A DNA stretch of 64,000 nt from Methanospirillum hungatei JF-1. Lineage in GTDB: Archaea; Halobacteriota; Methanomicrobia; Methanomicrobiales; Methanospirillaceae. The translations under genes and the position numbers were made by a program. This document shows positions 1-64,000 of this stretch, in pieces. The stretch spans positions 496,001 through 560,000 of the forward strand of contig NC_007796.1 of the NCBI RefSeq assembly GCF_000013445.1, given 5' to 3'. Under the pieces are notes generated by a model, which was not told the DNA's origin, did not search any database, and was given only the letters and a program-made list of their open reading frames with translations. How positions within the stretch are numbered: position 1 is the first letter of the stretch; each line of letters starts with the position of its first letter.

Positions 1-2
1 TC

Positions 3-248
3 GGGTATCGGCATGCTGGTCTACCGAGCACGTATCGGGATATTTTTCGGATACTCTGGGAAGAAAAGCTAATTGATGAGAATATTCGTGAAAAAATGTC
101 TCACATGGTATATTATCGGAACCGTCTTGCTCATCAATATGCTGGGTTAAACCGAGAAGATATCGATGCAATAATCTCTAATATCGATGTTATTAAAAAT
201 TATATCCAAAAAATGAAGGTCGCTTTAAAGGAAGTATCATCTTGTTAG
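3..248 (+). CDS. HepT-like HEPN-family protein, 5' end outside window
   Basis: The reading frame is open from the window edge and ends at TAG 246-248, giving the last 81 residues. The segment RNRLAHQY matches the RX4HXY motif that forms the ribonuclease active site of HEPN/HepT proteins (formerly DUF86). HepT proteins are normally the toxin partner of a MNT-type nucleotidyltransferase that AMPylates them; that partner would lie upstream, outside the window. The motif and the helical C-terminus are seen directly; pairing and toxin role are inferred from the family. The identification of HepT/DUF86 is fairly secure, but completeness of the N-terminus cannot be judged. Confidence 0.75.
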   Translation, partial: GYRHAGLPSTYRDIFRILWEEKLIDENIREKMSHMVYYRNRLAHQYAGLNREDIDAIISNIDVIKNYIQKMKVALKEVSSC

Positions 249-385
249 TCAGATGTGTGATCTGTAACACATTTTTCTATATATTTTTGTGTTTTCTTAT
301 CACATTATTCATTATGTAGTCCGTGATTATTTAAGCAATTATCCTTATGTATCTGTGAGGTCTATTAGTAAATAAAGAGCATATC

Positions 386-1710
386 ATGGAGAGATTAGTA
401 CTACAAAATCTTCATTCATGGCGAAATAAGAAAAACCGTCTCCCATTAATTCTGAAAGGGGCACGGCAGGTTGGAGAAACGTGGCTTTTGAAAGAATTTG
501 GAAGGACCGGTTTTAAGGACTATCTTTATATAAATTTTGAAAATAATCCTTCGATGTCAGATTTATTTGAAGGTTCCATTGATCCCCATAGAATTCTCGA
601 ATTAGTTGGAGCACTTCACGGGAAAAAATAACTCCCGGAGATACTCTCCTGATATTTGAAGAAATTCAGGAAGTGCCACGAGCCCTGACATCTCTAAAAT
701 ATTTTGCAGAAGAAGCACCTGAGTATTCAATCTGTTCGGCAGGATCTTTACTTGGGATAGCACTTCATGAAGGCACATTATTAACCGTCGGGAAAGTGGA
801 TATTCTAACACTTGAGCCCCTTACATTCCAAGAGTTTCTTCTAGCCAATGATGAATATGAATTACTCTTATCTCTTCAAAATTCCGGATTGGAGCCTCTG
901 CCCTTACTCCTTCTGGAGAAACTACACGATTATCTGAAAAAGTATTATATCATTGGAGGGATGCCAGCAGCAGTGAATATCTGGATTGAACAGCGTGACT
1001 TTTCCCAAGTTGAAATAAAGTTAAAAAATATTTTAGAAACGTACCAACAAGATTTCTCGAAACATGCTCCTCGTTCGATGGTCCCAAAACTCAGGTTTAT
1101 TTGGAATAGTATTCCTTCACAACTTACACGGAAGAATAAAAAATTCCTTTATGGACTGGTAAAGAGTGGTGCCAGAGCTCGTGAATACGAAGATGCGTTA
1201 TTATGGCTATTGGATTGTGGGCTTATCAGACGGGTTGGGAGAATCACGAAGGGAGCCATACCCATGAAACCGGATGAAGATCTCCATGATTTTAAGATAT
1301 ATCATCTTGATGTCGGTTTGCTCCGGGTCATGAGTCAACTTCCATTTCAGGTGATTCTTGAACGAAATAAGGTTTTTGAGGAGTTTAATGGGGCATTAAC
1401 TGAGCAGTATGTTCTCCAGCAACTTTCATCGATAATAACCGGTTCAATTTACTATTGGACATCAGAAGCGACAGCTGGAGTGGATTTTGTCATCTCAAAT
1501 GGGACTGGTGTAATACCTGTTGAAGTAAAAGCCGGAGTGAATGTTAAAGCTAAGAGCCTCAGGGTGTATATTGACAGGTATCAGCCGGAGATTTCCATTC
1601 GGACTTCCCTTTCAAACGTGCATCGTGATGGATCCCTCTTAAATATCCCTCTCTCCATGGTTTTTCACCTGGAACAGTACCTCGAACTCTGCAAAAATCC
1701 TGATACATAA
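386..1710 (+). pseudogene. AAA_14/DUF4143 ATPase, frameshifted
   Basis: Two adjoining frames encode one ATPase of the AAA_14-DUF4143 type. The first frame (386-631) carries the P-loop region and stops at TAA just after a run of six A at 623-628. The second frame, open from about 622, continues with a Walker B-like LLIFEEIQEVP and the C-terminal DUF4143 domain, ending at 1710. One extra A in the run would join the frames as GKKITPGDTLLIF. The Walker A lysine is replaced (GARQVGETW instead of the expected GKT) and the first acidic Walker B residue is Glu rather than Asp, so the protein would probably not work even if the frame were restored. These ATPases are common accessory genes of unclear function in methanogens. 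A single-base sequencing error cannot be excluded for the frameshift, but it would not explain the P-loop change. Confidence 0.8.
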
Positions 1711-1766
1711 TTGAATCAAAACTTGGAACCCAGCCACCTCTTAGGATATGGTGCGTAAGCTAGGGA

Positions 1767-1961
1767 TTACGATGAACTTTTATGAGATCTGCCCTTCTCC
1801 CTGCATCCTTCCTGTGGTACCATGAGCTCAAATCTGGCCCCTTCTATATGACGGCTCGTTGTGTCCATCAGGTTTTCAAGAATCGTTTCAATTATTGGGC
1901 CAGTCATTAATTCAAAAAATTGTGGAATGAACTTATCTGGCAAGTTCTGCCATGAATGCAT
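1767..1961 (-). CDS. hypothetical 64-residue protein
   Basis: This open frame starts 18 nt downstream of the PIN gene on the same strand, so it could be the third gene of that transcript. The first 35 residues look protein-like, with an amphipathic stretch (FIPQFFELMTGPIIETILEN), and the remainder is basic and of low complexity. No ribosome binding site is visible before the ATG and no family is recognised. It may equally be the decayed end of an older gene in this accessory region. Confidence 0.25.
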   Translation of the reverse strand: MHSWQNLPDKFIPQFFELMTGPIIETILENLMDTTSRHIEGARFELMVPQEGCREKGRSHKSSS

Positions 1962-1979
1962 AATCGGAATTAAACGGAG

Positions 1980-2438
1980 TTAATTCAAATACTCTGTAAA
2001 TTCTTCGAGGGTGAGAGTTTCAGGCTTAAAGAACCCAGCATCTTCAAGCAATTTAGGTACTCGATATTTAATAAGATTTTTATCTGATGTTAAAAAATAG
2101 GTACAACCATTCGACATAGCGTATCCTATATGCACACGATCTGTTTTTTCCACCCGGAAATCTATCTCACGGTTGGCCATACAATTGCAGATACGTGCCA
2201 CAACTTGATCAGGGTAAAGGGTGGCAACATTCCATTCTTCGCATAGATTGATAAAGGAAAGGATGAGCTCCGATCTAACTGGACGCTTTCTCATCTGATC
2301 CACTGCCTCCCCCATAACGGGTATTGAGGTAACCAGAGAGAATCCAAGATGAATTGCATGGCTGATTATGGTCTTTTTCCTCGAATCCTCAATGCATTCA
2401 AAAAAGATGCAGGTATCGAGGAAAACAGATTTCAACAA
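1980..2438 (-). CDS. PIN-domain ribonuclease, VapC-like
   Basis: The 152-residue protein has the fold signature of PIN nucleases: an N-terminal beta strand ending in Asp8 (VFLDTC), Glu44 in the helix MGEAVDQM, Asp100 in TDRVHIGYA and Asp119 in LTSDKNL. These four acidic residues are the expected metal-binding quartet. VapC-type toxins cleave RNA, often tRNA or rRNA, and are neutralised by a small partner. The start is a TTG at 2438-2436, chosen because it lies inside the end of the small upstream gene (2432-2596), which it overlaps by 7 nt; this is typical of translationally coupled toxin-antitoxin pairs. Toxin function is inferred from family and context. Confidence 0.75.
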   Translation of the reverse strand: MLKSVFLDTCIFFECIEDSRKKTIISHAIHLGFSLVTSIPVMGEAVDQMRKRPVRSELILSFINLCEEWNVATLYPDQVVARICNCMANREIDFRVEKTDRVHIGYAMSNGCTYFLTSDKNLIKYRVPKLLEDAGFFKPETLTLEEFTEYLN

Positions 2439-2596
2439 ACCCCTGCCTTATCTAACCGCTGCATCTTTTCATCGAATTCTTCTTTCGTAACAACAAAGGC
2501 GATGAGCCCACCCCTACCAACACCTCCTCCATATGGCAGCATACCTCGCTGATATGGCTTACCAACATTCTCCCGTGGGTCCCCCTCATATTCCAT
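2432..2596 (-). CDS. small putative antitoxin partner of the PIN gene (54 aa)
   Basis: Reading the minus strand from the ATG at 2596 gives a 54-residue frame ending in TGA at 2434-2432, overlapping the TTG start of the PIN gene by 7 nt. The N-terminal half is rich in Gly and Tyr (PYGGGVGRGG) and the C-terminal half is charged and helical (VTKEEFDEKMQRLDKAG), the general plan of a small antitoxin with a toxin-binding helix. I do not recognise a DNA-binding family. The antitoxin role rests only on size, overlap and position in front of a PIN gene. Confidence 0.55.
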   Translation of the reverse strand: MEYEGDPRENVGKPYQRGMLPYGGGVGRGGLIAFVVTKEEFDEKMQRLDKAGVC

Positions 2597-2820
2597 AAAT
2601 ATTATTAGGCGGAATACAAGGATGAATGTTTCTTCAAGGGGGGTCTGAAGTATTAGATGTGGCCTGTTTACTACATTGAACTATAAAACTCCGTAATGCA
2701 AATAATCTTATTGGAATATGTTCGATATTCCTTACTGATTGCGTATGGAGATTGGAATTATCAAAATAAGTTCAATGGGGTAGATTGTGTTCCTAGTATC
2801 GATGAGATGAGATCTCTATG

Positions 2821-3010
2821 ATGGTTTACATCGTATTAAAATCCGGAATGAAAGTGGTTTTCCGTGAAACCGTTTGAAGATCCAGAACAGGCAATAAAGG
2901 ATGATATACGGTTTGCCGATCGGACAGAAAAAGCATATCTTGAGTTTGAGCTGGGAGAATATAATCTCGAAAATGATTTGGATTTCATTCAAAATATGAA
3001 ATCATGGTAA
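2821..3010 (+). pseudogene. short broken gene or small hypothetical protein
   Basis: An ATG at 2821 opens a frame of 18 codons (MVYIVLKSGMKVVFRETV) that stops at 2877. A second frame starts with GTG at 2864 and gives 48 residues ending FIQNMKSW at 3010. The join looks like a frameshift in one gene of about 60 codons, because the short first peptide resembles the beta-strand start of small accessory proteins and the second is a well-formed acidic helix. The second frame may instead be a complete small gene on its own. No family is recognised. Confidence 0.3.
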
Positions 3011-3044
3011 TTATGTATGTCCAAACCGCATATCTCCACTTCCT

Positions 3045-4091
3045 TTAGTTTAATACCCTCCCTTCTAAAAACTCTTCGATTATCCCTGCTATCTCTTCAG
3101 GTTCTACAAAGATCATCCCATGCCCCTGTCCTTTCCTGATAATGAGCGTTGCATTCGGGATGGCATCGGCGATGATCACGGCATTTTCCGGGGGAATAAC
3201 AAGATCCTGATCCCCGGTGATGACAAGTGTGCTGCAATGGATCGAAGGGAGATCAGCATACACACCCTTCCACGAGAGGAAGGATTCGTACTGTTCCTGT
3301 ACTGCCGCAGGATCAGCGACCTCCCCGTAATCCACAAACCAGGTATACGGGTCAGGGTGACTGGTGCGGAATTCATCAGTAAGGAGAAGTCTTCCTGCCC
3401 GTTCCAGATATTCTTTCGGATTGTTAAGTGTTTGTCCCATCTCTTCTATCAACCAAGGTTCAGCAGGCACTTTTTCAGCACCACCGCAATCGGTACTGAT
3501 AAGAACAAGGTGGTTTACTGAATCGGGATATGTTTTCGCATATTCAAGAGCGATCATACCGCCCATCGAGTATCCGACGATATCAACCGGGAGAGCAGTA
3601 CCATTCCCTTTCTCTAGAGTCCTCGTTTCATCGGAATTCAATCCATCGTCAGAACTTCCACACTCTTTTTTCCCTCCTGCCAGTTGAGTAATAACATCAT
3701 GCAGATCCATGGCTCCCTGCGGAATGGTAAATGGAACATACGGGTTATGGACCCCCGATATTCCGCGATGGTTGTAGACGATGACGGTGTGGTTTCGTGC
3801 AAGATTCGATATTATCCGGTGCGGCCATTCATCGATGGTCATCCCATATCCCAGGACAAAGAAAACAGGGGGACCTTCTCCATGAATAGCATATCGAAGA
3901 GGAATACCGTCACTGGTGAGAATAAATGATGAATTCTTCTCTTCTATACTGCTATTTTTCTGATCCGCTTTATCTTTTACCCCAGATGACTGTGCTTTGT
4001 TGTTATCAATACAACCAGACATACTGATTAAGATGACGCATGCCGCAATGAAAATGATTTCATGAGAGTTGTGTGTATGGTGAGTTATCAA
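3045..4091 (-). CDS. alpha/beta hydrolase lipoprotein
   Basis: The 348-residue protein begins with a hydrophobic signal segment and a lipobox ending at Cys27 (ISMSGC), so it is probably secreted and anchored by a lipid. The mature part is an alpha/beta hydrolase: oxyanion region VLGYG near residue 80, nucleophile elbow GYSMGG at 173-178 with Ser175, acid residue in TGDQDLVIP, and histidine in GQGHG near the C-terminus. An unusual polar insertion of about 30 residues, about 139-168 (KKECGSSDDG onward), separates the core from the nucleophile strand. The closest general group is the peroxidase-like or esterase-like hydrolases; the substrate cannot be read from sequence. It precedes no obvious operon partner. 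Confidence 0.8.
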   Translation of the reverse strand: MITHHTHNSHEIIFIAACVILISMSGCIDNNKAQSSGVKDKADQKNSSIEEKNSSFILTSDGIPLRYAIHGEGPPVFFVLGYGMTIDEWPHRIISNLARNHTVIVYNHRGISGVHNPYVPFTIPQGAMDLHDVITQLAGGKKECGSSDDGLNSDETRTLEKGNGTALPVDIVGYSMGGMIALEYAKTYPDSVNHLVLISTDCGGAEKVPAEPWLIEEMGQTLNNPKEYLERAGRLLLTDEFRTSHPDPYTWFVDYGEVADPAAVQEQYESFLSWKGVYADLPSIHCSTLVITGDQDLVIPPENAVIIADAIPNATLIIRKGQGHGMIFVEPEEIAGIIEEFLEGRVLN

Positions 4092-4227
4092 TCATATGAA
4101 TTACTTATTGGTTCTTCTCAATGGCAAACAAGGATATTAAAATTTTCAAAAGAGAGGTTATACCTGTTCAACCCTTCAGATGATTCTCCTCTGAAAGAGC
4201 AAAAAATCCAGAAAAAATTTCGGATTT

Positions 4228-7200
4228 TTACCGGAGTTTCCCTTTAATGGGATACTGGACATTGTCATTACTGACTTTTCCCCGAACATTCACCGTTACA
4301 TTCCAAAGTCCAGGTCTGCATGATTCAGGTATACTAAATGTCCCGGTTAGAGTCCCTTTTACTAATTCACCTATAGCGGTGATGTTCTTCTCACCTGAGT
4401 GTGACAGGTTTACAATCGCCCCGTTCTCAAAATTTTCTCCATAAACAACAAATCCGCTCCCTTTTCCTGGTGCTGCAAATGACATGGCAATGGAGCGTAC
4501 GACCGGGAACGGCCCGGATGGCAGAACGATGAACTGAACATTATCATTACTGGTAAGGCCGCTTTGGTTCACGGTCACATTCCATGGTCCGGGCAGAGCA
4601 TCATCGGGGATAGCGATGGTCCCTGTCAGGTTTCCTTCTGAGAGATTTCCAGTTGATGAAATATTGACCTGTTCTGGATGGGAGAGGTTTACCAGAGCAC
4701 CATCCGTAAGGTTTTCTCCCTGAAGAAGGTAATCGGTTGATTCACCCTGCATTCCTGAATCAGGGGTAATATTATGAACAACCGGGATATGAACCGGACC
4801 ATCTGTGATGGTGAACTGAATCTCATCGTTACTATAGAGTCCGTTCTGGTTCACCGATGCATTCCATGGTCCGGTGAGAGCATCCGTTGGTATCACGAAT
4901 GTGCCAAAGAGCTGTGATCCCATAAGATATCCGATTGACGTAATATTTTCCTCACCTTCATGGGTAAGGTTTACTATTGCGCCATTCAGCAGGTGCTCAC
5001 CTGTGATTGAATAGATAATTTCCGTACCTTTCTCTCCTGAGTCCGGATTTATCGAGGTTATTACCGGGGTATCTGCCGGAGCCGGAGTAATGGTGAATAA
5101 GATATTATCATTACTGAATAACTCGTCCTGCTCGACGATGACATTCCATGGCCCCGTTATGGCATCCAAAGGAAGGTTGAATATTCCGGTCAGTTTTCCT
5201 TCCTTGAGTGTTCCTGTTGAAGTAATATTGGTCTGCCCTTCTTTTACCAGATGGACGAACGCACCATCAACGAAATTGGAGCCGGTGACAGTATAGTTAA
5301 TGGTCAATCCGGCCTGACCGGATTCTGGTATAATACCTGTCACAACAGGGACCGGAATCGGTGTAGGTGTCGGAGTTAGAGTTGGAGTGGGTGTAGGTGT
5401 CGGTGTTAGAGTTGGGGTGGGTGTAGGTGTCGGAGTTAGAGTTGGAGTGGGTGTAGGAGTCGGTGTTAGAGTTGGAGTGGGTGTAGGTGTCGGTGTTAGA
5501 GTTGGGGTGGGTGTAGGTGTCGGTGTTAGAGTTGGGGTGGGTGTAGGTGTCGGTGTTAGAGTTGGGGTGGGTGTAGGTGTCGGAGTTAGAGTTGGAGTGG
5601 GTGTAGGAGTCGGTGTTAGAGTTGGAGTGGGTGTAGGTGTCGGTGTTAGAGTTGGGGTGGGTGTAGGTGTCGGTGTTAGAGTTGGGGTGGGTGTAGGTGT
5701 CGGTGTTAGAGTTGGGGTGGGTGTAGGAGTCGGACCGGATCCCCCATAAATCCACTTAATTCCTGCAATTTCTGAAGCAGATAATGTTTTTAAATTTGTA
5801 TTACCAATAACGTCACCATTATATCCAAACATGACCTTCATGATTGGGCTTAAATCTGAAGGAAATCCTGGAACCCAACCGTATAAATCTTTTAAATTTA
5901 GCCAATGTCCCAGTTCATGAATGGCTATTGCTTCAATATTTTTCAATCCACCAGATGCTGTATCAGTAGTCCAGGAATAATAGGTATTAAATTCAACATC
6001 TGCTTCAGATATAATGCCAGATGAAAACCAATATGTTGCCTGAGCAATAGGGCCAGAACTACCTAAGTCTCTAAAAAGAAGCACATTTTTACCATCAGCA
6101 CCTGATTTTGTAGTTGAAGATGTACCAGCATAATTAAACTTGAATGATGACTGACCATTCCATGAATTTGCCGCATTTTGAATGGCCGTAAGTGACCCAA
6201 TTATACTACCGGGATTGATATAATAATTTACTGAAGTTACGGGCCATTTTCTCTTCCCATATGAAAAAGTAACTGAAAAATCTGCAACGTTAGAAACTTC
6301 ACCATTATCCGTCAGGATTCCAACATATCCACTTGATGCTCCACCATCATAATTATCTTGAGTCCTTCCAACAGGAACCTTAACTCGAATTTGAGAATCA
6401 GTCCATGAGACAATATCATATTCATTTATTGAAAAGTGAGGAAATCCAGAAGCCCATATTAGTGTTTGGTCTTGTCCATTAAATCTATAAAGAAAGAAAA
6501 CGTCCGCATTTGAGTCTCTACTTGATTTAGTTCCAAAACCAGTTCCTTTTATAGTAATAATAGTATCTGTTCCTGCAGAAGCAGTAGAAGGAGTGACACT
6601 TTGTATCATTGGTGAAGAAGTCTCAAGTTTTTTTTTCTCCTCATATCCAGATTTAACAAAGAGTTTTTTTGACGAAATTATATGTTCTCTACCTTGAATT
6701 GCTTCTTCAATAATTAATTTGAATTCGTCAATAGAATATCTTCCATATTCGTTATGCTCTTCAGAATCAACTTTATTATTTTGTATAGAGAAAACTCCCT
6801 GGAAATTACCAGTCACAGTACAAATTTCATCTGACATATTGTTGGTTAAATACTGATTTTTTAATGGATAATTCAGTAAAAGACCGACATCAGAACCAAT
6901 TGAAAAGGATGGTTCATCTTCCACCCATTGCGTAATTTCATTAACAGTTCCACCTTTAGAAAGTATTTTAATTTCTTCTTTAGGAATTGCTGGTCCAAGA
7001 AAAACCTCATTAACAATAATTGTCGTTATTGTGTATATATTCAGTTTTTCATCATCCCAATTACTTTCAATATCTTTAACAGTCCCAGTGACGACAAGAT
7101 CTGATTCTTTAACCAGGTCTGGAACCGTTTTTTTATCCATTACTCCAACTGTTATTCCCGTAATAAAAAAAAGGATAAAAATTAATTGTAATATTCTTAT

Positions 7201-7245
7201 CCCATAAATATTAAATCTCTTATCGGTTTTTCCCATTATACCCAT
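4228..7245 (-). CDS. large secreted metalloprotease with IPT/TIG-like repeats
   Basis: This 1005-residue protein starts with a signal or anchor helix (residues about 15-35). An N-terminal domain is followed by an IPT/TIG domain (about 215-325) and then a zinc protease domain with [14 protein letters not shown] near residue 441, the HExxH motif of metzincin-like enzymes with a third ligand position occupied by Asp. Next comes a threonine-proline linker built on TPTPTPTL units of ten residues (about 500-625), encoded by the 30-bp repeat array. Four IPT/TIG-like domains complete the protein, each containing GxxxNITSxG and ending near TGPWNVxVxQ. It is probably an extracellular or surface-exposed protease or adhesin. 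No C-terminal membrane anchor is visible, and the substrate is unknown. Confidence 0.8.
5371..5730 (+). repeat. 12-unit 30-bp minisatellite encoding a TPTP linker
   Basis: Twelve contiguous 30-bp units run exactly from 5371 to 5730, each close to CGGTGTTAGAGTTGGGGTGG plus GTGTAGGTGT. Point variants define unit types, and the block 5431-5580 is repeated almost exactly as 5581-5730, so a 150-bp higher-order duplication is visible inside the array. The period is a multiple of three, so unit gain or loss only changes the length of the Thr-Pro linker of the metalloprotease encoded on the minus strand. Confidence 0.95.
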
Positions 7246-7796
7246 CCCTTTTAATCCTCAATTTCTATATTGATTTCGGAATAGATATTAATTTTGATAT
7301 GGAACACAATATTATCAAAGGTTTTTTTATCAATAGTAGTAATATAATATTGATCTAACACTATTGTAATTTTGACAATGCATTAGTTTTTTTGCTTAAT
7401 TGACATATAAAATGGTAGAGGAATCAGTACTACTATATTCTTGTTATGAGCATTATTATAAATACATTTTTTTAAATAGAAGAGAGAATTCAAACACCCT
7501 TGAACCTAACTATTACTATTGAACTTATTTGAAAAATTTTCACAAAATATCCTGATTTACAATATTGGTATTTTCTCCGGTTGTCCTGATGATAAAAACC
7601 ATGATTCTGTCAATGTCAGTGTAAAAATCTCCTCATCTGAAGTTATGAATTACTTACTTCAATAAAAAAATCTCGAAATAATATTGCCCTATTGTGTGAG
7701 TGATCGTTCAGATAAAAATTATTTATCAACAAATAAAAATCAGTATCTCCAAATAACCTGAAATCGGTTTAACACAAATTTAACCGGGGTGCTGGA
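7246..7796. other. AT-rich intergenic stretch with one decayed gene fragment
   Basis: This 550-bp stretch separates the divergent metalloprotease and Rpn-type genes. It is strongly AT-rich and contains many stop codons in all frames. The only interpretable content is the gene-tail fragment at 7540-7620, listed separately, and the presumed promoter of the metalloprotease at its left end. Nothing else is recognised. Confidence 0.6.
7540..7620 (-). pseudogene. decayed tail of a PD-(D/E)XK nuclease gene
   Basis: Read on the minus strand this segment encodes VFIIRTTGENTNIVNQD followed by a stop. The intact nuclease gene at 8957-9553 ends with FFVIRATGNSASIVNQD plus ten more residues. The DNA of 7549-7611 and 8981-9043 also matches at roughly three quarters of positions by eye. 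The rest of the gene is absent upstream, so this is a relic of a second copy. It lies on the other side of the Rpn-type gene from the intact copy. Confidence 0.7.
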
Positions 7797-8708
7797 ATTA
7801 ACAGTATACACTCACAAAATTATGATCTTGCTTTTAAAGAGGCGCTTACTCTTTTTGAAAACAAAACGCTTGACTTCCTCGGCCTGGATCTTCCAAAAAT
7901 CACCGGAGTACTGGTCACTGAATTTGCCGAAGTTGAGACCCGTGATGAGTTTGTTGATCTTACGTTCAGGCTTGAAAACGGGGATATACTCCACATTGAG
8001 GAACAGGCTACCCTGACGGAGGATGACCTGATCAGATTTGCCCATTATGACTTGAGACTATTCTCAAAATATCGTGTATCTATCCATACGGTTGTCCTTT
8101 CCCCTGCCAATTCAAAAAACCATGTATCTGCCATTGATACCGGCTGCCTTCATTATTCGGTTATTCACCAGGTTATCAAGGGAAGAAATGCCGATGAGGT
8201 TCTTGAGAGGATGCATGATGACATTGCAATTGGAAATCCGGTAAACGAACTGGAACTGATCTTTGTGCCTCTCATGGAGAGCAGGCTTCCGGTCAGGGAG
8301 CTGCTTCTTGAGACGATAAAACTTGAGAAAGAGATAAGGGATGAGAACCTCAAGAATAAAGTAATTGCTTTGACCATGGTGATGGCAAACAGACTTGTGG
8401 AGGCTGAACTCTTAGAAAAAATATGGGAGGAGGTAAAAATGTTAAAGATATTAAAATATGCAGAAGATAAAGGAAAAGAACAGGGCATTCAGATAGGCAT
8501 TGAGAAGGGTTTTGAAATTGGGAGATTGGATGAGAAACGTCACCTGATTGAACGACTGCTTATAAAGAAATTTGGTCCCCTTCCGAAAGATACACAAAGT
8601 AAGATTCAGAATATGGATGATGTCGTCCTTGATATCCTGAGTTTAGAGATTCTGGATTTTCAGACCAAAGATGATCTGTTCCGGTTTGTGGATAAGATGG
8701 CGCCCTGA
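7797..8708 (+). CDS. Rpn-type PD-(D/E)XK nuclease, start codon unclear
   Basis: The open frame begins after a stop at 7770-7772 and runs to TGA at 8708. It encodes the typical Rpn/YhgA-like or PDDEXK-transposase protein: an N-terminal NYDLAFKEALTLFENK, then the nuclease core FVDLTFRLENGDILHIEEQ with Asp and ExQ, and a C-terminal helical tail with lysine-rich EKGFEIGRLDEKRHLIERLL. No ATG, GTG or TTG lies before the conserved N-terminus in this frame; the first in-frame TTG (8052) would remove the nuclease core. Either the ATT at 7797 is used or a frameshift or lost start near 7790 has disabled the gene (a GTG at 7789 is in another frame). The family promotes recombination in E. coli. I keep it as CDS with a doubtful start. 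Confidence 0.6.
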   Translation: MNSIHSQNYDLAFKEALTLFENKTLDFLGLDLPKITGVLVTEFAEVETRDEFVDLTFRLENGDILHIEEQATLTEDDLIRFAHYDLRLFSKYRVSIHTVVLSPANSKNHVSAIDTGCLHYSVIHQVIKGRNADEVLERMHDDIAIGNPVNELELIFVPLMESRLPVRELLLETIKLEKEIRDENLKNKVIALTMVMANRLVEAELLEKIWEEVKMLKILKYAEDKGKEQGIQIGIEKGFEIGRLDEKRHLIERLLIKKFGPLPKDTQSKIQNMDDVVLDILSLEILDFQTKDDLFRFVDKMAP

Positions 8709-8956
8709 TTCAATGGCTCTTTCCGGTAGAGGGCTTTGAACCAGGGGATAACTCAAATATAATTTTGGAAAGATCTCTCTCAAATAATTATATAAAACTC
8801 GGTGAAAATAACCTGATAATTCTCTTCAAGCCCAGTATAAAAAAAAGACACAATATTTAATCCAAAGATATTGGCCGCTAATTAAAAAACTATCAATTTA
8901 GAGACAATAATGATTATTTCCAAATCATTTGGTTCTGCTCTGAATTATCATATGAT

Positions 8957-9553
8957 TTAGAATTTTTTCGGCTTAAACCCATCCTGGTTTACAATACTGG
9001 CACTATTGCCGGTTGCCCGGATCACAAAAAACCCATTCTTCTCTGCCTGCCTGACCACATTACTATCTGAATGAATATATGCCATTGCTCCGTAGGTGGT
9101 ATTCTCTGCATATCGTGGAAGCCATTCACGAAACTTTTCCATTTTATAAGCAAACTCCTTTACATCAGAGGACCGAAGAGTTGTTTTAACTTCAACGACA
9201 ACCATCTCGTCTCCGTTCTGGGCAATGATATCAAATTCGTAGTTTGTCTTTCCTGAATAGTCTTTCAGCCGCTGGAAAGTATAGAAAACAGAGATACCTT
9301 GTTCCTGTAAGAGTCTTATAAGATAACCTTCAGCCAGAAGATCAACAAGTCTTTCCCAGGGAGAGAAGAGTTGCTCTTCTACTCGTGTAATCAGTTGTGA
9401 TGTTTTCTCTATTTGTGCGGTAACTCTGTCCTGACCTTTTCTCATTTCAATATCTTCAATTTCTGACGGTTCACGCCTTTCTTGGAGATGGTCAGGTACC
9501 TGAATTCTTAAACCGTTATGGAGTGACATGAATTGTTCTTTTTGAAAGACCAA
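8957..9553 (-). CDS. PD-(D/E)XK nuclease-like protein (DUF3782-type)
   Basis: The 198-residue protein has an N-terminal charged, coiled-coil-like region (about 25-65) and a C-terminal PD-(D/E)XK fold: EFDII at 106-110 and VEVKTTL from 120, giving Asp108, Glu121 and Lys123 as the catalytic set. Similar small proteins with a predicted coiled coil and restriction-endonuclease-like domain are abundant in cyanobacteria and methanogens; their function is unknown. A decayed copy of its tail lies at 7540-7620. The start may be an internal ATG (MSLHNGL, residue 9). Confidence 0.7.
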   Translation of the reverse strand: MVFQKEQFMSLHNGLRIQVPDHLQERREPSEIEDIEMRKGQDRVTAQIEKTSQLITRVEEQLFSPWERLVDLLAEGYLIRLLQEQGISVFYTFQRLKDYSGKTNYEFDIIAQNGDEMVVVEVKTTLRSSDVKEFAYKMEKFREWLPRYAENTTYGAMAYIHSDSNVVRQAEKNGFFVIRATGNSASIVNQDGFKPKKF

Positions 9554-9607
9554 TGCATCAGGAGTAGATGAATATGGAGTACGGTTTGATAGATCTGAAA
9601 AAGGGAT

Positions 9608-11374
9608 TTACTCGATATCCTGATAGTAATACTCACCTTTGCTCTTCTGTTCCCGGTCCAGATATGAATCAGGCTTGTTTATCCGTGGTCTGCCACTCAT
9701 ATCCCTTCTGAATGTCACCCCAAGCTGGGAGAGGAACATATTCATCCCGGTTCTCATATCAAACGGCCCTTTTGCCTCTCCACGGACTCCGGGATCTCCG
9801 TCAAAGACCAGCAGTCGTTCACTGATGATATCAATTACATAAATATCATGATCGATCACAAGGATTGCTGCCTCCTTTCCTTCGACCTGGTTTCTGAATA
9901 TTTTGGTCAGTCTGACCCGCTGCTCTACGTCAAGATGGGCACTCGGCTCATCAAGCACGTACAGGTCAGCGGGCTGGGAGAGACAGGCAGCTATTGCGAC
10001 ACGTTGCAGTTCTCCCCCGGAGAGGGTATTGACCGGAAGCTGGAGAATCGGGCCCAGAGTCAGACCTTCAACAATATCGTGCTGATACTGGGCAGAATCG
10101 AAGGTACGTGCAATCTGCCTGAGGAAGAACTCGACAGTATCTGATGAATCCCCTTTCAGGTACTGCGGTTTATAAGATATCCTGACTGATGTTTCCATCG
10201 AGCCTGAATCCGGTTTTTCAACACCGGCCAGAAGTTTTGCAAAGGTGGACTTTCCAATACCGTTCTGTCCCACAACCCCAATGACTTCACCCGCAAATAT
10301 CTCCCCTGGATGCACCGTCAGGGAGAACCTGTCAAAGGTTCGTTTCATCTCCGGAATAACAAGAAGTGGTTCCCGCTGTGATCCGTCCTTGTGTGCTCTG
10401 ACTTCAAAGGTCACCTGGTAATCACGGAATCTTACATTCTCTTCAGGCAGGAATCCGTCCAGGTACTGATTAATACCTATCCGAACTCCTTTCGGACGAG
10501 TGATGATACCAAAAACGGCCGGTTTTCCATATGCAATATGAACCGTGTCGGCCAGCATATCAAGGATGGCGATATCATGTTCGATAAGAACCACCGGCTT
10601 TTCGGTAGCGAGATCACGTATTGCTGAAGCGGCTGCCATCCGCTGGTAGATATCAAGGTACGGGGTGACTTCATCAAGGAAGTAAAAGTCGGCGTTTCGT
10701 GCAAGTGCTGCAGCAAGAGCAACCCGTTGGAGTTCTCCACCGGAGAGGTTCGAAATCTCCTGGTCAAGGATCTGACGAAGTGAGAGGATGTCCAGGTACT
10801 GATCAAGCGCTCCACGCTCATCGGTTGTTTTCAGGAGATCCCAGACCTTTCCCTGAAAGACCTTGGGGATGACATCAATGTACTGAGGTTTGACGGATGC
10901 CTTGATTGAACCCTTTGAAAGTCGCTGCAGGTAATCAAAGAGTTCGGTACCGGTGTATTTCTTGAGAACTTCTTCCCATTTCACTTCAGTGTCAAAGATC
11001 CCAAGGTTCGGACTGATCTGTCCGGAGAGGATCTTCATGGAGGTGGATTTTCCGATACCGTTGGCTCCGATTACACCGGTCACCTTCCCTTCTATAGGTG
11101 CAGGGAGACCATACAGGACAAAGCTGTTTGGTCCGTACCGGTGTGTCGGATGTTCCAGTTCCTCAGGCAGAGTGATGATATCGATCGCTTCAAAGGGGCA
11201 CTTTTTCACACAGATACCACACCCGACGCAGAGTTCTTCAGAGATAACTGCTTTTCCTTCTTCATCAAGAAGGACTGTTTCGTCTCCGGTGCGGACTCGT
11301 GGACAGTACAGGATACATTCCGTCCCGCATTTGCGTGAATGACAGAGATCTTTATGAACGACAGCTATTCGCAT
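9608..11374 (-). CDS. abce1: ribosome recycling ATPase ABCE1 (Rli1)
   Basis: This 588-residue protein has the complete ABCE1 plan. Two N-terminal 4Fe-4S motifs use Cys11/16/20/24 and Cys49/52/55/59. They are followed by two ABC ATPase domains with Walker A GANGIGKST at 103-111 and GQNGIGKST in the second half, each with an LSGGELQR signature. ABCE1 splits the ribosome after termination or after pelota-dependent rescue, and stays on the small subunit. The gene follows the EMC6-like gene with a 6-nt gap, so the two are probably cotranscribed, and it faces away from rqcH and pelA, whose products act on the same stalled ribosomes. Confidence 0.97.
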   Translation of the reverse strand: MRIAVVHKDLCHSRKCGTECILYCPRVRTGDETVLLDEEGKAVISEELCVGCGICVKKCPFEAIDIITLPEELEHPTHRYGPNSFVLYGLPAPIEGKVTGVIGANGIGKSTSMKILSGQISPNLGIFDTEVKWEEVLKKYTGTELFDYLQRLSKGSIKASVKPQYIDVIPKVFQGKVWDLLKTTDERGALDQYLDILSLRQILDQEISNLSGGELQRVALAAALARNADFYFLDEVTPYLDIYQRMAAASAIRDLATEKPVVLIEHDIAILDMLADTVHIAYGKPAVFGIITRPKGVRIGINQYLDGFLPEENVRFRDYQVTFEVRAHKDGSQREPLLVIPEMKRTFDRFSLTVHPGEIFAGEVIGVVGQNGIGKSTFAKLLAGVEKPDSGSMETSVRISYKPQYLKGDSSDTVEFFLRQIARTFDSAQYQHDIVEGLTLGPILQLPVNTLSGGELQRVAIAACLSQPADLYVLDEPSAHLDVEQRVRLTKIFRNQVEGKEAAILVIDHDIYVIDIISERLLVFDGDPGVRGEAKGPFDMRTGMNMFLSQLGVTFRRDMSGRPRINKPDSYLDREQKSKGEYYYQDIE

Positions 11375-11380
11375 GGGCTA

Positions 11381-11749
11381 TCAGGTTGATATGGTGGTCT
11401 CGGAGAGCAGGATGGTCCAGGTGACATACCAGAAGGCAAAAGTGATAAAACCCTGGTAGAACCAGTCTTTCTTCTCAAGTTTGGTCGTGTCTATCCGGAT
11501 AAGCATGAAAATGTGTTTCTGAATGATTATTGAGGCGATCATCACCAGGATAGGAAAGATAAAAGATTTCCCTGCCCCTGATGTTGCGGTGGCCTGTTCG
11601 GTCAGAAAACAAATGATTCCGGCGATGCACCCGGCACCTACGGCAATGAGGGTGCGCGTGATACGCTTCGTATATTCTGCCGTTTCATCAACGGGGAGAG
11701 GTGCGTGTGTTTCTTCTGCTGGAGTAATCGTGACCGGTTCTTCTGTCAT
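11381..11749 (-). CDS. EMC6-like membrane protein
   Basis: The 122-residue protein has a polar N-terminus and three hydrophobic segments, at about 35-50, 63-80 and 98-117. This fits the archaeal EMC6-like family, relatives of a subunit of the eukaryotic ER membrane protein complex that helps insert membrane proteins. It is the first gene of a two-gene transcript with ABCE1, 6 nt ahead, and is separated by 55 bp from the divergent rqcH. The family call is from topology and gene neighbourhood; function in archaea is not established. Confidence 0.65.
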   Translation of the reverse strand: MTEEPVTITPAEETHAPLPVDETAEYTKRITRTLIAVGAGCIAGIICFLTEQATATSGAGKSFIFPILVMIASIIIQKHIFMLIRIDTTKLEKKDWFYQGFITFAFWYVTWTILLSETTIST

Positions 11750-11804
11750 TGGGGCACCAGTTGTCTTATTTTTTTAGTCATGAGGCCATATGTAATTTGG
11801 TATC

Positions 11805-13688
11805 ATGGCGACGATGCAGGGGATGAGTGGACTTGACCTCATCACCGTAACAGACGAGATCACACGGCTCCTCCCCCTCTGGGTGCATAAAGTGTACTTA
11901 GATGAGAACCGTCTCTGTATCTTCAGACTGAATAGTAAAAACCAGGGAAAGGTAAATATCCTTATTGAACCAGGAAGGCGGTTCCATTGTGTATCAACAC
12001 TTCCCGAGATGCCACAGATCCCCCCGGCATTTGCGATGTTTCTCAGAAAATATCTTGCCGGCGGGAGGGTTGACGGTATACGTCAGCAGGGGTTGCAGCG
12101 GACAGTCATAATCGATATCAGAAAGTCCGAGCAGCTGTTCCATCTCATTGTTGAGGTCTTTGATGATGGAAATATCATTCTGTGCGGGGAGGATATGACC
12201 ATCATCCAGCCGCTCACCCGGCACCGGTTTAAGGATCGTGATGTACTCCCCGGGGCTGTATATGTCTTTGGACAGCCGGATGTCAGTTCCATACCCGTAG
12301 AGGAGTTTGCTGAGCGGTTGTCCACCGATGACCGGGATATTGTCAGGTCCCTGGCCGTCGGTTCATTCCTTGGTGGTCGGTATGCAGAATACATCCTCTC
12401 TGTTACCGGGATAGATAAAAAAACGCTTGCAAAAGAGGCTGATGCTCCGGCACTTTATACTGCGATCCATAACCTCCTTGAAAAAGCCAGAACTTCTCCG
12501 ACCCCGGTCCTTGATAAAAACGGATGTCATCCGATTCCTGTCGGTGATGAAAAACCCGGTTCTTTTGACTCCTTTAATGCGGCCCTTGCTGCATTCTACC
12601 CGGTTGCACCTCCGGTAAAGAAACAGGAGGAGAAGATACGGGTATCCCGTGAGGACCGGATCCGTCATCAGCAGGAAGAGGCTATTGTAAAGTTTGAGAA
12701 GAATATCACCCGGAATGAGGAGCTTGCCGCTCTCCTCTATGAAGAGTACGGCTTTGTATCTGAAATTATTACAACACTATCAAAGGCTGCAGAGACTCGT
12801 TCATGGCAGGAAATTGAAGCCATATTAAAGAAGGATACGAGCGGTGCAGGAAAGAAAATAATCAGGATATTCCCTGCAGAGGCAGCAGTTGAACTCGACC
12901 TTGGTCGTCCGGTGAAGGTTTTTGTCCACGAAACCATTGACCAGAATGCCGGCAGGTACTATGATCAGGTCAAAAAGTTCAAGAAGAAACTTGCCGGGGC
13001 AAAAGCGGCTATGGAACGTGAGGTGCAGCAGGCACGAACCAGGAAAGTGCAATACCAGCGGCCGAAGAAGCGGTGGTTTGACCGGTTCAGATGGTTTTAT
13101 ACATCAGATCAGGTTCTGGTCATTGGCGGCCGGGATGCCGGGCAGAATGAAGAACTGATCAGGAAGTACTTGGAGGGTGGTGACACCTTTGTCCATGCTG
13201 ATGTTCATGGAGCCAGTGTGGTTGTAGTAAAGGGAAAAACGAAAGATATGGATGAGGTGGCACGGTTTGCAGCGGCATATTCAGGTGCATGGCGGGCCGG
13301 GTTTGCATCCGCTGATGTGTATGCGGCACGGCCTGATCAGGTATCAAAGACTGCAGAGTCAGGTGAATACCTCTCCAGAGGTTCGTTCGTGGTCAGGGGA
13401 GAACGACAATGGTTCCACGATGTCCCGCTTGAGGTAGTTATCGGCCTTCAGAAGGCCCCCCAGACCCGGATTCTCGGAGGTCCGGCATCAGCGGTTACAA
13501 AATCCTGTGACCTTTTCGTGACCCTTCGTCCGGGAACATTTGAGCCCAATGATATCGCAAAAAAGGTTGTTCGTGCTCTTCGTGAGAAACTATCTGCAGA
13601 TGAACAGAAGGCACTTAAATTTGCGCTCAATACCGAAGCGGTCGCTGCTTTTGTCCCGCCCGGAGGATCTGATCTGGTGGAAGGATGA
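11805..13688 (+). CDS. rqcH: RqcH/NEMF/Rqc2-type ribosome quality control protein
   Basis: The 627-residue protein has the NFACT layout. The N-terminal NFACT-N domain (about 1-240) includes MSGLDL with Asp11. Then come helix-hairpin-helix and coiled-coil regions (about 280-410) and an NFACT-R domain (about 415-530) starting RPKKRWFDRFRWFYTSD. Relatives bind the large subunit carrying a stuck nascent chain and recruit tRNA to add C-terminal tails. In the motif where yeast Rqc2 and bacterial RqcH have Asp-Arg, this protein reads GLQR, giving Gln98-Arg99. The stop overlaps the start of pelA (ATGA at 13685), so the two are translationally coupled. The start could also be Met4 or Met7. Confidence 0.93.
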   Translation: MATMQGMSGLDLITVTDEITRLLPLWVHKVYLDENRLCIFRLNSKNQGKVNILIEPGRRFHCVSTLPEMPQIPPAFAMFLRKYLAGGRVDGIRQQGLQRTVIIDIRKSEQLFHLIVEVFDDGNIILCGEDMTIIQPLTRHRFKDRDVLPGAVYVFGQPDVSSIPVEEFAERLSTDDRDIVRSLAVGSFLGGRYAEYILSVTGIDKKTLAKEADAPALYTAIHNLLEKARTSPTPVLDKNGCHPIPVGDEKPGSFDSFNAALAAFYPVAPPVKKQEEKIRVSREDRIRHQQEEAIVKFEKNITRNEELAALLYEEYGFVSEIITTLSKAAETRSWQEIEAILKKDTSGAGKKIIRIFPAEAAVELDLGRPVKVFVHETIDQNAGRYYDQVKKFKKKLAGAKAAMEREVQQARTRKVQYQRPKKRWFDRFRWFYTSDQVLVIGGRDAGQNEELIRKYLEGGDTFVHADVHGASVVVVKGKTKDMDEVARFAAAYSGAWRAGFASADVYAARPDQVSKTAESGEYLSRGSFVVRGERQWFHDVPLEVVIGLQKAPQTRILGGPASAVTKSCDLFVTLRPGTFEPNDIAKKVVRALREKLSADEQKALKFALNTEAVAAFVPPGGSDLVEG

Positions 13689-14710
13689 AAGCAGAAATAG
13701 AGGAACTCCAACGTTCATTTGGTGAAATTCGTCTTTTTCCTGAGAATAGTGATGACCTCTGGCACCTCCACAACCTCATTACACCCGGCTCTCTCGTCTA
13801 TGCAACCACGCTCCGGAGTGTTGAAGGATCGCAGGATAAGATACGTCCGGAAAAGCAGGAAAAGCGACCGGTCCGTCTTGGTATCAGGGTGGAGGATGTC
13901 GAGTTTCATGAATATTCAATACGGCTTCGGGTTTTTGGAACCATTGAATCAGGGGTGGATATCGGCTCTCATCACACCTTAAACCTCGAACCCGGATATG
14001 AGATCTCGGTTATCAAATCATGGTCAGGAAGTGATCTTGAACGGATTGATCGGGCGATAAAAGGGTCGACATCAGAGGCGATTCATATTCTTACCGTTGA
14101 GGAGGGGGAAGCAGAACTCTACCGGGTGCAGAGTTATGGTCCAAAGCAGGTCTGGTCACTTGCTGCTGGAAGCGGGAAGACAGCGGAGGTGAGCAGCAGG
14201 GAAGAGTTTTCAGAGGCTGTTGTGTCACAGGTGTCACAGCTCACCGGACCACTGGTCATTGCAGGACCTGGGTTTGTAAAAGAAGAGATTATCGCGAAAT
14301 TCAAGCGGAAAAATCCTTCCCGTTCTGCACCCCTGGTCATTGGGGATACCCGGGCCGGAGGAAGAAGGGCGGTGCAGGAGGTCATCGGCCAGGGTATCCT
14401 TGAAAAACTGAACGGGGATCTGCAGCTGGCACGGGAAGTAACCTGCCTTGATGAACTTATGCGGCGGATTGGTAAAGATGAGCCGGTAGCGTATGGAATC
14501 GATGCGGTCAGGGATGCAACCGGATGTGGAGCGGTTCAGACCCTCATGGTGGTGGATACCCTTCTTCGGGATCCTGATGCAGCAGATCTTATCAGACAAG
14601 CAGAGGCGATGCGTTCTGAAGTAGTCATCTTCTCTTCACGGTTTGAACCTGGTGAGCGACTTGCCGGTCTTGGTGGGATAGCAGCCCTTCTCAGGTATTC
14701 AATAGCCTGA
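13685..14710 (+). CDS. pelA: mRNA surveillance protein pelota (Dom34)
   Basis: The 341-residue protein has the three pelota domains: an N-terminal Sm-like domain (to about 130), a central eRF1_2-like domain lacking the GGQ peptide-release motif, and a C-terminal eRF1_3 domain. Typical N-terminal features are WHLHNLITPGSLVYATT and the DVEFHEYSIRLRVFGTI strand pair. Pelota enters the A site of stalled ribosomes, and with aEF1A and ABCE1 dissociates them. It overlaps rqcH by 4 nt. It lies opposite ABCE1 across a shared promoter interval, putting ribosome splitting and nascent-chain tailing factors in one locus. Confidence 0.96.
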   Translation: MKAEIEELQRSFGEIRLFPENSDDLWHLHNLITPGSLVYATTLRSVEGSQDKIRPEKQEKRPVRLGIRVEDVEFHEYSIRLRVFGTIESGVDIGSHHTLNLEPGYEISVIKSWSGSDLERIDRAIKGSTSEAIHILTVEEGEAELYRVQSYGPKQVWSLAAGSGKTAEVSSREEFSEAVVSQVSQLTGPLVIAGPGFVKEEIIAKFKRKNPSRSAPLVIGDTRAGGRRAVQEVIGQGILEKLNGDLQLAREVTCLDELMRRIGKDEPVAYGIDAVRDATGCGAVQTLMVVDTLLRDPDAADLIRQAEAMRSEVVIFSSRFEPGERLAGLGGIAALLRYSIA

Positions 14711-14798
14711 AAGCCGGATTATATCATGTATCTGGTTCGGATACCAAATCCTGATTGTGTGTTTTTTCATGATAATCTGTCAGAATAAACCGATTGAT

Positions 14799-14807
14799 GT
14801 TTAAATG
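14799..14807 (+). promoter_or_regulatory. TATA box of the split PAS sensor gene
   Basis: GTTTAAATG lies 20 nt before the ATG at 14828. Archaeal TATA boxes sit about 25 nt before the transcription start, so the transcript would begin at or close to the start codon and be almost leaderless. Confidence 0.45.
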
Positions 14808-14924
14808 CGGGATCGCTAATATACATTATGCGTAATCTGGTGACTGGTACACAAGACCAGGATCGCTGGGTAGTACTGATCCTTTCCATTACCGTACTGG
14901 TTTTTTTTATCTCCTGGTACGCAA

Positions 14925-16684
14925 GAGGGTGTTGCACCAATGATCAATATCATGCAGGATCACAAATGATCGATCTCTACCCCTTAAGCTATCAACCAAA
15001 ATAGACTAATTGATGTATGAACCTGCATGTATCAATTCCCACTTTACATACTGTGTTTGCAAAAATATAGGAAAAACCTGAACCTCTTGACGGTTTTATA
15101 ATATTCGTAGCAAATTCTTTAATTTTAACTATACCCTCAAATCTGATAAGTTTTTTTATATTATGCACTAATGCAGCTAAAAAGAATTCTCCCTCGCAAT
15201 TCTCTTTCCCTTTTTGAGAGAAACTCCTAAACCTCATATTATGTTTCATATTACCAAAAACTGGTTCGACCATGTATTTTCGTTTTCGATATAACTCTCT
15301 ACCAGTGGGGGATTTCACACGTACTTCCATAACTCGTTTACAAATTTCCTGAGTTGTTGCTTGTTTCTCTCTGTTCATAAAAGATTGCCAAACAAACGTC
15401 CCGATACTTTGCAATTCCGGAAATGTGATTATTTCTCCCATACAAATCGCCCGACATATCATTTCCATTCGTGAGATATACCCATCATTATCTGAATATT
15501 CTGGAATTTTTCTTTCTTTAGAAGGAGGGATGATGAGTTGAATGCCATAATCCAATTCTGCTAAAGAATTCGGGTATGAGAAATAACCTGCATCAGATAG
15601 TAGTATATTAGGCGAAATTGATGGATGAATACCCGTAAAAAGGTCTTCGAGTTCATTTAGCATAGGTATTAATAATTTTTTATCGTTTTGCTCATCTGAT
15701 ATCATTGCAGCGAGGATAAATTGATTTTCAGAAACGATAATCTGCCCATTATACCCTTGAATCCAGCCATTGGTGGTTGACATTATCTGACTTTCAGGAT
15801 CAGTGAGATTTACTTTTGAATCTGAAGATGGCTCTTTTTTAGGCTCTAAAGGCTTTCTACCTCGTTTCTTTTTACCCGATTCTAATTCTTCTTTTTCGCG
15901 GTCCAGAATCTTTTCTTCTTGTTTTTTAGATTCGATATCATGTCGTTCAATTAATTTCTCTTTAGCCCGATTAAGAACTTCCTTTCGTTTTTCTTTTGTT
16001 GAAAGATGCTCAGGTAGTCGGTTAATCTCCATATCCTGAATATTTATATCATCGTTTTCTAACTCATCAATTTCCTGTGATTCATCAAAAAGCCGACCTA
16101 GCTCTGCTTCAAGGTATTTTAATTTTTTATTGGCTGATAAAGAGGCATTACAGCCAAATTTTGATCCATCGAGGGCTAGGACACCGATTCTTGCTATCCC
16201 GGATTCTACGATAATTTGAGATAATTGTTTAAAAAGGGATTTGATTTCTTTTGAATTATTCTTCTTGAAACGATAGATCGTTGTATGGTCAGGTGTAAGA
16301 TTATTGGCGACGATCCGATATCCAATATCATAATGGCAGCACATCTCAATTTTTCTGCTAGATTTTTCTCCACGAATCATTGAATAAATTATTATTCCAA
16401 GCATTGAACGAGGATCAAAAAAGGCAGAACCGCGACCATCGTCACGATATTTATTAATAAATGGACTAATATCGAGAATCGAAAGAATTTCTAATATGCC
16501 ATAAGTAATATCATTTTCAGATAGCCAGTCCATCGCATTGACAGGGAGTAAAAATTGTTGTTCATTACCATATCCTCTAATCATGTTATAGCGATGAGAC
16601 ATATAATATATTGATCTTAATAATATATATAATTAAGCTTTAATAATTTATATTAAGCTTTTTTTGTGTTTGTGCAACAGCCTC
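14925..16684 (-). mobile_element. IS1182-like insertion sequence, complete copy
   Basis: The element is 1760 bp. Its ends read GAGGGTGTTGCACCA on the left and, in reverse complement, GAGGCTGTTGCACAA on the right, agreeing at 13 of 15 positions. It is flanked by a 4-bp direct repeat GCAA (14921-14924 and 16685-16688), and it carries one transposase gene on the minus strand. Length, single long transposase and 4-bp duplication fit the IS1182 family. The same element is found again from 63131, and the shared parts I compared are identical. Confidence 0.93.
14992..16602 (-). CDS. IS1182-like transposase
   Basis: The 536-residue protein begins with the DUF772-type N-terminal region, including GSAFFDPRSMLGIIIYSM and PDHTTIYRFKK. 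A DDE catalytic domain follows, with Asp in VLALDGSKFG, Asp in ILLSDAGYFS and Glu in MVEPVFGNMKHN. A highly charged insertion (about residues 175-270, rich in Glu and Lys) separates the first and second Asp, as is usual in this family. The frame is intact, so the element is probably active. It is transcribed against the gene it interrupts. Confidence 0.93.
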   Translation of the reverse strand: MSHRYNMIRGYGNEQQFLLPVNAMDWLSENDITYGILEILSILDISPFINKYRDDGRGSAFFDPRSMLGIIIYSMIRGEKSSRKIEMCCHYDIGYRIVANNLTPDHTTIYRFKKNNSKEIKSLFKQLSQIIVESGIARIGVLALDGSKFGCNASLSANKKLKYLEAELGRLFDESQEIDELENDDINIQDMEINRLPEHLSTKEKRKEVLNRAKEKLIERHDIESKKQEEKILDREKEELESGKKKRGRKPLEPKKEPSSDSKVNLTDPESQIMSTTNGWIQGYNGQIIVSENQFILAAMISDEQNDKKLLIPMLNELEDLFTGIHPSISPNILLSDAGYFSYPNSLAELDYGIQLIIPPSKERKIPEYSDNDGYISRMEMICRAICMGEIITFPELQSIGTFVWQSFMNREKQATTQEICKRVMEVRVKSPTGRELYRKRKYMVEPVFGNMKHNMRFRSFSQKGKENCEGEFFLAALVHNIKKLIRFEGIVKIKEFATNIIKPSRGSGFSYIFANTVCKVGIDTCRFIHQLVYFG

Positions 16685-18733
16685 GCAATATCACACAATA
16701 TTCACACTGTCATATCTCATCTTTTCTATATTCCGGTTATTCTTGCCTGCTGGAGGTTTCCAAAACCTGGAATTATCTTTACGTTTGGTCTGATCTGGGG
16801 ATATATCGGCCTTGAATACTTTAGTCATTACGTAATGCTCGATCCTGACGTCATTCTCCGGTGCCTTATTATCATCTTTATCGGGATTGTCGTTGCCCTG
16901 CTTTCTCTAAACCTCCATGACCGGGAAGAGTCTTACCGTCGGCTCCTTTCCGCCATTGATGCCGGGGTGATTAAGACCGACCGGACCGGCAAGATTGTTT
17001 ATGCAAATCCATATGCTGTGAATGTACTGGATCGAAAGGCAGTATCTTTACATGGGACATCGCTTCATGAGTATGCTATAGATGGTCCTGAGCTTGGCGG
17101 TTTTCTTGAGCAATGCCTGAAAAACGGTCATTCTGATACGACCCGGGAACTGGTTCTGAAACGAAAAGACGGATTTCCAATACCAGTAGTACTGACCGGG
17201 TACTCGCAGAAAGGTGAAGATATCATTCTTACGTTGACCGATCTCTCTGAAGAAAAATGGATGGCTCATGAGCTCGCAACAGGCCGGATGGTTATGACGA
17301 CGCTCATTGATGCCATCCCTGAGGGCATCTTTTTATCCGACACCAGGGGGAGCATCATCGAGGTGAACAAATCATGCAGGGATCTGACCGGCTGGAGTGA
17401 AGGAACTGATCTCTTCGAGGAAGCAACCGGATTCTTTTCACCGGACGCATCCGAAAAGATACGGCGTGCAATCTATCAGACAATCCATGAGAAAAAGTCC
17501 GTCACTCTTCATCTTGAGGTGGCCCCGGATGACAATACGCGGCATTATGAGGTTTCTCTGACCCCGGTTCCAGATGATACAAAGACTATTACCCGGATTG
17601 CCGGTGTTATTCATGACATTACCACCCGTGAAAACTATCTGAAGCAGATCCGGGAGCGGGAAGAATATCTTCGTATGGTCCTGGATGGCCTGCCCTTGGC
17701 GACTCTGGTTATTGGCCCGGACCATAAGGTTCTCTCGGTCAACCAGGCACTTGCTATGCTCTTTGAGCGTGAGGTGAATGACCTCATCGGGACAAGTGAG
17801 CACGGTCATCTCCTGTATCCGGCAGGGGAGCGTCCGATGCTCTGTGATCTGATGGTCGGGGATGAGGTCGATGTACTCCTTGATGAGTGGTATTCAGATC
17901 TCTATTCACCATCACCAACCGTTCCCGGGGCTTATGAAGTCATTGATTTCTTCCCGCATATCGGTGAAGCAGGGAAATGGATCATGAGCACATCAGCACG
18001 GCTCGTCAATGAAAAGGGAGATACTATCGGGGCAATAGAGACCTTTGAGGACTTTTCAACTCAGAAAGCAGCGGAAGAAGCAATACGAATCAGTGAGGAA
18101 CGGTTTAAGATAGCATCCCATATTGCCACCGACCTTATATTTGAGTACGATCAGAAGTCAGACCAGATATTATGGTTTGGTGATATTGAGAAATGGCTGG
18201 GTCTGGACTCCCCTGCAAGGGTCAGTACCCTGACCGGATGGACGACACTGATTCATGAAGAAGATATCGGGAAGGTAAAAGGTGCCTTTATCCACCATGT
18301 ACTGACCGGAGATCCCATCACCGAAGAACTGCGGATCAAGCACCGGAACGGCCAGTTTCAGACATGGATAATCAAGGCGGTTGCCCTGTACAATGCCAAT
18401 TTCCAGCAGATTAAGACCGTAGGTATTGTTTCAGACATCAGTGAGATACGAGCCAACGAGGAGGCAAAGAAGGAAGCTCTCATAGCTATTGAGAAATATA
18501 TTGAGCAGTTTGCAATCCTCAATGATCATATCAGAAATCCCCTGCAGATTATTGCCGGATATAATGATCTGCAGGGTGGAGAATATGCTCATCACATCGC
18601 ATCCCAGATAGCCCAGGTCAACCGGATCGTCGATCAGCTTGATAAAGGGTGGATAGAATCGGAGAGTATCAGGGATTTTCTCCGCCGCCATTATGGCATC
18701 TCTATAAAAGACTCTCAAAAATAGTTGGCCCCT

Positions 18734-19528
18734 TTATGGGAACTCAAGGGTAAGGGTCACCGGGCAGTGATCTGAGCCCATGATATCATTTCTGATTCCT
18801 GCACCGGTAATGAATGGTTTTGCCGCAGTATTGACGAAGAAATAATCTATTCTCCAGCCGACATTCCGTGTCCGTGCCCTGCTCTTATAGTCCCACCAGC
18901 TGTACTGGTTCCCTTCATCAGAAAACAGCCTGAAACTGTCATAAAATCCGGCAGCGATAACCCGGTCAATCCACTCCCGCTCTATGGGAAGAAACCCTGA
19001 TACCAGTTCATTCTCTTTGGGCCGTGCAAGGTCGATGGGTTTATGGGCGGTATTGACGTCACCACAGAAGATGATACGCTCTCCGGCGGCATCCATGGTC
19101 TTGATTTTCTCTAAAAATGCATCATAGAATCTGAGTTTGAATGCAAGTCGTTCATCAGATGCTCCGCCGTTCGGGAAGTAGACATTCATCAGAACAAACT
19201 CAGGGAACCGGGCGGTAATAATTCGACCTTCAGAATCAAACTCGGGAGATAGCCCTCCCAGTTCTATTGATTCCGGCTCGGTCCTGGAGTACATCGCAAC
19301 CCCGCTGTATCCTTTCCGTTCAGCAGGATTGATGTAGAAGAAATAATCAGGGATACGGGTGATATCAGGCTTTAATGAATGGGCATCTGCCTTTGTCTCC
19401 TGTATACAGAGGATGTCTATATTCTCATGGGCCGGCAGTCCGGGGAACAGAACTCCGGGGAGTACCTCTTTACTACTTATAGCCCTGAGACCATTCACAT
19501 TCCAGGAATAGAGGGTGTATGTTTTCAT
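18734..19528 (-). CDS. xth: exodeoxyribonuclease III (AP endonuclease)
   Basis: The 264-residue protein is a Mg-dependent endonuclease/exonuclease/phosphatase-fold enzyme acting on abasic sites and DNA 3' ends in base excision repair. Motifs in order are SWNVNGLRA, CIQETKA, GYSGVAMYSR, NVYFPNGG, FCGDVNTAH with the catalytic Asp-Asn, WWDYKSRAR, GWRIDYFFV and SDHCPV. The start is placed at the Met of MKTYTLYSWN, because the longer frame would run into the preceding gene, which ends 4 nt upstream. It probably shares a transcript with the TIM-barrel gene, whose family also contains endonuclease IV. Confidence 0.95.
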   Translation of the reverse strand: MKTYTLYSWNVNGLRAISSKEVLPGVLFPGLPAHENIDILCIQETKADAHSLKPDITRIPDYFFYINPAERKGYSGVAMYSRTEPESIELGGLSPEFDSEGRIITARFPEFVLMNVYFPNGGASDERLAFKLRFYDAFLEKIKTMDAAGERIIFCGDVNTAHKPIDLARPKENELVSGFLPIEREWIDRVIAAGFYDSFRLFSDEGNQYSWWDYKSRARTRNVGWRIDYFFVNTAAKPFITGAGIRNDIMGSDHCPVTLTLEFP

Positions 19529-19532
19529 TATA

Positions 19533-20255
19533 TTACCCGATTCCAAACCGTCGTAGCGCAATAAGGCTGTTATGAGCTGCCCTGAATGTCGGGGCATCTA
19601 TCACCCCTCTCGCACCGTTTGCAAACATGCTTGTCGCTACCTGTTCAAAGTGAATGGAACCCCTGCCAATCTCAAGATGCTCTTCGGAAAACTCCCTGCA
19701 GTCATACAGGTACAGGCACCGGCTGGCTGCTTCATGGAGAAATCGTGGGAGGCATCCGTTCACATGGGCATGTCCGATATCAAGGGCCAGAGGGACCTGG
19801 GTGATGAGATTTAGGTCTTCAGGATATCTGACCATGTTTCCTTCCCGTCTTCCCATATTCCTGAATAAAAACCGAATACCGAATTCATCAGCAGCTCGTA
19901 TGATATCCACACAGGATCGGGCCAGTTGCCGTTTCGCATGGGCTTTGTCTGCCGGTGATGTAACAAACCCTGGATCAACGACAACTTCTGCTCCAATCTC
20001 TGAAGCAAACTCAAACCTCTCGGTGATGACAGCCACCGCTGCCTGCCTGATCGGTTCATGTATACTTGCCGGATTAATATCCCGCTGTGGCAGTCGTATC
20101 ATGTATTTATACGGAAATGATTCAAGAAGACTGACGGCCGGGATGCGATGAACACCGCCGTCAACAATCTCAATGCCCCGTGTCAGGGAACCAAGACTTT
20201 CAAGGGCGATGTCAAGCGGTGTCTCCCGCATACAGGTGGTTGAAATCCAGAGCAT
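19533..20255 (-). CDS. xylose isomerase-like TIM barrel protein
   Basis: The 240-residue protein belongs to the sugar phosphate isomerase/epimerase and endonuclease IV-like TIM barrels. Strand-end residues suggestive of a metal site include EIVDGGVHR near the N-terminus, VVVDPGF, FRNMGRREG, ALDIGHAHVNG and LYLYDCREFSEEHLEIGRGS. The substrate cannot be inferred. It lies 4 nt upstream of exonuclease III; since endonuclease IV shares its fold, a repair role is possible, but the reduced length and lack of the full endonuclease IV zinc ligands argue for caution. Confidence 0.75.
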   Translation of the reverse strand: MLWISTTCMRETPLDIALESLGSLTRGIEIVDGGVHRIPAVSLLESFPYKYMIRLPQRDINPASIHEPIRQAAVAVITERFEFASEIGAEVVVDPGFVTSPADKAHAKRQLARSCVDIIRAADEFGIRFLFRNMGRREGNMVRYPEDLNLITQVPLALDIGHAHVNGCLPRFLHEAASRCLYLYDCREFSEEHLEIGRGSIHFEQVATSMFANGARGVIDAPTFRAAHNSLIALRRFGIG

Positions 20256-20385
20256 GGTATCATCAGGGCTTGTTGTGCCGTTCTGTTGTAATATATGGAA
20301 TAGGATCCTTTTATAGTACTCAATTCTGGTTCATTCAGGAAAGATCGTTATCCTTTTATTCGTGACCTATCGTACCTAAGACCAT

Positions 20386-20577
20386 ATGGCATTGTCCAAA
20401 GATTCTACAATCCTTGAAGTACTGCAGGAAAAACCTGATGCAGGTGCGATATTTGCCCGGTTTGGGATGGGCTGTGTCGGTTGTGCTATCAGCAGGGGAG
20501 AGACCGTTGCAGAAGCAGCAGCAGCACATGGGATTCCACTCGAAGAGCTGATGTCCGCTCTTGGAATCTCCGCATAA
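20386..20577 (+). CDS. DUF1858-domain small protein
   Basis: This 63-residue protein consists of a single DUF1858 domain: a short amphipathic start (ILEVLQEKPDAGAIFARFGM), a CxxC-like GCVGCAISR and a C-terminal helix (LMSALGI). Such proteins, related to ScdA N-terminal and hybrid-cluster-associated domains, are thought to be redox or metal-binding, but their role is unproven. It is transcribed towards mch from which it is separated by 33 nt. Confidence 0.85.
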   Translation: MALSKDSTILEVLQEKPDAGAIFARFGMGCVGCAISRGETVAEAAAAHGIPLEELMSALGISA

Positions 20578-20610
20578 TTCCTTTTTAAATAACTTTCAAA
20601 CGAAAAAAGA

Positions 20611-21558
20611 TTAGAGATATCCGAATGACTTTAAGGTAACATCCGGATTTACTTCACCGACATGGTACACCTTTCCTTCGGTCAGTTCGTTAATGGTAAC
20701 TTCTGCCGGAGAGAAGAGTGACGTGTCGATCTGGTAAAAATCAAAGTTTGCTTCCTTGAAGATTTCGTAGAACGGCTTTCCATATCCTTTTGATTTGTTG
20801 CTTGGTATCTTCTCAAGAAAGTCGACAATATCGGGGGCTTTCATGGTAAGGCTTATCTGACCATGATAGATGGTAGCGTCATTGGTCGTTCCCATGGCCT
20901 TGGTTGCATCAGCCTTCACCGGCGGGATCGGAGCTGTTCCCATTGCTGCTGTTATCTTTCTCGTATCAAACCCGAGTTCATTCAGTTTGTATACGGCGGT
21001 CTCAACACACCGACCACAGACCTGAATGGATCCAACCAGTGATGCGGTTGGTGCGACGACGGCACAGAGGTTCTCGACATCAATGCCACAGTCCTTTGCG
21101 ATCTTCTCCATAACTTCGCCATTGGGCAGGTGGTCAGACTCAAGGGCAATGACTGCGTCGTCACTCTCGTCTTCGTACCCGATGACTTCGTAGGTGTGTT
21201 TTGGTTTCAGGGCAAGTGCACGTGCCGGGCCTGATCCCATGGCAAAATAATTACCTGCCTTAACGGTCCATCCTGCCTTTTGTGCACCAAGACATGAGAT
21301 TGCCGGGTAGTCGGTGGAGACCTCAATGAATGGCATGGGAACATGCTTTATCTGACCCATTCTGAAATTAACCTCACCAAGACCCCCCATACAGATCTCG
21401 GTAAAAGCCCGTCCTGCTGCATATCCGCCAGGAACTGACACACCACAGTCAACTATCTTTGCGCCGTTGTCAAGTTCATGGTATGCGACATTGAAATCTT
21501 CTGAATAGTTAGCAAGATTATCGAATATCTCAAGTGCTAATTCATTAACGCTAATCAT
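20611..21558 (-). CDS. mch: methenyl-tetrahydromethanopterin cyclohydrolase
   Basis: The 315-residue enzyme interconverts methenyl- and formyl-H4MPT in the CO2-reducing pathway of methanogenesis, in the cytoplasm. Recognisable segments are VSVPGGYAAGRAFTEICMGG, MGSGPARALA, VVAPTASLVGSIQVCGR and AAMGTAPIPPV. The start is set at the Met of MISVNELALE (21558), preceded on the minus strand by a G-rich GGGGGTT sequence, rather than the ATG or GTG eight codons upstream. Length matches the family (about 320). It stands alone, as mch often does. Confidence 0.96.
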   Translation of the reverse strand: MISVNELALEIFDNLANYSEDFNVAYHELDNGAKIVDCGVSVPGGYAAGRAFTEICMGGLGEVNFRMGQIKHVPMPFIEVSTDYPAISCLGAQKAGWTVKAGNYFAMGSGPARALALKPKHTYEVIGYEDESDDAVIALESDHLPNGEVMEKIAKDCGIDVENLCAVVAPTASLVGSIQVCGRCVETAVYKLNELGFDTRKITAAMGTAPIPPVKADATKAMGTTNDATIYHGQISLTMKAPDIVDFLEKIPSNKSKGYGKPFYEIFKEANFDFYQIDTSLFSPAEVTINELTEGKVYHVGEVNPDVTLKSFGYL

Positions 21559-21636
21559 GTTCGAACCCCCGTGGAGTACCATTACATCTCTGATGCTGCG
21601 GTATTGAACTCTTCGTTTTAGCCCTTCGGGGGATTT

Positions 21637-22761
21637 TTATAGATAGAACAGGATTTTATCAGGATCGTAGCGAAGATTAATAAGGCGCGTCCTCCCTCGT
21701 CCATCCCTGAATTCGAGGTTAATGAGGCGGAGCGTGTCCAGTTTTCGTAAGGCTTCGTAATAAATCGTATATCCGAGTTTGAGTTTCTTTTTTACAATGG
21801 TATAAACCTGACCGGAAGTCAGCTGTTCATCCTTTCTGGATAAATCCACGAGGAGACGCAGGAGATCCTTCTCTTCCCGACGCAGGGCCTGTATGGAATA
21901 TTTAAGATGCAGGAACCGGGAAATCTTATATGCCTCATGAATATGCTCCTCGCTGATCTCCCGCATTGCTTCTTTCTCTGCATTCAGACCTGCCCGCTTG
22001 ATCATATCAATGCCAACCCGCATGTCCCCTGACCGCAGGGTATGATCCACGATGAGATCCAGGTTCTTGTCAGAGAGGACTCCGGGATACAGCCCCTGCA
22101 GGACCCGCTCTTTTAAGATCTGAAATGTCTCTGTGACCGAGTATGGCGGAAAATAGACCTCGGTCGGTGAAAATACCGACGTAACCCTGATGTCAAGTTC
22201 GCGGGAGAGATCCACATCCATGTCAGATATGATAACCATGACCCCGATTCTGGTGCCCGGATATGTTTCATGTGATCTGAGGAGCAGGTACAGGATATTA
22301 TTGAGTTCATTCTCGAAAAGGAGATAATTCGCATCATCAAGGGCAACAAGAAGTACCCGGTCCTCGGTAAGCAGAATATCTGCGATGGATTCAAAGACCC
22401 TTTTATAGGAGTTTCCTGCAGCGGAGGGGTTATGTCCTGCTATCTGCCGGTATATCTGGGAGAGGATCATAAACCGTGTATTCTCAACCTGGCAGTTGAT
22501 GTGAACCGGGATCATCTTTGACTTTATCTCACTGATATCTGCAAAGATCTTCTTTATCGAGGTGGTTTTTCCGGTTCCGGGCGTGCCTTTTATTGTGGCG
22601 TTGAGCGGCCGTGATCCTTTGATCCCTGGCCGGAGAAGAAAAGCCAGTTCCCGCATCTGGGACTCACGGTAATTGAACTGATCGGGGATGTAATCTATCT
22701 CAAAAACATCCGGATCCCGAAACAGGGTCTCATCCCACATCAGCATATTCTTCAGGGTCAT
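21637..22761 (-). CDS. cdc6: Orc1/Cdc6 replication initiator
   Basis: The 374-residue AAA+ protein has Walker A GTPGTGKTT (59-67), Walker B LVALDDANYLL (about 135), the sensor-2 region SGDMRVGIDMIKRAG and a C-terminal winged helix (about 300-374). Archaeal Orc1/Cdc6 proteins bind origin repeats and load MCM. The gene is divergent from the DUF368 gene across 169 bp. I looked there for the repeated origin recognition boxes expected of an adjacent origin and did not see a convincing set, so this may be one of several paralogs without its own origin. Confidence 0.92.
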   Translation of the reverse strand: MTLKNMLMWDETLFRDPDVFEIDYIPDQFNYRESQMRELAFLLRPGIKGSRPLNATIKGTPGTGKTTSIKKIFADISEIKSKMIPVHINCQVENTRFMILSQIYRQIAGHNPSAAGNSYKRVFESIADILLTEDRVLLVALDDANYLLFENELNNILYLLLRSHETYPGTRIGVMVIISDMDVDLSRELDIRVTSVFSPTEVYFPPYSVTETFQILKERVLQGLYPGVLSDKNLDLIVDHTLRSGDMRVGIDMIKRAGLNAEKEAMREISEEHIHEAYKISRFLHLKYSIQALRREEKDLLRLLVDLSRKDEQLTSGQVYTIVKKKLKLGYTIYYEALRKLDTLRLINLEFRDGRGRTRLINLRYDPDKILFYL

Positions 22762-22930
22762 CCGCTTTTCCCGTATCTGACTCTCTTAGATAACACTTGC
22801 ACTTCATAGATGCAGGCGTAAAAACAAAAATATTTCGTTCCTTTCATGAGTTCCCGAACATTTTCTCCCTCAGGTCATATCTGAACTTCAGTACATGGAA
22901 ATAGCTTAAGAAAGAATAATATGGGCACGT

Positions 22931-23809
22931 ATGCATATCAGAACATTTCTCACTGAATATCTGCCAATATTTGTAAAAGGGCTTCTCATGGGTATGTGTG
23001 ATATCATCCCCGGGGTATCAGGAGGAACAGTCGCATTCATTACCGGTATATATGGCAGGTTGATAGCGGCAGTTGCCCATATCTCACCAGTCATCATCCG
23101 GGATCTTATCAGATGGGACCTTGCATCATTCAGGGCCAGATTTGAAGAGATGGATGTAGTTTTTCTCATCGTCCTTGCAGCAGGTATCGGTTCTGCATTT
23201 CTCCTGATATCACGGGTCATGCTCTGGCTGCTCCATGAATATCCTGTCCAGACAAATGGATTTTTCTTTGGTCTGATCCTCGCATCATCAGTCCTGCTCT
23301 TTGTTCCCCTGCCAGGTCGGTATCCGGGGAGTTTTATCTTTCTTATCCTGGGGGTTATCCTTGGCCTCGGGATTGTAATGCTCAATCCTGCTGCTCTTGG
23401 TCACTCATATCCTATCCTGTTTTTCACGGGATTTATCGCCCTGTGTGCCATGATCCTCCCTGGAATATCCGGTGCATATATCACGCTTCTGATGAACCAG
23501 TATGAATACATGCTCCATGCCGTAAAAACCCTGGCACTCCCTGATATCGGGGCATATCTTGCAGGAGGTATCATCGGTATTCTGACATTTACCCGGCTTT
23601 TGAAGTATCTGCTTAAATATTACCATGACCTCATCATTGCCATTCTGACCGGTCTGATGCTTGGATCATCAAAGTTGCTCTTTGACCGGGCCTGTGAATC
23701 AACCCCGCCAGGACTTGACCTTATCGTCAGTATCATCGTTGGAATACTGGTCGTAGCTCTGTTTCAGTATGTACAGACCGCGATGAAGAAGAAAAGTCTG
23801 AAAAATTAA
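22931..23809 (+). CDS. DUF368 polyprenyl-phosphate transporter family protein
   Basis: The 292-residue protein has eight or more hydrophobic segments and the paired repeats characteristic of DUF368: GMCDIIPGVSGGTVAFITG near the N-terminus and ILPGISGAYITLLMNQYEY in the second half, forming an inverted-repeat transporter. Bacterial members were shown to recycle undecaprenyl phosphate across the membrane, so an archaeal role in recycling dolichyl phosphate for glycosylation is a reasonable inference. The sugar epimerase nearby (24973-25899) is compatible with that but does not prove it. Confidence 0.88.
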   Translation: MHIRTFLTEYLPIFVKGLLMGMCDIIPGVSGGTVAFITGIYGRLIAAVAHISPVIIRDLIRWDLASFRARFEEMDVVFLIVLAAGIGSAFLLISRVMLWLLHEYPVQTNGFFFGLILASSVLLFVPLPGRYPGSFIFLILGVILGLGIVMLNPAALGHSYPILFFTGFIALCAMILPGISGAYITLLMNQYEYMLHAVKTLALPDIGAYLAGGIIGILTFTRLLKYLLKYYHDLIIAILTGLMLGSSKLLFDRACESTPPGLDLIVSIIVGILVVALFQYVQTAMKKKSLKN

Positions 23810-23813
23810 GAAT

Positions 23814-24971
23814 TTAGGAGATAAGAAGGGGGATGAGATCGGTTCCGGCAAGCAGGCCATACATCCCTTTCGCACCTTCCTTCTCTGAAAACCGTGTTGT
23901 ATCGTCTTTGTCCTTTCCAAGGATTGCAAAAGGCACCGGTTCAGCAGTATGTGTTTTTATCCTGATTGGTGTCGGGTGATCCGGAAGAACCGCAATCCTG
24001 CCATTAAACTCCTTCATGATGGTACCAATCATCTCATCCACCCGCTCGATAGCCTTTACCTTCTCCTCAATACTACCCATATGTCCTGCCTCATCCGGAG
24101 CCTCGACATGTATGAAGAGAAAGTCAAGTCTTTTCAAAGCCTCAATTGCATATCTGGCCTTTGCCTGGTAATCGGTATCGATAAACCCGGTTGCTCCGGG
24201 GACTTTTATTATCTCCATTCCTGCATAGGTTCCAATCCCGTTCAGAAGATCCACCGCCGAAATGATTCCTCCGGTAAGCCCTGTCATTACCTGAAATGAT
24301 CTCATCTCCGGACGCTTCCCTCCTGACCAGGGCCAGATGGAGGTAGCCGGTTTCTTTCCTTTTTTGACCCGGTCCAGGTTTACCGGGTGGGTGGCAAAGA
24401 CCTCTGTGCTGATTCTCATCGCATCAAGCAGCCTTTCAGCATCAGCCCCTTTGGGAAGATAATTCCCGATTGACTGGCCGGTGATATCATGGGGCGGCGT
24501 TGACTCACAGCCATGACCTCCGGGGATGATGAGAAGATTGCGGTAGCTGATACCCGGATGGCAAACCATCCCTGAGAGATGATTATTCAGGGAGGCAAGG
24601 AGCTGTGCCCCTTCCTCACTAGTGATATGGCCTGCATTAAAGTCATCGAGGATGTCATTTTCGATGGTAACAAGGTTGCACCGGTATGCAACATCGTCAT
24701 CTCCAAGAGAAATTCCCATACTGGCAGCTTCCAAAGCCCCTCTGCCGGTATAACAGACGGTGGGATCGTACCCGAGCACAGATAGATTTGCGATATCACT
24801 CCCCGGTGCAAACCCGTCAGGTACGGTCTTTAAGAGTCCCATAGCGCCTTCAAGGGCAATATAATCCATATTCGGGGTATGAGCTGCTTCAAGCGGGGTC
24901 AATCCTGATAGCTCTGCAAGCGGCTCATCTGCCATCCCATCGCCGAGAATGATACACAATTTCTCTTTCAT
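23814..24971 (-). CDS. apgM: cofactor-independent phosphoglycerate mutase, archaeal type
   Basis: The 385-residue enzyme interconverts 3- and 2-phosphoglycerate. It is an alkaline-phosphatase-fold enzyme with metal ligand Asp11 (ILGDGMAD), active-site serine in PGSDIANLSVLGYD (Ser58), YTGRGALEAASMG, and the distal metal motif HVEAPDEAGHMG. The final strand includes LPDHPTPI. It starts 1 nt after the stop of the epimerase gene, so the two form one transcript. Together with the pyruvate kinase at 42025, it supports gluconeogenic carbon flow from pyruvate. Confidence 0.95.
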   Translation of the reverse strand: MKEKLCIILGDGMADEPLAELSGLTPLEAAHTPNMDYIALEGAMGLLKTVPDGFAPGSDIANLSVLGYDPTVCYTGRGALEAASMGISLGDDDVAYRCNLVTIENDILDDFNAGHITSEEGAQLLASLNNHLSGMVCHPGISYRNLLIIPGGHGCESTPPHDITGQSIGNYLPKGADAERLLDAMRISTEVFATHPVNLDRVKKGKKPATSIWPWSGGKRPEMRSFQVMTGLTGGIISAVDLLNGIGTYAGMEIIKVPGATGFIDTDYQAKARYAIEALKRLDFLFIHVEAPDEAGHMGSIEEKVKAIERVDEMIGTIMKEFNGRIAVLPDHPTPIRIKTHTAEPVPFAILGKDKDDTTRFSEKEGAKGMYGLLAGTDLIPLLIS

Positions 24972-24972
24972 A

Positions 24973-25899
24973 TTACTCCAGGGCTGCCCGGACGGCTATT
25001 CTGACACTCTCTCCGCTTGTGATATCAGGGACATATCCAAGGTTCTTAAGTCTGCTGATATCAAGTTGCATCTTTGGCACATCACCGATCCATCCCCTGC
25101 TTCCGCCGGTATAGTGATACTGTGGTGAGAGTCCCATCTCGCTGCAGAGGATATCTGCTATCTCGGTGACTGATATCCAGTCCTCTGATCCGATATTGTA
25201 GGTATTGACCGGATCACGGGTATGACTGACCACATACATGATGGCTCTGATACATTCCCTGACCTCAAGGTATGATTTTGTCTGGTTCCCGTCTCCCAGG
25301 ATCTCAAGTTCATGAGGGTTTTCTTTGAGTTTTCTGATAAAGTCAGTGATGACACCATGGCCTGATCGTGCACCAATAATATTTGCAAACCTGAATATCC
25401 ATGATCGCATGGAAAAACTGTGACTGTATGCAGATATGAGTGCCTCGCAGGCAAGTTTTGATGCCCCGTAGACTGATACCGGTTCCATCGGAGTGTACGA
25501 CTCCGGAGTCGGAATGACTGATGCCTCTCCGTACACGGTGGATGTTGAGGTAAAGACGATCTCCGGGACACATGCCTTTCTCATCGCTTCAAGAACCCGG
25601 TGAGTTGCGATGATCGTATTATTCAGCTGTTTTTCAGGTGCGACCGAGCTCTCCCGCACGTCAGGATCTGCTGCGAGGTGATATACCCGATCAGCACCAG
25701 AGAGGTATTCCTGCCATGAATCAGAGAGGAGATCTGCGCTTACCAGAGTGACTCGTTTCTCATCAAGATGGTTTTTTATTGAGTTCAGATCACCGGAAAT
25801 CAGGGAGTCTATGACTATTACGTCGTCACCGGCACCGACCAGATAGTCTACCAGGTGTGACCCGATAAACCCGGCACCGCCGGTCACTATACTGCGCAT
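24973..25899 (-). CDS. NAD-dependent sugar epimerase, GalE-like
   Basis: The 308-residue short-chain dehydrogenase has the dinucleotide motif TGGAGFIG at residues 6-13, the catalytic pair in SVYGASK (Tyr and Lys), and a C-terminal substrate domain with RFANIIGARSGHGVITDF. Similar archaeal proteins are annotated UDP-glucose 4-epimerase and provide nucleotide sugars for surface glycans. Exact specificity cannot be told. It is the first gene of the transcript with apgM and is divergent from marker 12 across 43 bp. Confidence 0.9.
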   Translation of the reverse strand: MRSIVTGGAGFIGSHLVDYLVGAGDDVIVIDSLISGDLNSIKNHLDEKRVTLVSADLLSDSWQEYLSGADRVYHLAADPDVRESSVAPEKQLNNTIIATHRVLEAMRKACVPEIVFTSTSTVYGEASVIPTPESYTPMEPVSVYGASKLACEALISAYSHSFSMRSWIFRFANIIGARSGHGVITDFIRKLKENPHELEILGDGNQTKSYLEVRECIRAIMYVVSHTRDPVNTYNIGSEDWISVTEIADILCSEMGLSPQYHYTGGSRGWIGDVPKMQLDISRLKNLGYVPDITSGESVRIAVRAALE

Positions 25900-25942
25900 C
25901 CATACTCATATCCCTTTCCTTCTACCTAAATGTATAACAGCA

Positions 25943-26818
25943 ATGTTTGTCGGGATCGATCATGGAACCACTGCGATGCGTTTTGCCGGAGGGGAGAAGG
26001 TGTATAAAATCCCACGAGCTGACGCAGTTTCGTTTCAACTCTCTGACCTTTTGCATCTGACCGGAGGGGAGGAGATTGAAGGGTTTGCGGTTACCTATTC
26101 GATGGGTGATAATTTCTCAGACATCACTCCGGTTGCACACCTAAAAAACCGTGGTCTTGTCAGTCGTGAGGGAGCAGGAGAGCATACCGGAGGCGGGACC
26201 CGGGTATTTGATGTGATCAGGGAGAGTGGGATTCCGGCGGTTGCAGTACCTGGTCTGCACCGTGGTTCACCTACGGATCCCAGGTTTAAAGTTTACTCCC
26301 ATCAGGCAAGTCCTGAGAAGATTGGCCTGGCGTATGAGGTTGTGTGCCAACTTGGCCCTACCTGCATCGTTTCAGATATCAGTTCCAATACCGTCACTCT
26401 TCTGATTCAGGATTACCGGATCGTCGGCGGATTTGATGCTTGTCTGTTTGCTCCGGGCTGGGTGCATGGCGCTCTGGACCTAGATGCCATCCGGGCAATA
26501 GATGCCGGGAAGATGACAGCGAATGATGCGTTTTTACATGCCGGTGTTCGGGATAGTCTGGATGATCCTGACCGTGAGGCTGCTCTTGCGATGTTTGCTG
26601 CCATGGAATGTGCATCCCTGCGGCTTTTAGCTCCTGAAGCACCTGTCGCGTTATGCGGTAGCAGGGCCGGGTCAGTAGCCGATGAGATCGCCCGTCTGCT
26701 CTCCTGTGATCTCCTCATACTGGATGAGTGGACGGCGGCAAAGGGACTCTCAAGGATTGCAGAAGCCGTATTCTCTAAAAATGTCACACAAATTCTTGGC
26801 ATCCCGGTCAGACTGTAA
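25943..26818 (+). CDS. methanogenesis marker protein 12
   Basis: The 291-residue protein is an actin-like/ASKHA-type ATPase found in methanogens. It begins VGIDHGTTAMRF, a phosphate-1 loop, contains VSDISSNTVTLLIQD as the second phosphate loop, and ends with AKGLSRIAEAVF. Marker 12 is one of a set of conserved methanogen proteins whose activity has not been established. It is followed after 40 nt by the por genes, and may share transcription with them, although a TATA-like TTTTATATG lies at 26819. Confidence 0.88.
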   Translation: MFVGIDHGTTAMRFAGGEKVYKIPRADAVSFQLSDLLHLTGGEEIEGFAVTYSMGDNFSDITPVAHLKNRGLVSREGAGEHTGGGTRVFDVIRESGIPAVAVPGLHRGSPTDPRFKVYSHQASPEKIGLAYEVVCQLGPTCIVSDISSNTVTLLIQDYRIVGGFDACLFAPGWVHGALDLDAIRAIDAGKMTANDAFLHAGVRDSLDDPDREAALAMFAAMECASLRLLAPEAPVALCGSRAGSVADEIARLLSCDLLILDEWTAAKGLSRIAEAVFSKNVTQILGIPVRL

Positions 26819-26858
26819 TTTTATATGATTAATCGTGTAAAATATTCTGGGAATATTC

Positions 26859-27401
26859 TTGAGAGAGTTGAGGATCCATGGGAGAGGTGGTCAGGGGTCG
26901 GTCACTGCAGCCGAACTGATCGCCGTTGCAGCCTTTAAGAGCGGAGTATTTTCACAAGCCTTTCCGGCATTTGGAGTCGAAAGGCGGGGTGCACCGGTCC
27001 AGGCTTTTGTCAGGTTCTCGGATGAAAAGATCCGGCTCAGAAGCCAGGTATATGAACCGGACTACGTTATTGTACAGGACAGCACCCTGATCAAGGATGT
27101 AAATGTCTTCTCCGGCATGAAGAAGGGGGGCATTATCCTCATTAATACCGGTGGAGATATTCATGGCACCATACCGGAAGGTGTCAGGTATATTCCGATC
27201 GATGCAACTAAACTTGCACTTGAGGTTCTTGGTGTACCAATTACAAACACCACTTTGATGGGAGCGTTTGCTGCAGCCTCCGGGGAGATAAGTCTGGAAG
27301 CACTGGAAGAGGCAGTCCGAGAACGGTTCTCCGGCAGTCTGGCAGATAAGAATGTGGCTGCCAGCCGGAAGGCATATGATCTGATCAAGGGAGGTGCATA
27401 A
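26859..27401 (+). CDS. porG: pyruvate:ferredoxin oxidoreductase, gamma subunit
   Basis: This is the gamma subunit of the four-part enzyme that oxidises pyruvate to acetyl-CoA or, in methanogens, mainly fixes CO2 onto acetyl-CoA. The 180-residue protein shows the family signature RIHGRGGQGSVTAAELIA at the N-terminus and ERRGAPVQAFVRFS. The start codon is TTG, chosen because it precedes the conserved beginning. The TATA-like sequence at 26819-26827 lies 31 nt before it. The order gamma, delta, alpha, beta is standard in archaea. Confidence 0.95.
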   Translation: MRELRIHGRGGQGSVTAAELIAVAAFKSGVFSQAFPAFGVERRGAPVQAFVRFSDEKIRLRSQVYEPDYVIVQDSTLIKDVNVFSGMKKGGIILINTGGDIHGTIPEGVRYIPIDATKLALEVLGVPITNTTLMGAFAAASGEISLEALEEAVRERFSGSLADKNVAASRKAYDLIKGGA

Positions 27402-27403
27402 AT

Positions 27404-27661
27404 ATGGTACTTCGTATCGGATGTGCAGCAGCCCCTGGTCAGGCACGGGAGAACAAGACCGGATCATGGCGTGTCTTCCGCCCGGTTTTTGATCATGACA
27501 AATGCACGTCATGTGGGATGTGCCAGCTGGTCTGTCCGGAAGGATGCATCCTGACTGGTGATAAACAATTCAATCCTGACTATGATTTCTGTAAAGGGTG
27601 TGGGCTGTGTGCCCAGGAATGCCCGGCAAAAGCCATCACCATGGAAACGGAGGAGAAATAA
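27404..27661 (+). CDS. porD: pyruvate:ferredoxin oxidoreductase, delta subunit
   Basis: The 85-residue ferredoxin-like subunit carries two 4Fe-4S motifs, CTSCGMCQLVCPEGC and CKGCGLCAQECPAKA, and passes electrons from the TPP site to ferredoxin. The N-terminal stretch before the clusters (GSWRVFRPVFDHDKC) is typical. It lies 2 nt after porG and its stop is directly followed by the ATG of porA. Confidence 0.96.
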   Translation: MVLRIGCAAAPGQARENKTGSWRVFRPVFDHDKCTSCGMCQLVCPEGCILTGDKQFNPDYDFCKGCGLCAQECPAKAITMETEEK

Positions 27662-28822
27662 ATGAAAGCAATTCTCGAAGGCTCCCATGCAGTAGCAGAA
27701 GCAGTCAGGCTGGTAAAACCTGAAGTCATATCTGCATACCCGATCACTCCTCAGACGCATATCGTGGAGCGGCTTGCAGAGATGGTAGCTGATGGTGCCC
27801 TGGAAAGCGAATATATCTGCGTCGACAGCGAATTTTCCGCACTTTCAGCATGTCTTGGGGCATCAGCAGCAGGATCACGGGTGTACTCGGCGACATCATC
27901 ACAGGGCCTCTTGTTCATGGCAGAAGTTGTCTTCAATGTTGCCGGTATGAGACAGCCAATTGTCATGTCGATTGCAAACCGTGCAGTCAGTGCTCCGCTC
28001 TCCATCTGGAATGATCAGCAGGACTCTCTCTGTCTTCGTGACTCTGGCTGGATTCAGCTCTATGCAGAGGACGTGCAGGAGACCTTTGACATGCATCTTC
28101 TTGCGTACAAGGTCGCAGAAGATCACCGGATCCTTCTGCCGGTTTTTGTCTGCTTTGACGGGTTTATCATATCTCACACCTATGAGCCGGTTGATATTCC
28201 GGAAGAGAAGGATGTTCTTGCATATCTTCCACCCTATGTTCCGTTCAATAAACTGGATGCTGATGATCCGCTGAGCATGGGGATGTACGCAACTCCTGAA
28301 TATTACATGGAGTTCAGATACGAGATAGATCAGGCGATGGGCCGTGCTCTTGACGTTATAAAGCAGGCAGGAAAAGAGTTCAAGGAAAAATTCGGCCGTG
28401 ACTACAGTGAACTTGTCGAAGCATACCGGCTGGATGATGCAGAGGTTGCCATCGTTGCCATGGGATCTGTCTGTGGGACCATTAAGGATGCCATCGATGC
28501 AATGCGGGCAGAGGGAAGAAAGGTAGGTCTTCTCAAGATACGTGCCTTCCGGCCGTTTCCTGCAGAGGATATCAAAAAGGCCCTTGCCGGTATCAAGAAA
28601 GTCGGTGTGTTTGAGAAGAATGTCTCAATTGGGTCACGGATGAAGGGTGCCGTTGGATATGAGATCAAGGACGCCCTCTCTGATTCTTCAGTACAGGTTC
28701 TTAGTTATGTCGCAGGACTTGGCGGACGGGATATCAGAATTGAGGATATTAAGAAGATGACGGATGCTATTGAGGCTGGAAAAGGGGATTGTTTCTTCGG
28801 CCTTCGTGAGGAGCTGATCTGA
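27662..28822 (+). CDS. porA: pyruvate:ferredoxin oxidoreductase, alpha subunit
   Basis: The 386-residue alpha subunit contains the pyrimidine-binding half of the thiamine site: [20 protein letters not shown] at the N-terminus, [20 protein letters not shown] with the Glu that activates [13 protein letters not shown] and [13 protein letters not shown]. The C-terminal transketolase-C domain ends with VAGLGGRDI. The gene follows porD without a gap and precedes porB by 1 nt. Confidence 0.96.
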
Positions 28823-28823
28823 G

Positions 28824-29711
28824 ATGGCTGACAGAACCTTAGAACTGGTAGATTCAGGGCACCGGGCCTGTGGTGGCTGTGGTCCTGCATTTGCAGCCAG
28901 ATTAATTCTCAAAGGAGCCGGGGAGCGATCCATCGTCTGTGCTTCAACCGGATGTATGGAAGTCTTTTCAACTCCCTATCCTCAGACGGCATGGAAAGTC
29001 CCCTGGATTCACTCTCTCTTCCAGAATGCTGCAGCGGTTGCATCCGGTGTTGAGGCTGCCTTAAAGCGGCAGGGTCGGGATGAGCATGTCCTGTGTATCT
29101 GTGGAGATGGTGCAACCTTTGATATTGGTGTCCTCTGTATCAGCGGAGCCTTTGAACGAGGCCATAATATCACCTATATCTGCTATGATAACGAGGCATA
29201 CATGAACACCGGTATCCAGCGGTCTGGTGCAACACCCTTTGATGCCAGTACCACCACTTCTCCAGCCGGAAAGAAGAGCTTTGGAAATTCCAGGCCAAAG
29301 AAGGATATGCCTCAGATTCTTGCCGCACATGGGGCCCCGTATGTCGCAACCTGTTCGATTGCATACCCGAATGATGTCATCAAGAAGGTAGAACGGGCAG
29401 TGAACACTGACGGGCCGTGCTATATTCAGATCCACACCCCATGCTGTACCGGCTGGGGATTTGACGGATCAAAGACCATCGACATTGGGAAACTGGCAAT
29501 CGAGACCGGTCTCTGGGTCAATTATGAGATCGTGAATGGGAAGATTGAGAAGGCCAAGAAGGTCAAACGAAAACCGGTCGAAGAGTATCTTCGTGTTCAG
29601 AAACGATTTGCTCATCTCTTTAAACCCTCCGTCAATACTGAAGAGATTGCAAAAATCCAGGCAATAGCCGATGCAAATGCAGAAAAATTCGGTATTGATC
29701 TGAAGATCTAA
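28824..29711 (+). CDS. porB: pyruvate:ferredoxin oxidoreductase, beta subunit
   Basis: The 295-residue beta subunit binds the diphosphate of TPP and a 4Fe-4S cluster. It has [15 protein letters not shown] with two of the cluster cysteines, [10 protein letters not shown], the TPP motif beginning [16 protein letters not shown] and ending [10 protein letters not shown], and CCTGWGFDG for a further cysteine. The set porGDAB is complete and closely packed, so the enzyme is presumably functional. Confidence 0.96.
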
Positions 29712-29746
29712 TTCTTTTTTCATCCTCCGGGATCTGATACCTAAAC

Positions 29747-29756
29747 CTTATATAGG
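29747..29756 (+). promoter_or_regulatory. TATA box of the kinase-regulator pair
   Basis: CCTTATATAG lies about 30 nt before the GTG start at 29786 and is preceded by a purine-containing sequence compatible with a BRE. It places the transcription start within about 10 nt of the start codon. Confidence 0.5.
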
Positions 29757-29785
29757 CTACAGGTAAATGCGTACCAATCTGAACG

Positions 29786-31759
29786 GTGGTCGCGATAATC
29801 CCCGTACTCTTTGTTGATGACAATCGGGAGCTCTCCAATATCTTCCAGTTCTATCTGGAGGAGACCGGATTATTCACTGTACATGTATGTCTGGATGGTC
29901 AGGATGCACTTGAATACCTGGATACCCATGACATTCAGGTGGTTATCTCTGATTTTGACATGCCTGACATGGATGGGATCACCCTTCTGCGACATATCAG
30001 GGAGAAATTCCCAAATCTACCGTTTATTATGCTCACCGGCAACGACAGCAAGGAGACAGCAATAGAGGCATTGAATTCCGGTGCAGATTTTTACCAGAAT
30101 AAAGCTGAAGATCTGGAAATCCAGGTGCTGGACCTTTCCCACAAGATTACCATCCTCGTAGAGAAAGCACGGGCAGAGGCCGCTATCAAGAGAAAAGACC
30201 TGATCCTGGAAGTGATTGGAAGAACTGCCGGACGCCTCCTCAAGGGAGAGAATTTCTTTGCAGAGATGAAGACCACTCTTGGGGAATTAGGTCAGGTAAC
30301 CGGGGCGGCAGGGGCATTCATTGGAGATCCCTGCAGTCATTGTGATGAGAGTGGAGCTGAAGGGCCGGATCTCATCACCTGGTGGAATGATGAGGGAGAG
30401 AAGACGAAAAGCGGGCTTCGCGTTCTCTTTGCAGAACTTCTCAGTGCTATGGAAATGGATCACACCGATTATCCGTATATGCTTATCAGTTCAGAGGATG
30501 CGTCCCCATCCGGACAGGAGGCTCTCAAAAATCTGGGTGTATCTTCTGCCGTATTTCTTCCGGTCTCGACGGGAGATGAGCGATGGGGATATCTGGCCCT
30601 TTTCTACACCGAATCAAAAAAGTATCTTTCTCAACCCGAACTCTATGCCTATACCATGCTGACTGAGCTTGCAGGAGCAGCCAGGTACCGGGCATACATG
30701 GAGGATTATTTCAAAAACCCGGTTGAAAAGTCACTTGTCGGTGTGTTTCTCATCAGAAATAACCGGTTTCTCTATATCAATCCACGTTTCTCAACGATAT
30801 TCGGGTATTCACGGGCTGAAATTATCAGATCGAAATCTCTCCCTGGTCTTTTTGAAATGCCTGATGCAGAAAAGGTCAGGGAAACCGTCGACCAGATCAT
30901 GTCCGGATGGAGAGAGAATGCCCATCTTGAAGTTACTGCTCTTACCAGGGAAGGTTCACGTGTTCAGATTGAGCTCTATGTGACCATATTCAGATGTAAT
31001 GGATCCCTCTGTCTTATCGGAAACTGCCTTGATATAACCCAGAGAAAAGAGGCTGAAGAGAAGGTCCGGGCACAGGAAGACCTTCTAAAGCAGAATATGA
31101 TGAGTTCACTCCAGGAGAAAGAAACCCTCCTTCGGGAGATTCATCACCGGGTGAAGAATAATATGCAGATTATTGCAAGTCTGCTTCGTCTGACTGACTT
31201 TCAGAGTGGCAACCCGGAGGTTCACGATGTCATCCGTGACTGCAGGAACCGGATCTTCTCCATGGCCTCCATTCATGAGAAACTCTACCAGACTGATGAT
31301 CTTGCACAGGTCCCGCTCGGAAGTTATATCCGGGACATCGGAAACCGGATCATCCTTGAGTTTGAGATGGAGGAGGGGCGGATTCTCTATCATGTCGATG
31401 AAGATTCGCCGGTTTTTGTTGATATCAGCACCGGGATACCGATTGCTCTTATGATGAATGAACTGATAACAAACAGCATCAAGCATGCATTCACAGATAC
31501 CGGGAATGGAATAATCGAGGTTTGGGTTGGAACCGAAGGAGAGGCCGGGGTCGTCAGATATCATGATACCGGTCGTGGTCTTCCAGATGGGTTTGATCCT
31601 GACAATCAGACAACGCTGGGAATTGAACTTATCAGGAACCTGACCGTACAGATCCAGGGAACGGTCCACTTTGAGTCTGGTTCTGGAATGACCTGCACGC
31701 TGACATTCCCGCTCAGAAAGACACCCGTCCCTGAAACCATCATCGGAGAGGGAATATGA
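29786..31759 (+). CDS. hybrid sensor histidine kinase (REC-GAF-PAS-HisKA_2)
   Basis: The 657-residue soluble protein starts with a receiver domain (acid pair Asp11-Asp12, phosphoacceptor Asp56 in VISDFDMPDMDG). A coiled linker leads into a GAF-like region (about 150-290) and a PAS domain (about 310-425), then a HisKA_2 helix pair with EIHHRVKNNMQIIASLL and a HATPase domain with MMNELITNSIKHAF, DTGRGLP and GIELIRNL. The GTG start is chosen because it precedes the first strand of the receiver domain. The next gene, a response regulator, overlaps by 4 nt (ATGA), so they form a two-component pair. The signal is unknown. Confidence 0.93.
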   Translation: MVAIIPVLFVDDNRELSNIFQFYLEETGLFTVHVCLDGQDALEYLDTHDIQVVISDFDMPDMDGITLLRHIREKFPNLPFIMLTGNDSKETAIEALNSGADFYQNKAEDLEIQVLDLSHKITILVEKARAEAAIKRKDLILEVIGRTAGRLLKGENFFAEMKTTLGELGQVTGAAGAFIGDPCSHCDESGAEGPDLITWWNDEGEKTKSGLRVLFAELLSAMEMDHTDYPYMLISSEDASPSGQEALKNLGVSSAVFLPVSTGDERWGYLALFYTESKKYLSQPELYAYTMLTELAGAARYRAYMEDYFKNPVEKSLVGVFLIRNNRFLYINPRFSTIFGYSRAEIIRSKSLPGLFEMPDAEKVRETVDQIMSGWRENAHLEVTALTREGSRVQIELYVTIFRCNGSLCLIGNCLDITQRKEAEEKVRAQEDLLKQNMMSSLQEKETLLREIHHRVKNNMQIIASLLRLTDFQSGNPEVHDVIRDCRNRIFSMASIHEKLYQTDDLAQVPLGSYIRDIGNRIILEFEMEEGRILYHVDEDSPVFVDISTGIPIALMMNELITNSIKHAFTDTGNGIIEVWVGTEGEAGVVRYHDTGRGLPDGFDPDNQTTLGIELIRNLTVQIQGTVHFESGSGMTCTLTFPLRKTPVPETIIGEGI

Positions 31760-32472
31760 CATCCGGTCATCAGATTTTAATCGTCGAGGATGAGATGGTC
31801 ATCTCAATGGAACTTGCACAGACCCTGAAGAGACTTGGGTATGGAATTGCAGGTCAGGTAACCAGGGGAGAAGATGCTATTCTAAAGGCTGGCATGGTCC
31901 GCCCTGACCTTGTCCTTATGGATATCATGCTGCAGGGAGAGATAGACGGAATAGAGGCTGCAGACCGGATCCATGATCTGTATGACATTCCGGTGGTTTT
32001 CCTCACTGCTCATTCTGATGAGGCAACATTGCAACGTGCAATCGCTGTTCAGCCATCAGGTTATCTGATCAAACCCTTCAGGGACCGGGAACTATATTCT
32101 ACCATCGAGCTCTCGCTGCATAAACACGATCTCCGCAGAAGGCTTATGCCACATCTCTCTCAGCCTCTTGAACCAGAGGTCCCTGGTGATGTGCCCTGCC
32201 TCTTTCTCACTCCTGACTGGATAATCTCCGGGGGAAATGCAAACGCCTTCGAACTCCTCGATGTGTCACCAGATTCATGTATTAGAAGACGATTTGATAC
32301 GCTCATCTCCCTGAATCCGTCACTCCGGGTTACCATGCCTGATAAAATTTACATCAAAAAAGGTGATGGAACACGCATCCCGGTCCTGCTCAGCCTAGGA
32401 GCCATCACCGGAGCAGGAGGGTCAATATCCGAGTATGTGGTAGCCCTGACTAGGAGGGATACTCCTGCCTGA
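31756..32472 (+). CDS. response regulator with PAS-like output
   Basis: The 238-residue protein has a receiver domain (about 1-125) with acidic Glu11-Asp12, phosphoacceptor Asp56 in LVLMDIMLQGEIDG and the conserved Lys in YLIKPF. The C-terminal half (about 140-238) looks like a PAS domain: FLTPDWIISGGNANAFELLD, then IYIKKGDGTRIPVLLSLGAI. There is no DNA-binding domain, so the output is probably protein interaction. It is translationally coupled to the hybrid kinase just upstream. Confidence 0.9.
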   Translation: MTSGHQILIVEDEMVISMELAQTLKRLGYGIAGQVTRGEDAILKAGMVRPDLVLMDIMLQGEIDGIEAADRIHDLYDIPVVFLTAHSDEATLQRAIAVQPSGYLIKPFRDRELYSTIELSLHKHDLRRRLMPHLSQPLEPEVPGDVPCLFLTPDWIISGGNANAFELLDVSPDSCIRRRFDTLISLNPSLRVTMPDKIYIKKGDGTRIPVLLSLGAITGAGGSISEYVVALTRRDTPA

Positions 32473-32491
32473 TGAATACACAGTTGAAACA

Positions 32492-32896
32492 GTGGACGAT
32501 TGTAAGGTAGATGAGGTCCGTGCCCTTTTTCATGCAGGTGACTGGTGGGAAGATGAATGGGATGATTCCATCCTCTGTGAAATTGTCAGATCCAGTTATG
32601 CATTTGTCGCCGCAATCGGTCCGGATAACCGGTGGATTGGGATGGGCCGGATCATCTCAGACGGGGTTTCAGATGCATACCTGCAGGATATTGTGGTCCT
32701 TCCTGAATGGCGGGATAAAGGGGTAGGAACGGCGATTGTAAAGAAACTCATGACCATCTGCATGCATGCCGGCATCGGATGGATTGGGATTATCGCAGCC
32801 CCGGAGACTGAATACTTTTACCGCCGGTTCGGATTTGCAAAGATGAACGGGTATACGCCGATGAGATATGAAGGGCCGATCCCTGCCAGAGAATAA
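32492..32896 (+). CDS. GNAT-family N-acetyltransferase
   Basis: The protein of 134 or slightly more residues has the acetyl-CoA-binding signature of GNAT enzymes, VLPEWRDKGVGTAIVKKL, followed by the beta-bulge strand and EYFYRRFGF near the end. The GTG at 32492 is the first canonical start in frame, but the frame is open upstream through LPDEYTVETV, which looks like the first beta strand, and a GGAGG lies at about 32453-32457. An unusual start such as ATA or CTG near 32458-32464, overlapping the response regulator end, is therefore possible. The substrate is unknown. Confidence 0.85.
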   Translation: MDDCKVDEVRALFHAGDWWEDEWDDSILCEIVRSSYAFVAAIGPDNRWIGMGRIISDGVSDAYLQDIVVLPEWRDKGVGTAIVKKLMTICMHAGIGWIGIIAAPETEYFYRRFGFAKMNGYTPMRYEGPIPARE

Positions 32897-32917
32897 TCCA
32901 TCCTGTTTTCTCTGAAC

Positions 32918-33925
32918 ATGGCTGATGTGAAACGCCCGCTTATCACCGATGAAGGAATCCTGGTTTCTGCAGTATGTCCGGTCATTATCTCTGCCAGCAG
33001 AGCAACAGACCTTCCTGCATATTACGCTGACTGGTTCATCCACCGGCTAAAAAAGGGGTATGTCCGCTGGATCAACAGTTTTAATCCCCATCTCCCGTAC
33101 TACGTGTCATTTGAGGATACCCGGGCGATCGTATTCTGGAGTAAAAATCCCCTGCCAATGTTCCCGCACCTTGACTATCTGGATAGCCTGGCTCTTGTAT
33201 ACTACTTTCAGGTTACCCTCACCGATTACGGGTCGGAAGGTCTTGAACCGGGTGTTCCTCCCCTTGATGAACGGATATCCACATTCATCCGGTTATCTGA
33301 ACGAGTTGGCCGGGATCGGGTGATATGGCGGTTTGACCCGGTACTCCTTACCCGGACCCTTGACATAGATACCATCCTTTCCAGAATCACGTATATCGGG
33401 GACCGGATTGCACCATATACCAAAAAATTCGTCTTCAGTTTTGTAGATACGTCCTATTCAAAAGTGAAAAAGCAGGCCGGTATCTGGCATTTCAGGAATC
33501 CAGATTCTGTAGAGAAACAACAATTTATCGAGGGGATTGTCGGGATGAACCGGTCCTGGGGAATCTCTCTTGCATCTTGTGCTGATGAGGCCGGATATGG
33601 TCCGGAGATCGAACATAACAAATGTGTTGATGATGCCCTGCTCCGACTGATTGGTCAGCATGATCCTGCCCTTCTTCGATACCTTGATACTCATCCGGGT
33701 AAGGATCCCGGTCAGCGTCCTGCCTGTACATGTATTAAAAGTAAGGACATCGGGCAGTATGATACCTGTCTGCATGGGTGTGTATACTGTTACGCAACCG
33801 ATCATGCAAAAGCACACGTGAATTATGAGAAGCATCAATCGAGTCCGGAGGCTGAAACCATAACCGGTGATGCCTTCGGTCAGCAGAGGAGAACAGACCG
33901 GGATATTCAGTCGTATTTATTATAA
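32918..33925 (+). CDS. DUF1848 family protein
   Basis: The 335-residue protein begins IISASRATDLPAYY and ends with a cysteine cluster: CTCIKSKDIGQYDTCLHGCV followed by YCYA. DUF1848 proteins share this C-terminal cluster, resembling a radical-SAM or iron-sulfur site, and a TIM-barrel-like core including VIWRFDPVLLT. Activity is unknown. The gene follows the GNAT gene by 21 nt and may be cotranscribed with it. Confidence 0.9.
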   Translation: MADVKRPLITDEGILVSAVCPVIISASRATDLPAYYADWFIHRLKKGYVRWINSFNPHLPYYVSFEDTRAIVFWSKNPLPMFPHLDYLDSLALVYYFQVTLTDYGSEGLEPGVPPLDERISTFIRLSERVGRDRVIWRFDPVLLTRTLDIDTILSRITYIGDRIAPYTKKFVFSFVDTSYSKVKKQAGIWHFRNPDSVEKQQFIEGIVGMNRSWGISLASCADEAGYGPEIEHNKCVDDALLRLIGQHDPALLRYLDTHPGKDPGQRPACTCIKSKDIGQYDTCLHGCVYCYATDHAKAHVNYEKHQSSPEAETITGDAFGQQRRTDRDIQSYLL

Positions 33926-33978
33926 TTACACATTCCGTCAACATGAAAGAATAGTCAAGATCTCGGGGAGAGAGTACC

Positions 33979-34209
33979 ATGAAATGCATGTACTGCAAAA
34001 AGGGTAATCTTAAAAATGACTTTATTACAAAATCGTATGAAAAGGAAGGAGTTGTGACAGTAATTTCTGGAGTACCCGTCCTTATCTGTGACACCTGTGG
34101 TCAGGAGTTTCTTGAAGGAAAAACCGTGAAAACTTTGAAAATAATCAGGAATGGGAAAAAACCTTTGGGATGTAAGAATAAATTATGGATTATTCATTAT
34201 GAAATGTGA
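33979..34209 (+). CDS. YgiT-type zinc finger protein
   Basis: The 76-residue protein has CMYCKKG and ICDTCGQEFLEG, the two CxxC knuckles of the YgiT/MqsA N-terminal zinc finger. A basic C-terminus of weaker character follows. Relatives are antitoxin-like proteins usually paired with a small toxin gene; no such partner is visible on either side. The preceding region contains GGGGAGAGAG ahead of the ATG, a good ribosome binding site. It overlaps the next gene by 11 nt. Confidence 0.75.
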   Translation: MKCMYCKKGNLKNDFITKSYEKEGVVTVISGVPVLICDTCGQEFLEGKTVKTLKIIRNGKKPLGCKNKLWIIHYEM

Positions 34210-34486
34210 AATATGTGGTGAGGAGATATCCGGCGGGTCTGCATTTACCTGTAATTATTGTGGAGGGGTTTACTGCCCGAAACACCGGCTGCCCTTTAAT
34301 CATGCCTGCAAAAATCTTGCCGAATGGAAAAAATCCGGATTGCCGGGTAAGAAAGGCACCAGAAGAACCGGAACGGGTAAGGCTTCAGCAATGATCCCGT
34401 TTTATCAGAAGAAAGAGGTTCTTATTGGCGGGATAATCATTGCAGCCCTTGTTATTGTAATTATGCTAATATTCCTAAAAATTTAG
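34199..34486 (+). CDS. AN1-type zinc finger protein with C-terminal membrane helix
   Basis: The 95-residue protein starts CEICGEEISG and continues CNYCGGVYCPKH, with HAC shortly after. The spacing C-x2-C, x11, C-x2-C, x4, C-x2-H, x5, H-x-C is that of AN1 zinc fingers. A basic linker (GKKGTRRTGTGK) leads to a single C-terminal hydrophobic helix of about 22 residues. The zinc finger would therefore face the cytoplasm, anchored to the membrane by its tail. The ATG at 34199 was chosen because it directly precedes the zinc finger. Archaeal AN1 proteins have no firmly known function. Confidence 0.8.
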   Translation: MKCEICGEEISGGSAFTCNYCGGVYCPKHRLPFNHACKNLAEWKKSGLPGKKGTRRTGTGKASAMIPFYQKKEVLIGGIIIAALVIVIMLIFLKI

Positions 34487-34530
34487 TATAAATTTATCTA
34501 GTATAAATAATTTAAGGTTAATATATTATA

Positions 34531-34683
34531 TTAATGAATGTAATTTCCATATTTCTTTCTTAATTTTTCTGATAATTTTTGATGTTCAAGAATATCTTCC
34601 TGAGTTATCTTGTGTATTCCCACAACCCGCACTGCATCCTTTGGAGAAGTATATTTTGTTTCCCAAATTTTTTTTGTTATCAT
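34531..34683 (-). CDS. small hypothetical protein, 50 aa
   Basis: The minus strand from ATG at 34683 encodes 50 residues ending in TAA at 34533-34531. The start is preceded by a strong purine-rich site (AAGGGGGCG, 8 nt before the ATG). The peptide is basic and helical, with VRVVGIHKITQEDILEHQKL and LRKKYGNYIH, and has no frame conflict with another gene. The good ribosome binding site and protein-like composition make it a probable real gene. No family is recognised. Confidence 0.5.
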   Translation of the reverse strand: MITKKIWETKYTSPKDAVRVVGIHKITQEDILEHQKLSEKLRKKYGNYIH

Positions 34684-34698
34684 AATACGCCCCCTTAA

Positions 34699-34830
34699 AG
34701 AGGCCGTTGCATAACTTTTAACTGTTAGTACAATGAGACAAAAACCAGAAATTTCATTAGCAATTTTGGTTCCAATCGAAGGGAAATTGCCGTCTTACGG
34801 AAACGACATTTTTGTTATGCAATATCTACC
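34699..34830. repeat. possible short mobile remnant with inverted ends
   Basis: GTTGCATAAC at 34706-34715 is matched by GTTATGCAAT at 34814-34823, an inverted pair of nine identical bases about 100 bp apart. The left end with its flank reads GAGGCCGTTGCATAAC, resembling the IS1182-like ends of this window (GAGGCTGTTGCACAA). The interior contains no convincing gene. It may be a small non-autonomous element or a relic, but the similarity is short. Confidence 0.3.
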
Positions 34831-34903
34831 TTAATCTGCTCTAAAATTCGTCACAAAAAAATCGAAATTTATTTGTTTTCTTCAACCACAATCAAAATAT
34901 GAC

Positions 34904-35926
34904 CTAATTCGTAGTTCCGGTTGGTGGTGGAATTCCTTCACCAGTCCATTCAGATAATTTCCGAAATTTTGCTTGTTGTTCATCTTTCCTCGTTATACAT
35001 TGGTTATAATCACTTTCATCTCCCTTGACCAGGTTAAATTTTTTTACACCACTCACCGTTTTCCCTGCATAAGTGGTTCCATCATATGTAGTATAGTAAT
35101 CCATCATATCATTAAGATGGCTTTCAGCCCATACGGAATATTCACCAAGATTATAAACAAAATCACAATCACTAAATAAAGCTCCGGTATTCCATCCATC
35201 CGTTTTTGATGGATTTGAATGATCAGTGCCAACTCCTACCCAATACCATTTTTTATCGCCATCCGTCTCATCCACGGGGAGATTATGTAAAGAGAGTGAT
35301 GCAGTATCAAGGCCGGAAACCTCACCCCGAAAAATTGAATTCCGAGGCCCTTCAATCATTAGGTTAATTGGTGCTTCATCATCTGTATAGCCATTTCGAT
35401 TGAAAACAGCCCCTAAATTTGTATTGATAATGAAATTAACGATATGACCTCGGGGTATTGGTTCATCAGTTATTATCCGCTTCGTTGTCGTATCATAAAC
35501 CTTTAGGGCTAGATAGGGTTCCCTTACTTTAAATGCAAGTTCTCCTTTTTGTGATCCATCCCAGAGAAAGAAGTCACCTGCATGCCCAATAAACAAATCT
35601 GGAGAAACAAAGAAATTTTCGGGTTCAGGAATATCAAGGATATGGTCTGGTTCCCTGTTTTTATCACAATAACCTGAACTGAAATAACCTGTTGGGGGCG
35701 GTATATCATTCGAACTTACATCATTATTTGTATCCTCCCTGAAAAATGAGGAGTCTACCTCGGTACATGGAGCATACCAGGCGATTTGGGTGGGAATATT
35801 AGTAATATCTGTTAGATCAAGGCCATTCTCCCCGAGAAATACAATATCTCCCGGAGATATTTTGTTCAAATTTGCTGAAACGGGGCATAAATTCAAAACA
35901 AGAAGTAAAATTCCAGCAAGAATCAA
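34904..35926 (-). CDS. DUF3821 surface protein
   Basis: The 340-residue protein begins with a hydrophobic signal (MILAGILLLVLNLCPVSA) and continues with ISPGDIVFLGENGLDLTDI, the characteristic start of DUF3821 proteins, which are abundant extracellular or S-layer-associated proteins of Methanomicrobiales. It has no obvious membrane anchor at the C-terminus, which is proline- and threonine-rich. The start codon is TTG at 35926; the frame is open for about ten more codons upstream without a canonical start (IKNYYW), so the true signal peptide may be longer. Confidence 0.8.
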   Translation of the reverse strand: MILAGILLLVLNLCPVSANLNKISPGDIVFLGENGLDLTDITNIPTQIAWYAPCTEVDSSFFREDTNNDVSSNDIPPPTGYFSSGYCDKNREPDHILDIPEPENFFVSPDLFIGHAGDFFLWDGSQKGELAFKVREPYLALKVYDTTTKRIITDEPIPRGHIVNFIINTNLGAVFNRNGYTDDEAPINLMIEGPRNSIFRGEVSGLDTASLSLHNLPVDETDGDKKWYWVGVGTDHSNPSKTDGWNTGALFSDCDFVYNLGEYSVWAESHLNDMMDYYTTYDGTTYAGKTVSGVKKFNLVKGDESDYNQCITRKDEQQAKFRKLSEWTGEGIPPPTGTTN

Positions 35927-36368
35927 CCAATAATAATTTTTTATGTCTAATTTATATTATGTAAACCAAGTTTAAAGATATGTCGAATTATTATTCCCTC
36001 CATAGAAATTGATATCGTTGTTTTGAGAAATGGTTGAATAATGAAATCCAATTGTAACAAAAGCAATTTTTCTTATCTTCACACAGTTGCTACCATTTAG
36101 AAAAAGTATTCAGTTTTGGTAAATATCCCGCTAATCAGAAAAAGTCATTCCTTAAAAGGGGTAATATTGACTGGATTAATATTGGAAAATGGAGAGACTA
36201 TCTACTAAAACTGATGATTAATTCACAATCCGCATGATATCTTAAGTGTTTTCTCATAGATCATTTGTGAAACACGAAAGGAGATTCTTTGAACATTCTC
36301 TAAAATTCAAATTTAATCTCAACGAAGTGTGTTTATCTATCCGTCCTGTGTTTATCTGTTATCCCTAT
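35927..36368. other. AT-rich intergenic region, nothing recognised
   Basis: This 442-bp stretch lies between two minus-strand genes. All frames are closed within short distances. There is a near-repeat TGTGTTTATCT at 36329 and 36349. I see no RNA gene, repeat array or insertion end. It probably holds the promoter of the DUF3821 gene at its left end. Confidence 0.5.
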
Positions 36369-37331
36369 TTAACCTGACAAAACGTTATTTTGGTCATTGA
36401 TAATAGGTGGGTAAAACCGATCAGATAGACCATTCCCAATCGAGATCACATACTCTCTCCCATACGGCCCGTCTTCGATCCCTTCAACCAGATCCCAAAT
36501 CCTGCTGTCCTCCCCGCCCCTGACAAGGGCGATACCCAGAACAACCGCTGCAACAGTATCAGTATCTCCCCCAAGCTGTATTGCCTCTTTTAGTAGCCTG
36601 CAGGGATCATTCCCATATTTGGCCAGAAGAAAGATCACGACTCCAAGAAATATGCGTGATTCGGTATAGGGAACCCCGTATGGTGCGTACTCACCAAGGA
36701 GAATCTCCCGGTCAGGGATGACAAGTCCTGAACATCGGTCACACCAGAATATGATATCCGGGCTCATCTCACGCACCTCTTCACGGATAACAGCCCAAAG
36801 TTCTGAAAAGAGTGTTTCATGGTATATTCGTTCATGGGCAAACAGAGCGATAGCCACGGTTGCAGCAATAGCATCGGGATGACCATGGGTGATTGACGCA
36901 CTCAGCACAGCCGATTTGATAACCGTCTTCCGGTCAGGGAAAAACCCAAGTGGTGGGGCTCGCATAGCAGCACCATCCGTTTTCCGCTCACTCCTTTCAT
37001 GATCAGAGATACTTTTGAGGAATGACTGAGGGTCTGGTGAAAGAAGCATCCGGAGAGTCTGTCTTGAATACCCTTGCCGTGGATCTCGTACATAAGCGGT
37101 GAGAAAAGATTTTGCAAGATTAAATGGAGTTATCTCATCTCCGAATGCCATAATTTCTGCTATTGCCAGGGCCTGCTGGGTATCATCGGTGTATCGGCCC
37201 GGTATAATACCCTCAGCCTCTAATTTTTTCGTTGCATCCTGAAATGAGAGATTTTCAAATGAAGCTCCGCAGGCATCACCAAGGGCAATCCCAAGGAGCA
37301 TCCGTGCTCCGGGAGAATAATATTCGGTCAA
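36369..37331 (-). CDS. ADP-ribosylglycohydrolase family protein
   Basis: The 320-residue protein belongs to the DraG/ARH group that removes ADP-ribose from proteins or small molecules. It has GIALGDACGASFE near the N-terminus, GRYTDDTQQALAIAE as the first metal site, ITHGHPDAIAA, and the second metal site LGGDTDTVAAVVLGI. It lies 5 nt downstream of the SufC-like gene, suggesting cotranscription. The link to iron-sulfur assembly is only positional; methanogen relatives are sometimes near nitrogenase regulation genes, but none is visible here. Confidence 0.9.
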   Translation of the reverse strand: MTEYYSPGARMLLGIALGDACGASFENLSFQDATKKLEAEGIIPGRYTDDTQQALAIAEIMAFGDEITPFNLAKSFLTAYVRDPRQGYSRQTLRMLLSPDPQSFLKSISDHERSERKTDGAAMRAPPLGFFPDRKTVIKSAVLSASITHGHPDAIAATVAIALFAHERIYHETLFSELWAVIREEVREMSPDIIFWCDRCSGLVIPDREILLGEYAPYGVPYTESRIFLGVVIFLLAKYGNDPCRLLKEAIQLGGDTDTVAAVVLGIALVRGGEDSRIWDLVEGIEDGPYGREYVISIGNGLSDRFYPPIINDQNNVLSG

Positions 37332-37336
37332 AAAAA

Positions 37337-38074
37337 TCAGGGGATTTTAGCGCACTTCAGGCACTCGTGGTATCCCTTTTCCTTGATAAGTTTAAGAATC
37401 TCCCGGGGATTGCCATGGCACTTAAACTCACCGTTAATCATGACATGCCCTTTATCCACATCAAGGTAATCAAGAATATACCCGGTGTGGGTGATGACAA
37501 GACCACTGTTCTTCCGGTTTACAAACCGCTGGTTCTTCTGAAGCAACCGGGCGATGGACTCTCCCATGAGGTGAATATTTTCAAGATCAACTCCGCTCTC
37601 CGGTTCATCAAGCATGATAAAATGGGGATCCTGGATCATCATCTGTAATATTTCGCTTCGCTTGATCTCACCACCTGAAAATCCGAGGTTGATATCCCTG
37701 CCCATAAACTCCTCCATGTTCATCCTTGAAACCGCTTCAGATACATCCTCCGGCTTTTTATTCGGGCTTATGACATTCAGCATCTTGCCAAGTTTCAGAC
37801 CAGGGATAGAAGGAGGACGCTGGAACATGATACCCATTCCAAGTCGTGCCCTCTCATGGATTGGCAAATGCGTTACATCGACCCCGTTAAATGTAATGGA
37901 CCCCTTTGTAATAGTATATGCATCAATACCCATGATGCACATGAGTAAGGTTGATTTCCCGGACCCGTTCGGGCCCATCAGAACATGAGTCTCACCCGGT
38001 TCGATGTGAAGGGTGATTCCATGCAAAATCTCCTTTCCACCAATCTCTGCATGAAGATCTTCTATGTGAAGCAT
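37337..38074 (-). CDS. sufC: SufC-like iron-sulfur assembly ATPase
   Basis: The 245-residue ABC ATPase has Walker A GPNGSGKST, the FSGGEIKRSEIL signature typical of SufC, and Walker B FIMLDEPESGVD, where the Glu-Pro-Glu-Ser-Gly-Val-Asp sequence separates SufC from transport ATPases. SufC works with SufB or SufBD as the scaffold for Fe-S clusters. No sufB or sufD gene lies next to it in this window; the downstream partner is the ADP-ribosylglycohydrolase. The C-terminus ends CLKCAKIP with two cysteines. Confidence 0.9.
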   Translation of the reverse strand: MLHIEDLHAEIGGKEILHGITLHIEPGETHVLMGPNGSGKSTLLMCIMGIDAYTITKGSITFNGVDVTHLPIHERARLGMGIMFQRPPSIPGLKLGKMLNVISPNKKPEDVSEAVSRMNMEEFMGRDINLGFSGGEIKRSEILQMMIQDPHFIMLDEPESGVDLENIHLMGESIARLLQKNQRFVNRKNSGLVITHTGYILDYLDVDKGHVMINGEFKCHGNPREILKLIKEKGYHECLKCAKIP

Positions 38075-38126
38075 ATTGTACTGTACCTTTTTGATTTATT
38101 GCGCCTGAATTCCTTTTCGGAATGGT

Positions 38127-38531
38127 TTAAAGGATCCGCTTCCCTGCTTCAGCTCCCGGCATACACTCATACACTTCGGTGATTTTCAATATGAGAAGTG
38201 ATTTTGCCGGCAGGTTCGGTTTCTTCTCATGGATCATAGCTTTCATTTTCGCATGTTCCTCACCACTGGTCTTCACCGTGACATCAGCTTTTATCTGGTA
38301 ACATCCCTTTGCGCCGGCACCATATACATATAATGCAGCTTTTGGATTTTCGAGAACATTTGCAAGAGTTTTCTGCATGAAATTATCTCCTATCCAGATC
38401 GTCTCATCATCAACTAAAAATACTGAAGCCATGGGTGCAACATTCGGAATTCCCGACTTTGATGCCGTTGCGAGAGGAAACACTTTAATAGCTTCCAAGG
38501 CAGTCTTTATCTCAGGAGTCAGTGCAGTCAT
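38127..38531 (-). CDS. pyridoxamine 5'-phosphate oxidase-like flavin protein
   Basis: The 134-residue protein has the split-barrel fold of the PNPOx family: PLATASKSGIPNVAPMASVF with the typical A-T-x-x-x-G pattern, followed by IWIGDNFMQKTLANVLENP and ALYVYG. Such small proteins bind FMN or F420 and act as redox proteins. The substrate is unknown. The gene lies 52 nt upstream of sufC on the same strand, so all three genes to 36369 may be one transcript. Confidence 0.88.
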   Translation of the reverse strand: MTALTPEIKTALEAIKVFPLATASKSGIPNVAPMASVFLVDDETIWIGDNFMQKTLANVLENPKAALYVYGAGAKGCYQIKADVTVKTSGEEHAKMKAMIHEKKPNLPAKSLLILKITEVYECMPGAEAGKRIL

Positions 38532-38571
38532 GGTACTTGAGTTTCTCTGGTATCATAAAAAGGTTCGGGTT

Positions 38572-40269
38572 TTATGTCTCGTTGCTCATCGCTGCAGGGA
38601 AGATAACCCTGACCACCGCACCACCATCATTGGCAAGGGTCATGGTCCCGGATAGTTCCAGTGCAAGGTTTTCGATGATAGTAAATCCGGAGGTTGCGCT
38701 TCCGGTTCGGATAATTGACTCTGGAAAGCCCCTGCCGCTGTCCTGAACCTGATAGATATACCAGTCTTCTTCACGCCGCAAAGAGAGCTCAATCCGCCCT
38801 GGTTGGCCGGGGGTGAAAGCATGACGTATCGCGTTCAGGATAACCTCCCCCGTGATAATTCCCAGAATGGCAGCATGTTTCTCACCAATGGCATCGTCAA
38901 TAGCACAGGAGATGACAATCTCAATGTCTTGCATCTCCTCAGCGAAATCTTCTGTAATACACCCGATGATAAGCCGGATATATTTACAGAGATGAACTCC
39001 GGCTCCCCTTCCCCCGCCCGCTTCGTAGAGCTGCAGGATAGCTTCAAGGAGGATCTTGCCATACCGCATATCATGTTCAGGTTCAGCGGCTATGGACAGG
39101 AATTTCTGGCTGAGGACATTTCTGACGATCTGCAGGAGGGTAATATAGGTGTGCCGGACCTCTCTTGATTCAGAACCGGTTTCGGTACCTGGTTCAGCAT
39201 CATCCCGTGACTCCGGACTGATGGTCCAGATGATAAGGTCCCGATCACCGCTCTGAATTTCCCTGGCAACTATCCTGACCTGTTGCCATCCCGCCCTGGT
39301 ATCAGGCAGGTCGACCTGGTCTGCGATGGAGAGGCCTTCCCTGATCTGTTCGATGACATCCCTGCTGATGAGACCGCTCTCACGAAGATCTACTCCGGTC
39401 TGTCCGAGAGGTGAGTATGATGAGGCATAGGCCAATGCAGCATGGTTCATCTCCTGGATTCGGAGATCGGACGCGGTGGTGATAATTGCGGGGACCGGGT
39501 TTCGTGAGAAGAGATCATGGTACAGGCTGTCCCGGCTGAGAGAGATATCCTGCAGTTCATCAGTCCGTGACGCACTCAGGATCATGCCTGCCATACCAGA
39601 GGGTTTGAATAGTCTGACAAGGATAGAACGGATCTGACCATCCGGAAGGTTTACATGAAACCGGGCACTACTCCCCCCACCCGCGAGAACCTGGGTTTTA
39701 AACTCATCAAAACGCTTATGTTCCTCTGCAGGGAGGAGATGGGTAAAAAGAAGACCGGTGACCGCCCCCTGATCATACCCCATGATATGAGAGACTGACG
39801 GGGTTACATATGATATCTGTCCATCAGGACTGAGTAACGCGATGAGTTCCTCGGTATGCGAGAGAAGCTGCAGGTATGTCTCCGGAGATAAGAGGCCGTT
39901 TGTGGTGTCTGGAACCGCTTGACTGAGTATTCTGATGATATATCCTTCCAGTCCGGAGAGTGCGAGCGGACCTTTAAAAGATCCGGATCCGATCAGGATT
40001 CCCTCTGCGGGGGACCGGTCCTTTACCTGCAGTCTGGTAAAGATAACAAAGGATCTCTTCTCATTCAAACCAGTCTGGATAGTCTTTCTGACCGCATCGC
40101 GCTCCTCCGGATGAATGAGATCGGGCAGAGAGATAAGACCGGTGTCCACCAGTTCAGCAGGAGTATACCCGCACACATCCCTCGCCCCCTCGTCTGCATA
40201 GGTTATGGACAAAGCAGCGTCAGCCTTTGCCCGAAACATCATCCCCACTATATGTACTTTATTTTCCAT
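38572..40269 (-). CDS. PAS-domain sensor kinase with degenerate phosphoacceptor region
   Basis: The 565-residue soluble protein has PAS-like domains at about 1-100, 125-230 and 240-340, then a HisKA_2-like helix region and a HATPase domain with EVILNAIRHAF, DSGRGFPES and SGFTIIENLALEL. In the second domain PDGQISYVTPSVSHIMGYD is a typical PAS start. The HisKA_2 motif that normally reads HHRxKNN is here VRHTYITLLQIV: one His remains but the KNN is lost. The kinase may phosphorylate weakly or use another site. No response regulator is adjacent. The ATG at 40269 is followed by a divergent MFS gene after 107 bp. Confidence 0.88.
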   Translation of the reverse strand: MENKVHIVGMMFRAKADAALSITYADEGARDVCGYTPAELVDTGLISLPDLIHPEERDAVRKTIQTGLNEKRSFVIFTRLQVKDRSPAEGILIGSGSFKGPLALSGLEGYIIRILSQAVPDTTNGLLSPETYLQLLSHTEELIALLSPDGQISYVTPSVSHIMGYDQGAVTGLLFTHLLPAEEHKRFDEFKTQVLAGGGSSARFHVNLPDGQIRSILVRLFKPSGMAGMILSASRTDELQDISLSRDSLYHDLFSRNPVPAIITTASDLRIQEMNHAALAYASSYSPLGQTGVDLRESGLISRDVIEQIREGLSIADQVDLPDTRAGWQQVRIVAREIQSGDRDLIIWTISPESRDDAEPGTETGSESREVRHTYITLLQIVRNVLSQKFLSIAAEPEHDMRYGKILLEAILQLYEAGGGRGAGVHLCKYIRLIIGCITEDFAEEMQDIEIVISCAIDDAIGEKHAAILGIITGEVILNAIRHAFTPGQPGRIELSLRREEDWYIYQVQDSGRGFPESIIRTGSATSGFTIIENLALELSGTMTLANDGGAVVRVIFPAAMSNET

Positions 40270-40376
40270 GGTCCCCCCGGACAGAACATGTTGATTATCA
40301 GATTTCCTGTGATGTATAATAAGAGGCGGGGTATAGTTTTATTGATCCGTGAGGTACACAAAGAAGGATTCATTGG

Positions 40377-41798
40377 TTGAAACCCGTGTATTTAAAAGAT
40401 CACTTCCTCCTGTTGCTGCTCCTTTCCCTGACTGTGATGCTGGTCATGGCCGGGGAGTCCATGCTCACTGCCGCTCTGCCGGAGATTGAACATGAATTCT
40501 CCGTTCCAGGTATCTATGAGTCATGGATTCTCCCGATTGTCCTGCTCGTCGGAGCGGCAGCTTCACCCTTTGTAGGAACCGCAGGGGATCGGTTCGGCCA
40601 TAAGCGTCTTCTTATCATCTGTCTTGTGATATACTCTGTCGGTCTTATCAGCGGACTTGTGGCCCCTGATATCTGGGTCCTCCTCTTTGGTCGTGCCATG
40701 CAGGGGGCAGGAATAGCTGCCTTTCCCCTGGGGTATGCGATCATCAGGCAACGGCTTTGTGAGACTGGGGCAGATACCGGTATTGGTATTATCAGTGCCA
40801 TGTATGGTGCGGGAACATTCATCGGGGTGATAACCGGGTCGTTCATAACCGGTCTTTTCTCATGGCGGGTGACCTACATGGTTTTAATCCCGGCTACCTG
40901 TATCCTGCTTCTTTGCATCTGGAAGTATATCGGAGATGATGAACCGGTAAACGGGCATGGTTCACTCGATTTTGCAGGATTCTTCTCTCTGCTCCTCTTC
41001 CTGCTCCTCTCCCTGGTTTTTTTCTCCCTCCCGACAGAAGACCAGATCGGATTTTTCGGGCTGCTCTTACTTGTGTCTGCCGTCCTCGTATTTGGGCTTT
41101 TTATCCGGATCGAGAGGCGGGCGTCTCATCCCCTGGCAGATATTCAACTGATGAAAAGACGCCCGGTTGCGGTGTTCATGGTGATCGGGTTTCTGACCGT
41201 ATTCACCTTTTTCGTACTGCTTCAGATGATGCCCTATATCATCCGGCTTCCTACCGGACTTGCCCTGTCAGCCGAAATGGTCGGATTAATCCTGATTCCA
41301 GGGACATTATGTGATATGGCTGCAGGGCCGCTGACCGGACGGATGATCCCGGTTATCGGGTGCCGGCTTCCCTGCATTACCGGCTCTCTTCTCCTCCTCA
41401 GTGCGGGATGTCTGCTCTTTCTCTTTCCGGTAACGCTTCCTGTCCTGGTGATTGCCTGGATGGTCTTCTCATTCGGAATGTCCATGCTCGCTACCGCTGA
41501 TCTCATCGGAGTGCTGGAGTTTATCGGGGAGGAGCGGACTGCTGAAGCGACCGGAATAATCCAGAGTATGCAGACACTTGGGGGGATGATCGGTCCTATC
41601 GTTACAGGAATTATCCTTGCAACCTCCCAGGTTAGCACGATGTATTTGGGAGAGATATGGGAGATCCCTAAAACCGGAACTTATTACCAGGTCTTTCTGG
41701 TGGTGATCATCATCAGTTCACTTCTCCTGGTAATCTCCTGGATATATGTGAAGGACAGACGGAAAGAAAGAAATGAACATACTCATCCATCTGTGTGA
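40377..41798 (+). CDS. MFS drug/proton antiporter, DHA2-like
   Basis: The 473-residue integral membrane protein has twelve to fourteen hydrophobic helices. After helix 2 it has GDRFGHKRLLIICLVIY, the MFS motif A (G-D-R-x-G-x-K/R), and motif C-like VTGSFITGLFSWRVTYMVLIP follows. It is probably an exporter of toxic compounds, but the substrate is unknown. The start is TTG at 40377. The gene is divergent from the PAS kinase and followed 11 nt later by a small cysteine-rich gene. Confidence 0.9.
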   Translation: MKPVYLKDHFLLLLLLSLTVMLVMAGESMLTAALPEIEHEFSVPGIYESWILPIVLLVGAAASPFVGTAGDRFGHKRLLIICLVIYSVGLISGLVAPDIWVLLFGRAMQGAGIAAFPLGYAIIRQRLCETGADTGIGIISAMYGAGTFIGVITGSFITGLFSWRVTYMVLIPATCILLLCIWKYIGDDEPVNGHGSLDFAGFFSLLLFLLLSLVFFSLPTEDQIGFFGLLLLVSAVLVFGLFIRIERRASHPLADIQLMKRRPVAVFMVIGFLTVFTFFVLLQMMPYIIRLPTGLALSAEMVGLILIPGTLCDMAAGPLTGRMIPVIGCRLPCITGSLLLLSAGCLLFLFPVTLPVLVIAWMVFSFGMSMLATADLIGVLEFIGEERTAEATGIIQSMQTLGGMIGPIVTGIILATSQVSTMYLGEIWEIPKTGTYYQVFLVVIIISSLLLVISWIYVKDRRKERNEHTHPSV

Positions 41799-41809
41799 GA
41801 AACCATAGT

Positions 41810-42019
41810 ATGACAAAAACAAATCTTCGTTGTCCCTTTGATAAAGAACCCTGTATAGAGGAACGATGTGCCGTCTGGTCTGAAGTTTTTGCCTGCTGCA
41901 GTTTTGCAATGCTTCCGGACCTTCTCAGAAAAAGAGCATCTGACCATGAGAAACCGGTAAGACCCGGAACAGATATATCATCAGGCTCAGGGAAGTACCG
42001 GACTCTGCTCTTTGATTAA
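41810..42019 (+). CDS. small cysteine-rich hypothetical protein
   Basis: The 69-residue protein begins MTKTNLRCPFDKEPCIEERC and continues with ACCSF, giving five cysteines in the first 31 residues and a basic tail. The spacing suggests a small zinc- or iron-sulfur-binding domain. The ATG at 41810 was taken because the frame upstream overlaps the end of the transporter gene without a better start. It lies 11 nt after the MFS gene and may be cotranscribed. No family is recognised. Confidence 0.6.
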   Translation: MTKTNLRCPFDKEPCIEERCAVWSEVFACCSFAMLPDLLRKRASDHEKPVRPGTDISSGSGKYRTLLFD

Positions 42020-42024
42020 CGGAG

Positions 42025-43434
42025 CTATGGCATCTCTTCAACTTTTATCATATTTGTCCGACCTTCCTTTCCGGAAAAATTACCCGCGATTATTACCAGC
42101 TGATCCTTGGATGTGGCAATACCGGTAACCTTTGCAATTTTTACCGCAGCCCTGAAGAGTTCATCTGCCGACTGGATAGGATCAAAAACGACCGGCTGGA
42201 TTCCCCACCGGAGGAGAAGTCTTCTGGCAACAGCCGGGTCAGGGGTCAGAGCAAGGACCGGAGATCGTGGTCGGCACCGTGATACACGTTCAGCAGTCAG
42301 ACCTGATCTTGTAAATGCAACGATTGCAGGACTTTCCAGCTCTTCAGCAATGTAACAGGCCCGGTAACTGATGATACCTTCTACATTCTTCTCATGCCAG
42401 TCGGATCGTTCATTGAGGATACGAAGGTAGGGAAGGTGTTGTTCAATCTCGATCGCTATCCGGGCCATCATGACTACTGCCTGACCCGGGTATCTTCCGA
42501 CAGAGGTCTCGGCGGAGAGCATGGTTGCATCGGTTCCGTCTACGATTGCATTGGCAACATCGGTTACTTCCGCCCGTGTCGGTCTACCCCTGCTCACCAT
42601 TGATTCCAGCATCTCGGTTGCGGTGATCACCGGGATTCCCTGCTGGCTGCACGTGGTAATAATAAGTTTTTGAATGTACGGGACTTCTTCAAGGGGAAGT
42701 TCGACACCAAGATCTCCCCGTGCGACCATAACTGCGTCAGCATGCCGGATGATGTCATCAAGTCCTTCAACCGCCCGCCGACATTCTATCTTTGCAATAA
42801 GCGGGATATTTCCCATTCCTTCACGGGTGAGGAGGGTTCGTGCATCCCTGATATCCTCTGCCGACCCGACAAAGGAAAGGGCAATGTAATCAGGCCTGAG
42901 TGCTGCTCCCTGCCTGATATAGTCGATAAACCGGGCACCTGCATAGGGAACATCCGGCCTTCTTCCCGGAATCACCACCCCCATCCCCTCCCGGATGGTT
43001 CCGCCTGATATGACGGTTGTGAGCATCGGGGGGCCGGGTTTTAAGACCTGTAATGTGACCGCCCCGTCTCCTACCAGAACCACGTCTCCGGGGCAGACTT
43101 TTGGGATGCAGTCCGGGGGATGTACGTGAATGGCACCAGACGCATGCTCATGCTCAGCGGCGATGTGAATGGTATCTCCGGGAACCACATCTCTGGGCGG
43201 GGAGTGAATCAGAACCCTGAGTTTGGGACCGGGAATGTCAACCAGGATACCTATCTCCCGATTCAGTTCATCTGCCAGTGCTCTGATTTGCTGAACCGTT
43301 TCTTCATGCCAGGGTGGTGATCCATGAGAGAGGTTCAGGCGTGCAATATCCATCCCTGAAAGGATCATCTCCCTGATAATCCGAGGATTTGATGATGCTG
43401 GTCCTATTGTTGCGATTATTTTAGTTCTTCTCAT
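42025..43434 (-). CDS. pyk: pyruvate kinase
   Basis: The 469-residue enzyme makes pyruvate and ATP from phosphoenolpyruvate. It has RTKIIATIGPAS at the N-terminus, ARLNLSHG, DIPGPKLR, the Lys/Glu metal motif IAKIECRRAVEGLDDI, MVARGDLGVELP, ITATEMLESM and DGTDATMLSAETSVG, then the C-terminal regulatory domain. The start is placed at the Met just before RRTKIIATIGP; the frame is open for 31 more codons, but these are not conserved in the family. No clear ribosome binding site precedes either start. Confidence 0.94.
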   Translation of the reverse strand: MRRTKIIATIGPASSNPRIIREMILSGMDIARLNLSHGSPPWHEETVQQIRALADELNREIGILVDIPGPKLRVLIHSPPRDVVPGDTIHIAAEHEHASGAIHVHPPDCIPKVCPGDVVLVGDGAVTLQVLKPGPPMLTTVISGGTIREGMGVVIPGRRPDVPYAGARFIDYIRQGAALRPDYIALSFVGSAEDIRDARTLLTREGMGNIPLIAKIECRRAVEGLDDIIRHADAVMVARGDLGVELPLEEVPYIQKLIITTCSQQGIPVITATEMLESMVSRGRPTRAEVTDVANAIVDGTDATMLSAETSVGRYPGQAVVMMARIAIEIEQHLPYLRILNERSDWHEKNVEGIISYRACYIAEELESPAIVAFTRSGLTAERVSRCRPRSPVLALTPDPAVARRLLLRWGIQPVVFDPIQSADELFRAAVKIAKVTGIATSKDQLVIIAGNFSGKEGRTNMIKVEEMP

Positions 43435-43578
43435 GGTGCAGGATATGCCGGGATCAGAAGGACTGGCTCGCCTCTTCATGATATGGGAGATGTTGAGTTT
43501 TCGAAAGATAAAAGGTAAACTCTGCATGGTATGATCGGGGTGGGCTATAAACCCCTGAAACGATAACAGAATACTGCG

Positions 43579-44211
43579 ATGGATGTTGCAGAACGAGAGG
43601 ATACGCTTCTATCCTTGATGCGCCAGGCACGGTTGACCGGACAGGGGGGAAGGCCGGAAGATATTGCCGGTCATACCTCTCTCTCTATTGAACAGGTCAC
43701 GGAGGTACTCACTAAACTTGTCATGAATGGTGAGGTCACCTACCAGAATGACGGGGCGTATCACTTAAGTCCTTCCGGGATTCGGGCTGCAGAGGCGATT
43801 ATGAGACGGCACCGTGTTCTAGAGACCTTTCTGCAGGAGATGCTCGGAATGGAACATGAACTGGCTCATGCACAGGCCTGTACCATGGAGCACCATACAA
43901 CAGACGACACCATCAACCGTCTTCGAGGATTTCTCCGGGGTAACCGTGATTGCCCGGTGACTTGTCATGGTCATGTCAGACGATGTTCGTTTAAAAGTCT
44001 GGCAGATTGTGCTCATGGCGACGTAGTTAAAATCGATGCCATCCGGGGATGTGGCAGGGGCGGACGACTGGCAGATCTCGGTCTTATTCCGGGAGAAAAG
44101 GTGATGGTGAAACAGCGGATGGCAGATACCCTTCTCATCAGGGTGAAGGATTGTGATATCGCGATAAGTCCGGAGATTGCCCGATCAGTTCTGGTTGAGG
44201 TGGACCAGTGA
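43579..44211 (+). CDS. DtxR/MntR-type metalloregulator fused to FeoA domain
   Basis: The 210-residue protein joins two modules. Residues about 1-125 form a DtxR-like winged helix (EDIAGHTSLSIEQVTEVLTK) and metal-binding dimerisation region (MEHELAHAQACTMEHHT). Residues about 135-208 are an SH3-like FeoA domain (LADCAHGDVVKIDAIRGCGR, then RLADLGLIPGEKVMV). The fusion implies that iron availability both controls transcription and is coupled to the ferrous iron transporter FeoB. Its gene overlaps that of feoB by 4 nt (GTGA). Confidence 0.93.
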   Translation: MDVAEREDTLLSLMRQARLTGQGGRPEDIAGHTSLSIEQVTEVLTKLVMNGEVTYQNDGAYHLSPSGIRAAEAIMRRHRVLETFLQEMLGMEHELAHAQACTMEHHTTDDTINRLRGFLRGNRDCPVTCHGHVRRCSFKSLADCAHGDVVKIDAIRGCGRGGRLADLGLIPGEKVMVKQRMADTLLIRVKDCDIAISPEIARSVLVEVDQ

Positions 44212-46079
44212 AGATTGGGCTTATAGGGAATCCAAACGTTGGTAAATCACTCATATTTTCACATCTGACCGGTATCGGGGTGGAGGTCAGTAATTATCCG
44301 GGGACAACGGTTGATATCCTCTCCGGAGTATCCTGTATCAATCGTCTTCCGGTTGAGATAATCGACCTTCCTGGTATCTATTCGCTGGATGGTGAGGGTG
44401 ATGAGGAACGGCTGGTCAGGGATATGGTCCTCTCCCATAGCTTTGACGTGCTGGTTGTCATCCTTGATGCGGTTCATCTTGAACGAAACCTCTATCTTTT
44501 CTTGCAGGTTCTTGAACACCGTATCCCCATGATCGCCGTCCTGAACATGGCGGATGAGGCGGAAAAGCAGGAAATTCAGATCGATACACATGCCCTCTCA
44601 CAAATTACCGGAGTCCCGGTCCTGCTGACCTCCGCAACACTTGGGAAAAATATCGCAGAGATAATCCCTGTTGCAACGACAAGAGCCTCGGTCGGGACCT
44701 ATCAGGTGGCATATGACCGACATATTGAGGCTGCGATCAGGACTCTGATGCGGGTATCTGATTCAGGGTCATCACGGGTAGCGTCACTTCTTGCATTACA
44801 GGGGATCGGGACTGACCCTTCCCTTCTGGAAGCAGCACGAACCATTGCCGGCGAACTGGAAGAAGAGCACCGGATGCCGGTCTCATCCCTCCTTGCCGGT
44901 AACAGACACCATGCAGCGTCAGAGATACACCACCAAGTTGTGTCAAAAGCCTCCGGGAAAGAGATGCGCGGCCTTGACAGCTGGCTGTTGACGCCGTTTC
45001 CCGGTGTCCTGATTATGGCCGGGATCCTGCTCTCTATGCTTCTCGCTGTCTTTTTCATCGGATCATTCTTTGAAGAACTCATCGTTGAGGCATGTGATAT
45101 CTGGGTCCTGGGTCCCCTGGCCGGTGCTTCTCTGGACCCTCTCGTGTATGAACTCATCTTCTCCTTTGTTATCGCCATTCAGGCCGGTCTTGGGATTGCA
45201 TTCCCTTTTGTTTTCACCTTTTATCTCCTGATGTCAGTTGTGGAAGATACCGGGTACATGAGTCGGATAGCATTTCTTGCAGACCGGATCATGCACCGGT
45301 TTGGTTTACATGGCCAGGCAATTATCCCGATGGTGCTGGGGCTTGGATGTAATGTACCGGCTATCATGGCTATCCGGCAGATTGGGACAAAACGTGAGCG
45401 ACATATTGCTGCATTTCTGATAACCATGGTCCCCTGTTCTGCCCGGACGGTTATCATCGCAGGAATTGTATCGGTCTTTGTGGGGCTTTATGCAGCCCTT
45501 TCAATTTACCTGATAATCTTTTCCCTGATTCTGCTATCAGGGCTTTTTCTCTCCAAAATTACACCTGGGACCCAACTGGGGATGGTTCTTGAAGTCCCGC
45601 CACTCCGGGTTCCGTCACCTTTAATGGTATTGACACGGGCATGGATTCACATCAGGGAATTTCTCGTTATTGCAATGCCTCTCCTGATTGTGAGCAGTAT
45701 TTTCCTTGGTCTTCTCGGGTTTTACGGTGTTCTGGATGTCATTGAAACAGCAACAGCCCCGGTTGTTCAGGGTATCCTTGGCCTTCCCCCGTTTGCATCA
45801 ACTGCCCTCCTCTTTGGTGTTCTGAGAAAAGAGATGGCTTTTGAGACTCTGGTGGTGCTTGCAGGGACTGCAAATCTGACCGAGGTGATGACCCGCATTC
45901 AGCTCTATATATTCGCCCTGGTCAGCACCCTCTTTATTCCCTGTGTCTCAACGATTGCGGTTCTCTATCGGGAACAGGGACTGAAGACAGCGATACAGAT
46001 ATCTCTCTATACGGTATTCCTTGGATTTATTGCCGGCACTGTTGTTCACTGGATCAGTACCCTTATCCCCTTGTTTTAA
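44208..46079 (+). CDS. feoB: ferrous iron transport protein B
   Basis: The 623-residue protein has an N-terminal G domain (GNPNVGKS at 7-14, G2 in SNYPGTTVD, DLPGIYSL as G3, LNMAD as G4), then a helical GDI-like region, and a polytopic membrane part with the two Gate segments including GLGCNVPAIMAIRQIGTKRER and PFASTALLFGVLRKEMAFE. It moves Fe2+ across the cytoplasmic membrane. The GTG start at 44208 overlaps the stop of the regulator-FeoA gene. The length is slightly below the bacterial average of about 700. Confidence 0.96.
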   Translation: MKIGLIGNPNVGKSLIFSHLTGIGVEVSNYPGTTVDILSGVSCINRLPVEIIDLPGIYSLDGEGDEERLVRDMVLSHSFDVLVVILDAVHLERNLYLFLQVLEHRIPMIAVLNMADEAEKQEIQIDTHALSQITGVPVLLTSATLGKNIAEIIPVATTRASVGTYQVAYDRHIEAAIRTLMRVSDSGSSRVASLLALQGIGTDPSLLEAARTIAGELEEEHRMPVSSLLAGNRHHAASEIHHQVVSKASGKEMRGLDSWLLTPFPGVLIMAGILLSMLLAVFFIGSFFEELIVEACDIWVLGPLAGASLDPLVYELIFSFVIAIQAGLGIAFPFVFTFYLLMSVVEDTGYMSRIAFLADRIMHRFGLHGQAIIPMVLGLGCNVPAIMAIRQIGTKRERHIAAFLITMVPCSARTVIIAGIVSVFVGLYAALSIYLIIFSLILLSGLFLSKITPGTQLGMVLEVPPLRVPSPLMVLTRAWIHIREFLVIAMPLLIVSSIFLGLLGFYGVLDVIETATAPVVQGILGLPPFASTALLFGVLRKEMAFETLVVLAGTANLTEVMTRIQLYIFALVSTLFIPCVSTIAVLYREQGLKTAIQISLYTVFLGFIAGTVVHWISTLIPLF

Positions 46080-46102
46080 AAACCAGACCGTCCAGGTACA
46101 GT

Positions 46103-47521
46103 ATGGATCCCCATCCCCTAATTCTTGGAGGGACAAACCGTTCCACTCCTTCCGTCATTCCGATTTCAAATCCATACTCACTGGTGACCTTTGCGGAGGT
46201 CTGTGCTGCCGGGCCTGATGAGATTGAAGAGGCCATACGAATAGCTGAACAGGGAGCAGTTCGGATGGCGGCTCTCCCCGCCCACAAACGGTCTGAACTG
46301 CTCTTTCACCTTGTACGACTGATGGAGGAGGAAGCTGATATCCTCACCGATATCATCGTTCGTGAAGGGGGGAAGGTGAGGAAATTTGCCGCAGCTGAAG
46401 TTGCCAGGGCAATCGGGACGATCCGGATATCTGCAGAAGAAGCGGTCCGTATCCATGATCAGATGGTTCCGATGGATGGATACCCGGCAGGGGAAGGGAG
46501 AATTGCCATGATAATGCGGGTGCCGGTGGGAATTGTATTAGCTATTACTCCGTTCAACCTCCCGCTGAACCAGATATGCCATAAAGCAGGACCTGCCCTT
46601 GCAGCCGGAAATTCCTGTATCATTAAACCCCCGTCTGCGACCCCGCTCACCGGATTAAAGTTTGGTGAACTGCTGATTCGTGCCGGGTTTCCTAAAGAGG
46701 CCGTCAGTGTCATCCCCTGCAGGTCAGATATTGCTGAAAGGCTGGCAACCGACAAGCGGATCTCATGTTTGAGCTTTACCGGCAGTCCGTCTGTCGGCTG
46801 GCATCTTCGATCCATTACTCCTGCACGTCATGTCACGCTGGAACTGGGTGGTAATGCTGCAGTGATTGTGCATGATGATGCGGACCAGACCCTTGCTGCA
46901 AGCCGGATCATTGAGGGCGCATATTCCCATACCGGGCAGGTCTGTATTTCAGTCCAGCGGGTTTTTATACAGCGGACTATTGCATATCGCTTCATCTATG
47001 AACTGGTATCCCGTTGTAATGCCCTCGTTACCGGTGATCCCGAAGATCCGGCAACAGATGTGGGTCCGATGATAACCCCAGACAAGGCAAAAGAAGCCCT
47101 CCAGAGGATTGAAGAGGCGGTCAGCCAGGGGGCACGGGTTTTATGCGGGGGCAGGCTTTCCGGTCACCTTCTGCTTCCAACCATCATTGCAGACACCACA
47201 CCTGACATGGCCGTGAACTGCGAGGAAGTATTTGCCCCGATTCTCACGGTAACGCCATATGAATCATTTGAAGATGCGATTGCCATGGTAAACGACTCAC
47301 GGTTCGGCCTTCAGGCAGGAATATTTACGAAAGACCTTGGCCTGGCGATCCATGCTTCAAAGACCATTCAGTGTGGTGCGGTACTGATAAACGACATTCC
47401 GACATTCCGGATAGACAGTATGCCCTATGGGGGTGTAAAAGAGTCAGGAATCGGAAGAGAAGGCCCCTATTATGCCATCCGGGAGATGACCGAGGAGCGG
47501 CTTGTCATCATCAGATCCTGA
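46103..47521 (+). CDS. aldehyde dehydrogenase family protein (lactaldehyde/GAPN-like)
   Basis: The 472-residue NAD(P)-dependent enzyme has AITPFNLPLNQICHKAGPAL, KPPSATPLTG, SFTGSPSVGWHL, catalytic Glu in LELGGNAAVIVHDDAD and nucleophile Cys in GQVCISVQRV, plus EEVFAPILTV near the C-terminus. Similar methanogen enzymes oxidise lactaldehyde to lactate for coenzyme F420 synthesis, or act as non-phosphorylating GAPDH. The exact substrate cannot be decided. It follows feoB by 23 nt without functional relation. Confidence 0.9.
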   Translation: MDPHPLILGGTNRSTPSVIPISNPYSLVTFAEVCAAGPDEIEEAIRIAEQGAVRMAALPAHKRSELLFHLVRLMEEEADILTDIIVREGGKVRKFAAAEVARAIGTIRISAEEAVRIHDQMVPMDGYPAGEGRIAMIMRVPVGIVLAITPFNLPLNQICHKAGPALAAGNSCIIKPPSATPLTGLKFGELLIRAGFPKEAVSVIPCRSDIAERLATDKRISCLSFTGSPSVGWHLRSITPARHVTLELGGNAAVIVHDDADQTLAASRIIEGAYSHTGQVCISVQRVFIQRTIAYRFIYELVSRCNALVTGDPEDPATDVGPMITPDKAKEALQRIEEAVSQGARVLCGGRLSGHLLLPTIIADTTPDMAVNCEEVFAPILTVTPYESFEDAIAMVNDSRFGLQAGIFTKDLGLAIHASKTIQCGAVLINDIPTFRIDSMPYGGVKESGIGREGPYYAIREMTEERLVIIRS

Positions 47522-47629
47522 TATTTTCTTAAGGAGGAACCAGAGAACATAAATTCCAATACTGAGATATTCTGGTATACTATTCACCGGAAAAGGGGTC
47601 CGGTGATATCACTTCAGACGGGGTCATTC

Positions 47630-48517
47630 ATGAAAGTCGAGAAGAAGCTGCTGATGATCATAACCTTTCTTGGAGCGCTTGTAGTTCTTCTTCTCATATT
47701 TTATCTCATCACCGGGTTTCAGTCCGGAATCAAGGATCTGATCGGTTCGGTATACTTCTCCCTCTGGGTTACTGCCGTGATGGGTCTGTGGCTCTACATT
47801 ATTGATCCATATCTGAAAGGGAGGCCAAAGAAAAAGGATCAGAAAGGGACGAGATCAGAACCGGTCAAAACCACACCGGTGCAGTCACCACGGTCAAACC
47901 TCCCGCTCCGCGACCGAATCCGTGAATATGTTGCCGAACGGAGAAAGGAAGAAGGCTTACCTGTTCCCGAACCACTTCGTCCATCCCGATCCTCAACCTC
48001 CTCCGGTGCTGGTTCATCATCCGGTTCTTCCACGGGGTATGTGCCCGTCGCTGCAGGAGCCGCAGTTGCCGGGGCCGGTGCAGCGGTATCGGCAGGGGAC
48101 AGCGATCTTCCCTTACCTGATGACTTTGATGAGAGCGGGGCCGCAGATCTCTTCGGCGATGAATACCCTGAAGATGAAGAAGGCGAGGCATCACTTCCCG
48201 GAATTGAGGATGATGACTTTGGCTCGTTTGATGAACCCGGCGTGGATGAGCAGCCGGTCACCGAATCAGGGGATCTTCCGGATTTCGAAGGGGACCTTGA
48301 GCCTGACGTGTCTGATTCAGGATTTGATGATTCAATTGAAGATGATCTCTCCGGCAAGGATGAGGGATCAGAGTCTGAACAGAGCGGTGGGCTATCTGAT
48401 GAGGGCCTCTCGGACTTTGATATGCCGCTTGATGAATCAATGATGGACGATGATCTTTCAGGTGATGGTGACCTGACCGATATCGAGTTTGAAGATCTTG
48501 AACCGGACGAGGTCTGA
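47630..48517 (+). CDS. membrane protein with long acidic tail
   Basis: The 295-residue protein has two transmembrane helices (about 8-30 and 38-57) and a basic juxtamembrane stretch. A proline/serine/glycine-rich linker follows, including an alanine-rich segment at about 133-154. The C-terminal domain of about 130 residues is dominated by Asp, Glu, Ser and Gly, with repeated DDxxx and SDxxF patterns. The basic-then-acidic layout suggests a cytoplasmic tail that binds basic partners. The start is placed at ATG 47630; an upstream GTG (47603) is possible. No family is recognised. Confidence 0.65.
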   Translation: MKVEKKLLMIITFLGALVVLLLIFYLITGFQSGIKDLIGSVYFSLWVTAVMGLWLYIIDPYLKGRPKKKDQKGTRSEPVKTTPVQSPRSNLPLRDRIREYVAERRKEEGLPVPEPLRPSRSSTSSGAGSSSGSSTGYVPVAAGAAVAGAGAAVSAGDSDLPLPDDFDESGAADLFGDEYPEDEEGEASLPGIEDDDFGSFDEPGVDEQPVTESGDLPDFEGDLEPDVSDSGFDDSIEDDLSGKDEGSESEQSGGLSDEGLSDFDMPLDESMMDDDLSGDGDLTDIEFEDLEPDEV

Positions 48518-48573
48518 CTTTATTTTATTCACCAGAAACATGTTTTTTCTGGACATGGTACCTTTGTGATCCG

Positions 48574-49506
48574 ATGAATCATACCCTGCCACACTATCAG
48601 GATATACCTCTTTTATTGATACTCGTTCTGCTCCTGATTTCTCTTTGTTCTTCCACGAGTGCGGTATCGACCGGTCCGTCTTTGGAAATTACCGGTCTGT
48701 CCGGAGAAGAGATTGCCCATCCCGGTTATCCCTATACCGGGACCGTTACCATTGCAAACAGGGGGGATCAGACGAGCGGGATCGCCTCACTCTATGTCTT
48801 CTTTCGATCCCCAGGAGATCCGGATCTAAATGCGACCATCTGTGTCATCCCGGTTGATCCCATGCAGCCCGGACAGAGTATAAGTCTCCCCTATATCGGG
48901 ACGGTTTCTTCAGATCTTTTTCCTGGTGAGTATCAGGTTTATGCGTACATAAAAGCGACCGGGTCCCGGGATCCTGAGAAGACAGGGATACTTGCACGAA
49001 TCCCCTCCCCTGTCTCCCTGACTTTTCAACCTCTCCCGAACCAGTCAGTGATCAATGACGAAATCATCGCTACCATCCGTGAAAGTACAAATGAGAACCG
49101 GATACACGAAGGACTCCGGCCCCTTATCTGGGATGAGGATCTGGCGAGGATTGCTCAAGCATATGCACGTGAATTAGCCCGTGCCGGAAGACTCTCACAC
49201 ACCGACAGAAACGGGGACGGGCCATCTGAACGGGCTTTGGCATTTGGGTATCCGGTGACAAAGGATATCGAAGGGGGGGTGCGGATAGGCGTAGCAGAGA
49301 ATCTTGCCTATATCGGGACCGGAATAGTCACCGGAGTCGGGTATGTTGATCCCACCAATGGCACTGCAATTGGCACGGCCCTCATGGACGGATGGATGAA
49401 GAGTCCTGGCCACCGGAAGAATATCCTTGATCCGCTTGCCGATAGATTTGGTTCAGGTGTTTTCTGGAATGATGAGTATTATTACGCAGTCTCTGAATTC
49501 TGGTAA
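48574..49506 (+). CDS. secreted CAP-domain protein
   Basis: The 310-residue protein has an N-terminal signal peptide (residues about 10-35), an all-beta region (about 45-150) resembling a CARDB-like immunoglobulin fold, and a C-terminal CAP/SCP domain. The latter has LRPLIWDEDLARIAQAYARE, a putative active-site His in RLSHTDRNGDGP, VAENLAY, and MKSPGHRKNIL. CAP proteins are extracellular and have varied functions. Asn-x-Ser/Thr sites and the signal suggest exposure on the cell surface. The archaeal role is unknown. Confidence 0.88.
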   Translation: MNHTLPHYQDIPLLLILVLLLISLCSSTSAVSTGPSLEITGLSGEEIAHPGYPYTGTVTIANRGDQTSGIASLYVFFRSPGDPDLNATICVIPVDPMQPGQSISLPYIGTVSSDLFPGEYQVYAYIKATGSRDPEKTGILARIPSPVSLTFQPLPNQSVINDEIIATIRESTNENRIHEGLRPLIWDEDLARIAQAYARELARAGRLSHTDRNGDGPSERALAFGYPVTKDIEGGVRIGVAENLAYIGTGIVTGVGYVDPTNGTAIGTALMDGWMKSPGHRKNILDPLADRFGSGVFWNDEYYYAVSEFW

Positions 49507-49543
49507 CTATAAAACCAACACACATAAGCGGATGAAATCAGAA

Positions 49544-49552
49544 CCTATATAG
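49544..49552 (+). promoter_or_regulatory. TATA box of the soluble kinase gene
   Basis: CCTATATAG lies 20 nt before the ATG at 49573, so transcription would start very close to the start codon and the message would be nearly leaderless. Confidence 0.45.
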
Positions 49553-49572
49553 ACTACCTGTACGATGCCTTC

Positions 49573-50628
49573 ATGCCGGATACTATGGAAGATACTACAA
49601 AACCAGACAAATCCCACAAATGGGAACTTCTTCTCAAGCCGGGAGTTTGCTGGTTTATCTGGGTGTATGAGGACAGAATTGAGTTCTGTCTCCCCTCCGG
49701 AGAGATATCCTCCTCTTCTGAATATATGGATATTGAAGGGAGTTTTCCCCCCGATATCGCATTTCTTCTCCATGAGATCATCCGTGATGCCCAGGAGATG
49801 GTCCCGGGTGATGCAAAAAAGATTGTGCTTGCAATCCCCGGAACTGATTCAGGCTGGCCCGGGCATCTCTTCCGCCTCTCATCAGGGCGTTTCTCTCTTG
49901 TATGGACAAAGAACGGGAATGGTGGGGCTGAACCTGACTCCTGTGACCTCCTTGATCATATCAGGAGTGAAAAAGCGGTCAGGAAAGCGAACGAGAAACT
50001 GAATTATTTCAACGCTATTGTCCGTCATGATATCATGAATCTCATGATGGGGATAAACGGGTATATTGATATCATCGATGAGATCGTGGATGATGATGAG
50101 GTCCATCTGCTCATCAGGAAGAGCCGGGATCTTGGTGAACGGATTTTGCGTATTGCTGAGCTGACCCGGACATACCAGGATCTCGGAATCCGCCCCCCCT
50201 CCTTCATCGAGGCAGGCCAGGCAGTGCAGAGGATTATCAACCGCCATGAATTCTCAGGAAAAATCGTGTCAGATGTTCAGCTGAATGGCCTCTTCTTATA
50301 TGTAGACCGAATGTTTGACGTGGTCATCTATGAGATCGTGAGAAACAGCCTTCAGTATGGCGGAGAAGGGGTTACTATAACCGTCTCATTAGACAAGGTG
50401 CCTGAAGGTCTGGCGTTGGTATTTGAGGATTCAGGACCAGGTGTTCATCCTGATTTCAAGGAGAGAATATTCTCCCGTACGTATGCAGACCGGAAGGGCT
50501 ATGGACTGTATCTTGCCTCTGAGATTCTTGATTTAACCGGGATTGGTATCAGGGAGACCGGGATATATGGCAAGGGTGCCAGGTTTGAACTGGTCTTCCC
50601 GCCTGATACCTACCGGTTCGGGCCATGA
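49573..50628 (+). CDS. soluble sensor histidine kinase
   Basis: The 351-residue protein has an unrecognised N-terminal domain (about 1-130) followed by a coiled linker and a histidine kinase core. The phosphoacceptor region is FNAIVRHDIMNLMMGINGYI, and the ATPase domain has EIVRNSLQYGG, FEDSGPGVHP and KGYGLYLASEIL. All catalytic boxes are present. There is no membrane segment and no adjacent regulator. It is convergent with the HAD gene, 3 nt apart. Confidence 0.9.
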   Translation: MPDTMEDTTKPDKSHKWELLLKPGVCWFIWVYEDRIEFCLPSGEISSSSEYMDIEGSFPPDIAFLLHEIIRDAQEMVPGDAKKIVLAIPGTDSGWPGHLFRLSSGRFSLVWTKNGNGGAEPDSCDLLDHIRSEKAVRKANEKLNYFNAIVRHDIMNLMMGINGYIDIIDEIVDDDEVHLLIRKSRDLGERILRIAELTRTYQDLGIRPPSFIEAGQAVQRIINRHEFSGKIVSDVQLNGLFLYVDRMFDVVIYEIVRNSLQYGGEGVTITVSLDKVPEGLALVFEDSGPGVHPDFKERIFSRTYADRKGYGLYLASEILDLTGIGIRETGIYGKGARFELVFPPDTYRFGP

Positions 50629-50631
50629 ACC

Positions 50632-51333
50632 TCAGGACCGTATCTGGTGTAAGCCGGTAATGGAGAGCAGGTCTGAAAACCGGTCAATGATGTGGTCTGG
50701 GGTACATTCAGGATTATTTTGTGCAAAGTAATCCCCGTATCGTGCATAGATTGTGACAAACCCGAGTTCCTGTCCGGGGATTACCTCTCTTCTGACTGAG
50801 TCACCGACCAACCATATGGTCCCTGTTACCGAGAGTTCACGAAGTGCCATCCGGAAAGGGGTATGATCCGGTTTTCTTTTTCCCGAACGGTCAGGAGTGA
50901 TGAGCACTGGGAAATAGCAGTCGATGTCACATTTTTTCATCCGTTTCCTGGCCTGCTCTGATCCTGCATCGGTGACGATGGCCATTTTAATACCGAGGGA
51001 TGCGAGGTGCCTGAGTGTATCATGAACCCCGTCATAGGGGTGTATGTGGGCGATCTTTACGTCTTCAAAGAGCCGGGCGGCATGGTCAGCAGATGCCGGG
51101 GTGTATACTCCTTTCTCTTTCAGGTAGTCAAAGATGTGGTTTGGATCTTCAAATGAATGTACTGGCCGAAGGAAATATTGAAAGAGTTCTGTTTCATCTC
51201 CTGTCCCGATATAGTCCGTGACCGCACGGCAGGCTGCATATTTTGCATCGATGAAGGTACACAGGGTATTATCGAGATCAAAGAGGATTGCATCTGGGAT
51301 ACAGCCGGATGAGGTGTTCATGGGCGTGTACAT
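50632..51333 (-). CDS. HAD-family hydrolase
   Basis: The protein of about 233 residues has the four HAD motifs: ILFDLDNTLC with the nucleophile Asp, MAIVTDAGSEQAR with the Thr, the Lys in SGKRKPDHTPFRMAL and LVGDSVRREVIPG. A helical cap lies between motifs I and II. These enzymes dephosphorylate small metabolites; the substrate cannot be inferred. The start is set at an internal ATG because the first 30 residues of the longer frame are not HAD-like; Met34 of the long frame is another possibility. Confidence 0.88.
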   Translation of the reverse strand: MYTPMNTSSGCIPDAILFDLDNTLCTFIDAKYAACRAVTDYIGTGDETELFQYFLRPVHSFEDPNHIFDYLKEKGVYTPASADHAARLFEDVKIAHIHPYDGVHDTLRHLASLGIKMAIVTDAGSEQARKRMKKCDIDCYFPVLITPDRSGKRKPDHTPFRMALRELSVTGTIWLVGDSVRREVIPGQELGFVTIYARYGDYFAQNNPECTPDHIIDRFSDLLSITGLHQIRS

Positions 51334-51488
51334 GTTGCGTTCGGGTACCAAAGTATGTTTGTCCCTGATAGGGGTGCGTAGCTGAGCGATTTTCAGGGCC
51401 GGTATCGGTAAAACCATATTCAAGTATCGCTCATATTTTCATTCGCGTATCAACGGAGGTGTGCAGGACATGGGTTGTCCTGGATAAC

Positions 51489-52154
51489 ATGAGAAAGGAT
51501 CTGACAATATCTCTTGATGAAGAATATATTAATGCACTGCTGGAGATTGCAGAAAACCAGAAATCGACCCTTTCAGCACTTATCCGCGATATATTCTCGT
51601 CATATATTCAGGCAGTTACCAGGGGAGATACCCCGGATTTTAAGGACCTGACCAATGCTGAAGGTGAAGTCGCTGGGGTTCTGACTGTATCCACGGACCT
51701 TTCCGGGACGGTTGCTCGTCATGCGGCACTGATTGCCGATCTCGAACGCCGGGTCGGTCTACTTGAAGGACGGACTCTGAACTCTCCCTACCAACCACAA
51801 AAACCCATGTTTGCCCCTGATCTGATGGCACTGACAAGTCCGGTCGGGATCTCATCGTCTGCCGGAGTTATTGATTCTGATATGCCTCCGGTCGGCAATC
51901 TTGCTGAGGAAGCCCTCGTTAAGGTGCAGATGCAGCCGGTTGCCCCGGTGATGGATGCGATGGAGATGGGTTCGATGAAGATCCGAACCGATAAGGAGTA
52001 CAGCCAGACCGAGGCAGCAGTTGCTTTAGGGATATCCGTTACAACGATGCGGAAGTATATCAAAGAAAAGAAGATTGCTGCACGGAAGGTTGGCCGATCC
52101 TGGCTTATTCATGGGCGGGATATTCTCGCTCACAAGGCTGCAGCACAGGGGTAA
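51489..52154 (+). CDS. putative regulator with RHH-like N-terminus and excisionase-type HTH
   Basis: The 221-residue protein begins MRKDLTISLDEEYINALLEI, which resembles a ribbon-helix-helix domain, and ends with EAAVALGISVTTMRKYIKE and GRSWLIHGRDIL, the HTH_17/excisionase-type helix-turn-helix. A low-complexity middle part (about 70-170) with a short coiled coil (ALIADLERRVGLLEG) separates them. Two DNA-binding modules in one chain would allow binding of two sites or looping. The ATG at 51489 fits the start of the N-terminal strand better than the upstream one at 51459. Confidence 0.7.
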   Translation: MRKDLTISLDEEYINALLEIAENQKSTLSALIRDIFSSYIQAVTRGDTPDFKDLTNAEGEVAGVLTVSTDLSGTVARHAALIADLERRVGLLEGRTLNSPYQPQKPMFAPDLMALTSPVGISSSAGVIDSDMPPVGNLAEEALVKVQMQPVAPVMDAMEMGSMKIRTDKEYSQTEAAVALGISVTTMRKYIKEKKIAARKVGRSWLIHGRDILAHKAAAQG

Positions 52155-52268
52155 ACCAGAGAGTTTTTGTGCTGCGCCACTAACATACTGTATACCGGGC
52201 ATTCTCCGGTGTGACTGGTGGGGTTTTTGCACCGGTGTATGCCCTGGGATGCTGCATGCAGGGGGAGC

Positions 52269-52709
52269 ATGCGAATAATTCATCATATTCTGTTTCCTGT
52301 ACTGTTTTTCATCCTGGTACTGCCGGTTATCATTCTCCCGCCTCAGTTGTCAGGAGATCCTGATGAGATCATTCCAACAAGAAATCTGATGCTTCTTGGT
52401 GAGTACCCGAGTGATATTCCGGTTGTCAGGGAAGAGCCCGGTCCGGTTCTGATTTTTTCAGCCGAAGAAGCGGAGCGCCCCGCACCGTCCCTGAATGTGA
52501 CCGCCCCGGTTCCTGTCGGAATTATAGCGCCGAACGGGAAGATGGCTCCACTCACGGCTGAGGGGCCTGAGAAGCCGATGGGAAAAGGGTGGGTCCAGGT
52601 TAGTCTGTCCACCTCGGTTGACAGTCCGACCGAGATGATTGAGGATCGGCAGCGGTACATGGCATCCGGTCTGTTTAATGTGCATGTATACCACAATTTT
52701 GCCGGATAG
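52269..52709 (+). CDS. hypothetical protein with N-terminal membrane segment
   Basis: The 146-residue protein has a basic start (MRIIHH) followed by a hydrophobic helix of about 22 residues, so it is secreted or anchored. The mature part is proline-rich with no known motif. A GGGGGAG sequence lies just before the ATG. It ends near the TATA box of the tRNA gene. No family is recognised. Confidence 0.55.
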   Translation: MRIIHHILFPVLFFILVLPVIILPPQLSGDPDEIIPTRNLMLLGEYPSDIPVVREEPGPVLIFSAEEAERPAPSLNVTAPVPVGIIAPNGKMAPLTAEGPEKPMGKGWVQVSLSTSVDSPTEMIEDRQRYMASGLFNVHVYHNFAG

Positions 52710-52720
52710 AAATTGAAAAT

Positions 52721-52729
52721 CCTTATATG
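52721..52729 (+). promoter_or_regulatory. TATA box of the tRNA-Val gene
   Basis: CCTTATATG, preceded by GAAAAT, a plausible BRE, lies about 30 nt before the first base of the mature tRNA, the spacing expected for archaeal stable RNA promoters. Confidence 0.6.
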
Positions 52730-52756
52730 TTCTGAAGTATACCTTGTAAGGCGCAC

Positions 52757-52830
52757 GGGCCTATGGTCTAGTTGGTTATGACACCGCCTTTACACGGCGG
52801 AGGTCGCCGGTTCGAATCCGGCTGGGCCCA
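52757..52830 (+). tRNA. tRNA-Val (anticodon TAC)
   Basis: The 74-nt sequence folds into a cloverleaf. The acceptor stem GGGCCTA pairs with TGGGCCC, with one T-G pair, and the discriminator is A. The anticodon stem is CCGCC/GGCGG with the loop TTTACAC, giving anticodon TAC for valine GTA codons. The T arm is GCCGG-TTCGAAT-CCGGC. The CCA end is not encoded. A T-rich stretch (AATTTTTTATT) follows at once, probably the terminator. Confidence 0.97.
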
Positions 52831-53614
52831 TAATTTTTTATTGTTATTTGTCTCATGAATCTTACTTGTTTGGATTATTTCTTTAATTTCATTTAGGGAC
52901 TTCTCGATTAGTTTGTGTGTGTAATAATCTGTTGTTGCAACAATTCAGGTTTTAGAAAGTAATCAAATGTCGCGAAATATTATCCCATAGGATAATACCT
53001 CAAAAATTTATTCGGGTTTCATCTTTTTTATGGGGGAAAGAAATTAGGATTTAAAACACATGCCAAAATTGGTAATTGCTCAACTTCCTAAAGTTGAGTG
53101 GTTACAAAAAAAAGTTTTTTAGGAGCGTATTGGGGTTTCCAAGTTCAAAAAATCGGATAATTGTGGTATTTTTAGATCCTCCTATAGACCGGAATCAACT
53201 TTGTCCATTCGTCCAGCATTATTCAAGTTACTGGTACCGTGATTCTCATTCAGTGGGGACAGGGGCAAATCTCTTTCCTTCTGCTAAATTTAACGATCCT
53301 AGCGGTTCAACATTTGTTTGTCCATGATACTTTTCCTCGACAGCTTGTCCCAATGAGACTATGGGAATCACCACGTTGTTCCTGCAGTTTCGCACCCGTT
53401 TATTGCTAAACATGCACATGCAGGTAGGGACGCCCAGAATAGATTGGGTGGCGTTTCCGGTTTTTAATCGGGTTCGCAATCCGATTTACTGCTTCTAGTC
53501 GCACTCAATAATAATTATTCTTGGTATGCACTCTCCTGGTACGTCAGATGATGACTAAGTACCCAAAATATGGCCATTAACTATAATACCTCTTCTCATC
53601 CAATATCAATCAGA
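52831..53614. other. decayed or non-coding region after the tRNA
   Basis: This stretch of nearly 800 bp next to the tRNA gene is AT-rich at first, then more balanced from about 53130. Two short open frames exist (plus 53076-53327 and minus 53246-53479), and neither looks like a whole gene. The minus frame ends in VEPLGSLNLAEGKRFAPVPTE-like composition and could be the worn end of an old gene, perhaps a transposase, but no motif confirms this. A position downstream of a tRNA is a common integration site, so a relic of an inserted element is plausible. Confidence 0.4.
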
Positions 53615-54190
53615 ATGGATATCAAAGGAATTGAAATTATTTGCTGTATCGCTCTTTTTTCGCTCATGGTGGTTGGATCTGCTGATGCAACTTTCGGGTA
53701 TAAAATTCTCTTAGAGGGAGGAGAGAGCATTATCACAGAGAATGAAGACGGGAGTATGATCCTGACGATTCAGAATGTAGTCCCGTATGGAGTTATTTTT
53801 GACGATCCTGAGTATATTACTCTCCTGGAAACGGTATTGCCAGATACGAATTCCACTATGAATGCCGGTGTGGTATTGAGTAATCCGGATGGAGACAATA
53901 CGTCACTTGTTCAGGTTTCACAGCTGGATTATTCTGCTGAAACCAAAAATCTGACCTTCGTTATTCATCCTCTGGAATTCTATGAGGGGAGTATTCTTGC
54001 TGATCTGAAAGAACGGTCAGAAAGTTTGAATCCTGATATCGTCAGAAATGCACATGTCACCAGAATTTATTTAGAGAAAGGATTGCCAGTTTCTGAAAAT
54101 TTTGGTGATATTAACCGGTGCATGGATGATTGTGAAAGATATCATGAAAAACCTACCCGGTTTTTTTGTGAGATGAACTGTGCGAAATAA
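53615..54190 (+). CDS. secreted hypothetical protein, paralog of the gene at 62931
   Basis: The 191-residue protein has a signal peptide (residues about 5-25, ending SADA) and a beta-rich mature part. The segment ESIITENEDGSMILTIQNVV followed by PYGVIF parallels ESSIDRTSDGIYKITIQDVI followed by PFSTIF in the interrupted gene at 62931, so the two belong to one small family of exported proteins. Four cysteines lie near the C-terminus (NRCMDDCERYHE and FFCEMNCAK), suggesting disulfides. The ATG at 53615 is preferred over 53570 because it directly precedes the signal peptide. Function unknown. Confidence 0.6.
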   Translation: MDIKGIEIICCIALFSLMVVGSADATFGYKILLEGGESIITENEDGSMILTIQNVVPYGVIFDDPEYITLLETVLPDTNSTMNAGVVLSNPDGDNTSLVQVSQLDYSAETKNLTFVIHPLEFYEGSILADLKERSESLNPDIVRNAHVTRIYLEKGLPVSENFGDINRCMDDCERYHEKPTRFFCEMNCAK

Positions 54191-54323
54191 CAACCTTAAT
54201 TGCCGGGTTACTAATATTTTACTCTTATTTCTTACATTTTTTTAAAACAGATTGGAAAACATAAGTTCCCCGATGATAATCTGGCATGTAAATTGTCATA
54301 ATGAATCAGGGTAACATCTGTAC

Positions 54324-55085
54324 ATGCATGCCTCTTCCAGTGGTTCCGATGAGGAATGGTTTGAGAACGAATCCTTTTGGGAAGACTTCTATACGGTATT
54401 ATTTCCAGACGAACTGTTTGAACAGGCGGAGGAAGAGATAGAGAAGATCTTGGATCTCATTGATCACCCGGTGAGTTCGGTCCTTGATCTCTGCTGCGGC
54501 CCGGGACGGTTTGCAGGTCTGCTTGCCAGAGAGGGATATCAGGTAACTGGTGTCGACAGGACGCCATTTCTCCTTGAGATAGCGAAGAGAGAGTATGCTG
54601 ATGCAGGAGAAGTGGAATGGGTTCTTTCCGATATGAGGGAGTTTGTCCGGAAGGAATCATATGATCTGGTCTTAAACCTCTACACCTCTTTTGGATATTT
54701 CAAGGATCCTGCAGAGGATCTCCTGGTTTTGAAAAATATCTCCCAAAGTCTCCGGCAAGGGGGGTCATTTGTTATTGAGGTGATGGGAAAAGAGGTGATG
54801 GCCAAGGATTTTGAACCGATTACAGCGTCAAAGACCGAAGACGGACTATTTGTCCAGGCTCATGAGATCCTGGAGAACTGGAACAGGATTAAAACGGAAT
54901 GGACCCTTATCAAAGAAGGGAATATCAGAACCTTTACGTTTGAACACAGCCTCTATGCAGCCAGTGATCTCATCAGGCTCTGTGAGTTGGCAGGTTTTTC
55001 GGATATTCGGGTATTTGGTGATTTTGATGGGGGTCCCTATGATCATTCTGCATCGCTGCTGGTAATCACCGGGAAAAAGAGATAA
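54324..55085 (+). CDS. class I SAM-dependent methyltransferase
   Basis: The 253-residue protein has motif I VLDLCCGPGRFAGLLA, the acidic residue after strand 2 in VTGVDRTPFLLEIAKR, and motif III-like YDLVLNLYTSFGYF. The C-terminal half is a beta domain with EWTLIKEGNIRTFTFEHSLY, seen in methyltransferases of small molecules. The substrate is unknown. No related genes are nearby. Confidence 0.88.
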   Translation: MHASSSGSDEEWFENESFWEDFYTVLFPDELFEQAEEEIEKILDLIDHPVSSVLDLCCGPGRFAGLLAREGYQVTGVDRTPFLLEIAKREYADAGEVEWVLSDMREFVRKESYDLVLNLYTSFGYFKDPAEDLLVLKNISQSLRQGGSFVIEVMGKEVMAKDFEPITASKTEDGLFVQAHEILENWNRIKTEWTLIKEGNIRTFTFEHSLYAASDLIRLCELAGFSDIRVFGDFDGGPYDHSASLLVITGKKR

Positions 55086-55497
55086 TCCTGACCATATCCG
55101 GAGTCTGCTGGTTTGGCGGTGGGGAGAACATACAACACCCTTACCGTACAAGAGGCTAAAATCATTAATTTCGACATTATTCAATTTATCGCCTTTAAAT
55201 GGAATATAGGAGGGTGATATTTGCCGTTTTAAGATCTTCTCATAGCCGGCCGGTATTGTGTTATCATGGAAAAGTCTATACTTTATATAGCTATGATCCG
55301 GAACTTGATAGCGGCCTTTGAGTGAATTGGTTTCCGTTCGATTTTTACGATTTAGAGCGACATTTGCTCTCCTTTATTTTGACATTATCCTGATAATATA
55401 AATATCGATAATTTAGGTCCTAAATCTAAAAATAACCCGAATATAGATCAATACGAGGCTGAGAAAAGAGATGTCCGAGTATTCATGAAACGAATGT
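55086..55497. other. intergenic region, one doubtful 40-codon frame
   Basis: This 412-bp stretch separates the methyltransferase from the convergent Mrr-like gene. A frame from ATG 55199 to 55321 would give 40 residues beginning MEYRRVIFAVLRSSH. The peptide is not distinctive and no ribosome binding site is evident, so I do not call a gene. The rest shows no repeat or RNA structure that I can recognise. Confidence 0.4.
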
Positions 55498-56409
55498 TCA
55501 CTCCTCAAAATAATCCATATCAATCTTTTTCACAATATACCGCGATTCATCTGACACTCCTACATTATGATCTATCATAAGTTCAGCTAACGTCTCTCCA
55601 TCAATTAAAACCACTTTCTGTTCGATTCGCTGGACGTATTCCTGGGCTTCCCTTGAGAAACGGGAAGTGGTAATAAAAACTCCTTTTCGTGCCCGGTTCC
55701 CTGCAAGACTACCCACAAATGCCTGTATCTCTGGTCTTCCAACCGTATTCTGCCATCTTTTAGCTTGAATACATACGGTATCCAACCCCAGTTTGTCCTC
55801 TTTTATAATCCCATCAATCCCATCATCACCAGTCTTTCCAACCCTCTCCCCAGCTTCACTCCGTGATCCTCCATATCCCATGGAGACCAGTAGATCAACG
55901 ACCAGTCGCTCAAAAAACTCCGGTGAGCTATTCATAACCTGTGATAATAGTTCATGTGCCAGTTTATTTCGAACATCCTGATAACTATTCTCAAGAATCT
56001 CTTGCGGGGTCAGGGTGCTCTCTGCAGTACCTGATTCTTCTTTTAATGGTGAATGATTGTCTGTTCGAAAGTCTTTAAAATCCAGAAATTCTGGAAATTG
56101 TTTGAGAAAGTTTTGGTCGATGCGTTGTGGATTCTGACTGAGTACTGCTAACCCTCGTTCGGTGATTTTCACCTTCCCCCGTGAAGGAGTATTAACTAAT
56201 CCTGCTTTTTTCAGATATGTCTTCGCCCAACCGACCCGGTTATGATAGGTAGACTGTACTCCACTTGGGAGTTTTTGGTTCAGTTCTTCTTCAGAAAGAT
56301 GAAATGAGGATGCTATTTGACTATAAATCTCCTGGACTGAGTGTTCTTTTCCATCTTTTACAGCTAACAGGACCGGAAGCAAGAATGTCTGATAATCAGG
56401 TATTGCCAT
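55498..56409 (-). CDS. mrr: Mrr-like restriction endonuclease
   Basis: The 303-residue protein has an N-terminal Mrr_N winged-helix domain (about 1-90, LPVLLAVKDGKEHSVQEIYS) and a C-terminal PD-(D/E)XK domain with FERLVVDLLVSMGYGG, GDDGIDGIIKED and VCIQAKRW. The sequence GDDGIDG...QAK gives the catalytic Asp, Gln and Lys of the family. Mrr enzymes cleave modified DNA, so this is a likely defence gene. The start is set at MAIPDYQTFL, eight codons inside the longest frame. Confidence 0.93.
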   Translation of the reverse strand: MAIPDYQTFLLPVLLAVKDGKEHSVQEIYSQIASSFHLSEEELNQKLPSGVQSTYHNRVGWAKTYLKKAGLVNTPSRGKVKITERGLAVLSQNPQRIDQNFLKQFPEFLDFKDFRTDNHSPLKEESGTAESTLTPQEILENSYQDVRNKLAHELLSQVMNSSPEFFERLVVDLLVSMGYGGSRSEAGERVGKTGDDGIDGIIKEDKLGLDTVCIQAKRWQNTVGRPEIQAFVGSLAGNRARKGVFITTSRFSREAQEYVQRIEQKVVLIDGETLAELMIDHNVGVSDESRYIVKKIDMDYFEE

Positions 56410-56718
56410 TATCTTATGGGATATTTGTATCAAAGAGCGATAAGGTATTCGAAATAATTCTATTTGAAAAACACGGATCTCCCGAACCCAAATTACATAA
56501 ATTTAACTTTTATTGACATAAACATGTGAGATATGTATCGTAAGGGGTATGGATTCACCCCTCTTTGTATATTCTGTATCGTTCTATGTTCAACCTCATC
56601 AGCACTCAAATTCCCTGATAAATTTCAAAATACTAACCCTATCATTGCTTCACCACAGGAAAACACCGAAAAAATATCTGTTGGAATTTTGGTGATGCAG
56701 AGTGGATTTGTATCAGAT

Positions 56719-57800
56719 AGGAGTTACGCAGTTAACTTTTATTATATAAAGATCTATATATATTGACAACGCCTATAATATACGTGCCTATAACGAAGCA
56801 GCCTTCAGATGTAGATTATATCAATTACCTCATCGCAGCTCGATGCGACGTTTCTTGTGTAAAAGTCGCTGATTGTTATTCGACGTCTGAATTCTCGATA
56901 TCACATGATACCTTCAATCGATTCCTAACAAGACAGTCTCTAACTCCTGAGACGTTGTGGGCTGAAGTTGAGGCATATGTTGACAGAAAAAGGGGCTGGT
57001 TGGTTCTGGATGACACTATTCTAGATAAAAAACATTCCAAAAAAATCGAATGTACATATTACCAGTGGAGTGGAAAAGAGCACAAAGTAATCAAAGGAAT
57101 AGGATTGATTGCCTTAATTTGGACAGATGGAATCACTTCATTTCCAATTGATTATCGAATTTATGATAAGGATGTTGATGATAAGACCAAAAATGATCAT
57201 CTCCAAGAAATGGCCTTGACAGCTTTCAAAAGAGGATTTACTCCTGCCTTTGTCATGTTTGATAGTTGGTATTCCGGAAATGAAAATTTGAAGTTGATTA
57301 ACCGTCTTGGATGGTTTTATTTCACACGAGTTAAGAAAAATCGTATGGTCAATCCCGATGCCAAAGGTAATGTTCAAGTGTCATCATTAAATATACCAGA
57401 GGAGGGATTAGAAGTCCATTTAAAGAAATATGGATTTATTCGTCTTTTTCACTCACTAAATCGTAAAGGTGTAAGTAGATATTGGGCAACCAATTTTTTG
57501 CCGATGAATAATGAAGATAGGCTGGTTTTACAATCTATTTGCTGGACAATCGAGAATTATCATAGGGCTATCAAAGAACTATGTGGTGTCGAAAAATGCC
57601 AAGCTAGAAAGGGAATTATCCAACGAAATCATATTAATTGCTCACTTCGGGCATATTTACGATTCGAAGTCAATAAATTTTTGAATGGTGTTACTCCGTA
57701 CGATGCTCAATGGCAAATCATAAAAGTTGGAATTTCAGAATATATTCAGAACCCAAAATATGCGCTATAAATTTTTTAGAGGTTGTTCTGCGTAACTCCT
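56719..57800 (+). mobile_element. 1082-bp IS with 13-bp ends and 7-bp target duplication
   Basis: The element begins AGGAGTTACGCAG and ends CTGCGTAACTCCT, perfect 13-bp inverted repeats. It is flanked by ATCAGAT at 56712-56718 and 57801-57807. One transposase gene fills most of it. The perfect ends, intact transposase and intact target duplication indicate a recent insertion. IS4-superfamily membership is inferred from the transposase. Confidence 0.93.
56763..57770 (+). CDS. DDE transposase, IS4/IS701-like
   Basis: The 335-residue protein has an N-terminal DNA-binding part, then the first catalytic Asp in WLVLDDTILDKKH, the second in FVMFDSWYSGNENLK and the Glu in WTIENYHRAIKELCGVEKC, which follows the Y-x2-R-x3-E-x6-K layout only partly. 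The start is TTG at 56763. The frame is intact. Family assignment between IS4 and IS701 is uncertain because the protein is short. Confidence 0.85.
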   Translation: MTTPIIYVPITKQPSDVDYINYLIAARCDVSCVKVADCYSTSEFSISHDTFNRFLTRQSLTPETLWAEVEAYVDRKRGWLVLDDTILDKKHSKKIECTYYQWSGKEHKVIKGIGLIALIWTDGITSFPIDYRIYDKDVDDKTKNDHLQEMALTAFKRGFTPAFVMFDSWYSGNENLKLINRLGWFYFTRVKKNRMVNPDAKGNVQVSSLNIPEEGLEVHLKKYGFIRLFHSLNRKGVSRYWATNFLPMNNEDRLVLQSICWTIENYHRAIKELCGVEKCQARKGIIQRNHINCSLRAYLRFEVNKFLNGVTPYDAQWQIIKVGISEYIQNPKYAL

Positions 57801-58749
57801 ATCAGATATTGGTGAAGAATATGAAAGGGCTTTTGAGATGGTAGAGGAGGATCATCCTGACTCGCCAATTCAGCCAGTTATTATCGATGCGGGAAGCAAT
57901 GTGACAACGGCAATTTCTGCATGGAATACCTTGAAATCGGAATACCCTGACCTTTTTATTGTTGTAACAGTTGCCAGCTGGACAACCAATGTGGTGTACC
58001 CTGATGCTGCAGATGATGGGAAGGTCCAGATTGCTCTTGGGAGTGCCGTCGTAAACAAGAGTCGCTTGAATGGCAGACTTGTTCGGTTCACTCCTGGGGT
58101 GGAACAGGAATCTCCAATCCTTGCAGAATACCTGTCTCAATATGACCGGGTGGCAATCCTGGGTGGGGAGAACGATTATGCACGTGGGTATATTAACGCC
58201 CTGAATTCCCTTATCCCGGAAAAAATCGTAGATATTGTGCAGTATGATCCTGATACCCTGCCTGGCAGTCTGGACCTGACCCCGGTCAGAGACAACAATC
58301 CTGATATAATTCTGCTACTCAGTATGTCAGAAGCCGAATCGGTTGCGGAAATGATAAGAAATTGTGGCATATCTGCACCACTTGTTGGAACACGGGTCAT
58401 AGAACGGAATACTCTTCTTGAAACCCCGGTCGCAGATGGCCTCATCTTTACCATTCCGGCACTCAATCGTTCTTTTCCCTTCTTCTCCAGGTACCGTGAA
58501 GAATATGGGGAAGAAGCAACATTTTACGGGGCAGAAGGGTATGATGCCATGAATATCCTCTATGATGCAGTTGAGACCTGTGGGGAGGATCAGGAATGCC
58601 TCTCATCCTGGTTTACCGCAAATCAGTACCCTGGTTCACTTGGCGACGTTCAGTTTGATGAAAACCGGGTGGCCTTTTATCCTATCGAATTTAAAATCAT
58701 CAGGAATGGCTCGTTTGAACATTATGAAGGGAAGATAGCCGTTCAATGA

Positions 58750-59092
58750 AAAACCGGCCTGCTGATAATTTGAATGACACTTATATTACATAAATATTAT
58801 AAAATTAAATGATATCCAGAATATACTTTTCTTTATGAAAATTGGCTTATATTAAAATGAGGGTAGGTATTGAATTCAAAAATGAAATTTAAGCCTATGT
58901 AGCAGTTGTAACACTTGTAGCAGATCCAGAGAAGAGACCTGTCAGTTTTTTTTTATTTTAGAGGAGACATAATCTGATTCGAAAATACCATCCCTCTTCC
59001 CTGAATGAAAGAGAATCTTATCTTATGGAAAATGATTCCTCATTGTGTGGTATTATGTTATATATGCAAATACGTGGTAATGATAATACGAA
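58750..59092. other. intergenic region with a 9-bp-period repeat and a promoter
   Basis: The 343 bp between the split binding-protein gene and the AAA ATPase gene contain the repeat at 58898-58924, a run of T at about 58946-58953 that could terminate transcription, and a TATA-like GTTATATATG at 59058-59067 some 26 nt before the ATG of the ATPase. No gene is seen. Confidence 0.6.
58898..58924 (+). repeat. three-unit 9-bp repeat, left flank of the AAA ATPase gene
   Basis: Three 9-bp units TGTAGCAGT, TGTAACACT and TGTAGCAGA run head to tail. The same array occurs in inverted orientation at 60719-60745, on the other side of the ATPase gene. Over the shared 25 bp the two copies differ at two positions. 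Confidence 0.9.
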
Positions 59093-60652
59093 ATGGAACG
59101 ATTCAAACTGCCAATTGGTATCCAATCTTTTAAAAAGATTCGAACTGGCGGGTATGCATATGTTGATAAAACACGTTTCATTCAATCGTTAGTTGATAAC
59201 GGATCATATTACTTTCTTTCGAGGCCACGCCGGTTTGGAAAAAGCCTTCTCCTTGATACCATTGATTATGCTTTTTCTGGTAAAAAGGAGTATTTTCTAG
59301 ATCTTTATCTCAACACACCAGAAGCATCATGGGATTTTTCCAGTGTTTATCCAGTTGTCAGGATAAGTCTTGGACAACGTATCAACAGGAATTCTGATGA
59401 ACTGGGTGAATATCTGACCCACATACTCTCTCTTGAAGCTGAACGGTATAATGTAGCCTATGATAGATCATTATCTCCCGGTTTCCAATTGGATCTTCTG
59501 ATTAAAAATCTCTATGCAACCTATCAGATGCCTGTAGTCGTTCTTATAGATGAGTATGATAAACCAATTCTTGATGCGATTGAGGATAGTGAAACCACTC
59601 GTATATTACGAGATGAATTGAAAAGTTTTTATGGCATTTTAAAAGATCTGGACCCTTATCTTAAATTTGTTCTCCTCACCGGGGTCTCAAAATTCTCTAA
59701 AACGGGTATCTTTTCTGGTCTGAACAACCTTGATGATATCACTCTTGATCCCAGGTACTCAGCTATCTGTGGATATACCCATGAAGATCTTGAGCAGGTA
59801 TTCAGTGAATATCTGATCGGCTTTAATTCTGAAGAGATAAGGGAGTGGTATAATGGTTATTCATGGTCAGGTCAGACTGTGTATAATCCCTTTGATATCT
59901 TAATGCTCTTTTCCAAGAAGATGTTTCGTTCATATTGGTTTGAGACCGGTACCCCTTCTTTCCTCATCAGATTATGGCAGAAAAATCCACGGTTCCCTGG
60001 CGATTTTGATGGATTGATAGCTGGTGAAGATCTGCTTGGATCTTTTGATGTTGATAATATAAGGGTTGAGACGTTATTATTTCAGGCTGGATATCTGACG
60101 ATAAAAGAATGGACTTCTGACCCGGTACGTGGATTTCAATGCACGTTAGGATACCCGAATATTGAAGTGCGAACATCATTAAACCTGTTATTTTGTCAGT
60201 CCTTATCAGGATTTTCTGTATCCGGGATGCGAAACTTGTTATTTGAGGTTTTGGAGAAGAAAGATGGAGAGGGATTAAAAGAGTTTTTTCATTCATTTTT
60301 TGCTTCAATTTCGTATGAATGGTACCGAAAAAACCATTTATCGTCTTTTGAGGGATACTATGCAAGTATCATGTACACCATTTTCGCAAGTCTTGGATAT
60401 CACGTGATCGCAGAAGATACTACAAATAAGGGACGCATAGATTTGACGGTAATTACGGCTCAGGCGGCATGGATCTTTGAATTTAAAGTGAAAAGAGATG
60501 AATCTCACGGAGAGAAAAGTCCATTGGAGCAGATAAAAAGGAAAGGGTATTCTGAAAAATATAAAGCCAAGGGTCTGAAGATATGGGAGATTGGAATTGT
60601 ATTTGATCCGAAAACCCGCAATATAATTCAATGGGATCAGAGATCCGATTAA
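59093..60652 (+). CDS. AAA-ATPase/PD-(D/E)XK fusion protein (DUF1703-type)
   Basis: The 519-residue protein begins with the AAA-ATPase-like domain: GIQSFKKIRTGGYAYVDKT, P-loop SRPRRFGKSLLLDTI, Walker B VVVLIDEYDKPILDAI, sensor LLTGVSKFSKTGIF, and WYNGYSW. The C-terminal part is a PD-(D/E)XK nuclease-like domain with GRIDLTVIT and WIFEFKVKRD. Family members (PF09820 plus PF08011) are numerous in methanogens and Bacteroidetes and of unproven function. All key residues are present. It is flanked by inverted 9-bp-period repeats and has a TATA-like sequence 26 nt upstream. Confidence 0.93.
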   Translation: MERFKLPIGIQSFKKIRTGGYAYVDKTRFIQSLVDNGSYYFLSRPRRFGKSLLLDTIDYAFSGKKEYFLDLYLNTPEASWDFSSVYPVVRISLGQRINRNSDELGEYLTHILSLEAERYNVAYDRSLSPGFQLDLLIKNLYATYQMPVVVLIDEYDKPILDAIEDSETTRILRDELKSFYGILKDLDPYLKFVLLTGVSKFSKTGIFSGLNNLDDITLDPRYSAICGYTHEDLEQVFSEYLIGFNSEEIREWYNGYSWSGQTVYNPFDILMLFSKKMFRSYWFETGTPSFLIRLWQKNPRFPGDFDGLIAGEDLLGSFDVDNIRVETLLFQAGYLTIKEWTSDPVRGFQCTLGYPNIEVRTSLNLLFCQSLSGFSVSGMRNLLFEVLEKKDGEGLKEFFHSFFASISYEWYRKNHLSSFEGYYASIMYTIFASLGYHVIAEDTTNKGRIDLTVITAQAAWIFEFKVKRDESHGEKSPLEQIKRKGYSEKYKAKGLKIWEIGIVFDPKTRNIIQWDQRSD

Positions 60653-60718
60653 TTTTTACTACCTGGATGTGGGGGAGTGAGAGGGTATAAAAAAAAGATT
60701 ACCCTCTGTACCAATAGA

Positions 60719-60745
60719 ACTGCTACACGTGCTACAACTGCTACA
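60719..60745 (-). repeat. three-unit 9-bp repeat, right flank of the AAA ATPase gene
   Basis: Read on the minus strand the units are TGTAGCAGT, TGTAGCACG and TGTAGCAGT. This is the inverted counterpart of 58898-58924. Together the two arrays bracket the ATPase gene with about 1.8 kb between their outer ends. Confidence 0.9.
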
Positions 60746-60905
60746 TGGGGTTTATTTTAACATTCAGTCAGCATTTCCTGCTAAAATTCAGTACTGGTGA
60801 ATATGCTGCAAAAACGAGGTGCCTCATGCAGACATATCAACATAAAATATGGAGATGGCGGGAAACATCCCTCTCAATCCTGTTCGTTCGTCAGCAGAAA
60901 CGAAT

Positions 60906-61580
60906 TTATAAACCGTTATCATACTTCCCACCCTCATATCCGCAGAGACCAGTACGGGGGGAGTTACATATTGGAAGCAGGTAGCACTCGTCCAGGTCTT
61001 CATCAGAACTACAGTCATCACAAAGCACGGTAAAATCATCATTTTCAATATAATGATAACTGGCTGGTTTTCCACATTCAGTGCAGGGAAATTCCAGTTT
61101 ATCATTCATACCAGCCATAATGATCTTCTCCTTTTCCTTATGCCATGCAATGGATTCAGCAACCTTCAGCCTGAGTTCGGTAGTTGTCCCAAAATCGTAT
61201 TCATAGAGAAATGTCATGCCCGGTACCAGGACTTTCTGTATCTTTACCTTCATCGATTTGGCATCACCAAAAAAATCGTCCATACCTGATTCAGAACATC
61301 TCTGGTACTCGACTCCCGTAATAGTAAACGCACTTAAATGACCACAACATTCAACCCAGATGTCCCGTAACGATCTATCAAGATCTTCAAGCGTTGCATT
61401 AGGTTTGACAAGAAGAACCATCCAGTATGGAGAGGAATACGGGGTATCAACCATAATGGCTAATCTCTCCTCACCCGTGTCCGGAGCATGGTTTTTCTTC
61501 ATATGCGTAACGGCGGTTCGTTTGGTTATCGGTTCCTTGCAGAGGTAACATGTTCCAGGTGCAGCAGCTTGTTTAGCCAT
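60906..61580 (-). CDS. zinc-binding protein with pRiA4b ORF-3-like core
   Basis: The 224-residue protein has an N-terminal zinc finger (CYLCKEPITKRTAVTHMKKNH), then a core resembling the plasmid pRiA4b ORF-3 family (LEDLDRSLRDIWVECCGHLS, and MTFLYEYDFGTTTELRLKV), and a C-terminal CxxC pair (FPCTECGKPAS, LCDDCSSDED). Function is unknown. The start is the ATG at 61580, inside the longer frame, because it directly precedes the conserved zinc finger. Confidence 0.75.
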   Translation of the reverse strand: MAKQAAAPGTCYLCKEPITKRTAVTHMKKNHAPDTGEERLAIMVDTPYSSPYWMVLLVKPNATLEDLDRSLRDIWVECCGHLSAFTITGVEYQRCSESGMDDFFGDAKSMKVKIQKVLVPGMTFLYEYDFGTTTELRLKVAESIAWHKEKEKIIMAGMNDKLEFPCTECGKPASYHYIENDDFTVLCDDCSSDEDLDECYLLPICNSPRTGLCGYEGGKYDNGL

Positions 61581-61720
61581 GAAAAGAGTGTTGGAACCAC
61601 ATGATGAAAAGGGTATTTCTTCTGGTCCATCGACCATAGAATCCGAATTTTCTCATGCCATGTATATCGAATATATTTAATCTTTGGAAATCAACCTAAT
61701 CAAATTAGGAGTGTAGGTAT

Positions 61721-62647
61721 ATGAAAATGTTATTTATTTGTGCATTACTCATTGGATTAGTAATGCTTCCTCTTGGAGTTATGGCCGAGGAGGGTACTCT
61801 TGTTGAGGATGAAACCGCCGGGGTAAATATCAGTGAAGAGATTGCCATTGTAGAAACAAACACACCGAATCTGGCTCCAATGTTTGGAAAAGTACACCAG
61901 ACTCTTCTGATGGCTACAGAAGAAGCATTTGGATATCTTCTGACCGGTGATATCGCTGAGAAAGAGGCATTTTTCAAAGAGCTAGCTCTGTCAGAGGAAG
62001 CAATGACTGCGTTTGAAGGAGCAGCATCTGGAGCAATGGAAGATGAGCAGGTTATTGTTACAGGATTTGACGAGGTCAAGACCTCTTATGCAAACTTGAC
62101 TGCTGCAGCTGATACCATGTTTGTTTCATTTGAAACGGAAGGAAAACCCGTAATGGATGATGTTATTGCCTTTGAGGCGTCTGTGGATATAGTTTTTGAT
62201 ACAACTGACAAGGTATGGGATGAGTATAACGTTGACGGTCCTGCAACTGTTGATGCCAGTGTCCGTTCTCTGTATGGCCGGTTACTTGCTGCGGTACAGG
62301 AATCATATGCCTATCCGGTCCTTGGAGATATGATTGAAAAAGAGGATGCTCTTGCTGACTTTGCCGATTTTGACACTGTTATTGCACAATATGAGCAGAA
62401 ATATCCTGACGCATCATATGATGATATTAAAGCAATGAAGGCGGAGATACAGGCAGCAGCAGAGGCAATGTTTGCATCATTTGAGGAGAATGGCACGGCT
62501 GATCCAGCGGATGTAGCCGCTCTTGAAACCCTCGTTGAAGAAATGAATGAAAAGGCCCTCAAACTCTTTGACACATCATCTGAAGAGACAGTGGTCATCG
62601 AAGAGAGTTCTGAAATTGAAGAAACAGCAGTGAATACCACTGCATAA
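61721..62647 (+). CDS. secreted acidic helical protein with internal duplication
   Basis: The 308-residue protein has a signal peptide ending near MAEEG and a strongly acidic mature chain with few charged-positive residues. Two halves are similar: VHQTLLMATEEAFGYLLTGD / AAADTMFVSFETEGKPVMDD and LLAAVQESYAYPVLGDMIEK / AAAEAMFASFEENGTADPAD, suggesting an internal duplication of a four-helix unit. It ends in NTTA without an anchor. The layout resembles sensor or chemoreceptor ectodomain bundles. No family is assigned. Confidence 0.7.
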   Translation: MKMLFICALLIGLVMLPLGVMAEEGTLVEDETAGVNISEEIAIVETNTPNLAPMFGKVHQTLLMATEEAFGYLLTGDIAEKEAFFKELALSEEAMTAFEGAASGAMEDEQVIVTGFDEVKTSYANLTAAADTMFVSFETEGKPVMDDVIAFEASVDIVFDTTDKVWDEYNVDGPATVDASVRSLYGRLLAAVQESYAYPVLGDMIEKEDALADFADFDTVIAQYEQKYPDASYDDIKAMKAEIQAAAEAMFASFEENGTADPADVAALETLVEEMNEKALKLFDTSSEETVVIEESSEIEETAVNTTA

Positions 62648-62665
62648 TTTTTTTTCTTTTCTCTA

Positions 62666-62938
62666 TTATCCTGCCCATCGTAACCGGGCAGTTGGAACCA
62701 GCGTTAATTGACCCTGACGAACCGTTATCAGGTGGGACCAGGTCATGTATCCGTCATGAGTTATCGTAATCTCATGAGTTCCGGCAGGAATGCCAGCCCT
62801 CTCGAGTGGCGTGGAACCAATCATCTCACCGTCAAGGAATACTGTTTCGTTCTCCGGTGTTGAATTGACCATCAGCACTCCGTTCGGTAAGGTTACATAT
62901 TTTTGACCTTTCACATACCTAAGAAAGAGAATGAACAT
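62666..62938 (-). CDS. short PEGA-domain protein, possibly a fragment
   Basis: The 90-residue product consists almost entirely of one PEGA domain: VNSTPENETVFLDGEMIGST, PAGTHEITITHDGY and VRQGQLTLVPTARL. PEGA domains are beta-sandwich repeats of exported surface proteins; normally they sit at the C-terminus of a longer chain with a signal peptide. Here the ATG at 62938 overlaps the ATG of the opposite-strand gene at 62931, and only FILFLRYV precedes the domain. It may be the remaining end of a longer gene whose front was lost. Confidence 0.6.
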   Translation of the reverse strand: MFILFLRYVKGQKYVTLPNGVLMVNSTPENETVFLDGEMIGSTPLERAGIPAGTHEITITHDGYMTWSHLITVRQGQLTLVPTARLRWAG

Positions 62939-63130
62939 ATACCTGCGAAACGGACTATTTGGGCTATTACTTCTTATTTCTACAATAGGAATTGTTGTTG
63001 GTGCAGAACCTTCAGGATACACCGTGTATGTACAAGGTGCAGAGAGCAGTATTGACAGAACCTCGGATGGGATATATAAGATAACGATTCAGGACGTCAT
63101 TCCCTTCTCCACGATTTTTGAAGGGGATGA
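62931..63130 (+). pseudogene. secreted protein gene cut by IS1182-like element
   Basis: The gene starts with ATG 62931 and a signal peptide (LRNGLFGLLLLISTIGIVVG, cleaved near GAEPSG). It encodes YTVYVQGAESSIDRTSDG and PFSTIFEGDE before the IS begins at 63131. Its sequence is clearly related to the secreted protein at 53615-54190. The missing C-terminal part would lie beyond the IS, outside the window. After 63130 the frame runs into the IS end and stops at 63167. Confidence 0.85.
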
Positions 63131-64000
63131 GAGGCTGTTGCACAAACACAAAAAAAGCTTAATATAAATTATTAAAGCTTAATTATATATATTATTAAGA
63201 TCAATATATTATATGTCTCATCGCTATAACATGATTAGAGGATATGGTAATGAACAACAATTTTTACTCCCTGTCAATGCGATGGACTGGCTATCTGAAA
63301 ATGATATTACTTATGGCATATTAGAAATTCTTTCGATTCTCGATATTAGTCCATTTATTAATAAATATCGTGACGATGGTCGCGGTTCTGCCTTTTTTGA
63401 TCCTCGTTCAATGCTTGGAATAATAATTTATTCAATGATTCGTGGAGAAAAATCTAGCAGAAAAATTGAGATGTGCTGCCATTATGATATTGGATATCGG
63501 ATCGTCGCCAATAATCTTACACCTGACCATACAACGATCTATCGTTTCAAGAAGAATAATTCAAAAGAAATCAAATCCCTTTTTAAACAATTATCTCAAA
63601 TTATCGTAGAATCCGGGATAGCAAGAATCGGTGTCCTAGCCCTCGATGGATCAAAATTTGGCTGTAATGCCTCTTTATCAGCCAATAAAAAATTAAAATA
63701 CCTTGAAGCAGAGCTAGGTCGGCTTTTTGATGAATCACAGGAAATTGATGAGTTAGAAAACGATGATATAAATATTCAGGATATGGAGATTAACCGACTA
63801 CCTGAGCATCTTTCAACAAAAGAAAAACGAAAGGAAGTTCTTAATCGGGCTAAAGAGAAATTAATTGAACGACATGATATCGAATCTAAAAAACAAGAAG
63901 AAAAGATTCTGGACCGCGAAAAAGAAGAATTAGAATCGGGTAAAAAGAAACGAGGTAGAAAGCCTTTAGAGCCTAAAAAAGAGCCATCTTCAGATTCAAA
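63131..64000 (+). mobile_element. second IS1182-like copy, cut by window edge
   Basis: The end GAGGCTGTTGCACAA and the following sequence to the transposase start are the same as the right end of the copy at 14925-16684, in reverse orientation. About 870 bp of the expected 1760 bp are inside the window. The left flank is GATGA, so a 4-bp duplication of ATGA is expected on the other side. Confidence 0.93.
63213..64000 (+). CDS. IS1182-like transposase, 3' end outside window
   Basis: The frame from ATG 63213 gives the same N-terminal region (MSHRYNMIRGYGNEQQFLL) and the same first catalytic Asp region (VLALDGSKFG) as the first copy. It continues through the charged insertion and is still open at the window edge, with about 262 of 536 residues present. 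No difference from the first copy was noticed in the stretches compared. Confidence 0.93.
   Translation, partial: MSHRYNMIRGYGNEQQFLLPVNAMDWLSENDITYGILEILSILDISPFINKYRDDGRGSAFFDPRSMLGIIIYSMIRGEKSSRKIEMCCHYDIGYRIVANNLTPDHTTIYRFKKNNSKEIKSLFKQLSQIIVESGIARIGVLALDGSKFGCNASLSANKKLKYLEAELGRLFDESQEIDELENDDINIQDMEINRLPEHLSTKEKRKEVLNRAKEKLIERHDIESKKQEEKILDREKEELESGKKKRGRKPLEPKKEPSSDS

Follow-up and report, generated by a model that had tools for sequence, protein, structure and literature searches.

Replacement of the tailing aspartate of RqcH across the archaeal order Methanomicrobiales

The RqcH protein of Methanospirillum hungatei JF-1 carries Gln98 in place of the tailing Asp of the conserved Asp-Arg pair, and we find that this Asp is missing throughout the order Methanomicrobiales as sampled here. 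Among the 145 RqcH sequences of the order, residue 98 is Glu in 77, Gln in 63, Ser in 5 and Asp in none, while outside the order 264 of 269 archaeal sequences hold Asp and the other 5 hold Glu. Judged by these sequences, the order has a new natural variant of a residue that has been described as universally conserved. We consider it most likely that RqcH of these archaea would still engage tRNA on the 50S subunit with a retuned anticodon contact, tailing being supported, and we give this reading a probability of about 0.5.

The rqcH gene occupies positions 11805-13688 on the + strand of the window, the 64-kb stretch of M. hungatei DNA that we analyzed, and encodes a 627-aa protein of the NEMF/Rqc2 family. 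The open reading frame scores well over the Pfam cut-offs for both diagnostic domains. NFACT_N (PF05833; 152.6 bits against a cut-off of 31) spans residues 9-408, so the NFACT-N and middle domains are present, and NFACT-R_1 (PF05670; 109.8 bits against 29.8) spans residues 428-532, which accounts for the RNA-binding NFACT-R domain. The AlphaFold2 model of the protein (mean pLDDT 90.9, pTM 0.48) places residue 98 in the loop between two strands formed by residues 88-94 and 100-107. The model has the fold of known NFACT members. It matched 5h3x with a Z score of 26.1 (246 aligned residues, rmsd 2.8), and the further fold matches were 9gy4_Z (NEMF), 8aaf_a (yeast Rqc2), and 7aqc_R and 7as8_0 (B. 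subtilis RqcH). The large rmsd values to 9gy4_Z (Z 25.8, 597 aligned, rmsd 16.3) and to 7aqc_R (Z 25.8, 367 aligned, rmsd 23.0) indicate that the domains are placed differently. By domains, sequence and fold, the M. hungatei protein belongs to the NEMF/Rqc2/RqcH (NFACT) family. We withhold the label of a proven tail-synthesising RqcH, because the Asp of the pair was looked for and is absent. The protein has a single match in its own genome, with a frame that is open and without stops; therefore no second, Asp-bearing copy compensates.

Of the solved structures compared by sequence, mammalian NEMF (9gy4, 3j92) was the top match, with E 3.9e-43; its R97 corresponds to R99 of M. hungatei, whereas its D96 faces the Gln. 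Yeast Rqc2/Tae2 (8aaf), the partner of Ltn1, has homologous NFACT-N and NFACT-R domains. Its D9 and R99 correspond to D11 and R99 of M. hungatei, whereas its D98 is again replaced by Gln. B. subtilis RqcH (7aqc, 7as8; DR variant 7ope), which ranked near the top in the Foldseek and VIA-align comparisons, has the NFACT-N/middle and NFACT-R domains and the Arg of the pair in common with the M. hungatei protein, but holds D97 where the latter has Gln98. The bacterial conservation of the pair is taken from solved structures and papers.

Reading the codons, we confirmed the Gln98-Arg99 assignment (in GLQR) that the earlier note had made at the tailing site. Gln98 is encoded by CAG at 12096-12098 (+) and Arg99 by CGG at 12099-12101 (+). 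The interval given there, 12095-12101, began one base early, within the TTG codon of Leu97 (12093-12095), although the substitution itself was right. phmmer comparisons with solved structures pair Gln98 with an Asp in each case, within GVDR in NEMF, QDR in yeast Rqc2, GLDR in B. subtilis RqcH and GNDR in S. aureus 3doa, and these structure-sequence alignments are gap-free from Gln94 (CAG, 12084-12086, +), the invariant anchor, to Arg99. The first conserved Asp, the D9 of yeast, is Asp11 (GAC, 11835-11837, +) in the motif SGLDL, and it is kept, as the note had said. We looked for an Asp-Arg pair that the alignment might place elsewhere and found none; the DR dipeptides of the protein lie at 144, 176, 284 and 426 only, away from the pair site.

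Published work ties the pair to tailing. In B. subtilis, the 97-DR-98 pair contacts anticodon base G35. The D97A/R98A variant loses tRNA-Ala selection with a rise in the tRNA-Lys signal, and its cryo-EM structure shows NFACT-N swung off the anticodon; the authors add that the G35 contact and the conformations alone are unlikely to explain specificity (PMC8373112). In yeast, D98Y makes no CAT tails and yet binds ribosomes and supports Ltn1 (PMC4805532), while D98A is deficient in CAT tailing and only partly restores ubiquitination in extracts (PMC5562442). For NEMF, D96 and R97 are described as catalytic and conserved universally; a yeast tailing mutant is described with D9, D98 and R99 altered together, and both mouse R86S and yeast R88S perturb tailing (PMC7494853). 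In yeast, single changes at D98 suffice to stop tailing; the bacterial case for the pair, in the work cited here, is a double mutant. The origin of RqcH/Rqc2/NEMF has been placed in the last universal ancestor (PMC8012679, PMC6514570). Among the best 20 matches per search in the open-licence PubMed Central literature we found no tailing assay in any archaeon. Nor did a search of the same literature for D98E, D98N or D98Q in Rqc2 list any paper that tested them, none of those listed including Rqc2.

The order was delimited as relatives grouped by kinship, which we take to be Methanomicrobiales, and the 145 sequences come from as many genomes, out of 216 in which a match was found, and represent all 39 genera with one. 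Within Methanospirillum, Gln is present in all 10 sequences that cover the site, and one fragment lacks the site. The refuting possibility raised earlier, a Gln common to all Methanomicrobiales together with proven tailing, does not describe the order, in which Glu is the most frequent residue. The change noted for one protein is a real substitution, and it turns out to be order-wide and old, with three replacements. Outside the order, the comparison consists mostly of Methanosarcinales, Halobacteria and Archaeoglobales. Asp98 was found in all 104 genomes read from the same phylum (104 of 123 genomes). A second outside set of 80 loci, a few of them from other phyla, gave Asp98 in 78 of the 79 that hold the site; L279 has Glu and L258 was unreadable. 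Three further phylum samples were mostly limited to the best 30 loci each. In the first, 79 genomes had a match and 30 of them were covered; the other two comprised 29 new loci plus two of genome G235 for 57 genomes, and the listed loci of 20 genomes. Because sampling by best score is biased, we also read 20 weak-scoring loci, 18 from the 57-genome sample and 2 from the 79-genome sample; 18 of them have Asp98 and 2 have Glu. Repeats (L291-L294), loci without the site (L010, L258, L376), and L297 and L298, which had no readable relative, were left out, and 13 outside sequences whose N-terminal halves were identical to others were also removed, which reduced 262 sequences to 249. In this non-identical set, 246 sequences hold Asp98 and 3 hold Glu. 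Set against 246/249 plus 18/20 outside, the count of 0/145 in the order is far beyond what chance would be expected to give in such samples.

The neighboring landmarks behave differently from residue 98. Arg99 is present in 145/145 sequences of the order, in 249/249 outside and in 20/20 weak-scoring loci; for Gln94 the corresponding figures are 145/145, 249/249 and 19/20, and for D11 they are 145/145, 243/249 and 17/20. Other archaeal RqcH proteins thus have R99 and Q94 in common with the order and differ from it in that nearly all of them have Asp98 instead of Gln, Glu or Ser.

Glu is tolerated elsewhere, as the 5 of 269 outside sequences indicate, and these cases are at least two separate ones on the tree. 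All five (L279, L340, L343, L429 and L434) come from the phylum sample around L279, a locus whose record is titled Thermoplasmatota. Three loci of that sample (L420, L425 and L426) have Ala in place of D11 and keep the DR pair. Genome G235 has two NFACT_N genes over the cut-off (L292 and L296), one with Glu and one with Asp at the site; because the record is a MAG, this may reflect contamination.

The rqcH gene is encoded together with Pelota in a ribosome-rescue locus. The Pelota gene (aPelota/Dom34; 13685-14710, +) overlaps the rqcH reading frame by 4 bases. It is named from its domains, eRF1_1 and eRF1_3; domains 1 and 3 match, while the middle eRF1 domain had no Pfam match at E 0.001. Divergent from rqcH lies an EMC6-arch gene (11381-11749, -; PF19094, 97.2 bits), and ABCE1 (RLI), the ribosome-recycling ATPase, is encoded at 9608-11374 (-), its name likewise resting on domains (Fer4_RLI and two ABC_tran stretches). 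Checking 106 loci of the order, we found Pelota directly downstream of rqcH in all 102 that had room for it; the later 60 loci were left out of this check. Outside, the adjacency was seen in 47 of 171 loci, mostly from the rest of the phylum, and in 14 of 78 elsewhere, counts that may be too low because a single Methanospirillum Pelota was the query and the flanks were short; both outside groups include repeats, and the first also a few loci of other phyla. Downstream of Pelota, a 536-aa reading frame (14992-16602, -) is presumably the DDE transposase of an insertion sequence, which it resembles. The genetic code itself dictates which base stands in the middle of the tRNA-Ala anticodon; the only tRNA gene that ARAGORN reported in the window is one for tRNA-Val.

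To place the loss of Asp, we read residue 98 on a tree from which columns 95-100 had been excluded, in which 50 rows of the order form one side of a branch with SH-aLRT 100. On the 76-row subtree of the order, residue 98 changes 12 times, only among Glu, Gln and Ser, and there is no return to Asp. Glu is the cheapest state at the base of the order, requiring 12 changes, whereas Gln, Ser or Asp there would each require 14. The loss of Asp thus appears to map to the base of the order, with Glu as the probable ancestral residue, and about 12 later switches among Glu, Gln and Ser would have followed. On the same subtree, with 32.9 substitutions per column, residues 11, 94 and 99 show no change at all. 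The variability of residue 98 is middling, as 239 of 614 columns change less and the median is 16 changes. The codons at the site are CAG 40, GAG 37, GAA 22 and CAA 6 in the first 105 sequences of the order; outside, they are GAC in 173 and GAT in 73 of 249.

We also asked which other residues the order has lost. Among 52 positions conserved at 95% or more outside, 42 are kept at that level in the order, 6 partly, and 4 are lost, namely K4, F97 and D98 in NFACT-N and P471 in NFACT-R. The share of lost positions in NFACT-N (3/15) against that elsewhere (1/37) is not significant (Fisher p 0.067). K4 (11814-11816), F97 (12093-12095) and P471 (13215-13217) are conserved outside and replaced in nearly all of the order; the N-terminal Lys at position 4 is present in 238/249 outside sequences versus 10/145 in the order. 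B. subtilis also has Leu at position 97 (GLDR), so the change of F97 need not matter, and we set it aside as evidence. Position 88, the equivalent of yeast R88 and mouse R86 as counted from the sequence alignment, is Arg or Lys in 144/145 sequences of the order. Outside, it is Arg in 133, Asp in 40, Ile in 18, Asn in 12 and Lys in 10 of 249, and because these residues are mixed, its support for retained tailing is weak. Three candidate observations were not kept. Strict restriction of the site to Glu or Gln, seen in 105 sequences, was dropped when denser sampling of genera brought Ser in 5 sequences of two genera; a list of positions covarying with Glu versus Gln within the order was set aside since it was uncorrected for relatedness; and a nucleotide pattern designed to find the HAD-x-HGA motif, which matched 35/106 loci of the order and 7/104 others, was abandoned.

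We propose the following course of events. The Asp of the anticodon-reading hairpin of NFACT-N would have become Glu in the ancestor of Methanomicrobiales, and Glu would then have given way to Gln or Ser in several later branches. RqcH would still bind the 50S-peptidyl-tRNA complex, engage the incoming tRNA through the same hairpin with its invariant Arg99, and support tailing. The middle anticodon base would be contacted by Arg99, by the longer or neutral side chain at residue 98, or by both, the Asp carboxylate being dispensable. Arg99, Gln94, Asp11, the fold and the Pelota neighborhood are unchanged, a pattern that points to continued use of the tRNA-facing side of NFACT-N; and since Glu, Gln and even Ser take one another's place, a carboxylate as such would not seem to be required. 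Taking these two points together, we hold retained tRNA engagement to be the most likely. Several observations speak against a retuned contact. The yeast substitutions D98A and D98Y abolish CAT tailing, and the B. subtilis double variant loses tRNA-Ala selection. It is hard to see how Ser, in 5 sequences, could make an equivalent contact. Constraint on residue 98 within the order is no more than moderate, the N-terminal Lys is lost as well, and R99 could be kept for another reason. The missing report of archaeal tailing in the open-licence literature also counts against it.

The contrary view is that, after the ancestral loss of Asp, the whole order either dropped template-free alanine tailing, with RqcH as a rescue clamp, or rewrote the tRNA that is recruited; we rate this pair of outcomes, taken together, at somewhat below even odds. 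The first of the two, which the earlier note had raised for this protein, is the main rival, possible though rather unlikely. Once Pelota/ABCE1 had split the ribosome, RqcH would then sit as a clamp or sensor on the 50S subunit with its blocking peptidyl-tRNA, and the chain would be removed untailed. The complete absence of Asp in the order agrees with such a loss, as do the repeated loss of charge (Gln 63, Ser 5) and the middling constraint on the site, and the yeast D98Y phenotype implies that tailing is separable from ribosome binding and Ltn1 support. Against it, D11, R99 and Q94 are invariant in the order, although D9, D98 and R99 are the very residues altered in the yeast tailing mutant; Glu is the nearest chemical replacement as well as the inferred first state; and the partial ubiquitination with D98A implies that a clamp alone may not be neutral.

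The second outcome, a changed tail code, we regard as improbable. A hairpin with Glu, Gln or Ser at residue 98 would accept another middle anticodon base or several tRNAs, and the tails would have a non-alanine composition. Such a shift finds a precedent in the B. subtilis pair, whose loss removes the preference for tRNA-Ala and raises the tRNA-Lys signal, and K4 and F97, conserved residues nearby, are altered in the same order. However, the authors of that work doubt that the G35 contact alone accounts for specificity, the change of F97 has its counterpart in B. subtilis, and the swapping of Glu, Gln and Ser within the order (12 changes) is unlike one new code. Finally, we considered a misalignment, a sequencing error or a broken copy, with the Asp sitting elsewhere or the gene decaying, since the earlier note had aligned the site by motif. 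Nothing was found in its favor, and it has next to no chance of being the explanation, given that no gap separates the invariant Q94 and R99, that all 10 Methanospirillum sequences with the site have Gln and none of the 145 genomes has Asp, and that the M. hungatei gene is an open frame without stops. The in-frame TGA reported for two other genomes (G105 and G109) is taken to be the normal stop, the match there reaching residue 627.

In summary, we favor retained tRNA engagement with a retuned contact, and the statement that the tailing Asp is universally conserved is corrected by Methanomicrobiales. The change of this Asp across a whole clade, beside an unchanged Arg, offers a natural test of whether tailing and ribosome rescue can be uncoupled, and the variant also bears on what the Asp reads in the anticodon. 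These archaea may read tRNA differently, or may have given up tailing.
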